Origin: Desulfobacterales bacterium
GTDB lineage: Bacteria > Desulfobacterota > DSM-4660 > Desulfatiglandales > Desulfatiglandaceae
Assembly (NCBI GenBank): GCA_014382905.1
Contig: JACNIU010000166.1
Span: forward strand, 1,877-41,473
Direction of reading: 5' to 3'
Length of the DNA stretch: 39,597 nucleotides
Shown: positions 1 to 39,597 of the stretch, piece by piece
How the letters are laid out: each line of letters starts with the position of its first letter
How positions within the stretch are numbered: position 1 is the stretch's first letter
Position numbers and translations under genes: made by a program
The notes under the pieces: generated by a model
The model's input: the letters and a program-made list of their open reading frames with translations, nothing else
Database searches by the model: none
Told to the model about the DNA's origin: nothing

Positions 1-15
1 ATCCAGTATCGAGAA

Positions 16-1698
16 TCAGAAGAGGGGCATATCCCATGTGCCGTAACACCCTTTGATGGTCCGAGATATCTCTCCCTCAGTGACAAACGTCTTCACGGAC
101 TTAACAATTACTTCCATCAGATTTCTATCTTCATCGCAACAACGGGCAATCTCGCCCAGAGCGCGCTCCACCTGAGATGCATCCCGCTCTTTCCTGATCT
201 TTTCCAGTCTTTCCTCCTGAATCCTGAGGGTCTCGGGAACCTCAAAGAGCTGGATGGGGAGTTCCTCATCCTCTTGCCGGCTGAAATTCACACCCACAAT
301 CGGTATCTCGCCAGACTCCACTCCCCGCTGGTATTCATACGCGGCATTTGAAATCTCCCGGTGTATCCATCCGTTTTCAGTTGCCTTGACAAGGCCGCCC
401 ATCCGGTCGATCTCCTCCAAGACTGCCCCGATCTTCTCCTCTAACCGGTTTGTCAGGGACTCCACAAAATAGGATCCACCCAAAGGATCGATGGTGTGTG
501 TCACCCGGGTCTCTAACTGAAGGATCTGGCTGGTCCTCAGGGCGGTAAGTGCAGAGAGCTCGGTGGGCGTGCAGAGCGCCTCATCGTATCCATCGATATG
601 GACGGACTGGGCCCCTCCGAGTACCGCTGAAAGTCCGTGGTATGCGGCCCGGGCGATGTTGTTGAGCGGCTGCTGGGCGGTCAGGGCCACACCTGCCGTC
701 TGGACGTGAAACCTGAAGGACAGGGAGCGGAGGTTCTTTGCACCGAAACGCTCCTTCATGACCCGGTTCCAAACCCTTCTTGCTGCACGGTACTTGGCAA
801 TTTCTTCAAAAAAATCGCTGTGGGCCGAAAGAAAGAAACTCAGACGGGGGGCAAAGCTGTCCACGTCGTAGCCCCTCTTTATCAGCTCCTCTGAACAGGC
901 AATGGCATTGGCAATGACAAATGCCACCTCCTGATCCGCAGTACACCCGGATTCACGGTAGTTGTAGCCGGCAAAACTCACCGGGTTCCAGCGCGGGACA
1001 TACTTGGTGCAAAATTCGATGGCATCACAGCTCAATTTAAAGGAAAACTGAGGAGGCAGGACCTCAGGGGCGATTGTGATGGCCGTCTCCATGAGAAAGT
1101 CGTTCTGGCTTGTCCCGGTCAGTCTGTCTAAGGGGATGCCTCTTAACCTGGCGTTGGCAAAATACATCGACTGAACGCTGATGTTGCAGATCGGCTGGCA
1201 GGTCACCAGTGAGGTGCTGATCTCCTGGACCGGTATGCCATCAAAGAGCAGACGCATGTCATCCAGGGTATCGATGGCAACTCCCCCGCGACCCACATCC
1301 GCACGGCACTCCGGGTCAATGGAATCGTACCCCCTGAGTGTCGGGTAATCAAAGACCCCGTTTATCCCTGTGGCACCCTCCGCGAGAAGGAGCTTGTAGC
1401 GCCTGTTTGTCTCTTCAGGGGGCCCAAAACCGGCTAACTGCCGTAGGGTCCACGTCCTGCCCCGGTACATGGTGGGATACACCCCTCGAACAAAAGGCTC
1501 CTCCCCTGGAAGACCTAAATCGCGGGAGTAGTCAAGTCCCGACACATCTCCAGGCGTATACAAGGGATCGATCGGAAGACCGGAAAGGGTCTTAAAACTC
1601 CCTAATCGTTCACGCCCGGCGTCGTACACATCCCCTTCCCACCTGTCCTTTTTCCGCCCTATTTCATCTATCGCATCATCACAAAACAGTTTAGACAT
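16..1698 (-). CDS. Acyl-CoA mutase large subunit (methylmalonyl-CoA mutase family), substrate uncertain
   Basis: A 560-residue adenosylcobalamin-dependent carbon-skeleton mutase catalytic (TIM-barrel) subunit. The family motifs are present: TMYRGRTWTLRQ near residue 76, FDYPTLRGYDS near 116, GVAIDTLDDMRLLFDGIP near 139, APRLSFF, FRFHVQTAG and the IDPLGGSYFVE block. There is no C-terminal B12-binding domain, so a separate small subunit is needed; none lies in the window. The pocket differs from true methylmalonyl-CoA mutase. The Arg that holds the substrate carboxylate (MCM R207) aligns with Thr/Ile around residue 208, and the near-invariant His of SGYH (MCM H244) is Asn246. The FDYPT motif resembles isobutyryl-/hydroxyisobutyryl-type mutases. 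I infer an acyl-CoA mutase that does not act on methylmalonyl-CoA. A GGAGG lies 9 nt before the ATG. The gene ends 15 nt inside the window. Confidence 0.9.
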   Translation of the reverse strand: MSKLFCDDAIDEIGRKKDRWEGDVYDAGRERLGSFKTLSGLPIDPLYTPGDVSGLDYSRDLGLPGEEPFVRGVYPTMYRGRTWTLRQLAGFGPPEETNRRYKLLLAEGATGINGVFDYPTLRGYDSIDPECRADVGRGGVAIDTLDDMRLLFDGIPVQEISTSLVTCQPICNISVQSMYFANARLRGIPLDRLTGTSQNDFLMETAITIAPEVLPPQFSFKLSCDAIEFCTKYVPRWNPVSFAGYNYRESGCTADQEVAFVIANAIACSEELIKRGYDVDSFAPRLSFFLSAHSDFFEEIAKYRAARRVWNRVMKERFGAKNLRSLSFRFHVQTAGVALTAQQPLNNIARAAYHGLSAVLGGAQSVHIDGYDEALCTPTELSALTALRTSQILQLETRVTHTIDPLGGSYFVESLTNRLEEKIGAVLEEIDRMGGLVKATENGWIHREISNAAYEYQRGVESGEIPIVGVNFSRQEDEELPIQLFEVPETLRIQEERLEKIRKERDASQVERALGEIARCCDEDRNLMEVIVKSVKTFVTEGEISRTIKGCYGTWDMPLF

Positions 1699-2012
1699 CC
1701 TTTTCCTCCACGCGGTTCAACACATGATCAAATCGAATCAAGGCGCATATTTTTCGGGCGTAAGTATAGGGAATCGGGGCGTATGGGTCAAGTTCAAATA
1801 TGGCCTCGTGAAATTGTGCGGCATCACTGTCAGTGAGGGAATCGTTATGCCGGCAAGTTCTCCTTGTGGGGGGCGTTGATTCTGACACTGTGGTCAAGAT
1901 GGGACTATTTCAGACATTTCTACCAGGTTTTTGTCCCGGGCAAGACATAGCGATTTGCGTGAAGATTTCTGCAGCCTGCTGTAGCCGGACTGCAAAATCA
2001 TTGGATTTTTTA
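1699..2012. other. Non-coding stretch between the mutase and the tRNA pair
   Basis: This 314-nt stretch carries the mutase leader (read leftward) and the upstream side of the tRNA promoter. The only sizeable reading frame in it (1691..1897, minus) begins with TTG, lacks a ribosome-binding site and resembles no family I know. I see no strong hairpin or repeat here. Confidence 0.5.
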
Positions 2013-2040
2013 TTGACAAAGCATCTCTGTGTTGTAAAAT
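2013..2040 (+). promoter_or_regulatory. Sigma-70 type promoter of the tRNA-Gly/tRNA-Cys unit
   Basis: TTGACA (2013-2018) is followed by a 16-nt spacer and TAAAAT (2035-2040), 9 nt before the first base of tRNA-Gly. The -35 is a perfect consensus and the -10 matches at five of six bases. The position fits a start a few bases upstream of the mature tRNA. Confidence 0.75.
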
Positions 2041-2049
2041 AGAAAATAT

Positions 2050-2125
2050 GCGGGAATAGCTCAGTTGGTAGAGCCTCACGTTGCCAACGTGATTGTCGCG
2101 GGTTCAAGTCCCGTTTCCCGCTCCA
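2050..2125 (+). tRNA. tRNA-Gly (anticodon GCC)
   Basis: A complete 76-nt cloverleaf: acceptor GCGGGAA pairs with TTCCCGC, D arm GCTC/GAGC, anticodon arm TCACG-TTGCCAA-CGTGA and T arm GCGGG-TTCAAGT-CCCGT. The 3' CCA is encoded. The anticodon GCC is central in the loop. It is co-transcribed with tRNA-Cys, five nucleotides downstream. Confidence 0.97.
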
Positions 2126-2130
2126 TAAAA

Positions 2131-2206
2131 GGCGGCATAGCCAAGAGGCTAAGGCAGCGGTCTGCAAAACCGTTATTCATCGGTTCGAATCCGATTGCCG
2201 CCTCCA
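2131..2206 (+). tRNA. tRNA-Cys (anticodon GCA)
   Basis: A complete cloverleaf with acceptor GGCGGCA/TGCCGCC, anticodon arm GCGGT-CTGCAAA-ACCGT (anticodon GCA), T arm ATCGG-TTCGAAT-CCGAT and encoded CCA. It is the second gene of the Gly-Cys pair and is followed by an intrinsic terminator. Confidence 0.97.
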
Positions 2207-2214
2207 ATAAAATC

Positions 2215-2247
2215 AAGGACTTAGCCAACATTGGTAAGTCCTTTTTT
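2215..2247 (+). terminator. Rho-independent terminator after tRNA-Cys
   Basis: Perfect 9-bp stem AAGGACTTA / TAAGTCCTT (2215-2223 with 2235-2243), extended inside by CCA/TGG, then six T in a row on the plus strand. It closes the two-tRNA unit. Confidence 0.85.
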
Positions 2248-2291
2248 ATTGGCAAAGCTTGCCACCCGTGTTTACTGGACGGGCGGTCTTT

Positions 2292-3464
2292 TTATCTGAC
2301 AGTAGGCAGCATCTCCTGGGGTTGTGTGAGCAGGAATTCACCCTTTTCTATCCAGTCCTTCAGTATGTTTGCAATCTCAAGGGCCCTTACATATGAAGAC
2401 ACGGGGATTGCCGCGATCTCATGGCCGTTAAGACTGATCGTACCGCTTTTCAACTCCCCATAGCTTACCTGCCCCAGGCTGACTGCCTCTCCCTTTGGAT
2501 AATCGTTGCCATAGTCGATTATCTGGGTGTAAATCTCTTCATCGGCAATACCTGTAAAACGGGCCATTTCAGAGTTGATGATAGGAATTGGGATGCCTAC
2601 ACCCACTGCAAGAGAACAGCCGTAGCCAAGCATGCTGACACCAACCACCCACTTGGGGTCCATCTGTTTCAGATCCCCCATAACCATAAGTGTGCCCGCA
2701 GGGCTCAATGGGACACCGTTCTCACCCCTCTTGACATGAGGATTGTGCTGCGTCCCGGGGCCTATGACATGACCCTTTGCTCCTCCAAGAAAGATCCTTG
2801 TGCCCACACCGATTGTCAGATAGTAGGGATCATTAAAGAGGGGGCTCAACTGCCCCGCGGTAGCATAATTGGCATTCCCCGCATTTGGCTTTAATACCCC
2901 CATGTATGTATATATGGTCTTGTTCGTTAGATTAACGGCGCAATTATAATTTTGATAAGCGTTCCTGGGGTTCAGCAGTATGGCATTAGGGAGATCCTCA
3001 AGGGAAACCTTCTTTTTGAGATCACGTCTTGGATAACAGTCGGTTCCGTAGGCGGTGGCCCTCAGCTCCACGCGCTTCCCCGCCACCAAATCCTGGATAA
3101 CATGCCCGCCGCCATACTTGAACTGCCCTGGATGCACTCCATTCAAAGGATCGTCTTCAGCCGGCTCAGTGGCCCCGATATAGACGTCAACGGCTGCAAT
3201 ACCGGCATATGCGGGAACATCATTCAGCCACACCCGGGACGCCTTGATGCCGGGTTTGGTATGCCCAAAGTTAATAAAGGACCCGGACGAACACATGGGA
3301 GAGAAGGTCCCGGTTGTGACCACATCAATTTCACGGGCTGCTTTTTCAGGGCCCTTTTTCTTGACAATGTCCGTCATTTCGCTGGCAGTAACCACCACGA
3401 CATTCCCTTTTTTGATCTTTTGATTTATTTCATCGATTGTCCTGGAAAACCTCTTTTTCGCCAT
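2292..3464 (-). CDS. DUF39 homocysteine biosynthesis protein (HcyBio family)
   Basis: A 390-residue DUF39 protein. The family was characterised in methanogens as inserting sulfide sulfur into aspartate semialdehyde to make homocysteine, with a ferredoxin-like partner; the exact reaction here is inferred from that. Family landmarks include the PMCSSGSF motif with Cys58, Cys143 in GTDCYPRRD, and the Gly-rich GVGTRIFLGGAKGHVIGPGTQHNP block. The family uses two conserved cysteines and these are the likely equivalents. No CBS domains or ferredoxin domain are fused, and no partner gene is adjacent. Start ATG has GGGAGGTGA upstream. It is divergent from kdsA across a 405-nt gap and fits an organism that assimilates sulfide directly. 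Confidence 0.88.
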   Translation of the reverse strand: MAKKRFSRTIDEINQKIKKGNVVVVTASEMTDIVKKKGPEKAAREIDVVTTGTFSPMCSSGSFINFGHTKPGIKASRVWLNDVPAYAGIAAVDVYIGATEPAEDDPLNGVHPGQFKYGGGHVIQDLVAGKRVELRATAYGTDCYPRRDLKKKVSLEDLPNAILLNPRNAYQNYNCAVNLTNKTIYTYMGVLKPNAGNANYATAGQLSPLFNDPYYLTIGVGTRIFLGGAKGHVIGPGTQHNPHVKRGENGVPLSPAGTLMVMGDLKQMDPKWVVGVSMLGYGCSLAVGVGIPIPIINSEMARFTGIADEEIYTQIIDYGNDYPKGEAVSLGQVSYGELKSGTISLNGHEIAAIPVSSYVRALEIANILKDWIEKGEFLLTQPQEMLPTVR

Positions 3465-3869
3465 CCCTGTTTCACCTCCCGCAGTTACCTAAAGTGAATA
3501 AATCAAAGGTCTCATAAGGGGTCTCACGCCCCAGTACGATCTCCCGGACCTACCCCAGAGGAATGGACTTCGTATTCCACAGGGCAGGCGGGGTAAACAA
3601 AAGCGCTCGAGGCACTGAGTTCCGGGCCTTTGCCTCTATTTATTGTAGATGCGCCTTTTTAAACGCCTGAAACGTTGCATGATACGGTTTATCGGCCTCC
3701 GTGACAAGCAAAAGTTTTTAAACCGCCCTGCAACAGACCGGGTTCACGTTTCTTGACTTTCAACCCGCCATGCTATAGGCTTCAAAATAAAGATCGGCAC
3801 CTTTGTTCACAGGGATGAGTTTGTACGGTCTCACGTTCCCAGTTTCCGGTTTCTCATAAGGTCTTGAAC
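3465..3869. other. Intergenic region between DUF39 and kdsA, with repeat words and a possible promoter
   Basis: A 405-nt region between divergent genes. It contains CAAAGGTCTC at 3504-3513, the same ten-base word that ends the repeat at 12959-13133, and partly repeated words GGTCTCACG and TCTCATAAGG at both ends of the region, suggesting a decayed copy of that repeat. A possible kdsA promoter is TTGACT (3753-3758), 15 nt, TATAGG (3774-3779), which is weak. I recognise no riboswitch fold and no protein-coding frame. Confidence 0.4.
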
Positions 3870-4691
3870 ATGGAGCATAAAATCAAAATCGGTCATTTGA
3901 CTATTGACACAGATAGTCCCTTCTTCTTGATTGCAGGTCCTTGCGTGATTGAGGATGAGGCATCCACTCTGAGAATTGCCAGTTTCTTAAGGGAAATAAG
4001 TGAGAAGTTAAGGATTCCGACCATCTTTAAGGCGTCCTATGATAAAGCCAACCGGACCTCTTTGAATTCTTTCAGGGGGCCCGGCCTGGAAAAAGGACTT
4101 GAAATAATTCGGGAAGTCAAAGAGATGACCGGATTGCCGGTCCTTTCTGATGTTCACCGGATCCATGAAATAGATAGGGCGGCGACGGTCCTTGACGTGA
4201 TTCAGATCCCCGCATTTTTGTGCAGACAAACCGATTTGATCTTGGCTGCCGCCCGGCCGGGTTTACCCATTAACATCAAGAAAGGACAGTTTCTTTCTCC
4301 CCGTGAGATGGGTCCGACGATTGCGAAAGTAACTTCCACCGGCAATCGAAGCATAATTATTACTGAGCGGGGGACCTTTTTTGGTTACAACAATCTGGTG
4401 GTTGATATGCGGTCGATCCCCATCATGAAGGAATTCGGTTTCCCCGTTGTATTTGACGCCACTCACAGCGTACAACTTCCCGGTGGAGAGAAAACCAGTT
4501 CAGGAGGCCAGAGGGAGTTTGTCAGCCATCTTTCCAAAGCCGCAGTAGCGGCAGGCGCAGACGGGGTTTTTATTGAGGTACATCCTGACCCGGATTCAGC
4601 CCTGTGTGACGGGCCCAATTCACTGCCGCTTCATGAAGTTGAGCCGTTGGTACGCATGCTCAGGGATATACACAGCCTGATAAGATCCTGA
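3870..4691 (+). CDS. kdsA: 3-deoxy-8-phosphooctulonate (KDO-8-P) synthase
   Basis: Condenses phosphoenolpyruvate with arabinose 5-phosphate to KDO-8-phosphate, the first committed step to KDO of the LPS inner core; cytoplasmic. All family motifs are present: AGPCVIED, FKASYDKANRTS, VLSDVH, QIPAFLCRQTDL, the KKGQFLSP block, FDATHSVQ, SSGGQREF and EVHPDPDSALCDGPNSLP. Cys25 in AGPCVIE marks the metal-dependent class; metal-independent enzymes have Asn there. I start at ATG 3870, 8 nt after AAGG, giving 273 residues, the usual length; an in-frame TTG at 3864 is the alternative. It is the first gene of the LPS/rpoN operon. Confidence 0.96.
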   Translation: MEHKIKIGHLTIDTDSPFFLIAGPCVIEDEASTLRIASFLREISEKLRIPTIFKASYDKANRTSLNSFRGPGLEKGLEIIREVKEMTGLPVLSDVHRIHEIDRAATVLDVIQIPAFLCRQTDLILAAARPGLPINIKKGQFLSPREMGPTIAKVTSTGNRSIIITERGTFFGYNNLVVDMRSIPIMKEFGFPVVFDATHSVQLPGGEKTSSGGQREFVSHLSKAAVAAGADGVFIEVHPDPDSALCDGPNSLPLHEVEPLVRMLRDIHSLIRS

Positions 4692-4810
4692 TTTCCATCA
4701 TCTTCTTCACAAGGTTGACCTTCCAGTCAAAGTCTCCTGCGTCAGATCTACCGTCACGCCATATCTCAGGCGGGACAAGCCGGAAAGTGTGTCAGGAAAG
4801 GAATCGATTC

Positions 4811-5350
4811 GTGAAAGTAGAGGATTTGATAAAAGAAAAGGCTGCTAAAATCAAGCTGTTAATACTTGACGTTGATGGTGTTTTGACAAACGGGCGTATC
4901 ACCATGAACGAAAGAGGAGAAGAGGTCAAATCGTTTAATGTAAAAGATGGCTTCGGATTAAAGATGCTTATGTCTGCGGGGATAGAGGTTGTTATCATTA
5001 CAGGCCGGCAATCAATAGTAGTAGCGCACAGGGCCAGGGAACTGGGCATTAAGGAAGTATGCCAGGGAGTCACAGATAAGAGGGAAGTTTGCAGGCGCTT
5101 GATTGATAAAAAAGGGCTCGTGAAATTGGAGGTATGCTGCATTGGGGATGATCTTCCTGATCTGTCCATGTTTGTGGAAGCAGGTCTCCGAATAGCCGTT
5201 GCTGATGCCGTGAAAGAGGTCCGTGAAGAAGCTGATTTTGTTACCAGGAAAAAGGGGGGGTACGGGGCGGTAAGGGAGGCGTGTGAATTGCTACTAAAGA
5301 GCCAGGGGGCCTGGCCCAGAATTGGCTTTACAGAACAAAGCGCGGATTGA
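4811..5350 (+). CDS. kdsC: KDO-8-phosphate phosphatase (HAD superfamily)
   Basis: Hydrolyses KDO-8-P to KDO, the step after kdsA. It is a cap-less HAD phosphatase: LLILDVDGVLTNG gives nucleophile Asp20 and acid/base Asp22, ITGRQS carries the motif II Thr, a Lys sits in VTDKREV, and CIGDDLPDLSMF supplies motif IV. The frame is open from 4715, but those residues are not family-like. GTG at 4811 follows AGGAAAGGA and gives 179 residues, the normal size. The 119-nt gap after kdsA and the direct run into lptC support co-transcription. Confidence 0.94.
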   Translation: MKVEDLIKEKAAKIKLLILDVDGVLTNGRITMNERGEEVKSFNVKDGFGLKMLMSAGIEVVIITGRQSIVVAHRARELGIKEVCQGVTDKREVCRRLIDKKGLVKLEVCCIGDDLPDLSMFVEAGLRIAVADAVKEVREEADFVTRKKGGYGAVREACELLLKSQGAWPRIGFTEQSAD

Positions 5351-5365
5351 TATAATGAAATTTCG

Positions 5366-5941
5366 ATGAAAGCCCTTTTCAAGAGACATTGGCCCCTCTT
5401 AGGATTGGGGGCGTTGCTGCTTTTGGTCGCCTTTTACCTTGCCAAATCTGGGAAGGAGCTTGCTAAAACAACGGCCCTTTTAAAAGGTGTTGTCTCAGGC
5501 GAGGGGCTTGCGCTCAAGGATATTCACTATCGTCATGACGACCCCGATGAGAAGATAAAATGGATCCTGGACGCTGAAGAGGTCCGGTTTTCCGGAGATA
5601 AGAAAACGATAAGGTTTTACGATTTTAACCTGAAGGTTGAATCTGAGGGGAGGCCCCGGATCAAAGTCAGTGGAAAAAGGGGGAATTATTTCCAGGATTC
5701 CGGAAGGATCGAGCTCTGGGGAAATTTGGAGGGGCTTTACGGCAAGCAGTACAAAATTCTTACGGATTACATGCTTGTCTCGGAAAAGCTTGGGCTTTTG
5801 AGTACAGAAAAACCGGTTGAAATATTTGGCCCGTTTTTTATCGTGAAAGGGACGGGACTCTTTGCAGACCTGGAAAAGGAACAATTCAAGATACTCTCAA
5901 ATGTTACTACCACCATAAACAAGGAACCTGCAAGCCCATGA
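5366..5941 (+). CDS. lptC: LPS export ABC transporter periplasmic protein LptC
   Basis: Single-pass inner-membrane protein that passes LPS from the LptBFG transporter to LptA. A basic start (MKALFKRH) is followed by one membrane segment at about residues 9-26, then a periplasmic beta-jellyroll of about 150 residues. Sequence conservation is low, as usual for the family, so the call rests on topology, length (191 aa) and position: kdsC is just upstream, and lptA overlaps its stop by 4 nt (ATGA). Confidence 0.88.
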   Translation: MKALFKRHWPLLGLGALLLLVAFYLAKSGKELAKTTALLKGVVSGEGLALKDIHYRHDDPDEKIKWILDAEEVRFSGDKKTIRFYDFNLKVESEGRPRIKVSGKRGNYFQDSGRIELWGNLEGLYGKQYKILTDYMLVSEKLGLLSTEKPVEIFGPFFIVKGTGLFADLEKEQFKILSNVTTTINKEPASP

Positions 5942-6492
5942 GAATCGTGACATATCCTTTTTTTCTATTTTTTGCGATGCTACTGTCGCTGACCTTCTGG
6001 TCCGCTCCCGCTCAACCAGCAAGCCCGGAAAAAAAACCGGGAGAAAGCAGCCCAATGCCGATAGTTATTAATTCCAAAGCGTTGGAAGCGGATAACAAGA
6101 ATATGACGGTCACTTTTACGGGTGACGTTGAAGCCAAGAGAGAAGATTTTACCGTGTACTGCCAGCAGATGGTAGTCTATTATGAGAAGCAGGCTGACAA
6201 AAACAAGGGTGCGGACGAAGGAACCAGAATAGACAAGATCGTTGCCACAGGAGACGTTAAAATCGTTCGCAGCGAAGGCGGAGTCGCCACCGGAAAAAAG
6301 GCCGTGTATTATCAGCGGGATGAAAAGCTGGTCCTCACGGGGCAACCGGTTGTTAAACAGGGGGATAATTCGGTGGAAGGTGATCGAATCACGCTTTTTC
6401 TGAAAGAGGATCGAAGTGTTGTGGAAAGCTCAGGGGATAAGAAGGTGAGGGCCGTCATCTTTTCCAAGCAAAAGAAGCAACAGGGCCTTTGA
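5938..6492 (+). CDS. lptA: LPS transport periplasmic bridge protein LptA
   Basis: A 184-residue periplasmic OstA/LptA-fold protein that forms the LPS bridge between the two membranes. A signal peptide is visible (hydrophobic residues 5-22, then SAPAQPAS as likely cleavage area). The jellyroll repeats read VINSKALEADNKNMTVTFTGDVEAKR, IVATGDVKIVRSEGGVATGKKAVYY and KLVLTGQPVVKQGDNSVEGDRI in order, the classic alternation of this fold. Its start overlaps lptC by ATGA and its stop abuts the lptB start. Confidence 0.93.
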   Translation: MRIVTYPFFLFFAMLLSLTFWSAPAQPASPEKKPGESSPMPIVINSKALEADNKNMTVTFTGDVEAKREDFTVYCQQMVVYYEKQADKNKGADEGTRIDKIVATGDVKIVRSEGGVATGKKAVYYQRDEKLVLTGQPVVKQGDNSVEGDRITLFLKEDRSVVESSGDKKVRAVIFSKQKKQQGL

Positions 6493-6494
6493 CC

Positions 6495-7223
6495 GTGGCG
6501 AATGATATCCTTCAAGCAGAAGGCCTGGTCAAGATCTATAGTGGAAAACGGGTTGTCGATCGGGTCAACATAGTGGTTAAACGGCAGGAGATCGTCGGTC
6601 TTCTGGGCCCGAACGGGGCTGGCAAAACAACCACTTTCTATATGGTGGTGGGTCTTGCGCATCCTGATGAGGGAATGGTCTTTTTAGACGGCAAAGATAT
6701 CACCCGTGATCCCATGTATCTCAGGGCCAGGAGAGGGATTAGCTATCTGGCCCAGGAACCATCCGTATTCAGGAAATTGACTGTTGAGCAGAATCTGCTT
6801 GCAATTTTAGAAGTGTTAAAAGTCCCTGCCCATGAAAGGAATGTGCGTCTTGAGAAGGCCTTAACGGAACTTGGTATTCTCCATTTAGCCAAACAGAAGG
6901 CCATGTCCCTTTCTGGTGGAGAACGGCGAAGGTTAGAAATAACCAGGGCACTCATTACGAATCCAAGATTTATGCTGTTAGATGAACCTTTTGCAGGAAT
7001 TGATCCACTTGCCATAAATGACATCCAGCAGATTATCAGACAGTTAAAAGAACGGGGCATAGGGATCATCATCTCTGATCACAACGTCAGGGAGACATTA
7101 AGCGCATGTGATACCGCATATATTATAAACCAGGGGAGAATTATTGAAGAGGGACCACCTCAAAATATCGTACAGAGCAAAATTGCCCGGAGCGTTTATT
7201 TAGGAGACAACTTTAATCTATGA
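6495..7223 (+). CDS. lptB: LPS export ABC transporter ATP-binding protein LptB
   Basis: ATPase that powers LPS extraction from the inner membrane by LptFG, which lie outside the window. Walker A GPNGAGKTT, Q-loop AQEPSVFRKLTV, signature LSGGERRR, Walker B FMLLDEPFAGIDP and switch His in ISDHNVRETL are all intact. The C-terminal SVYLGDNF tail is typical of LptB. Two starts are possible: TTG 6489, overlapping the lptA stop, and GTG 6495, better spaced (9 nt) from CAGGG; I chose GTG. About 242 residues, normal length. Confidence 0.95.
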   Translation: MANDILQAEGLVKIYSGKRVVDRVNIVVKRQEIVGLLGPNGAGKTTTFYMVVGLAHPDEGMVFLDGKDITRDPMYLRARRGISYLAQEPSVFRKLTVEQNLLAILEVLKVPAHERNVRLEKALTELGILHLAKQKAMSLSGGERRRLEITRALITNPRFMLLDEPFAGIDPLAINDIQQIIRQLKERGIGIIISDHNVRETLSACDTAYIINQGRIIEEGPPQNIVQSKIARSVYLGDNFNL

Positions 7224-7248
7224 GTTTACCTGTACCACCCGGTTCGTT

Positions 7249-8694
7249 ATGGCGTTAGAATTAAGACAATCATTGGGCCTATCCCAGCATCTTGTGATGA
7301 CCCCCCAGTTGCAGCAGGCAATTAAACTCCTGCAGCTGTCAAGGCTTGAACTCCTTGAGACCATTTCCCAGGAAATTGACGAAAACCCTTTATTAGATGA
7401 ACTTACGACCGGGGAAGTTGAACAGGATGAAGGGGAAGATGAGAGGGAAGAGACGTCAGGCCAAGAACCGCCCGAGCTACCCGAAGTGAAGGTTGAGGAG
7501 CGGATCCGTGATGACGTTGACTGGGAGGCCTATATTACAGAATATAATACCGGCTGGGCTGAAACCCGGTACGAGGAAAGGGATACCCCAACCTTTGAAA
7601 ATATCACCGACACCAAGACGAATCTCTCGACGCACCTTATCTGGCAGCTCAACATGAGCAACGTAGATGAGAAACAAAAAGAGATTGGGGTTCACATCAT
7701 CGGAAATCTGGATGAGGACGGATATCTGGACATCCCCCTGGAAGAGATATCACAGGCTACCGGGCATCCTTTTGAAAAAGTGCTGGAGACCCTCCAATTG
7801 ATTCAGAACTTTGATCCAGTGGGAGTGGCAGCCCGAGACCTCCAGGAATGTCTGCTCATTCAGACCAGATTCCTAAATCTCGGGGGCACCATCGTTGAAA
7901 AGATGATTCTGGATCACCTAAAGGCCCTGGAAGAAAAGAAGTATGATAAGATTGCGAGCAGCCTTTCATTGCCCATTCAGGATGTCATTTCGGCGGTATC
8001 GCTGATTCAGGGATTGGATCCGAGACCCGGCAGGGTTTACTCAAACGATGAGACCATCTACATAACTCCCGATATTTATGTTTTGAAAGTGGGTGATGAT
8101 TATGAAATAGTCCAAAATGAGGATGGACTGCCCAAGTTGAGGATCAATGCTTATTATAAGAGGATTTTGCAGAATAAATCCCCTTTATCAGAGGACACAA
8201 AGGCATACATCCAGGAAAAGCTGAGATCTGCGGCCTGGTTGATAAAGAGTATTCATCAGCGTCAACGGACCCTGTTTCGAGTCACAGAGAGTATTGTCCG
8301 CTTTCAAAGAGAATTTCTTGATAAAGGTATCACGCATCTCAAACCCCTCGTTCTTCGTAACGTGGCTGAAGATATTGAGATGCACGAGTCCACTGTTAGC
8401 AGGGTTACCACAAACAAATATGTTTATACGCCTCAGGGTCTTTTTGAGCTAAAGTTCTTTTTTAATAGTTCCATCAGCAGGCTTGACGGGGAAGCCCTTG
8501 CGTCTGAAAGTGTGAAAGAACAGATTCGAAAAGTCATCAAGAACGAAGACAAAGCAAAGCCCTACAGCGATAAAGAGATTGAAAAAATGATGAAGCGACT
8601 TAACATAAATATTGCCCGTCGTACAGTTGCAAAATACAGAGAATCAATGGGTATCTTGCCGTCGCGGAAGAGGAAGGATTTTCTGTTACAGTAA
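7249..8694 (+). CDS. rpoN: RNA polymerase sigma-54 factor
   Basis: Alternative sigma factor that recognises -24/-12 promoters and needs AAA+ activators. The N-terminal activator-interacting region is Leu/Gln-rich (residues 1-50, LGLSQHLVMTPQLQQAIKLL), followed by an acidic linker, the core-binding domain, the helix-turn-helix region around DIEMHESTVSRVTTNKYV, and the RpoN box ARRTVAKYRE at 456-465. Length 481 is typical. It starts 25 nt after lptB with no clear Shine-Dalgarno, suggesting translational coupling. The lptB-rpoN-hpf-ptsN order is conserved widely in Proteobacteria. Confidence 0.97.
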   Translation: MALELRQSLGLSQHLVMTPQLQQAIKLLQLSRLELLETISQEIDENPLLDELTTGEVEQDEGEDEREETSGQEPPELPEVKVEERIRDDVDWEAYITEYNTGWAETRYEERDTPTFENITDTKTNLSTHLIWQLNMSNVDEKQKEIGVHIIGNLDEDGYLDIPLEEISQATGHPFEKVLETLQLIQNFDPVGVAARDLQECLLIQTRFLNLGGTIVEKMILDHLKALEEKKYDKIASSLSLPIQDVISAVSLIQGLDPRPGRVYSNDETIYITPDIYVLKVGDDYEIVQNEDGLPKLRINAYYKRILQNKSPLSEDTKAYIQEKLRSAAWLIKSIHQRQRTLFRVTESIVRFQREFLDKGITHLKPLVLRNVAEDIEMHESTVSRVTTNKYVYTPQGLFELKFFFNSSISRLDGEALASESVKEQIRKVIKNEDKAKPYSDKEIEKMMKRLNINIARRTVAKYRESMGILPSRKRKDFLLQ

Positions 8695-8853
8695 CCCCCC
8701 GTAAGAAGCTTGAGCATCGGTGCTTGTTGTTTTTAAGGGAATAGGAGTTTATTTTTCATATGATCTTCGCTATAGTTACAGGGTTTTCTAACGGGGCAAA
8801 CCTTTAACATAAAGTTATTTGGCGCTTTACACTTACCACCCGGAGGAACCTTT

Positions 8854-9393
8854 ATGGATATTACGGTAACATTCAGACACATTGAACCTATAGAGAGCCT
8901 TAAGGCCTACGCTGAAGAGAAGGTGTCTAAGATTAAGAAATACCTGGACACTCCCTTGGAAGCCAACATTGTATTGACCGTTGAAAAATTCAGACATATA
9001 GCAGATGTAACCCTCAGTCTAAACGGAACACCGATAAAAGCAGTTGAAGAAACCGGTGATATGTACTCGGCTATTGACCAGGTTATGGACAAGGTCGAAA
9101 ACCGGGTCAAGAAACATATCTCCAAGATCAGAAACCATCGGCAGGAAGGCGCAAAAGGTGAAGCTGATACTTTGAACGAAGAGGTAAATTACGCCGTCGC
9201 AATGGCTCATGATGAGCCCACGATCGAAGTCGAAGAAATGTTTGCCAAACCAATGGACCCGGAAGAGGCAGCGATGCAGCTTAACTTGATGAAACAGGAC
9301 TTCCTGGTTTTTAGAAATGCCAAATCAAGGGAAATCAACGTTATCTACAAGCGAAGCGACGGCAATCTCGGGCTCATCGAGCCCTCTAATTAG
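8854..9393 (+). CDS. hpf: Long-form ribosome hibernation promoting factor
   Basis: Binds the 30S decoding region and dimerises 70S ribosomes to 100S when growth stops. The N-terminal HPF/RaiA domain (about 1-100) reads MDITVTFRHIEP, YAEEKVSKIKKYL and YSAIDQVMDKVENRVKKH. After an acidic linker, the C-terminal dimerisation domain (about 120-177) ends in FLVFRNAKSREINVIYKR. The length of 179 marks the long form. A strong GGAGGA precedes the ATG. The 159-nt gap after rpoN may hold its own promoter; I see no clear -24/-12 element. Confidence 0.94.
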   Translation: MDITVTFRHIEPIESLKAYAEEKVSKIKKYLDTPLEANIVLTVEKFRHIADVTLSLNGTPIKAVEETGDMYSAIDQVMDKVENRVKKHISKIRNHRQEGAKGEADTLNEEVNYAVAMAHDEPTIEVEEMFAKPMDPEEAAMQLNLMKQDFLVFRNAKSREINVIYKRSDGNLGLIEPSN

Positions 9394-9476
9394 TTTCCAT
9401 CCGGAAAGGCCTTTTTCTCTCCGGGCAGGAGGGCCTGCGGATTGGAAGTGGGCATCTAAATTGGCTGGTTTATGGA

Positions 9477-9938
9477 ATGAAGCTTTCTGAAATCATCACA
9501 ATAGATAATATTATACCTGAGCTCAAGGCTAAAGATAAGAAAGGCGTCTTAGGAGAATTGGCTGAAGTAATCTCCAAGCATGATCCGAATATAGACAAAG
9601 GAACGCTTGTCAAGGTCCTTGTCGAGAGAGAACACCTTGGAAGCACAGGAATAGGCGATGGTGTTGCCATTCCCCACGGTAAGCTGAACTGTGTAGGACG
9701 TCCCATTGTATCATTCGGAAAGAGTAAGGAAGGGCTTGATTTTGACTCCATGGATGGACAGCCTGCTTATCTCTTCTTCCTGCTCTTGGCCCCCGAGAAT
9801 TCATCCGGTGTACACCTACAGGTCCTGACCAAGATCGCAAGGATTTTGAAAAACAGCGCTTTCCGGAAAGAGTTGATGCGTGCTCAGACTAAAGAGGAGC
9901 TTTACCAAACGATTATTCAATCTGACAGAGAATCTTAG
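9477..9938 (+). CDS. ptsN: Nitrogen PTS enzyme IIA (PtsN/EIIA-Ntr)
   Basis: Regulatory phosphocarrier of the nitrogen PTS, not a sugar transporter component. The phosphorylated His is His67 in AIPHGKL; LGSTGIGDGVAIPH and the LLLAPENSSGVHLQVLTKIARIL block are diagnostic. Length 153 is normal. It follows hpf as in most Proteobacteria. The ribosome-binding site is weak. Its likely phosphate donors (EI-Ntr, NPr) are not in the window. Confidence 0.94.
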   Translation: MKLSEIITIDNIIPELKAKDKKGVLGELAEVISKHDPNIDKGTLVKVLVEREHLGSTGIGDGVAIPHGKLNCVGRPIVSFGKSKEGLDFDSMDGQPAYLFFLLLAPENSSGVHLQVLTKIARILKNSAFRKELMRAQTKEELYQTIIQSDRES

Positions 9939-10018
9939 GGCGAGCCCTTAGCTGTCCCTGCAGGATGAATCGAGCTCCCATCCGAAGAGCATCCAAACAC
10001 GTAACGAGGTTTGAGCCA

Positions 10019-10420
10019 ATGATCGGACTGCTAATCATCTCCCACTGTAACCTGGGAAAGGAATTCCTGAACGCCGCTGAACTGATTGTGGGACGGCTGG
10101 AGGCAGCCGATTCCATTGCCATCACGCAGACAACCGAAAGCGAGGAGATACTGAAGGAGATTTCCGAAAAGATACGTGCACTGAACCAGGGGCAAGGGGT
10201 CCTTGTGCTTACCGATATGTTTGGCGGAACTCCTTCCAATCTAAGCCTATCCTTTCTAAATGACGAGACGCTCGAGGTATTGACAGGGGTTAACCTCCCG
10301 ATGGTTATTGCCGTTGCCAAAGACCGGGATAACCTGACATTAAATGAACTAGGTGAAAGGGCCCAGCAGGCAGGCAAACGGAGCATCACTTTAGCCGGGA
10401 AATTACTTAAGACCGCATGA
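10019..10420 (+). CDS. PTS EIIA component, mannose/fructose family (ManX-like)
   Basis: A small cytoplasmic EIIA-Man domain protein. His9 in IISHCNLGKEF corresponds to the phosphorylated His10 of E. coli ManX; LTDMFGGTPSNLSL is the second signature. An in-frame ATG at 9965 adds 18 residues unlike the family; ATG 10019 lies 8 nt after GAGGT and gives 133 residues, so I chose it. No IIB, IIC or IID genes follow, which points to a regulatory role as in other deltaproteobacterial rpoN loci. It overlaps rimI by 4 nt. Confidence 0.9.
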   Translation: MIGLLIISHCNLGKEFLNAAELIVGRLEAADSIAITQTTESEEILKEISEKIRALNQGQGVLVLTDMFGGTPSNLSLSFLNDETLEVLTGVNLPMVIAVAKDRDNLTLNELGERAQQAGKRSITLAGKLLKTA

Positions 10421-10905
10421 TCTCCCTCGTTAACGTAACCGAGGAAAATTTTCCGAAATTTCAGGCTGATATCCTTTTTATTGAAAACTGCTCGTTCCCG
10501 TCTCCCTGGGACTTGAACTCCTTTTCAAGGGAGATCGAGAGATTGATCTCTCACCTCTGGACCCTCTCAGTCGATCAGGTCCTGGCAGGATATATCTGCT
10601 TTTGGATTTTTGCCGGCGAGACCCATTTGATGAATGTAGCTGTTCATCGCGAATGGCGCGGGAAGGGCATTGGGTATCGTCTCTTGTCCAAAATGTTTGA
10701 AGTCTCAATATTTACGGGGGCTCAAACAGCATGGTTAGAGGTTAGGCCTTCAAACCTTGCGGCGAGGTCTCTATATGAAAAGGCGGGTTTCAAGGAGGTG
10801 GGCCGCAGGCCGCATTATTACGACGACACGCATGAAGATGCTATTATCATGTCTGTGCCTGTCAAAGGTAACTCTTCAATATTCAGTGGCAGTATAAAAG
10901 GCTGA
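10417..10905 (+). CDS. rimI: GNAT N-acetyltransferase, RimI-like (ribosomal protein S18 alanine)
   Basis: Transfers acetyl from acetyl-CoA to the N-terminus of ribosomal protein S18 in the RimI family. The acetyl-CoA site is NVAVHREWRGKGIGYRLL (RxxGxG), followed by WLEVRPSNLAARSLYEKAGFKEVGRRPHYY, a near-diagnostic RimI stretch. Length 162. The ATGA overlap with the EIIA gene makes it the last member of the long operon; a 179-nt gap follows before gap. Confidence 0.9.
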   Translation: MISLVNVTEENFPKFQADILFIENCSFPSPWDLNSFSREIERLISHLWTLSVDQVLAGYICFWIFAGETHLMNVAVHREWRGKGIGYRLLSKMFEVSIFTGAQTAWLEVRPSNLAARSLYEKAGFKEVGRRPHYYDDTHEDAIIMSVPVKGNSSIFSGSIKG

Positions 10906-11084
10906 CGCCCAAATTCCCAACAGGACTTTACCTGTTAAGGTTTTATCCGCGGGATATTGAGAAGATACTGTCAAAGGGACCGAAGTAAGTTAAAGTCAGT
11001 AAAACGCTGCAGGTAGAAGGTTTCATTAGGCTACTGATTGATTATCGAACCCAGTATCAAGACACAGGGATAAGGAGGTGGAAG

Positions 11085-12086
11085 ATGTCTTTAAGAGTGG
11101 CTGTAAACGGTTTTGGCAGAATCGGAAGGATGGTTTTCAGGGCCGGTATCAACAATCCCGCAATTGAATTTGTGGCCATAAATGATCTCACCGACCCTCC
11201 AACTCTGGCCCATCTGTTAAAATATGACTCTGTGCATGGAGTTCTTGGCGCTGAAATTTCGAGCACGGATAATTCCCTCATTGTCAACGGGAAAGAGATC
11301 GAGATATTCACTGAAAGGGACCCCTCAAATCTACCCTGGGGGAATCTCGGTATTGAAACGGTATTTGAGTGCACCGGCCTTTTCAGAGACAGGGAGAAGG
11401 CTTCGGGGCATTTAAAGGCCGGGGCCAAAAAGGTGATTATATCCGCACCGGCCAAGGGGCCTGATCTGACGGTGGTTATGGGGGTCAACCAGGATGAATA
11501 CGATGCCAGGAAACATCATATCGTTTCCAACGCCTCCTGCACAACCAACTGCCTTGCTCCCCCCTGCAAGGTCCTCCTGGATCATTTTGGGATTGAAAAG
11601 GGACTGATGACCACGACGCATTCTTACACCGGTGACCAGCGGCTCCTGGATTTCCCGCACAAAGATCTGAGAAGGGCGAGGGCCGCAGCGCTTTCCATGA
11701 TACCAACCACGACCGGGGCGGCAAAGGCCGTCGCTCTGGTCCTACCACAACTGGAAGGCAAATTAAACGGAATGGCCATCCGGGTGCCCACCCCTAACGT
11801 CTCGTTAGTGGACCTTGTCGCTCAGTTGAAGAAACCCGCGACCGCCACTGAAATCAACGATACCATGAAAGAGGCTGCCGGGACCTATCTCAAAGGGATC
11901 CTGGCCTTCAGCGAAGAGCCCCTTGTTTCTATTGATTTTAACGGCACAGCGGTTTCGTCTACCATAGACGGGCCATGCACCATGGCCATCGGTGATATGG
12001 TTAAGATCCTGGCCTGGTATGATAACGAATTCGGCTATTCCAACCGGATGGTAGATCTGGCCCTTCACATGGCCGGCAATACTTAA
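11085..12086 (+). CDS. gap: Type I glyceraldehyde-3-phosphate dehydrogenase
   Basis: Phosphorylating GAPDH of glycolysis/gluconeogenesis. The NAD fold NGFGRIGR is at residues 8-15, and Asp34 in AINDL fits NAD preference. Catalytic Cys152 (SNASCTTNC) and His179 ([10 protein letters not shown]) have the standard 27-residue spacing. The C-terminal [15 protein letters not shown] is intact. Length 333. A strong AAGGAGG precedes the ATG. tpiA follows after 47 nt, so the two are probably one transcript. Confidence 0.97.
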
Positions 12087-12133
12087 GTGATGACTTTTTA
12101 TAAGATTTATTGATTCTTGGAGTGCGCTGACAA

Positions 12134-12904
12134 ATGCTTGAAAGAAAACCGATGATTGCCGGCAATTGGAAGATGAATCTGAGCTATACTCAGGCAGAAA
12201 ATCTTATAAAGAGTATCGCTGAAGGAATAGAAGGCCTTGAGGGGGTGGATATTTTAGTAGCCCCTCCATTCACCCACCTCGCCCACGTCAGACAGGCCAT
12301 GGGGAACTCCCGGATCTTTCTGGCGGGGCAAAATATGCATTGGGAGATGAGCGGGGCTTACACGGGGGAGATATCCGGAAGGATGCTTCAGGAGGCAACA
12401 TGCACCCATGTCATCTTAGGCCATTCCGAAAGGCGCATTATATTTAAAGAAACGAGCGAGATGATTGACCTTAAAGTCAGGGCCGCATCTTTCCTGAGTC
12501 TAATTCCAATTTTGTGTGTTGGGGAAACACTTGAACAGAGAGAGGCCGGCCAGACCTTCGCGGTGATTAAGGAACAATTGGATCTTTCATTCCAAAACTT
12601 CAGGGCAGACGAACTGATGCGTCCCTCCACTATTCTGGCCTATGAGCCGGTTTGGGCAATCGGAACAGGCCGTACTGCAACGCCCGATCAGGCGGAGGAA
12701 GTTCACCGTTTTATTCGACAGTGGATCGAGAACAACTTCAATACAGGGACAGCGGCCCTGGTACGAATCCTATACGGTGGCAGCGTAAAACCCGAAAACA
12801 TTGCCGAACTCATGTCACAGCCGGATATCGATGGGGCCTTAGTCGGTGGGGCGAGCCTTAAAGGAGATTCATTTGTTCAGATCGCCCGTTATAAAGAAGG
12901 ATGA
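12134..12904 (+). CDS. tpiA: Triose-phosphate isomerase
   Basis: Interconverts dihydroxyacetone phosphate and glyceraldehyde 3-phosphate. Catalytic residues are Lys13 (AGNWKMN), His97 (LGHSERR) and Glu171 (AYEPVWAIGTG); the phosphate-gripping YGGSVKPEN and GALVGGASL loops are present. Length 256 is normal. It is in the same direction as gap and secG, an order seen in many Proteobacteria; a repeat element now separates it from secG. Confidence 0.97.
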   Translation: MLERKPMIAGNWKMNLSYTQAENLIKSIAEGIEGLEGVDILVAPPFTHLAHVRQAMGNSRIFLAGQNMHWEMSGAYTGEISGRMLQEATCTHVILGHSERRIIFKETSEMIDLKVRAASFLSLIPILCVGETLEQREAGQTFAVIKEQLDLSFQNFRADELMRPSTILAYEPVWAIGTGRTATPDQAEEVHRFIRQWIENNFNTGTAALVRILYGGSVKPENIAELMSQPDIDGALVGGASLKGDSFVQIARYKEG

Positions 12905-12958
12905 TTGAAACACTTTTTTATTGCAAATTAATTCATATTGGTTTAAATAATAGGATTG

Positions 12959-13133
12959 GAGACCTTTGAAAAATGCTCAATTTTGGTCAAGGTCAAGGAA
13001 GGTGAAAATTTCAACCACAGGAATATATTGAATATTTCGAGGATTGAAATTTGAGTCTGACCCCAGTACCATCTTCCGGAGCTACGGGGCAGGCGCTGAG
13101 ATTGGCCAAAAGGGGGCGTTTTGCAAAGGTCTC
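12959..13133. repeat. MITE-like repeat with GAGACCTTTG terminal inverted repeats
   Basis: Outer ends are GAGACCTTTGAAAAA on the left and the reverse complement GAGACCTTTGCAAAA on the right (14 of 15 match), about 175 bp apart, between tpiA and secG. No convincing protein is encoded. The ten-base end CAAAGGTCTC recurs at 3504-3513. It looks like a small non-autonomous element; I see no transposase and no clear target duplication. Confidence 0.5.
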
Positions 13134-13180
13134 GATTGGTGTTACCAAATCCTGTTCAATTGACAGAAAGAGGCCTTTAA

Positions 13181-13510
13181 ATGGTACCTATTATAATTAT
13201 TCTTCACGTCTGTGTATGTGTCGCTTTAATCCTGATCGTCCTCCTCCAGAAGGGTAAAGGAGCTGGCATGGGGGCGGCCTTTGGAGGTTCCAGCCAGACT
13301 GTTTTCGGGAGCGCTGGCGCAACAACCTTTCTCCATAAGGTGACGACGGTAATAGCTGTAGTATTTATGCTGACTTCTCTGGGTCTTTCCTTTTTCTTCG
13401 GGAGAGGAGGCCCTTCCTCCATCATGGAGGATGTTAATCCCTCACAGCCTCCGGCGGCAGAAACAGGTGCTGCGCCGGCGAAAACCGGCGGAACCCAGGA
13501 TAAGCAGTGA
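13181..13510 (+). CDS. secG: Preprotein translocase subunit SecG
   Basis: Small membrane subunit of the SecYEG channel. Two membrane segments (about 3-21 and 53-72) flank the conserved cytoplasmic loop LLQKGKGAGMGAAFGG, with the family FGSAGATTFL motif after it. A hydrophilic Pro/Ala-rich tail brings it to 109 residues. GAGG lies 8 nt before the ATG. tRNA-Leu follows 13 nt after the stop, a secG/tRNA-Leu linkage common in Gram-negatives. Confidence 0.95.
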   Translation: MVPIIIILHVCVCVALILIVLLQKGKGAGMGAAFGGSSQTVFGSAGATTFLHKVTTVIAVVFMLTSLGLSFFFGRGGPSSIMEDVNPSQPPAAETGAAPAKTGGTQDKQ

Positions 13511-13523
13511 TAGGGAGAGACTT

Positions 13524-13610
13524 GCCGAAGTGGTGGAAATTGGTAGACACGCTATCTTGAGGGGGTAGTGGGCCACGCCCGTGCGGGTTCAAGTCCCGCC
13601 TTCGGCACCA
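13524..13610 (+). tRNA. tRNA-Leu (anticodon GAG)
   Basis: An 87-nt class II tRNA with a long variable arm. Acceptor GCCGAAG pairs with CTTCGGC; the anticodon arm CTATC-TTGAGGG-GGTAG puts GAG in the loop; the T arm is GCGGG-TTCAAGT-CCCGC; 3' ACCA is encoded. Confidence 0.96.
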
Positions 13611-13787
13611 TAATAATATTGGGCTGATGACGTTTTGCCTTTTGCGGTTTGTATTTATTGCTGCTCTAAAGAGACCATAAGAAATCCCCACCTGTTTTAC
13701 CCTGCTAATAACATCTGCGACTTCTGATGGTCGTTAACTCTATCCGAGATCAACCCTTCGGTTTAAGGCTTAGCCTCAGGACACTCA

Positions 13788-15266
13788 GTGGACAAGACCC
13801 TAAGTTTATCTCACATCGAAAATACCCTTCACCACCTCAATTACCGGTGGACCCTGCAGGCCCTTGCCATGTGGAAGGGAGACGAGGCCCCCTTTAAGCT
13901 TTACCAGTTCTATGACACATATGAGGATTTCATCAGCCTGGAGACCTTAAAGAATATCGACGACCTTGATGAAGGGTCTGAGAAAATCCGGCTGAAACAC
14001 GCCCTGATTGATCATTACCTGCAACGCGCCCTTCTCCCCCATGAGACGGAAATGCGCACCTGGATGAAGGGTGCCTCGGCTCATGTGGATGAAAAGAGAA
14101 TCTATTTCAAAGATATCATCCCGTGGTGTCAAAAGTACAGCACCTACGAGAAACGGCAGACACTGCAAAGGGAAACCGGTCCTCTCTGTAAATTCCTGAC
14201 CCCCTTTGCCTTGAATTATTGGAATATTCTTCTGGAGATCCTCGCGGGTGAACTGGGGTTTGAAAACTACTTAGACTATTGCCATGAAAAAAAAGGTCTT
14301 GATTACCACTATTATTATCAATTTCTGGAGAATCTCCTTTTAGAGAGTGATGACCTTTATTTTCCGGCGATGGAGCGCTGGTGCAGGGAGCGATTCGGAC
14401 GTCCGTTAAAGGATCTCACCCGATTCGATGCCATTAATATCCTGGGATTAAGCCATCTGGACACCCTCTTCCCCGAGAAACCTGTAGCGGCGTTGACATC
14501 TTTTTTTGAGTGCTGGGGGATTAACATTGAAGACACACCCGGACTCAACCTGGAAATCGGACGGGACAAAGGAAAAAGCGCCCAGGCGATGAGTTTTGTT
14601 CTCCAGGTGCCGGAAGAGGTCTACATCTTGATGAATCCGGAGGGTGGATGGATTGACCTGGAAACCCTGTGGCATGAATTTGGACATGGTCTGTCCGCTG
14701 TTTTTACCTCACCCGATCTCTCGATTGTAAAGAAAGACCTGGCCACATCGTTCAGCCTGTCCGAAGCATTCGCATTTCTTAACCAGAACCTAACCCTCTC
14801 TCTCCCCTTTCTGACGGACTATCTGGGGTTTGCGCCTGGTGTTTCAGAGGAACTTCACTATTATAAAATCCTCAAAGATCTTTCCATGTTCAGACGATAT
14901 TCCGCCAAGTTCTTGGCCGAGTATAAGATGTTTTCAACAGGAAATCTCTCAGACGGTCGACCCTATGCAGAATTGATGGCCCGATATACCGGTTTTTATT
15001 ACCAACCAGAAAGCCACCTTTTCGATCTGGTCCCCGAACTCTACACCCTGGATTATGTCCTGGGATGGCTGGCAGAGACCGTAATGGAGAGCCATCTTAA
15101 AGAGCGCCTGGGGTCCGGGTGGATGTTTAGTCAGGGAGCGGGCCGGATTTTGAAGGAATGGTGGCAACAGGGAAACCAGCACGACATCCCCATGTTCTTA
15201 GAGGTAAATGGCCTGGAGCCGTTAAATGCAGACCGGATCATGAAGCGGTGGAAGGAAGTGCTGTAG
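13788..15266 (+). CDS. M3-type (oligoendopeptidase-like) zinc metallopeptidase
   Basis: A 492-residue cytoplasmic peptidase (no signal peptide). The zinc site is WHEFGHGLSAVF with His296, Glu297 and His300; Glu326 in SLSEAFAF is the probable third ligand, as in the M3 clan. The rest is helical with no other domain. Sequence outside the site is divergent, so substrate (oligopeptides by analogy) is inferred. The start is GTG with CAGGA 6 nt upstream. It follows tRNA-Leu by 177 nt and converges on the M23 gene. Confidence 0.78.
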   Translation: MDKTLSLSHIENTLHHLNYRWTLQALAMWKGDEAPFKLYQFYDTYEDFISLETLKNIDDLDEGSEKIRLKHALIDHYLQRALLPHETEMRTWMKGASAHVDEKRIYFKDIIPWCQKYSTYEKRQTLQRETGPLCKFLTPFALNYWNILLEILAGELGFENYLDYCHEKKGLDYHYYYQFLENLLLESDDLYFPAMERWCRERFGRPLKDLTRFDAINILGLSHLDTLFPEKPVAALTSFFECWGINIEDTPGLNLEIGRDKGKSAQAMSFVLQVPEEVYILMNPEGGWIDLETLWHEFGHGLSAVFTSPDLSIVKKDLATSFSLSEAFAFLNQNLTLSLPFLTDYLGFAPGVSEELHYYKILKDLSMFRRYSAKFLAEYKMFSTGNLSDGRPYAELMARYTGFYYQPESHLFDLVPELYTLDYVLGWLAETVMESHLKERLGSGWMFSQGAGRILKEWWQQGNQHDIPMFLEVNGLEPLNADRIMKRWKEVL

Positions 15267-15316
15267 GCGTTTTTCATAAGGTCTCAAAGCCGGCGACCGT
15301 GAGGGTGAGATATCAT

Positions 15317-15346
15317 GTTGCGGGTTACGAGTTACAAGTTGCGGGT
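15317..15346. repeat. Short degenerate GTTGCGGGTTACGAGTTAC-type tract
   Basis: Loosely repeated units (gttgcgggtt, acgagttac, aagttgcgggt) sit between the convergent M3 and M23 genes and run up to the M23 stop codon. It belongs to the same style of low-complexity tract as 18661-18738. Confidence 0.4.
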
Positions 15347-16713
15347 CAGCGTTTGAGGATGTCCAGTTTCTTCGTTATGTTATCCTGAATCCAGTGGCTG
15401 TCCCACCATTCAATCGGATCAACGAACAGACCGTTGACCATGACACCAAAATGGAGGTGGTCGCCCCCGGCCAATCCGGTTTGCCCGGTTGATCCGATGA
15501 CCTCGCCTTTCACAACTTCCTGACCGGGCTGGACGCCAATATTGCTGAGATGCGAATACGTCGAAGCAAGACCCTGACCGTGATCCAAGACCACTGTCAG
15601 CCCATAGATCCCGAGGCGATCAGCAAAAATCACACGCCCGTTGTTGGCGGCCTCGACACCGGAATTGGCCAAAGAAGCCAGATCCACGCCCATATGCACC
15701 TGTTCATCGATTTTCTCGCCGTTATAATAGTAGATTCGCTTTTCGCCGAATGTGGCCATATTCGCAGCGTTTTTCAGCCTCAACCAGACCCCGTCCCAGT
15801 ATCGTGTGGGGCTTGTTTTTGTCCTCAGGTTGTAGAAGACCAATGCATTTTCACGTCTCAAATCCTGATTGATCTTGAGAAATTTTCCAATCTCCTCCCC
15901 GGTAACGTCCTTGAGATAAGAAGAGAAATAGGGGAGTATTCGCTCCATAAACCGGTCCGTTATATTGATTTTTTCTGTCCGGAAATGACTCTTCCTGACA
16001 TGGCAATAAAAGTTGGCTTTTGAACGGTTGCCTGCCTTGTCTTCTGCCCAAAGATAGATTTCCGGATCCCTCTCGGTATCGATAGGAATGCCGAAATAAC
16101 AGACATGCATCCCTTCTTGCGAGCCTTGTGCCGCCGGAAACCCAGGGAAAAAGGAGTCCTTTACAAAAAGCCCGCTCTTTGCCGAATCAGAACTGGTCTG
16201 GTAAACCACAAGGCCGCTTCCGCCTCTGTTGACATAATGAAGCCTGCTCACCGCCCTGATGGCGGGAGGGATCGTGTCAACGATCATCTTATGTTCAAGA
16301 ATCGACAGATTCCCGTCTCCCCCGCTTCTTCTTGAATAATCCCATACATGTACATAGAGATCCACCCTCCCCTGCGCCAAATTGAGCGTCGAGGGATCAA
16401 TGGAAAACCGGGTCTCAAAGCGATGTGTGCCGTCACAATTGAGCAGGCCCTTAAACGGGAATATCTTCTCGAGAACAGTCATATTCCGGCCCGCCTGCTG
16501 CAAAGAGACCTTAATATTCCTGAGCCCTCTTTTCGCGTCGGTCGCAATGAGGGAAAATTCTTTTTTTTCTGTAAGAAACTCGGGTAACGGTTCTAACTGT
16601 ACCCGGGGTGTTTCTGACTCAAAAATGGTAATCAAGAACCAGCAGAGAAAGCCCAGGACAATTAATATGGAGCTGACAGTCAACGCCAGTCCTAAATTTC
16701 GTTTTTTTCCCAT
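15346..16713 (-). CDS. Membrane-anchored M23 (LytM-type) peptidase
   Basis: A 455-residue cell-envelope protein. The N-terminus is basic with one membrane segment (about 8-30). A long extracytoplasmic region follows, with Ig-like stretches (for example DTIPPAIRAV, LWAEDKAGNRSKANFY). A C-terminal M23 domain has zinc ligands His340 and Asp344 (HMGVD) and the HLH of DHLHFG (His419, His421). All zinc residues are present, so it is probably an active peptidoglycan endopeptidase, not a degenerate activator. It stands alone and is convergent with the M3 gene. Confidence 0.9.
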   Translation of the reverse strand: MGKKRNLGLALTVSSILIVLGFLCWFLITIFESETPRVQLEPLPEFLTEKKEFSLIATDAKRGLRNIKVSLQQAGRNMTVLEKIFPFKGLLNCDGTHRFETRFSIDPSTLNLAQGRVDLYVHVWDYSRRSGGDGNLSILEHKMIVDTIPPAIRAVSRLHYVNRGGSGLVVYQTSSDSAKSGLFVKDSFFPGFPAAQGSQEGMHVCYFGIPIDTERDPEIYLWAEDKAGNRSKANFYCHVRKSHFRTEKINITDRFMERILPYFSSYLKDVTGEEIGKFLKINQDLRRENALVFYNLRTKTSPTRYWDGVWLRLKNAANMATFGEKRIYYYNGEKIDEQVHMGVDLASLANSGVEAANNGRVIFADRLGIYGLTVVLDHGQGLASTYSHLSNIGVQPGQEVVKGEVIGSTGQTGLAGGDHLHFGVMVNGLFVDPIEWWDSHWIQDNITKKLDILKR

Positions 16714-16876
16714 TTGATCGTGTCACCTTGTATGATAAGTTATTGCGCCATAACGCAAAACCAAGAAAGGACTTGAGCCCATCCCGTTAAAATAGTATCT
16801 GTTGAATGGCCCCTTAGTAAATAGCAGCAAAGCACCCTCATGGCAATTGTTTTTATGAAATGGAAAGGAGGATTAT

Positions 16877-17347
16877 GTGAAAACGCCTAAATATATCGGT
16901 GTCATTGGTGCGGGAACGTGCCCTGCCAGTACATATAACGTCGCAAGAAATCTCGGTTTTGAGATAGGCAAAAGGGGATGGGCCATTGTCTGTGGCGGAC
17001 TCAAAGGTGTTATGGAGGGAGCTGCAAAGGGATGTCTGGAAGCGGGCGGCATGACGCTGGGAATCCTTCCGGGACTTGATAAGAATTCTGCCAACCCCTA
17101 TATCACGATTCCGATCCCCACAGGTCTGGGTGATGGGCGGAACCTGCTCGTGGTCAGATGTTCCGATGTGCTTGTTGCCGTTACAGGGGGGTATGGGACA
17201 CTTTCGGAAATAGCCCTGGCCCTTAAAGCAAACAGGCCGGTTGTCGGGCTTGAGACCTGGGAAGAAATCCCGGGGGTACACTATGCGCACGATTACCTTG
17301 AAGCCATTCACCTCATCGAGACCCTGCTCCCCCAATCCTCTGACTGA
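16877..17347 (+). CDS. TIGR00725 family protein (LOG/lysine decarboxylase-like fold)
   Basis: A 156-residue nucleotide-binding Rossmann protein of the LOG-like superfamily. The N-terminal IGVIGAGTCP and VCGGLKGVMEGAAKGCLEAGG are typical. The usual PGGxGTxxE catalytic motif reads TGGYGTLSE, so the leading Pro is missing, as is usual in the TIGR00725 branch. The biochemical role of this branch is not known to me. GTG start with GGAGG 4 nt upstream. Its 3' end overlaps the convergent amidohydrolase by 35 nt. Confidence 0.85.
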   Translation: MKTPKYIGVIGAGTCPASTYNVARNLGFEIGKRGWAIVCGGLKGVMEGAAKGCLEAGGMTLGILPGLDKNSANPYITIPIPTGLGDGRNLLVVRCSDVLVAVTGGYGTLSEIALALKANRPVVGLETWEEIPGVHYAHDYLEAIHLIETLLPQSSD

Positions 17348-18665
17348 TCTCCCTCACCTTCCCCATAACCTCATCCGCGTCTACTGTCATAAATTCCTTA
17401 TCCTTCATCAGGACCCTTCCGTTTACAATGACGTCCTTCACATCGCCGCCATTGGCAGAATAGACCAAGGCGGATACAGGGTCGTATACGGGGCAGAGGT
17501 GGGGACTTTTGAGGTCGACCACGATAATATCAGCTCTTTTGCCCTGCTCAAGGGTTCCTATCTCCTTTTCAAGGCCCAGAACGGCGGCGCCGCCGACCGT
17601 AGCCATCCTGAGTGTAACGCCCGCATTGAGGCTCATCGGATTCCGATCAAAGACCTTGGCTAATTTGGTTGCAGTATCCATTTCGCAAAAAAGATCGAGA
17701 TTGTTGTTGGACGAGCACCCATCCGTGCCCAACCCTACGGTCAGGCCGATTTCTATCATCTGGGATATTTCGGCCACGCCCGACCCTAATTTCATGTTAC
17801 TTTCGGGAACATGTGCGATTTTCGCCCCTTTTTCTTTAAGACGTGCCATCTCACTGCTGTCCAGGTGCACCCCGTGGGCCGCAATCAAAGAACCGTCTAC
17901 GAGGCCCAATCGATCTAAGTAGGGAACCGGCCTTGTGCCGTAGCGCTTGATGATCTCATTCACTTCTTCAACGGTCTCGGAAAGATGGATCTGAAGGGGT
18001 AGCTGGTGCTCTTTAGATATTTCCCATGCGTTTCTCAGGGTTTGCCCAGAACAGGTCAGAGGGCTGTGACAAAAAATTCCTGGAATGACACGGTCGGAAA
18101 ATCCAAGCCACCTTTCTATGAATTCCTTGGCAATCCGGATATTCTCCCTGGGGTCAGGGATGCCGGGGGCAGGGAAATCGATAACGCCCTGGGCAATAAG
18201 TCCCCTGAGTCCGGCAGCATGTGCAGCACGAATCGTCTGGTCCTGAAAAAAATATCCATCCGCAAAACAGGTGGTCCCCGACGCTATCATTTCGAGACAC
18301 CCGAGAAGTGCCCCCCAGTAAACCGTTTCCGGGGTCAGAAATTTAGCCTCTGCAGGGAAGATCTTTTTAAGAAGCCACTGCTTCAAAGGAAGGTCGTCGG
18401 CCATTCCTCTGAAAAGTGTCATGGCCGCGTGGGTGTGGACATTGATCAGTCCCGGCATGATAATGGCATCGTGGGCGTCTATGATTTCAAACTGGCCGTC
18501 TAAAGGGATTCTCACTTCTTCGACCTTGCCGATACCGATTATTCGTCCGTTGGACACAAGGACTCTCGCCTTCGGGATCGGCGCCTCGCCATTTACCATG
18601 GTAATAGCGACACCCCCTTCGATCAAGAGGTCCGGCATCTGGCGCCCGATGGCATTTTTCCCCAT
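17313..18665 (-). CDS. Amidohydrolase, MTA/SAH deaminase-like (MtaD/SsnA family)
   Basis: Zinc/iron hydrolase expected to deaminate S-adenosylhomocysteine or methylthioadenosine; exact substrate inferred. Metal ligands: NVHTHAAM (His77, His79), IHLSET, AHGVHL and GTDGCSSNNNLD; the EIGTLEQGKRADIIVVD tail is typical. The frame runs open to 18881, but the extra N-terminal residues include the translation of a low-complexity DNA tract and are not family-like. ATG 18665 has GGGAG 6 nt upstream, inside that tract; ATG 18638 is the alternative. About 450 residues. It would remove by-products of SAM-dependent methylation. Confidence 0.87.
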   Translation of the reverse strand: MGKNAIGRQMPDLLIEGGVAITMVNGEAPIPKARVLVSNGRIIGIGKVEEVRIPLDGQFEIIDAHDAIIMPGLINVHTHAAMTLFRGMADDLPLKQWLLKKIFPAEAKFLTPETVYWGALLGCLEMIASGTTCFADGYFFQDQTIRAAHAAGLRGLIAQGVIDFPAPGIPDPRENIRIAKEFIERWLGFSDRVIPGIFCHSPLTCSGQTLRNAWEISKEHQLPLQIHLSETVEEVNEIIKRYGTRPVPYLDRLGLVDGSLIAAHGVHLDSSEMARLKEKGAKIAHVPESNMKLGSGVAEISQMIEIGLTVGLGTDGCSSNNNLDLFCEMDTATKLAKVFDRNPMSLNAGVTLRMATVGGAAVLGLEKEIGTLEQGKRADIIVVDLKSPHLCPVYDPVSALVYSANGGDVKDVIVNGRVLMKDKEFMTVDADEVMGKVREISQRIGGAGSR

Positions 18666-18738
18666 TCCCAACTCCCCATTCCGTACTCCGAAGTCCAAAT
18701 CCCGACTCCTCACTTCCAACTCTGAACTCCTCGCTTCA
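18661..18738. repeat. Low-complexity tract of GAGTT/GGAGT-type units
   Basis: On the minus strand this is a run of related words (gaggagttcagagttgg, aagtgaggagtcggg, cttcggagtacggaatgg, ggagttggga). Translated it gives SSELEVRSR- and FGVRNGELG-like text, which should not be taken for protein. It sits directly at the amidohydrolase start and supplies its probable Shine-Dalgarno. Confidence 0.6.
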
Positions 18739-18858
18739 GCGTTATTTTTCTTGACACGTCCTGCCTGCTGACAGAAAATAAAAGTTTGTTTTTGGATCTG
18801 GATCTCATCACTAAATTCTAGCGCATTCCGGGTATCTTGTTTATCTAAGGAGTAAATT

Positions 18859-20214
18859 ATGGCTATTGTCGCCCCTTTCAAGGGCCTAATCTATGACTTT
18901 CACCGAATACAAAACCTTTCCTCTCTGGTAGCGCCTCCATACGATGTCATTTCCCAGGAAGAGCAGGATGCATATTATCAGGCAGACCCCCACAATGTCA
19001 TCCGATTAATTTTGGGGAAGAAGAAAATCGGCGACTCGGATTGGGATAACGTTTACACCCGTGCAGCAGATTATTTTCAGAGATGGCAATCTGACAGGAC
19101 CTTTATCCGGACGACTGAACCCTCACTTTACATCACCTCAATGACATACGATCCTGGCACCGGTGACCCTGAAAGGATCCGATGGGGCATCATCGCCTTA
19201 GTGCGGATAGAAGACCAGGGGTCCGGTGTGATTCTGCCCCACGAAAAGACCTTCTCTGCTCACAGGGATGACCGCCTGAAGCTTTACAGGGCGTGTAATG
19301 CCCAGTTCAGCCAGATATTCGGGCTTTATGAGGACCCGGACAACACGATACTGAATGCATGCAGGGAGGCATTGCCCCATACCCCGCAAATGGACTTTAC
19401 CCTTGAGAACGGAACCAGACACCGGTTATGGATACTAAACAGGAAGGCCACGTTCAATAAAGTGTCTGACGCCATGTCGCGTAAATCGATCTTTATTGCC
19501 GATGGGCATCACCGCTATGAAACGTCCCGGAATTACAGGGACATCATGAGGGCCAGGTTCGGGCAAAAACCCGCGAACAGGTCCTATGAATTCGTTATGA
19601 TGTACCTTTCCAACATGAGTGATGAGGGGCTTACCATCCTCCCTTCTCACAGGCTTCTGAAGAAGGTCTCCGGATTTCAGCCCGAGCCTTTCTTTGCAAA
19701 AGTGGGGAAATGGTTTGATATCAAAAAATTTCCATTTACGGGACAGAACATCCCCCAGGAATGCGCTGATCTGAAACAGGGACTTGAACAGGAAGGACAA
19801 CACAGGACAGCCTTTGGTTTGTATATGCATTCCAGTGATCACTATCTTCTGTTTTCGCTCAAACCGGGCGTGAGACCAGAGATGGGCGAAGACCTTCATC
19901 CGTCGCTCAGGAAACTTGACGTCCTCGTTCTTTCCCGGTTTATATTCCAGAAAGGTTTCGGCTTTAGCAAAGACGATCTTGATGATGAAGAGATATTTCA
20001 GTATCAGAGCAACATGTCAGCGGCTGTATCAGAGGTGAAATCAGGAAAATATCAGATGGTGTTTCTACTGAACCCTACAAAGATAGGGCATGTAAAGGAA
20101 GTGGCAGGGAACTCCCTTGTCATGCCGAGGAAATCGACCTATTTTTATCCCAAGGTGTTGACGGGACTGGTATTGAACAAGATAGACCCCTATGAAATCA
20201 TACAGGTCCCCTGA
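18859..20214 (+). CDS. DUF1015 family protein
   Basis: A 451-residue cytoplasmic protein of the conserved DUF1015 family. Signatures: MAIVAPFKGLIYD and VAPPYDVIS at the N-terminus, LPHEKTFSAHRDDRL near residue 125, FIADGHHRYETS near 215, and the C-terminal PKVLTGLVLNK. The acidic and His motifs suggest a metal- or nucleotide-dependent enzyme, but I do not know an established reaction. AAGGAG lies upstream of the ATG. The next gene overlaps by 23 nt, so the two are translated together. Confidence 0.9.
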   Translation: MAIVAPFKGLIYDFHRIQNLSSLVAPPYDVISQEEQDAYYQADPHNVIRLILGKKKIGDSDWDNVYTRAADYFQRWQSDRTFIRTTEPSLYITSMTYDPGTGDPERIRWGIIALVRIEDQGSGVILPHEKTFSAHRDDRLKLYRACNAQFSQIFGLYEDPDNTILNACREALPHTPQMDFTLENGTRHRLWILNRKATFNKVSDAMSRKSIFIADGHHRYETSRNYRDIMRARFGQKPANRSYEFVMMYLSNMSDEGLTILPSHRLLKKVSGFQPEPFFAKVGKWFDIKKFPFTGQNIPQECADLKQGLEQEGQHRTAFGLYMHSSDHYLLFSLKPGVRPEMGEDLHPSLRKLDVLVLSRFIFQKGFGFSKDDLDDEEIFQYQSNMSAAVSEVKSGKYQMVFLLNPTKIGHVKEVAGNSLVMPRKSTYFYPKVLTGLVLNKIDPYEIIQVP

Positions 20215-20920
20215 GATCAAACTGCTCCCTGAGGAGTGTATAGACCGTTTTCTGGAAGGCCGATTGAGACTGATCCAGTCAAAGGGTGGCTACAGGTTTT
20301 CTATCGATGCCATCCTCCTTTCCAAATTTGTGACCATCCGCCCTGGGGATGTCGTGATTGATCTCGGGACAGGGTGCGGGATAATCCCTCTTCTCTTGCT
20401 CCTCACAACACCTGTCAGCCACGTGTTCGGGTTGGAGATCCAGGAAGGATTAGCCTCTCAGGCAGTTCGGAATGCCCTGCTGAACGGAATGAGCAATAAG
20501 ATGGGGATTGTCCTGGGAGATATCAGATTTCCGCCCATGGCCGGTGGATCGGCCGAAGTCGTTATATGCAACCCTCCATATCGCAGGATCAGAAGCGGTC
20601 GTCTCAATCCTGATCCGCGAAAGGCCATCGCAAGACACGAAATCCTAACCTCCATCGATGACATCCTGCGTGCAGCCAGGCATCTGATGAGGAAGAAGGG
20701 GCGGTTTGCCTTGGTCTATCCATCCGTTCGCCTGACAGACATTCTTGTCCGTCTGAGGCGGTTCAACTTAGAGCCCAAACGAATTCAGCTAAATTATCCG
20801 AGTCTGGGATCGGGCGCCAAATTAGCGTTGGTAGAAGCGTCATTGGGAGGAAATCCCGGATTAGAAATCCTCCCTCCCCTCATTGGACAAGGAGATTTCT
20901 CTATCGCGGGCCAACCCTGA
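20192..20920 (+). CDS. TrmN6-like SAM-dependent methyltransferase (tRNA1(Val) A37 N6)
   Basis: A class I Rossmann methyltransferase with motif I DLGTGCGIIPLLL (residues 58-70) and the N6-adenine type catalytic motif NPPY at 127-130. The N-terminal GYRFSIDAILLSKF is the TrmN6/YfiC signature. Length 242 matches. The start overlaps DUF1015 by 23 nt and lacks a clear ribosome-binding site, consistent with coupling. The 3' end overlaps the convergent DciA-like gene by 20 nt. Confidence 0.87.
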   Translation: MKSYRSPEIKLLPEECIDRFLEGRLRLIQSKGGYRFSIDAILLSKFVTIRPGDVVIDLGTGCGIIPLLLLLTTPVSHVFGLEIQEGLASQAVRNALLNGMSNKMGIVLGDIRFPPMAGGSAEVVICNPPYRRIRSGRLNPDPRKAIARHEILTSIDDILRAARHLMRKKGRFALVYPSVRLTDILVRLRRFNLEPKRIQLNYPSLGSGAKLALVEASLGGNPGLEILPPLIGQGDFSIAGQP

Positions 20921-21209
20921 ATTCTATCTTGTCAACAACCTCCCTGCCCAATTTTCTATTTAGTTTTTCCCTTATCGTTGATTCCAGGAACTTGAGTTCC
21001 TGAAGCCAGATCGGATCTGACACAGTGACCATCAAACGCTTCTTCTTGATCTGTGAAGGCCGAGCGCTGTCTGAAATGGTCGGACCCACCACCTCATCCC
21101 ATACCTTCCAGATATCTACGTCATCTGGATTGAAGGGGAGTGTTCCGCCGGTGAAGAGATTGGCGATAATATCCCCTATCGGGGTCATTTCTTTCTGATG
21201 CCTGCCCAT
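20901..21209 (-). CDS. DUF721/DciA-like protein
   Basis: A 102-residue DUF721 protein. The domain holds IWKVWDEVVGPTISDSARPSQIKKKRLMVTV, followed by SDPIWLQELKFLESTIREKLN, the family core. DciA members load the replicative helicase DnaB in bacteria lacking DnaC; a role here is inferred. The TIGR04076 gene upstream ends 1 nt before this start, so the two are one unit. Confidence 0.85.
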   Translation of the reverse strand: MGRHQKEMTPIGDIIANLFTGGTLPFNPDDVDIWKVWDEVVGPTISDSARPSQIKKKRLMVTVSDPIWLQELKFLESTIREKLNRKLGREVVDKIEFRVGPR

Positions 21210-21210
21210 A

Positions 21211-21477
21211 TTATTCGCGTTTTAGACTGAAGACCACCGAGTTGGTGCTGTCAGGGCACTGAAGCTCCTGGATCACGTTAATCCAGTCATCCTCGGGCGT
21301 GTTGCGGCATAAGGCGGTGAGATACGGAACCATTGCCGTCAGGGCGTGCAGGCAGATCCCCTTGGGCTTACCCGCTTCAATCATGGCCATATCCTTGACC
21401 AGAAAATAGTCGCCGACGCCATACCCGGCAGGACATTCTCCCTTAATAGACTTGACTGTGCACCTGATGTTGTACAT
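21211..21477 (-). CDS. TIGR04076 family protein
   Basis: A small protein of 88 residues from ATG 21477, which has GGGAGG upstream; the frame extends to 21579 but that part runs into the repeat element. Pattern: VKSIKGECPAGYGVGDYF, then GKPKGICLHALTAMVPYLTAL, then IQELQCPDS, with five Cys (6, 15, 42, 57, 74) that could bind metal or form a redox site. Function unknown. It is the first gene of the pair with the DciA-like gene. Confidence 0.85.
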   Translation of the reverse strand: MYNIRCTVKSIKGECPAGYGVGDYFLVKDMAMIEAGKPKGICLHALTAMVPYLTALCRNTPEDDWINVIQELQCPDSTNSVVFSLKRE

Positions 21478-21543
21478 ATAAGCCTCCCTTTTTAAATTCT
21501 TGTATCCGTTTAGTGTTTTGAAAACGGTTATGATTAGATTGCC

Positions 21544-21766
21544 GGACCATGAGGGTCTCTTTCCCAAAGGACGTAACAAAAATTCTCAACAGGCGGTAGA
21601 ACGCCCCCTTGACGTTGAATACAGGTTCCGGGCAGGCAGGGGATGTGTCCGTTTAAATGGATACTTTCTCCTGGGGCTGTCCTGTGACAAATATCAAGGC
21701 CTCACTGCCGTTCCTATGAAATGAGGGCCTTATTTACGTCCTTTGGGAAAGAGACCCTCATGGTCC
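21544..21766. mobile_element. MITE-like element, copy 1 (33-bp perfect terminal inverted repeats)
   Basis: The 33-bp ends (21544-21576 and 21734-21766), beginning GGACCATGAGGGTCTC and ending AAAGGACGTAA, are perfectly inverted. The interior of about 157 bp shows no plausible protein. The same element, in opposite orientation, lies at 24585-24808, with interior identity about 80% by eye. It lies 66 nt upstream of the TIGR04076 start and 39 nt past the glycosyltransferase stop. No direct target repeat is evident. A GTTTTGAAAAC / GTTTCAAAC pair sits outside the ends, so the true border may be wider. Confidence 0.85.
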
Positions 21767-21804
21767 TTAGCTTTGTTTCAAACCGCGAAAGTGTTACAAA
21801 TGCT

Positions 21805-22752
21805 TTAACTTTTTTTAACAGGGCTCTCAATAGATGTAAAGGCCTTCTTTATAAAATGCCTTGAAGCCTTAAGTGTACTCCCAAGCAGTTCATGGTCTGC
21901 TTCTTTGCTTTGAATCACACGTACGAAGGGCCCCAGCGGTGCCCATTGAGCCGGATCGCTTTCCCTGAAAAGTGCAACCGTGGGGGTGCAGAACATGGCG
22001 GACAGGTGTGTTATACCGCTGTCGTGGCCCACGCATAAGGCGGCCTTATTGAGTGTCTCCATGAGCTGTTCCTTGTTCGGAGAAGAGAGGATCTGCACGT
22101 CACCAGGGCGAAGGTTATCTCTAAAATATGGATGAAGTCGTTCTTCAGCCGGCCCCAAAAGAATTACAGGTTCCAGATCTCTGAATTCGGTTTCCCGGCA
22201 AATGGTGTCAAACAGATTCAGCCAGAAGTCTGGAGGATGGTTCTTTTCTAAAGAGCCTGATCCCGGGTGGAATATGATCTTGCTCCTCTTCCCTGATCGC
22301 CCCAGTCCTTCCTTCAAACGACCGCTTCTTATAGTCTCGATCGACCTGACAGGATCAACAGGGAGCCCGGCAGATTTCAGGCAGCGTCCCAGGTACTGGG
22401 CCACATGGATATCCTCACCCTTGAGTGGAAAGGACCGGCACAGATGAACAGAGGCGTAGGGCATATAAGATCGCAGGTTACGATAAATGACGCCGCTTTC
22501 ATCACTGAAAAACGCCACTACAACCTCTGCGCCCGACACAGGCAGACGCTTATCGTCCGGCTCATCTGCAAACAATCTGTGCCATCCGGAGGTCTCTAAA
22601 TCCATCGCCTCATGCACATAAGGCCGGATAAATTCGAGGCCAGGCTGCCTCCCCACAAAGGTGATGGCGGCCTTGTCAGAGAGGTCTGAGAGCGCCGGGA
22701 GCAACATAAGGGTGTCTCCCAGGGCGCCGGGCCTGATGATAAGGACGTCCAA
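21805..22752 (-). CDS. Glycosyltransferase family 9 (heptosyltransferase-like)
   Basis: A 315-residue GT-B enzyme of the ADP-heptose:LPS heptosyltransferase family. The N-terminus IIRPGALGDTLMLLPAL, the central IIFHPGSGSLEKNHPP sugar-nucleotide site and the C-terminal CVGHDSGITHLSAMFCTPTVALF are diagnostic. It acts at the cytoplasmic face of the inner membrane in LPS core or glycan assembly; acceptor unknown. The start is TTG, 5 nt after AGGAGG that follows the cupin stop. It is co-transcribed with the cupin gene. Confidence 0.9.
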   Translation of the reverse strand: MDVLIIRPGALGDTLMLLPALSDLSDKAAITFVGRQPGLEFIRPYVHEAMDLETSGWHRLFADEPDDKRLPVSGAEVVVAFFSDESGVIYRNLRSYMPYASVHLCRSFPLKGEDIHVAQYLGRCLKSAGLPVDPVRSIETIRSGRLKEGLGRSGKRSKIIFHPGSGSLEKNHPPDFWLNLFDTICRETEFRDLEPVILLGPAEERLHPYFRDNLRPGDVQILSSPNKEQLMETLNKAALCVGHDSGITHLSAMFCTPTVALFRESDPAQWAPLGPFVRVIQSKEADHELLGSTLKASRHFIKKAFTSIESPVKKS

Positions 22753-22761
22753 AGGATCCTC

Positions 22762-23103
22762 CTACCATGCAGGGGATGCAACAACCAGGATCACACACTC
22801 CTTTTCGCCGTTGTTGAAGAGTGCGTGGCTGGAGCCCACCTGAATCCAGATGGCATCCCCCGGCTTTACCTGCCTTGTCTCATCATCCACCCTCATTTCG
22901 CCCGATCCGTTTAGAACAAAATAGATCTCTTCCATCGGATCCACATGGGACGCAATTTCCTTGCCAGGCTTCAAACTGGCAATCGCCAGAAAACCGATCT
23001 CTTTCAGGGTTCGCCGGTCTAAAATCATCTGGGCAATCGCTCCGCCATGGGCAAGATAGGTGGTTTCCAAAACCTCCTTATCATTAACATTCCGCACAAT
23101 CAT
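22762..23103 (-). CDS. Small single-domain cupin
   Basis: A 113-residue cupin. The barrel motif runs from HVDPMEEIYFVLNGSGEMRVD to KPGDAIWIQVGSSHALFN, with probable metal ligands His53, Glu58/59 and His93. Such proteins bind small sugar-like or acidic ligands or serve as isomerases; no specific function can be given. AAGGAG precedes the ATG by 9 nt. It is divergent from pgk across 147 nt. Confidence 0.88.
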   Translation of the reverse strand: MIVRNVNDKEVLETTYLAHGGAIAQMILDRRTLKEIGFLAIASLKPGKEIASHVDPMEEIYFVLNGSGEMRVDDETRQVKPGDAIWIQVGSSHALFNNGEKECVILVVASPAW

Positions 23104-23250
23104 AATCCGAACTCCTTCTTGCGAAAGTCAAACCACGTATCAAAGTTCAAGAACTATGTTGACTTTTTGTCCCTATTCAGTAAGAGTAAAATTTTCAAGT
23201 GAGACCCTAAGTCGCCTAGATCTTATAATCCAAATCGTGGAGGATTCCAA

Positions 23251-24561
23251 ATGGAAAAGGGCAAGCTGGATCCCCGTCTGAGACTCATACAACAAGCCCC
23301 CATGAAAGGAAAGGTCGTCCTGTTAAGGGTGGATCATAATGTGGTTAAGAAAGGCCAGATTAAAGACCCTTACCGGATTGATGCCACTATAGGCACCCTT
23401 TACGCCATTGCCGCACAAGGGGGGAAGCCTGTCCTGATGACCCATATTGGGAGGCCTAAAGACAAGAAAACCGGAAAGATCGTATGCCGCGAGGACCAGT
23501 CGGTAATCCCCATTGTTCGGTATCTGGAACAGAAGCTGCCCGTCACCATACATGTCCAAGGGTTCCCCATAGATCCTGAAAAGGGGATCATCCATACAGA
23601 CAAATCCATCGGGCCGGCCATTGAAGCGCTGCGAGAGGGGAAGATCGACATGATCTACCTGCCCAATTCACGCTGGTTCCAGGGTGAGCAATCAAAGGGG
23701 CCGGAGAGACAGGATCTGGCGGACGAACTCGGGTCCATTGCGGACATTTATGTCAATGATGCATTCGGTTCCTGGCGCGCCCATGCATCAACTTACGATA
23801 TTTCTCACAGGCTACCCTCCTACGCCGGGATCCTTCTCCAGAAGGAGTTAATGAATCTCCACAGGGTGCTTGAACCTGAAAGGCCATTTATTGCGGTGGT
23901 TGCCGGGGCGAAATACGATACCAAAATCGGCCCGTTAAAGGCCCTTTACAAGAAGGTGGATCACCTGATTTTAGGAGGGCTGATGTATAACACCTTTCTT
24001 TCTGCCAAGTATGGGGCAGAAATTGCCGGCGTCTCAGAGGAAGACAGGGCCCTTGCAATGGAACTTGTAGAATTGGACAGAGACGAGAAAAAGATCCTGG
24101 AAATGCCCTATTTTGTGGAATCGGAGAGGACAGAAGAGAAGGCTGAAGGGCAATATCGAACCATAGGAATCGAAAACCTGAAAGAGCGAGGGAAAATCAA
24201 ATATATCCTCGATATAGATCCCGCGTCTTTTCAGGAACAGAGGGTTGTAGATGCCATCACGACTGCCAGGACCATTTTTGTGAATGCGGTCATGGGACTT
24301 ATGCCCCTCTTTTTTGAGGGTTCCCAGGCCCTGTATCGTCTGATTGCTGAGAATGAAGCTGCGTCCAAGCTTTTTGCCGGCGGAGATACCCTTCAGGAAC
24401 TCCGGAACCTCTGCCCGGGGATCTACATGGCGGGCCTCGACGACCCTGCCACCTACTACTTCACCGGCGGGGGGAGTGTACTTGCGGCCATAGAAGAGGG
24501 AACCCCGTATCACCTCAAACCGGTTGAGGCATTGATGAATGGTATCACTTTAGCTTGTTGA
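23251..24561 (+). CDS. pgk: Divergent phosphoglycerate kinase
   Basis: Catalyses 1,3-bisphosphoglycerate + ADP to 3-phosphoglycerate + ATP. The fold is recognisable but altered: RVDHNV (canonical RVDFNVP) at 26-31, THIGRP (SHLGRP) at 64-69, LPNSRWFQGE (LENVRFxxGE), YVNDAFGSWRAHAS (DAFGTAHRAHAS), VAGAKYDTKIGPL (GGAKVSDKI), VNAVMGLMPLFFEGS (WNGPMGVFE) and FTGGGSVLAAIEEG. Length 436 exceeds the usual ~390-400, with an insertion around 280-315. The bracketed forms are recalled from ordinary bacterial PGKs. GGAGG precedes the ATG. No ordinary pgk is next to gap/tpi here, so this may be the working enzyme or a paralogue. Confidence 0.87.
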   Translation: MEKGKLDPRLRLIQQAPMKGKVVLLRVDHNVVKKGQIKDPYRIDATIGTLYAIAAQGGKPVLMTHIGRPKDKKTGKIVCREDQSVIPIVRYLEQKLPVTIHVQGFPIDPEKGIIHTDKSIGPAIEALREGKIDMIYLPNSRWFQGEQSKGPERQDLADELGSIADIYVNDAFGSWRAHASTYDISHRLPSYAGILLQKELMNLHRVLEPERPFIAVVAGAKYDTKIGPLKALYKKVDHLILGGLMYNTFLSAKYGAEIAGVSEEDRALAMELVELDRDEKKILEMPYFVESERTEEKAEGQYRTIGIENLKERGKIKYILDIDPASFQEQRVVDAITTARTIFVNAVMGLMPLFFEGSQALYRLIAENEAASKLFAGGDTLQELRNLCPGIYMAGLDDPATYYFTGGGSVLAAIEEGTPYHLKPVEALMNGITLAC

Positions 24562-24584
24562 AACAATCATTCGTTTGTTGTCTG

Positions 24585-24808
24585 GGGCCATGAGGGTCTC
24601 TTTCCCAAAGGACGTAAATACGGGGATCGTTTCATAGGAACGGCAGCGAGGCCTTGAAATTCGTCACTGGACAGGCCCCAGAAAAAGGTATTCATTTAAA
24701 CGGACATCGCCGCTGCCTGCCCAGGAACGGTATTGAACGTCAAGGGGGCGTTCTATACGCTCCGGAAAAATTTCGTTACGTCCTTTGGGAAAGAGACCCT
24801 CATGGCCC
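24585..24808. mobile_element. MITE-like element, copy 2, inverted relative to copy 1
   Basis: The 33-bp perfect ends are 24585-24617 and 24776-24808. Reverse-complemented, its interior aligns with copy 1 from AGAACGCCCCCTTGACGTT through GTCCGTTTAAATG to CTGCCGTTCCTATGAAA. The ends differ from copy 1 at one position on both sides, GGGCC...GGCCC instead of GGACC...GGTCC, so pairing is kept. It lies 23 nt after the pgk stop and 49 nt before the formyltransferase start. Confidence 0.85.
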
Positions 24809-24857
24809 TACGCTTTGTCTCAAACGGCTAATCTGTTACCATGAGTGAGGATTCGGC

Positions 24858-25655
24858 ATGACCATCACACCCATTTTTGACCCTGAAAAAAAAGGGGGGG
24901 CGATGCGAGTGGCCGCTTTTATGTCGGGTTCGGGCACAAATATCATGCGGCTGTTGGAACATGAAAAGGGGATAGCGGCCCAGGAAGGGAGATCGCCCTT
25001 TGAAACCATCTTTATATTCAGCGACCGCTCGGACGGTCACTGCGCCGGAGAGAGGATTGCATTGGAAAATGGTCTTGCCTATTTCAGCTACGACATAAGG
25101 ACGTTTCATCAAAAGAGGTCCATCAAGAGATCCGTTCTGACTGCCGAGGGCCTGGCTGCCAGAAAAGAATATGACCGTGTGGCCGAGAGACTGGTAGCGG
25201 CATTTGAGATAGATGTAATCGCCCTGGGCGGGTATATGAGTTATATCACGCTGAACAGATGCGTTAACGTACATCCTGCGGACCTTTCCCTATCTCTCCC
25301 TGATGGGAGACGAAAATACGTGGGCGACCACACAGTTAAAGACGCTATTTCTGCCGGGGAAAATGAGCTGCGATCCTCAACGCTCTGGACAGATGAGGGT
25401 GTTGACACAGGCCCTCTACTGATGGTGTCGAACGCACTCCCTGTAGCACTCCCTGAATCTCTGGAAACCCTGAAAAAGGACAGTGAAAGGCTTGCAGGAG
25501 TGTCGGACGAACATCAGGAGCGACTAAAAGAGGCGGGGGACTGGAAAATCTTTCCCAGGACCATAGAGATGATAGCGAGAGGCCGGTTCGCCCTTGACGA
25601 GCAAAACCGGGTGTATGTGGACGGCCGACCAGTTCCAGGCGGTTACAGAGAATAA
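24858..25655 (+). CDS. PurN-like formyltransferase
   Basis: A 265-residue formyltransferase-fold protein related to phosphoribosylglycinamide formyltransferase. MSGSGTNIMRLLEH is the N-terminal phosphate loop. The catalytic triad Asn-His-Asp appears as Asn137 and His139 (VNVHPADL) and Asp183 (GVDTGPLL). It is longer than PurN (~210 aa), with an insertion around 85-115 and an extra C-terminal tail, so the real substrate may differ. ATG 24858 has GAGG upstream; ATG 24903 after a G-run is the alternative. hsp20 follows after 12 nt. Confidence 0.82.
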   Translation: MTITPIFDPEKKGGAMRVAAFMSGSGTNIMRLLEHEKGIAAQEGRSPFETIFIFSDRSDGHCAGERIALENGLAYFSYDIRTFHQKRSIKRSVLTAEGLAARKEYDRVAERLVAAFEIDVIALGGYMSYITLNRCVNVHPADLSLSLPDGRRKYVGDHTVKDAISAGENELRSSTLWTDEGVDTGPLLMVSNALPVALPESLETLKKDSERLAGVSDEHQERLKEAGDWKIFPRTIEMIARGRFALDEQNRVYVDGRPVPGGYRE

Positions 25656-25667
25656 GGAGATCTTGCC

Positions 25668-26114
25668 ATGTCAGAATTGATCCCCTGGATGGGTAAAGAG
25701 ATGAATAAAATGAGGAGAGACATAGATCGCCTCTTCAACCGGTGTTGGGCCGATATAGGGGCAGACCTGTTCATGAAAGATGTGTCAGGCGGCATTTCCA
25801 TAGAGACACTCATGACGGAAGAAGCCTTTATGATTACGGCGGTGCTCCCGGGGATAAACCCTGAAAGCCTGGATATCTCTGTCACCGACGACAAGCTTAC
25901 CATCAAAGGGAGCAAGAAAGAGGTGTCTGTCGAGGGGACCGGGTATTATCAACGGGTTGAGAGAAAACTGAGTTCCTTTTCTCGCACCATCCCCCTCCCC
26001 TTCCGGGCAAGAATCGATGAAATCAAGGCCACCCTCAACAGGGGAAGACTCAGCATTGTCGTGCCTAAATGGAAACCTCAAAAGGCCCGATGCATAAAGA
26101 TTGAAACAGGTTGA
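25668..26114 (+). CDS. Small heat shock protein (Hsp20/alpha-crystallin)
   Basis: A 148-residue ATP-independent holdase. The alpha-crystallin domain (about 42-140) contains AFMITAVLPGINPESLDISVTDDKLTIKG, YYQRVERKLSSFSRTIPLPFRARIDEIKATLNRGRLSIVVPK, covering the usual A-x-x-x-n-G-x-L region. AAGGAG precedes the ATG. It is co-directional with the formyltransferase just upstream and a Lon-type protease downstream, a natural holdase-protease grouping. Confidence 0.93.
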   Translation: MSELIPWMGKEMNKMRRDIDRLFNRCWADIGADLFMKDVSGGISIETLMTEEAFMITAVLPGINPESLDISVTDDKLTIKGSKKEVSVEGTGYYQRVERKLSSFSRTIPLPFRARIDEIKATLNRGRLSIVVPKWKPQKARCIKIETG

Positions 26115-26221
26115 AACTGGAAATTGGGGAGTCGAAACCTGGGCTCCCGGAAGACGCTGTGTTCGGTTACTCCTCAAGCCGATACTCCTCTTTGCTTTCG
26201 ATGTAACGGAGGTTTGATGGT

Positions 26222-26336
26222 CTCGTAAAAAGTCTCCAAGGCCGTCACTCCCGCGAAAGCGGGAGTCCAGAACGGGTTGATTTTACTGGATTCCCGCGGG
26301 AATGACGATAACGGGTGCTTTCCGACTTTTTACGAG
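26222..26336. repeat. Palindromic intergenic element (REP-like) before the Lon-type gene
   Basis: Outer 13-bp inverted repeat CTCGTAAAAAGTC / GACTTTTTACGAG (26222-26234, 26324-26336). Inside are an 8-bp hairpin ACTCCCGC-GAAA-GCGGGAGT (26247-26266) and ATTCCCGCGGGAAT (26290-26303), themselves arranged as inverted units. No coding capacity. It sits in the 257-nt gap between hsp20 and the protease gene. Confidence 0.75.
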
Positions 26337-26371
26337 TTTGTCAAGTTTGATTATGAATAAGGAGATCAATA

Positions 26372-28852
26372 ATGCCCAAGAAAAGCGCTTATCCGGAAAT
26401 AGCTGTTGAGAATCTCAGGTGGAGGCTTGACCCGGCAACGTTGCCTTTTGAAACCACCGACGATCTGAAACCCTTGAAGGAGATCATTGGACAGAAGAGA
26501 GCGGTTGAGGCCTTCAAATTCGGGATGGGGATCGACCGGCAGGGATACAACGTCTTTGTCACCGGGAGGGCAGGAAGCGGCAGGATGTCCACGGTCAAAA
26601 AACTGCTTGAAGGGATATCAAAGAAGGACAAGGTTCCGGACGACCTCTGCTACGTGAACAATTTCAAGAACCCTGAAGCCCCCATCCTGCTCCGCCTCAA
26701 AGAAGGACGCGGCAGTTCCTTCAAGAAAGATATCAATGCTTTTGTGGAGACACTGAAAAAACAGATCCCTCAGCTTTTCGAGAGCCAGGAATACATTAAC
26801 ATGAAAAAGGAAATCCTGGAGACGTATGAATCAAAGGGGAAAGGATTTTTCAAGAGTCTGGACGAAAGGGTAAAGGCTGAAGGCTTTGCCCTTGTCGATG
26901 TCCAGATCGGGCAGATCAAGAGACCGGAAGTCATGCCCCTGGTTGACGATAAGCCGACCCACATCGATCAGGTGGAGGCGATGGTTGAAAAGGGGAGATT
27001 CCCCAAAGACGAATTTGGGGCGATGAAGGAGAAGTACAACAATCTGCGGGCCCAGATTGAGCAGATCTTCCTTGAACTCAGGGATCTTCAGAAAGAGATC
27101 CAGGAAAAGGTAGAGGAGATGGACCGGCTCATGTTCATGAAAAATGCGTCTGCCCTGGCAGCCCCTCTTGTTAAGAAGTACGACATACAGGCAATCAAAA
27201 AATACCTGGAAGACATGCAGGAAGACATGGCCGATAACCTTCAGATTTTCATGCCCCAATCACAACCTCAGATACCGGGCCTTCCTGTCATGATGCCTGA
27301 AGGGGATCGCTTTCAGCCCTACAAAGTCAATCTCCTGGTGGATAACAGCGAACAGAAAGGGCCGCCGGTCATCATAGAAAGCTACCCTACCTATCGAAAT
27401 ATCTTCGGGACCATTGAGAAGATCGTTGACAGGTCCGGGGTGTGGCGCACCGATTTCACCAAGATCAAGGCAGGCTCCTTCATCAAGGCATTGGGCGGCT
27501 ATCTGGTGATCAACCTCTTGGACGCCGTGTTGGAGCCCGGCGTGTGGCAGGCGCTCAAAAGGGCCTTAAAAAGCGAACAACTTGAAATCCAGACTTACGA
27601 TCCCTTTTATCTGTTCACTACGAGCGGCCTGAAACCGGAACCGATCGATATAGACGTCAAGGTTGTGGTTATTTCCGATCCCTATCTGTATCACCTCCTC
27701 CTGAGCTTTGACGAAGATGTCAAAAAGATATTCAAGGTAAGGGCCGACTTTGACACCTCCATGGACAAAAACGAAGAATCTATCCAGCATATTGCGAGCT
27801 TCATCAAGATGAAAACAGAGGAAGAGGGACTGAGGCCTTTTGACAGGACCGGTGTAGCCGCTCTGGTGGAACAGGCAGTGCGAATGACCGGACGGCAGGA
27901 GAAGGTCTCCACCAGTTTTCCGGAAATAACCGATCTCATCAGGGAGGCGGATTTCTTTGCAGGCCAGGAGAACCAAATGACTGTGAAAGAGAGCCATGTG
28001 GAAAAGGCCCTTTCAGCAAGGATCTTCCGGTCCAGCATGATGGAAGAGCATATCCAAGACATGATCGATCGAGGAACCCTTATGATCGATATTGACGGCG
28101 AGGTGGCCGGGCAGGTAAATGGCCTTGCTGTTTATTCCCTGGGTGACTACATGTTCGGGAAGCCTTCCCGAATCACCGCTTCTACTTCCATGGGCCGCGC
28201 AGGAATCATCAACATTGAGCGGGAAGCAGATATGTCGGGAAATACGCACAACAAAGGGGTGCTCATCCTGAGTGGATATTTACGTAAGAAATATGCCCAG
28301 GACAAGCCCCTGAGCATCAGCGCCAGCATCGCCTTCGAACAGTCCTACGGCGGCGTGGACGGGGACAGCGCGTCTTCCACTGAGATCTATGCCCTCCTCT
28401 CAAGCTTAAGCGGAACCCCTATCAGGCAGTATATCGCAGTGACCGGTTCAGTCAACCAGAAGGGAGAAGTCCAGGCCATCGGGGGCGTCAATGAAAAGGT
28501 TGAAGGATTTTTTGATTGCTGTCAAAAAATGGGGGCCACAAATTACCAGGGCGTCATGATCCCCCAGAGCAATGTCAAAGACCTGATGCTCCGAAAAGAC
28601 GTGGTGGAGGCCGTGGAGAAAGGTCGATTTCACATCTATCCGGTGAAGACAATCGATGAAGGAATCGAAATCCTGACCGGGAAAAAAGCCGGGGCAAGGG
28701 ATGCCAAAGACTCCTATCCGAAAGGGAGCATCAACTACCTGGTCGACCAGAAGTTAAAGGAATTGGCCGAGGGGCTCAAAAATTTCGGTAATGACCAGAA
28801 AGAAGAGGAAAAAGAGAAAGGGACCAGGGCCAAGAAAAAGAAGAGTAAATGA
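26372..28852 (+). CDS. Lon-family ATP-dependent protease (AAA_32/LonB-like)
   Basis: An 826-residue cytoplasmic protease with an N-terminal AAA_32 domain, a coiled-coil helical insert (about 120-290) and a C-terminal Lon peptidase domain. The Ser-Lys dyad is Ser666 (DGDSASST) and Lys709 (NEKVEGFF); the 43-residue spacing equals that of E. coli Lon. The Walker A region reads GRAGSGRMST (65-74), with Arg where Lys is canonical. A Lys-rich tail (EEEKEKGTRAKKKKSK) ends the protein. AAGGAG precedes the ATG. The next gene overlaps by ATGA. Confidence 0.92.
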   Translation: MPKKSAYPEIAVENLRWRLDPATLPFETTDDLKPLKEIIGQKRAVEAFKFGMGIDRQGYNVFVTGRAGSGRMSTVKKLLEGISKKDKVPDDLCYVNNFKNPEAPILLRLKEGRGSSFKKDINAFVETLKKQIPQLFESQEYINMKKEILETYESKGKGFFKSLDERVKAEGFALVDVQIGQIKRPEVMPLVDDKPTHIDQVEAMVEKGRFPKDEFGAMKEKYNNLRAQIEQIFLELRDLQKEIQEKVEEMDRLMFMKNASALAAPLVKKYDIQAIKKYLEDMQEDMADNLQIFMPQSQPQIPGLPVMMPEGDRFQPYKVNLLVDNSEQKGPPVIIESYPTYRNIFGTIEKIVDRSGVWRTDFTKIKAGSFIKALGGYLVINLLDAVLEPGVWQALKRALKSEQLEIQTYDPFYLFTTSGLKPEPIDIDVKVVVISDPYLYHLLLSFDEDVKKIFKVRADFDTSMDKNEESIQHIASFIKMKTEEEGLRPFDRTGVAALVEQAVRMTGRQEKVSTSFPEITDLIREADFFAGQENQMTVKESHVEKALSARIFRSSMMEEHIQDMIDRGTLMIDIDGEVAGQVNGLAVYSLGDYMFGKPSRITASTSMGRAGIINIEREADMSGNTHNKGVLILSGYLRKKYAQDKPLSISASIAFEQSYGGVDGDSASSTEIYALLSSLSGTPIRQYIAVTGSVNQKGEVQAIGGVNEKVEGFFDCCQKMGATNYQGVMIPQSNVKDLMLRKDVVEAVEKGRFHIYPVKTIDEGIEILTGKKAGARDAKDSYPKGSINYLVDQKLKELAEGLKNFGNDQKEEEKEKGTRAKKKKSK

Positions 28853-29370
28853 CTTCAAGAAAGATATCCCTTTCAAGTCCCATTGAAGAAAAGATTGCCT
28901 GGGCCCGGTACTATTACGAAGCCTTTGGAGAAGCCCTCCTCGAACAAGAAAGAATCGGTAACCTCCTGGAGAGCCTGAAGGGCGACATCCTTGCTTCGCG
29001 CAGGGAGATGGCCCTGACAGGGATTGTGGACATATGCAGACACTGTGACCGGGAGGAGGGTGGTTCCTGCTGCGGGGCCGGGATAGAAAACAGATACGAC
29101 GGGTGGCTCCTTCTCATCAATCTCTTCCTCGGCGTCGATCTTCCAAAAAAGAGGTGGCAGGATACCGGCTGTTTCCTCTCAGGTGAAAACGGTTGCCTCC
29201 TGATGGCCCGCCATGTGATCTGCATCAATTATACCTGTAAGAAAGTGACTGATCGAATTGCCCCCTGCGCAATAAGAGAACTCCGAGAAAACGAGGGCAA
29301 AGAAATAAACACCCTGTTCATGCTCCATGAAAGCATAAAAAAAGCTCTGAGGCAATGGACCAACGACTGA
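28849..29370 (+). CDS. Cys-rich protein, YkgJ-like, unknown function
   Basis: A 173-residue protein with nine Cys clustered between 63 and 140: CRHC (63, 66), SCC (74, 75), then 108, 116, 125, 130 and 140. The arrangement C-x2-C-x7-CC with later Cys resembles the zinc- or iron-sulfur-cluster-binding YkgJ group, but I do not recognise an exact family. It overlaps the protease stop by 4 nt and the methyltransferase start by 16 nt, so the three are translated together. Confidence 0.75.
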   Translation: MTSRKISLSSPIEEKIAWARYYYEAFGEALLEQERIGNLLESLKGDILASRREMALTGIVDICRHCDREEGGSCCGAGIENRYDGWLLLINLFLGVDLPKKRWQDTGCFLSGENGCLLMARHVICINYTCKKVTDRIAPCAIRELRENEGKEINTLFMLHESIKKALRQWTND

Positions 29371-29966
29371 GGAAAAGCCTCTCTAAGGTTGCCGAATTCT
29401 ATGACCGGAGAAAGGTGGGTGATGCTGGCCCTCTGGGCTTCAGGAGATCTACCGATCTGAAGACGCTTTTTGCCTGCACAGATCGATTGATTCATGAAAA
29501 GATTATAGACCCGGGAGAAACCGCTTTTCTGGACTTGGGATGCGCTGACGGAAGGGTGAATCTCTTTTTCAGTTATCTTGTCAAGCTCTCGGTCGGTATA
29601 GAACTCGACGAATGGACCCTCGACGAATATGGCCCCTTGCGAACCGAATTGGAAGGCGCCCTCAAAAATGAGGGGTTCTTGTCTCCCCCTGAAAACATTT
29701 TTCTCTTCCTCGGAGATTCAACTGATGAGAGCCTCCATGACGCGATCATGCGCAAGACAGACATAGGCCTTGATGCGTTTGATCTCTTTTACACCTATCT
29801 TGTGATGCATGAAGAATTTGCGGAAATGCTGGCAGAAAAAGCCAAACCGGGCTCCATATTTATGATCTACGGCCTCCAGAAAATCCTGCCCCGGTATCCC
29901 GGGTTTCGGCTGTTGCAACACCTGAGTCCTATGGAAGGGATATTGGCGCTTTATCAGAAGGTATGA
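29355..29966 (+). CDS. SAM-dependent methyltransferase-like protein
   Basis: A 203-residue class I methyltransferase-like protein. Motif I is FLDLGCADGRVNLFFSYL, followed by VGIELDEWTLDEYG (acidic residue after strand 2) and LFLGDSTD. No catalytic NPPY or similar motif is seen, so the target is unknown. It overlaps the Cys-rich gene by 16 nt, forming a protease / Cys-rich protein / methyltransferase trio. Confidence 0.75.
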   Translation: MDQRLRKSLSKVAEFYDRRKVGDAGPLGFRRSTDLKTLFACTDRLIHEKIIDPGETAFLDLGCADGRVNLFFSYLVKLSVGIELDEWTLDEYGPLRTELEGALKNEGFLSPPENIFLFLGDSTDESLHDAIMRKTDIGLDAFDLFYTYLVMHEEFAEMLAEKAKPGSIFMIYGLQKILPRYPGFRLLQHLSPMEGILALYQKV

Positions 29967-30016
29967 TTTGCTCGGAATGATCGCCGGATTCCCTTCTCAA
30001 TGCCGCTGCCCCCTTT

Positions 30017-30688
30017 TCATTCTTCTCCGCACACTCTTCCTTTCAGATGGAAGAAAAACTTCAGCCCTTTCCGGACCTTGTCGGAAAAAATCTTTGGTGA
30101 AAGGTAGGCGCCTGCCACACGCTTGTTGATTTCCCCAAGGGTTGGGTAGGGATGAACCGCGGAAGCCAGGGTGGAGAGCTTCACCTTTCCATTCAGGACG
30201 GCGACCCACTCGCTCCCCAGATCCCTTACCTCGAGAACCGAAGCATTCAAGTGAAAAGTGACCCCCTCAGCGGCCAGAACCTGCATGATCTGATCGGCCA
30301 TGTCCTTATCTTCTTTGCTAAGGATCTGTCCGCTCCGCTGTATGACTGAAACCTTAGTCCCAAGACTGCAAAATCTTTCTTCCGAATCATGTTTCTGAAT
30401 GGTTGCGATCACCGACTGGATTCTCTCTCTCACTTTCGTGAAATCAACTGGCGGAATTTCTACTATGGGAAGTCCGAAGGCCCGGGAGTTTTTCATGGTG
30501 TGATAGGCCTGGGCGGTTCGGATTAGGGTCTTGCTGGGCACGCATCCGAAGTGAAGACAGTCCCCACCCAAATCCTTCTCTTTTTCAACAAGAAGGGTTT
30601 TAGCGCCCAACTGGGCCGCACCGGATGCCACTGTCAGGCCTGCCGCCCCTCCGCCGATAATTCCTATGTCATAGTCATACGTTGCCAT
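30017..30688 (-). pseudogene. Flavoprotein disulfide reductase (mercuric reductase/lipoamide dehydrogenase type) with two internal deletions
   Basis: The frame is open for 223 residues, but the family needs about 460. Residues 1-112 are a normal N-terminus: GIIGGGAAGLTVA for FAD and the redox disulfide Cys44/Cys49 in GGDCLHFGCVPSK. The next part, SVIQRSGQILSKEDKDMAD, belongs about 60-70 residues further on, inside the NAD domain. The part from about residue 155, SEWVAVLNGKVKLSTL and HPYPTLGEINKR, comes from the C-terminal dimer domain. Lost are the ATGS motif, the NAD GGGxxxxE loop and the AAGD FAD motif. Both joins keep the frame. It cannot be a normal reductase. It lies 70 nt downstream of the selenoprotein gene on the same strand. 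Confidence 0.8.
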
Positions 30689-30758
30689 AACGCTTCCCCC
30701 ATTTTTGAGGTACGCCCATTTACAAGAGAACCGTCATTCCGGCCTTGACCGGGAAGGC

Positions 30759-31256
30759 CTATTTCTGTGCCCGGCTTTTGTAGAATCTGACGAGGCCCAG
30801 GACATCCTGCGGAACGAAACGGCCTATCGGGCCTGAGCTGTAGGCTGCAACCTCTATGGTTTTGTTCGGACGGATCAGAAAGCACGTAGGTTGAATAAAT
30901 TTTCTATCCTTTTCATAGAACGCACCTGTCTTCACGCAGGTGGTTTCCATATCCATACCATAGGCAACGGGGTAGGAGATTTCCAGTTTTTGCACAAGCC
31001 CTTCTGTTTTGTTCAGGGGGTCCACGGAACCGGCAACGATTTTCATTCCTTCGCCCTCAAAATCCTTTAGGGCCGACTGAAAGCCAGCTAACTGCTGACT
31101 GCAAAATGGTCACCAGTATCCACGATAAAGCAGAAAAACGCCGTATCCGTCACCGAGCCCTTCAGGAATTCTCAGAAGTTCTCCGGAAATGAGGCGCAAT
31201 TCCATCTGGGGAAAAAAATCATTGGTGTCCAAAAATTTAGAATCGAATCTGGCCAT
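30759..31256 (-). CDS. Selenocysteine-containing peroxiredoxin-like (AhpC/TSA, redoxin) protein
   Basis: Read from ATG 31256, with GGAGGA upstream, the frame meets TGA at codon 49 (31112-31110), then continues in frame to TAG, giving 165 residues. The UGA falls exactly at the redox Cys: RGYW-U-PFC, where the family usually has RGxWCPxC; the resolving Cys52 is kept. Downstream sequence is a normal redoxin (MKIVAGSVDP, YPVAYGMDM, FIQPTCFLIRPNKTI). A hairpin suitable as bacterial SECIS follows the UGA. A Sec-dependent thiol peroxidase or disulfide oxidoreductase is likely. A simple nonsense mutation is the alternative, but UGA at this one codon with both flanks conserved argues against it. Ordinary gene callers would report only the 95-residue C-terminal part. 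Confidence 0.85.
31082..31112 (-). promoter_or_regulatory. UGA(Sec) codon and SECIS-like hairpin
   Basis: On the minus strand, TGA (31112-31110) is followed after 9 nt by AGTCAGC-AGTTA-GCTGGCT (31100-31082), a 7-bp stem with one G-U pair and a 5-nt loop having G in second place. The loop begins 16 nt after the UGA, within the range accepted for bacterial SECIS elements read by SelB. Confidence 0.75.
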
Positions 31257-31286
31257 GGTGTCCTCCTTAATGAATTATTTTGATAT

Positions 31287-31315
31287 ACAATATTTTTCAC
31301 TATTATAAATGTCAA
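31287..31315 (-). promoter_or_regulatory. Promoter of the selenoprotein gene, with a possible operator
   Basis: On the minus strand: TTGACA (31315-31310), 17-nt spacer, TATTGT (31292-31287), about 30 nt before the ATG. An imperfect inverted repeat, TTTATAATA / TATTGTATA, overlaps spacer and -10 and could bind a redox or metal regulator; that is conjecture. Confidence 0.55.
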
Positions 31316-31415
31316 GTGCCGATCGCCTTGGAGCTGTCCAAACGGCTTGGCATTTCATAACCTATGGCCAGCCAATCGGCAAAACGGGGCGAAAACATCG
31401 TGAAAGAAAAGCAAC

Positions 31416-33110
31416 TCAAGATGACGATTCGAGGAAGTATACGCCGTAAGGTTCAATGCTTCCCTCAAACAGCATCTTTCTGATAAGATCGGTCTTCCCC
31501 TGGTATTGGGGGAGTTTTATCATATCGTCACTCACGTTTACCACAGCCACCATGCTTCTCCCTTCGGTCCGTCTCTCCATGATAAACAGCCGTTTGTCTG
31601 ACTGAATTACATCTCTCTTCACGGAATGGTGAAATGCAGGAATCTCTTTTCGCACCATCAGAAGGTGAAGGAATTGCCCCAGCACCCGATATCTCAACGA
31701 CTCCGGGTTCGCGAGATCGTGAAAGAGTTCCTCGGCTGGAAGTTTTTCACGATTGATCGTGCGATTCATCCCGGTCTCTTTCACGCCTTCCAGGTAATTT
31801 CTGGATCCCAGGAGGGAATGGATATAGATACCGGGGACCCCCTTGTCCGCAAGCATAATCGAATTGGCGGCCATAAAACGCCTGACATCGATTTCCGGAT
31901 CCGGGTGTGAAGGATCGTTGATTGCATCATAGTAACTGATGTTCAGTTCATAGGGAACTTTTCCGTCCCGGGTTGTCTTGCAGGATATCAGTCCTCCGTG
32001 CCCAGCAGTGGTTTTGAGCAACGCCTTGAAACGGGAGGGAGGGAGAATCACTTTTGCACCCAACAGCCCGATGCCATCATGGGAGGCAAGAAAGTTCAGA
32101 AAGGGGAGGTCCTGCCGGATCCGAGCTGTTTCTTCCTGCAGGAACGACGTATCCTTGTGAACGAAACTATCAATCACAAGCGGCGGCAGTGAAAAATGAT
32201 ACGCCATGGTCGCCTCGTGTCTTGCCTCTATATAGGAAAGATTATCCTTATAGGGAAAATTGACCTCGGTCACAACAATCGCGTAAGGGGCAATATATTC
32301 GGTTACGGTCCTTAACAGTTTAACCATCTCGTGTGTCTGGGGCAGGTTTACACAACCGGTTCCCGGCTCCTTCCATACATATCCGACCGCATCTAAACGG
32401 ATGAACTCAATCCCCCGGGACAGGTAAAACAGAAAGACTTCGAGGATCTCCAGAGTAACTTTCGGATTGTGAAAGTTGAGATCTATCTGGTCCTCACTGA
32501 ACGTTGTCCAAACAAACTTCTTCCCCATCGCAGTGTCAAACTCGGTCAATAAGGGGTGTACGCGAGGTCGAAATACCTTAGATGTGTCAACCGGTTCGTC
32601 ATGGCTGAAGAAATAGTCGCAATATCGTTCATCGCCGGCGAGAAACCCCTGAAACCAGTCTGACCGGCTCGAAACGTGGTTCATGACAAGATCGGCCATT
32701 AAACGGTAGTCGTTTCCAATATTCTGAATATCATCCCAGTTGCCGAATTCAGGGTCAACCTTCCTGTAGTCAATGACGGAAAAACCGCCATCTGAACTGC
32801 TCGGAAAAAAAGGGAGTATATGCACACAGGTAACGGCAGATGTTACGTAGTTTCTCAAAAACCTGAGAAGGGTGCGAAGCGGCTTTTCCCCTTCTTCACG
32901 GATAGAGTCCGCATAGGTAATCAAGATCGCATCGTCTTCGTTGAGCACAATTTTATCATCATATTTTTTTCTCTTATCAAGAATTGTCCCATTGTTTTCA
33001 TACCTCTCGATAATCCTTTCTATGTCTTTGAAAGTTTTATCTACATCCTCTTCTGGATAGAGCATTCCCAGAATTTCTCTCATACGATTCGAGAACTCGC
33101 TAAAATTCAT
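31416..33110 (-). CDS. GH13_18 sucrose phosphorylase-family glucoside phosphorylase
   Basis: Phosphorolyses an alpha-glucoside to glucose 1-phosphate. The TIM-barrel catalytic residues are nucleophile Asp240 (RLDAVGY), acid/base Glu282 (VVTEVNFP) and Asp345 (ASHDGIG). The stretch after the nucleophile, VWKEPGTGCVNLPQTHE, resembles glucosylglycerate phosphorylases more than sucrose phosphorylases, so glucosylglycerate is a plausible substrate; this is from memory of the families. ATG 33125 has no Shine-Dalgarno, whereas ATG 33110 lies 8 nt after GGAGG; I use the latter (564 aa). It is divergent from pgm, which would convert the glucose 1-phosphate. Confidence 0.87.
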   Translation of the reverse strand: MNFSEFSNRMREILGMLYPEEDVDKTFKDIERIIERYENNGTILDKRKKYDDKIVLNEDDAILITYADSIREEGEKPLRTLLRFLRNYVTSAVTCVHILPFFPSSSDGGFSVIDYRKVDPEFGNWDDIQNIGNDYRLMADLVMNHVSSRSDWFQGFLAGDERYCDYFFSHDEPVDTSKVFRPRVHPLLTEFDTAMGKKFVWTTFSEDQIDLNFHNPKVTLEILEVFLFYLSRGIEFIRLDAVGYVWKEPGTGCVNLPQTHEMVKLLRTVTEYIAPYAIVVTEVNFPYKDNLSYIEARHEATMAYHFSLPPLVIDSFVHKDTSFLQEETARIRQDLPFLNFLASHDGIGLLGAKVILPPSRFKALLKTTAGHGGLISCKTTRDGKVPYELNISYYDAINDPSHPDPEIDVRRFMAANSIMLADKGVPGIYIHSLLGSRNYLEGVKETGMNRTINREKLPAEELFHDLANPESLRYRVLGQFLHLLMVRKEIPAFHHSVKRDVIQSDKRLFIMERRTEGRSMVAVVNVSDDMIKLPQYQGKTDLIRKMLFEGSIEPYGVYFLESSS

Positions 33111-33159
33111 CCAAAGAACCTCCATGAAATGGCATTAAGAGTTCAAAGCTTCAGGGTTT

Positions 33160-33173
33160 CCCGCTGAAGCGGG
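33160..33173. repeat. Small REP-like hairpin
   Basis: CCCGC-TGAA-GCGGG, in the otherwise featureless 312-nt gap between the divergent GH13 and pgm genes. It resembles the GCGGGA hairpins of the 26222-26336 element. The rest of the gap is AT-rich and presumably holds both promoters. Confidence 0.4.
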
Positions 33174-33422
33174 ATTCACGATTGTTTTTTCGTTTACGTC
33201 TGCTTGCGAGGGCTGGGACGTGCGAAGGTATAAAAAACAATGTGGAATAAGATAAACAAATCAGCGAGCTTAGACAAGATTTTTTTGGAAATGGCCCCCA
33301 CAGAATCAGTTTCACAGATGCGTTGCCTATAAAGACAGAATATGCTATAAAAAAATCATGCATCTATCGTAGCCGTTCATGTGCCCAATCTATCTATCTG
33401 ACCCATCTTTCGGAGGGACTTC

Positions 33423-35075
33423 ATGACTGTCTCCCAACTTGCCGGGAAACCGGCTCCCCGCTCACTCCTCGTGAATATCCCCAGGCTCATCACTGCCTAT
33501 TACACCCGGAGGCCGGATGTTTCTGACCCGGCGCAAAGGGTTGCTTTTGGCACATCCGGTCACAGGGGATCCGCTTTCAAAAACAGCTTCAATGAAGACC
33601 ATATCCTTGCCATTAGCCAGGCCATTTGCGATTACAGAAAGGCCAAGGGCTTCAGCGGGCCCCTTTACATGGGGATGGACACCCACGCCCTGTCGGAACC
33701 GGCCATGGCAAGCGCCCTGGAAGTTTTTGCCGCCAATGGGGTGACCGTGATGATCCAGAAAGGAGGCGGTTACACGCCCACACCAGTCATCTCTCACGCC
33801 ATCCTGACGTACAACCGGGGAAAGAAAAGCGGATTCGCAGACGGCGTGGTGATGACACCTTCCCACAATCCACCAACAGATGGCGGCTTCAAATACAATC
33901 CCCCCCATGGCGGCCCGGCAGACACGGATACCACCCGTGTCATCGAAGAGAGAGCCAACGAAATTTTACGCGGTGGCGCCCGGCATATACGCCGGATATC
34001 CTATGAGAAGGCGATTTCCTCGGGGACCACGCACGAATACGACTATGTCGCCCAGTATGTAGATGACCTGGCGAACGTCATCGACATGGATGCCATCGCC
34101 AAATCAGGGCTCAAGGCAGGCGTCGACCCGTTAGGCGGCGCGGGCATCAACTTCTGGAACCCCATCAGAGAACGGTACGGGCTTGACATAGAGGTGGTCA
34201 ACCGGCTTGTTGATCCCACTTTTGGATTCATGACCGTTGACAAGGACGGCCAGATCCGGATGGACTGCTCCTCACCGTACGCAATGGCAAACCTCATCGG
34301 ACTCAAAGACAAATTTGATATCGCCTTCGGCAATGACACCGACGTGGACCGTCATGGCATTGTGACCCGCGGGGCCGGACTGCTCACGCCCAACCACTAT
34401 CTTGCCGTGAGCGTCTGGTATCTTTTCCAGCACCGTCCCGGCTGGAATTCCGAGGCCGCCGTCGGGAAAACATTGGTATCAAGCTCCATGATCGACCGTG
34501 TGGCCTCGTCCCTGAAACGGAGGCTCTGCGAGGTCCCTGTGGGTTTCAAATGGTTCGTGGACGGTCTCATTGACGGTTCCTATGGGTTTGGGGGCGAAGA
34601 AAGCGCCGGGGCTTCTTTCCTGCGGAAAGACGGTGGTGTCTGGACAACGGACAAGGACGGTATCATCATGGACCTTCTTGCCATGGAGATCACCGCGAAG
34701 ACGGGCCGCTACCCCGATGAGCTCTACAGCGACCTGGAAGAGAAATTCGGAAAGGCGGTTTACGAACGTAACGACATACCTGCAACTCCCGCGCAGAGGG
34801 CCGCCCTCAAAAGGCTCTCGCCGGACATGGTGACGGAAAAAGAGCTGGGCGGAGAAAGGATTATGGCCAAACTCACCCACGCCCCGGGGAACGGGGCTCC
34901 CATCGGCGGTCTCAAAGTGGTTGCAAAAAACGCATGGTTTGCGGTGCGCCCCTCGGGAACCGAGGCCATTAATAAGATTTACGCGGAGAGCTTCAAAGGG
35001 GAAGAACACCTGAAAACCGTCATTGAGGAGGCGGTGGCGATTGTTCATAAGGCCTTTAAGTGTGCAGGGCTTTAG
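33423..35075 (+). CDS. pgm: Phosphoglucomutase (alpha-D-glucose phosphate-specific)
   Basis: Interconverts glucose 1- and glucose 6-phosphate. Phosphoserine Ser147 is in [13 protein letters not shown]; metal loop DTDVDRHG, sugar loop [10 protein letters not shown] and phosphate loop [16 protein letters not shown] are all present. FGTSGHRG lies near residue 43. Length 550 matches the PGM_2 type. TCGGAGGG precedes the ATG. The proton ATPase gene follows after 26 nt, so they likely share a transcript. Base composition from here to the window end looks more GC-rich by eye than the lpt operon. Confidence 0.95.
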
Positions 35076-35101
35076 CGAGTACAAGAAAAGGAGGTCACTC
35101 G

Positions 35102-37627
35102 GTGGAGATGCAGCAGATCAGCAGTGAAAAGGCCAAAGGAATGAGTCCTGAAGCGCTTTTTAAAGCGCTGTCGTCAAGCAGTGACGGGCTGACGGTCGGG
35201 GAGGCCGGGAAACGTCTTGATCAGTATGGCCCGAACGCCTTGGAGGAAAAAAAAGAGCGCCCCCTCCTTAAGTTCTTAGGTTACTTCTGGGGACCGATCC
35301 CTTGGATGATCGAGGTGGCCCTGATCCTCTCCCTTATTGTAAAGCGTTGGGTGGACGCTGTGATCATCGGCGTGCTTTTGGTCTTCAACGCCGCCATCGG
35401 GTTCTGGGAGGAGCATAAGGCCTCCAACGCCCTGGCCGCCCTCAAGGCTGGATTGGCGCTGAAGGCCCGGGTCCTGCGGGGGGGGAAGTGGCAGGAGGTG
35501 GATGCCGCAGACCTGGTACCGGGAGATATTGTCCGGCTGCGGTTGGGAGAAATCATCCCCGCAGACGTCAAGCTCATTGAAGGAGAATACCTTAGCGTAG
35601 ACCAGTCTGCGTTGACAGGTGAATCGCTGCCGGTGAACAAGAAGGTGGGAGACATCGCCTATTCAGGATCGGCGGTCAAACAGGGGGAAATGGTGGCCCT
35701 GGTGACCGGGACCGGGGGCAATACCTTTTTTGGACGAACCGCTAAATTGGTGGGGGAAGCCGGGGCCGTATCCCACTTCCAGAAAGCGGTGATGCGGATT
35801 GGCGACTTCTTGATTTTTGTTGCTGTGGGCTTGAGTATCATCCTGATTGCCGTGGAGCTTCATCGCGGGGAACCGGTCCTTGAGCTTATCCAGTTCGTCC
35901 TGATCTTGGTGATCGCTTCGATTCCGGTGGCCATGCCCGCCGTGCTTTCCGTAACCATGGCGTTGGGGGCGCTGTCTCTCTCTAAAGAGAAGGCCATCGT
36001 CTCGCGTCTCCAGGCCATTGAGGAGATGGCAGGCGTTGACATCCTTTGCTCAGACAAGACAGGCACCCTTACGAAAAACGAGCTGACCTTGGGTGAGCCT
36101 GTTCTGTTTGGGGCAAAAGATGCCGAAGCGTTGATCTTAGCCGGCGCGCTTGCATCCAGGCCAGAGGATAAGGACGCAATCGACATGTCTGTTATCAACG
36201 GTCTCAAAGACAGGTCCCTTCTTGACAAATACAACCAGACGAAATTCATCCCTTTCGATCCGGTGGGGAAGCGCACCGAGGGTACGGTGACAGGCCCTGA
36301 CGGCCAGACAAGCAAATATACAAAAGGCGCACCGCAGGTGATCCTGGACCTGTGTGATGTGGATGGCGAGACCCGGACAAGGGCCGAAAAGGTCGTTAAT
36401 GATCTGGCGGCCAAGGGGTATCGCACGCTGGGGGTAGCGGGGTCCCGGGCAGACGGCGGCTGGCACTACCTGGGTATTTTGCCTCTGTTTGATCCCCCAC
36501 GGGATGATTCTGCCGAAACCATTGCCCAGGCCAAACAGCATGGGCTCAAAGTCCACATGATCACCGGCGACAATGTCGCCATTGCCTCGGAAATCTCCGG
36601 CCAGTTAGGTATGGGGACGCGTATCCAGGCGGCCACGGAGTTGTTTAAAAGCAACGTGGACCCGACCCACCTGTCCCCGGAAGCAGCCCAAAAAGTAGAA
36701 AACGCCGACGGATTTGCCCAGGTATTCCCGGAACATAAATACGGGATTGTCAAAGCGTTCCAGGATCGGGGACATTTGGTTGCCATGACCGGCGACGGCG
36801 TCAACGATGCCCCTGCCCTGAAACAGGCAGACACAGGCATTGCCGTATCGGGCGCCACGGATGCAGCCCGTGCCGCGGCTGCCCTGATACTGACCGCGCC
36901 GGGCCTGTCCGTTATCATCAAGGCGATCGAAGAGGCGCGCCAGATCTTTGAGCGGATGATGAGCTATACCATCTACCGCATCGCAATGACGATCGATATC
37001 ATGTTCTTTGTGGTATTGGCCGTGTTATCGTTCGATTTCACGCCCCTCACAGCGGTCATGATCATCATCCTGGCCCTGTTGGATGATATTCCGATCATGA
37101 CGATAGCCTATGACAACACCCGCATCGACCCCAAGCCGGTGCGCTGGCAGATGAGCCGCGTGCTTTCCGTCTCTTCGGTACTCGGCCTACTTGCCGTAGC
37201 TGAGACCTTTGGCCTGCTTCTCATCGGATGGGAGTGGCTCAAAAACCCCGAATGGCAGCAATGGATAGAGATCGACAAGCCCCATATCCAGACCATGCTC
37301 TTCCTGCAATTGGTCGCGGGCGGGCATCTCATGCTCTTCCTGACACGCACCAAGAAACTTTTTTTCATACCGCCGTTCCCTTCCCCTGCACTCTTCTGGG
37401 CCATCGTGGGCACCCAGATTTTCGCAGTGCTCATGTGTGCCTTGGGGTGGCTGGTTCCGCGCTTGCCATGGAGCCTGATCGGCCTGGTCTGGGTCTATAA
37501 CATCGTATGGATGTTCATTCAGGACGTTGTCAAAGTAGGGGTGTACTACCTGATAGAGGACCGGCCCATGCACAAACAGAGATATCTCAAGACCGTTAAT
37601 CAATCCTTGCATACCCATGGGTACTAA
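35102..37627 (+). CDS. Plasma-membrane proton-efflux P-type ATPase (P3A)
   Basis: An 841-residue ATP-driven proton pump. Phosphorylation site Asp318 is in CSDKTGTLT; the actuator loop LTGES, nucleotide-domain KGAP and hinge MTGDGVNDAPALKQADTGIAV are intact. In the membrane segment ALLDDIPIMTIAYDN, Asp662 aligns with the proton-carrying Asp of plant/yeast pumps (ALNDGTIMTI), which supports H+ specificity. Roughly ten membrane segments in the usual order. The frame opens at 35060, but GTG 35102 follows GGAGG by 7-8 nt and is preferred. It sits between pgm and pyk. Confidence 0.93.
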   Translation: MEMQQISSEKAKGMSPEALFKALSSSSDGLTVGEAGKRLDQYGPNALEEKKERPLLKFLGYFWGPIPWMIEVALILSLIVKRWVDAVIIGVLLVFNAAIGFWEEHKASNALAALKAGLALKARVLRGGKWQEVDAADLVPGDIVRLRLGEIIPADVKLIEGEYLSVDQSALTGESLPVNKKVGDIAYSGSAVKQGEMVALVTGTGGNTFFGRTAKLVGEAGAVSHFQKAVMRIGDFLIFVAVGLSIILIAVELHRGEPVLELIQFVLILVIASIPVAMPAVLSVTMALGALSLSKEKAIVSRLQAIEEMAGVDILCSDKTGTLTKNELTLGEPVLFGAKDAEALILAGALASRPEDKDAIDMSVINGLKDRSLLDKYNQTKFIPFDPVGKRTEGTVTGPDGQTSKYTKGAPQVILDLCDVDGETRTRAEKVVNDLAAKGYRTLGVAGSRADGGWHYLGILPLFDPPRDDSAETIAQAKQHGLKVHMITGDNVAIASEISGQLGMGTRIQAATELFKSNVDPTHLSPEAAQKVENADGFAQVFPEHKYGIVKAFQDRGHLVAMTGDGVNDAPALKQADTGIAVSGATDAARAAAALILTAPGLSVIIKAIEEARQIFERMMSYTIYRIAMTIDIMFFVVLAVLSFDFTPLTAVMIIILALLDDIPIMTIAYDNTRIDPKPVRWQMSRVLSVSSVLGLLAVAETFGLLLIGWEWLKNPEWQQWIEIDKPHIQTMLFLQLVAGGHLMLFLTRTKKLFFIPPFPSPALFWAIVGTQIFAVLMCALGWLVPRLPWSLIGLVWVYNIVWMFIQDVVKVGVYYLIEDRPMHKQRYLKTVNQSLHTHGY

Positions 37628-37661
37628 AGGGTCGGGGGGTAGGTGTTAAGGAGACAACCTT

Positions 37662-39101
37662 ATGAAACTGCCTTTAAAAAAGACCAAGATCGTCTGCACC
37701 ATCGGTCCGGCATGCCAGTCCAGAAAGATTTTGGAGCGGATGATCAAAAACGGGATGAACGTGGCACGCCTTAATTTTGCCCATGGCGATTTTGAAAGTC
37801 ACAGGGAATTGATATCAGATATCCGCGCCGCAGCAAAAAATGTCGGTGAGCGGGTGGCCATATTGGCCGATCTGCCCGGTCCCAAAATGCGGATCGGCCA
37901 TTTGGTCGAAGAGCCAATCGAACTGGAACGCAACCAGCCCTTCACACTTGTGCCCGGGGATATCGAAGGCAATTCAAAAGGTGTCTCAATAAGCTTTTCA
38001 GGGTTGCCCGGAGCTGTACGCCGGGGGAATATCATTTTTCTCAATGACGGACTTGTTCAGCTTAAAGTAAAAAAAATGAAAGGCGAAGAGGTGCACTGCA
38101 AGGTCTTGGTGGGAGGCCAGCTCCGTTCCTACAAGGGGGTCAACTTTCCCGGGATTGATCTCGGTATCAGTGCGTTTACGGATCGAGACCGGGAATGTCT
38201 CAACTTCGCTTTGGAGCAGGGAGTAGACGCGGTGGGCGAATCCTTTGTCCAGTGCCGGGCTGATATCGAGGCCGTGAGGAAGGCTGCGGCCAAGGCAGGA
38301 CACAACCCCTTTATTATCGCCAAGATCGAACGTTCCCAGGCCCTGAAAAATATCGATGACATCATCGATGCAGCCGATGGAATTATGGTCGCAAGGGGTG
38401 ACCTTGGCGTAGAAGTCCCGATCGAGGAAATTGCCGTCGTGCAAAAAACGCTTATCCGGAAGGCCAACCTGGTGGGAAAGCCGGTGATCACCGCCACCCA
38501 AATGCTCGAATCGATGGTCAACAACCGGCGCCCGACCCGTGCCGAAGTAACCGACGTGTCTAATGCGATCCTTGACGGCACAGATTGTGTCATGCTGTCC
38601 GAGGAATCGGCCTCGGGCGCGTATCCTGTTGAAGCCGTGGGGGTGATGGCCCGCATTGCCCGGGTCACCGAGGCACACCTGAGTGCCCTCCCGGTGCGCG
38701 AGGCCCTTACGGCCGCTGAGACACATGGCAACATAACCGTGGAGGACCTCATATCCATAAGTGTCCATGCCACCGTGAGACGCCTTACCCCTGCGGCCGT
38801 AATCACCCCGACCGAGACCGGAGCAACCGCCAGGCGTATCACCCGTTTCCGCCTCCCGGTCTGGATCGCCGGAGTGAGTGCCAATGAGTCCACATGCCAG
38901 AGACTTCAGTTCTCTTACGGGGTCTATCCTGTCCATGAACCGGAACTCCCTGATAACTGGGAAACCTACACCCGCGACGGGCTTGGGATGCTCGGCATCA
39001 ACAAGGGGCTCGTCATCCTCACACAGGGACCTTCTAAGGGTCGTGGGGGTGGCACCACCAACCGTATGGAGATCATCGATCTGGGTCGGCCGTCCGGGTA
39101 A
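37662..39101 (+). CDS. pyk: Pyruvate kinase
   Basis: Transfers phosphate from phosphoenolpyruvate to ADP. TKIVCTIGPAC, MNVARLNFAHG, ADLPGPKMRIG, the metal/substrate segment IAKIERSQALKN and GIMVARGDLGVEVP, and the signature TATQMLESM with TRAEVTDVSNAILDGTDCVMLSEESASG are all present. Length 479. An AAGGAG precedes the ATG by 9 nt. It follows the proton ATPase by 34 nt, so pgm, the pump and pyk may form one operon. Confidence 0.96.
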   Translation: MKLPLKKTKIVCTIGPACQSRKILERMIKNGMNVARLNFAHGDFESHRELISDIRAAAKNVGERVAILADLPGPKMRIGHLVEEPIELERNQPFTLVPGDIEGNSKGVSISFSGLPGAVRRGNIIFLNDGLVQLKVKKMKGEEVHCKVLVGGQLRSYKGVNFPGIDLGISAFTDRDRECLNFALEQGVDAVGESFVQCRADIEAVRKAAAKAGHNPFIIAKIERSQALKNIDDIIDAADGIMVARGDLGVEVPIEEIAVVQKTLIRKANLVGKPVITATQMLESMVNNRRPTRAEVTDVSNAILDGTDCVMLSEESASGAYPVEAVGVMARIARVTEAHLSALPVREALTAAETHGNITVEDLISISVHATVRRLTPAAVITPTETGATARRITRFRLPVWIAGVSANESTCQRLQFSYGVYPVHEPELPDNWETYTRDGLGMLGINKGLVILTQGPSKGRGGGTTNRMEIIDLGRPSG

Positions 39102-39208
39102 ACGACCGGTGAAAACCGGATCCGTGTTCAGGTTCTTCCTCATTTCCTGCAAGGCGTAATAACCCGTTAGCCTGCTGCAAAAGAAGGTTGTCAGGCCCAG
39201 GTGAGAGT

Positions 39209-39424
39209 ATGCAGCGATTTGCAGTGCTTCAACTTACAGGATGTGCCGGTTGCGAGGTATCCCTTCTCAACGCTGAGAAGTGGATCGATGAGTACCAGTT
39301 GGTCTACATGTCCCTCGTTACCTCAGCGTATACGGTGCCGGAAGTTGATGTCCTGTTGGTGAGCGGGAGCGTTCAAAGCGATGAAGACCTCTTTAGACTT
39401 CGCCGTGCCGTTGGACAAGGATGA
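39209..39424 (+). pseudogene. [NiFe]-hydrogenase small subunit (MvhG-like), N-terminal fragment
   Basis: Residues 1-71 match the N-terminus of group 3 hydrogenase small subunits: LTGCAGCEVSLL with the first cluster ligands Cys12 and Cys15, then VDVLLVSGSVQSDEDLFRLRRA. The frame stops at TGA 39422, where about 180-250 residues with the remaining cluster Cys should follow. The sequence after the stop belongs to the large subunit in another frame. I start at ATG 39209 after AGGTGA; an in-frame TTG lies at 39188. Either a natural deletion or an assembly join. Confidence 0.75.
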
Positions 39425-39597
39425 CACAGCGGTTCCCCATACTCCCGTGGACGGAAAAGGATATGGTTTAGTTGAGGCCCCACGTGGTTCCCTGATCCAC
39501 CGTTACCGTATTGAGAACGGTCTCATCGCAGAGGAAAAGTTCATCATTCCCACGGTGCACAACGTGTTGGCCATTGAAAGGGCCCTGCAGGTGGCGG
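39420..39597 (+). pseudogene. [NiFe]-hydrogenase large subunit (MvhA-like), internal/C-terminal segment, open at window end
   Basis: In the frame of 39420, the translation reads DGKGYGLVEAPRGSLIHRYRIENG and continues to IPTVHNVLAIERALQVA, which is the VEAPRG region found about two-thirds into hydrogenase large subunits. The expected start with its RxCGxC motif is absent. The last 60-odd residues with DPCxxCxxH would lie beyond the window. Together with the small-subunit fragment this implies loss of about 1.4 kb; the size is an estimate. Confidence 0.72.

Follow-up and report, generated by a model that had tools for sequence, protein, structure and literature searches.

A conserved hairpin core in a likely IS66-type MITE: arms kept complementary and a probably selected fold

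The window, by which we mean the whole 39,597-nucleotide stretch of DNA that was analyzed, carries two copies of a long hairpin, each with arms of 33 nt that are 100% complementary. The arms of copy 1 lie at positions 21544–21576 (GGACCATGAGGGTCTCTTTCCCAAAGGACGTAA) and 21734–21766, with 157 nt between them, and those of copy 2 lie at 24585–24617 and 24776–24808, with 158 nt between them; the core of copy 2 (24585–24808, GGGCC...GGCCC, with its interior read on the minus strand) has the reverse orientation of copy 1, whose arms and interior are read on the plus strand. The window contains four occurrences of a 24-nt word from the arms, where shuffles predict 0.00, and the core has a folding energy of −119.4 kcal/mol (z = −10.8). 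At the third arm base, A21546 pairs with T21764 in copy 1 and G24587 pairs with C24806 in copy 2. This swap, in which each copy keeps its own partner, had been reported in a first-pass annotation along with outer words on the flanks of both copies, and swap and words alike are present as described.

The outer words (GTTTTGAAAAC at 21515–21525 and GTTTCAAAC at 21775–21783 for copy 1; GTTGAAAC at about 24557–24564 and GTCTCAAAC at about 24817–24825 for copy 2) are segments of the terminal inverted repeats of a larger element, so that the span originally annotated covers the core of that element only. Element 1 extends from 21502 to 21797 and consists of a left terminal region of type b (21502–21543, plus strand, beginning GTATCCGTTTAGTGTTTTGAAAACGG and including GTTTTGAAAAC, as established by comparing the flanks of the copies), the hairpin core with its interior at 21577–21733 (motifs S1 GAACGCCCC, S2 CAGGCAG, S3 GGGGCTGT, and S4 CTGCCGTTC), and a right terminal region of type A (21767–21797, beginning GTAACACTTTCGCGGTTTGAAACAAAGC on the minus strand and including GTTTCAAAC). 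It is bordered by target-site duplications, AAATTCTT at 21494–21501 and AAATGCTT at 21798–21805, that match at 7 of 8 positions. Element 2 (24542–24839) is built likewise, with a type-B end on the plus strand (24542–24584, GTATCACTTTAGCTTGTTGAAACAATCATTCG...), the core, and a type-A end on the minus strand (24809–24839, GTAACAGATTAGCCGTTTGAGACAAAGC), and its duplications, GATGAATG at 24534–24541 and CATGAGTG at 24840–24847, match at 6 of 8 positions. The open frame of a phosphoglycerate kinase (23251–24561) terminates within element 2, at 24542–24561, so that its final few codons and its stop seem to come from the insertion.

The genome to which the window belongs (G000), a metagenome-assembled genome of 4.56 Mb in 500 contigs (97.9% complete, 7.7% contamination), yields 137 matches to the arm word, against none for a reversed-pattern control, and 66 matches to the interior, and the element family numbers about 65 copies. 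Its 39 complete elements are 294 to 329 bp long (typically about 297 bp), and comparison of flanks recovers the ends common to the copies, GTAACACTTTAGCGGTTTGAAACAAAGC (type A) and GTATCACTTTAGCGTTTTGAAACAATCATTCG (type B, or its variant b), with terminal inverted repeats of GTAAC/GTATC and GTAWCACTTTAGCG... at either end of complete copies. An 8-bp direct duplication borders these 39 elements, with an identity of 82% versus 33% for shuffled pairs, and no other length gives a comparable signal. Having terminal inverted repeats, a target-site duplication of fixed length, many copies, no transposase gene, and a length below about 600 bp, the hairpin element conforms to a MITE, a nonautonomous DNA transposon, and in view of the similar or near-identical ends of complete IS66-family insertion sequences in relatives it is best read as one of the IS66 type. 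All 30 copies whose genomic setting was checked lie between genes or at gene ends, and the only open frame among them that spans a core has just 90 codons. Elements of about 70 to 90 bp also occur, with intact ends and with arm remnants that differ from one to the next; these are best read as deletions of the palindrome, at least some of which were still transposed afterwards. We also considered the core as a separate mobile element nested in the MITE and dropped this view, there being no duplication directly beside the arms, and the differing remnants in the short elements being what deletions would leave.

The hallmarks of the IS66 family are GTAAGCG-type ends of 20 to 30 bp and 8-bp repeats (PMC11946415), and the elements of the source genome have the GTAA-type ends and 8-bp duplication expected of an IS66-derived MITE. 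Complete insertion sequences that have a single ORF with a DDE_Tnp_IS66 match, and GTAAC/GTAAG ends, are present in genomes G003 (L304; ends GTAACAGTTTAGTCC, duplication GTCAGTCC on both sides), G019 (L305; ends GTAACAGTTTAGT, duplication CATAACGA), and G069 (L306; ends GTAAGTTCTCAAAAAGTTCGGGTA, flanks without a match); when compared with MITE ends (GTAACTTCTCAAAAAGTCCGGGTG), the ends of the G069 element are nearly identical to those of the MITEs in G003, G024, and G031. GTAAC-type elements of other genera are also bordered by 8-bp duplications, which are perfect in L240, L241, L243, and L244 (8/8) and near perfect in L239, L242, and L247 (7/8). A search of the source genome found no autonomous IS66 element whose ends match these exactly, the sole IS66 transposase gene of that genome (PF03050, contig C209) has no matching ends nearby, and a PF03050 search gave zero matches in the hairpin-rich genomes G008 and G020, so that the mover in the source genome is a predicted one. 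Under this prediction, IS66-family transposases acting in trans would recognize the GTAAC/GTATC ends of the MITE of about 297 bp, mobilize it, and leave an 8-bp duplication of the target. The likeness to IS66 insertion sequences and the MITEs derived from them thus extends to GTAA-type repeats, an 8-bp duplication, a geneless body, tens of copies, and the similar or near-identical ends of complete elements in related genera; the difference is the conserved foldback core of about 200 nt, which was looked for inside complete IS66 elements and is absent there, and which in another genus sits on non-IS66 ends. Next to the transposase gene on contig C209 (L213, 1707–2642) lies an additional frame of 311 aa.

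Across 47 copies in the source genome, 1,518 of 1,551 arm cells (97.9%) are Watson-Crick pairs, and the remaining 33 include 13 of the G·U type and 9 of the A·C type, numbers similar enough that the arms bear no RNA-strand signature in this genome. When arm changes are placed on a tree built from the core interiors, about 27 paired double changes are counted versus 32 one-sided, pair-breaking changes; these counts are approximate, in that each copy contributes only about 157 nt to the tree, which is also open to distortion by recombination among the copies. The earlier claim that the arms are kept complementary holds genome-wide, and one-sided changes are about as numerous as paired ones. The paired replacements include transversions seen in a single copy, such as G-C in place of C-G at pair 4, which are awkward for stepwise selection on an RNA but natural for copying from arm to arm. 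The orientation of the core relative to its flanks is about equally divided (21 versus 25 copies), the core flips about 15 times on the tree, and two pairs of copies in opposite orientation have identical interiors.

Polymerase template switching between the arms of inverted repeats has been reported both to homogenize arms and to invert the spacer (PMC8604942). The likeness lies in arms made identical and a spacer inverted between fixed flanks, although the reported system concerns short repeats inside yeast genes, whereas here 33-bp arms enclose a spacer of about 157 nt in a mobile element. Since template switching produces both homogenized arms and flipped cores, the A-T/G-C swap alone is no proof of a working RNA, and it is best explained by DNA-level homogenization in an IS66-type MITE. 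During replication, one arm would template the other, by template switching or by arm-to-arm conversion, so that a new base is copied into both arms and the spacer is occasionally inverted, and transposition would then disseminate the corrected versions.

A covariance model of the core was built from six genomes. Among 85 genomes of the order, it detects the core in 26, which represent 16 genera and two families and often contain tens of copies. A phylum-wide search with the model found the core in 5 of 395 genomes, all of the same family, with few candidates per genome and stricter filters that make absence elsewhere weak evidence; phage and plasmid records searched for the core gave no match. 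Between genera, the arm sequences differ widely and complementarity is retained: the outer arms are 94.7% paired, compared with 24 to 40% when one arm is slid, an upper estimate in that the 61 copies of this set were kept for forming at least 25 of the 31 pairs, and both-sides changes occur at all 31 pairs. Nor is the core tied to one kind of end, as the copies of genome G023 have it on ends TCGACCTGTGCGGTTA with a duplication of about 6 bp (L215–L227), which means that IS66 is not the only mover, and those of G013 and G069 have it on ends near AATTCTAATTATGA. Passive filler should not survive on different ends, and the core therefore probably confers some benefit on the element or has a reader of some kind.

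The interior of the core contains four motifs at a fixed spacing of about 25/33/25 nt (S1 GAACGCCCC, S2 ACAGGCAG, S3 GGGGCTGT, and S4 CTGCCGTTC), of which S1 is able to pair with S3 (helix a) and S4 (H1), and S2 with S4 (helix b/b') and S3 (H2). Helix b/b' covaries as GGCAG/CTGCC, GGCGG/CCGCC, and GGCAC/GTGCC, with all three types found within genome G003 alone. Among copies outside the bulk G000/G023 set, its last two pairs are formed in 44 of 44 (100%) versus 76% after shuffling, the observed value being reached in 0 of 1,000 shuffles, and in a larger set b/b' is 96.1% paired, versus 12 to 35% when slid; decayed copies of the helix exist, mainly in G082. Template switching is unlikely to explain the covariation of b/b', a helix of only 5 bp in surroundings of much lower complementarity. 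Variation in helix a (GCCCC/GGGGC) is close to nil, its one compensated copy being L270 (GCTCC/GGAGC), and H1 (AAC/GTT) and H2 (ACA/TGT) are paired in about half of the copies, with some compensated types. From a first cross-genus alignment, RNAalifold recovered just the outer stem and, weakly, helix a/a', and that analysis was replaced by these motif-anchored counts. In the proposed scheme, zero unpaired bases separate neighboring helices, and such crosswise pairing would correspond, as a hypothesis, to a four-way junction made from a single strand. The covariance model also gives reverse-strand matches, the motifs being laid out almost identically on the two strands, such that either strand could form the fold.

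The reading that we favor, and hold to be likely, is that the hairpin is the core of an IS66-type MITE whose arms are homogenized mainly by a DNA process and whose core is an old module with a selected fold. The fold of the core is probably under selection, the evidence being the covarying interior pair b/b' and the constant spacing of the motifs, and not the arm swap. The module of about 200 nt would consist of a long, variable outer stem and four motifs that pair crosswise in a single strand. The step that the first-pass annotation took from the arms to a working cruciform or RNA hairpin was accordingly half right: one-sided changes that about equal the paired ones, balanced G·U and A·C cells, and the core flips all weaken it as drawn from the arms, whereas its view that the element is more than a relic gains from complementarity that persists over 16 genera, and the comparison across genera points to a selected fold.

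A functional RNA is a possible but doubtful account of what is selected. The core would be transcribed, from a host gene or by read-through, and would fold into a long stem whose head is pseudoknotted and resembles a four-way junction, the transposon being its vehicle; candidate roles include a small RNA, an mRNA stabilizer or processing signal, and a novel ribozyme. The location of copies between genes, the fixed motif spacing, and the presence of one core on differing transposon ends accord with this account, as does the covariation of the outer stem and b/b' across genera. That covariation extends beyond the long arms to the three compensated types of b/b', although a DNA structure predicts the same. 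Across genera, the outer stem has a slight excess of G·U over A·C (33 versus 18), a weak signal from nonindependent copies, and it stands against the balance of the two in the source genome. Also against an RNA are the occurrence of the core both ways round between the transposon ends, the motif layout that is nearly equal on both strands, and the 17 tandem settings, of which 12 have the core opposed to the genes in direction and 5 have it codirectional, so that no strand is clearly favored. A search of Rfam with the core, at gathering and permissive thresholds, matched no family, and neither did one with 14 related loci at E values up to 0.5; the core shares with the structured RNAs of Rfam 15 a conserved fold, covariation, and fixed spacing.

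Equally tentative is a signal in DNA, in which the dyad-symmetric motifs would be putative protein-binding sites or would form a cruciform, favoring transposition or the survival of the palindrome; a transposase (at an accessory site), a recombinase, or a replication or repair factor are candidate readers. The near symmetry of the motifs on both strands at 25/33/25, the arms without strand signature in the source genome, and the free inversion of the core are as this account would have it. Against it, the core is carried by ends of two or more kinds and hence is not bound to one transposase. A plain relic, that is, an old MITE in neutral decay with arms alike merely because the copies are recent, is highly improbable, for although one-sided arm changes and internal deletions are present, some 27 paired double changes fall at variable arm positions, arms that differ widely between genera are still complementary, and the interior pair b/b' covaries.

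More speculatively, and with less than even weight in our judgment, the core of the MITE could represent a kind of structured nucleic acid not described before, perhaps RNA, in which a long stem that evolves freely closes a fully paired four-way-junction pseudoknot, and which has spread through a Desulfobacterota-type order on at least two kinds of transposon ends and acts alike from either strand. We found no description of such an element in the literature on this bacterial group. An integron attC site, suggested by the AAC...GTT boxes, was rejected on spacing.

Foldback or long-hairpin bacterial MITEs and REP/BIME, Correia, and ERIC-like repeats are short, intergenic, palindromic, and high in copy number, as is the present element. 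It differs from all of these in its four motifs at fixed spacing and its covarying crosswise helix, maintained over 16 genera with differing arms, and we know of no sequence match between them and the element. Hairpins borne on transposons are usually dismissed as junk, and their symmetry is not thought to call for an explanation. The present family separates two questions, how perfect long palindromes are kept up and why unrelated transposon ends carry one fold in 16 genera, and homogenization and flipping can be read directly from its approximately 65 copies. If the fold works as an RNA or as a DNA signal, it would constitute an uncatalogued class, represented in uncultured sediment bacteria by tens of copies in each genome.

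Several copies depart from the usual architecture. Cores of 255 nt, about 32 nt above the usual length, occur twice in L142 (251–506 and 1195–1450) and also in L136, L161, and L195; the extra stretch, which was read in L142 only, is itself palindromic (CGGCCTCCGGCTCGTAGAGCCTACGCCTCGGAGAG) and may represent a second family of small repeats that has inserted into the core. In L171, L176, L178, L192, and L200, the B end beside the core is interrupted by a further repeat of about 100 bp (CAGGCCTGCCCGCCTATGCCTTTCGCCGTGCATTGCCGGTTCAACCCTTCAGG...). In genome G070 (L248), a second, partial core-like sequence lies directly downstream of the first, which suggests tandem or nested copies.
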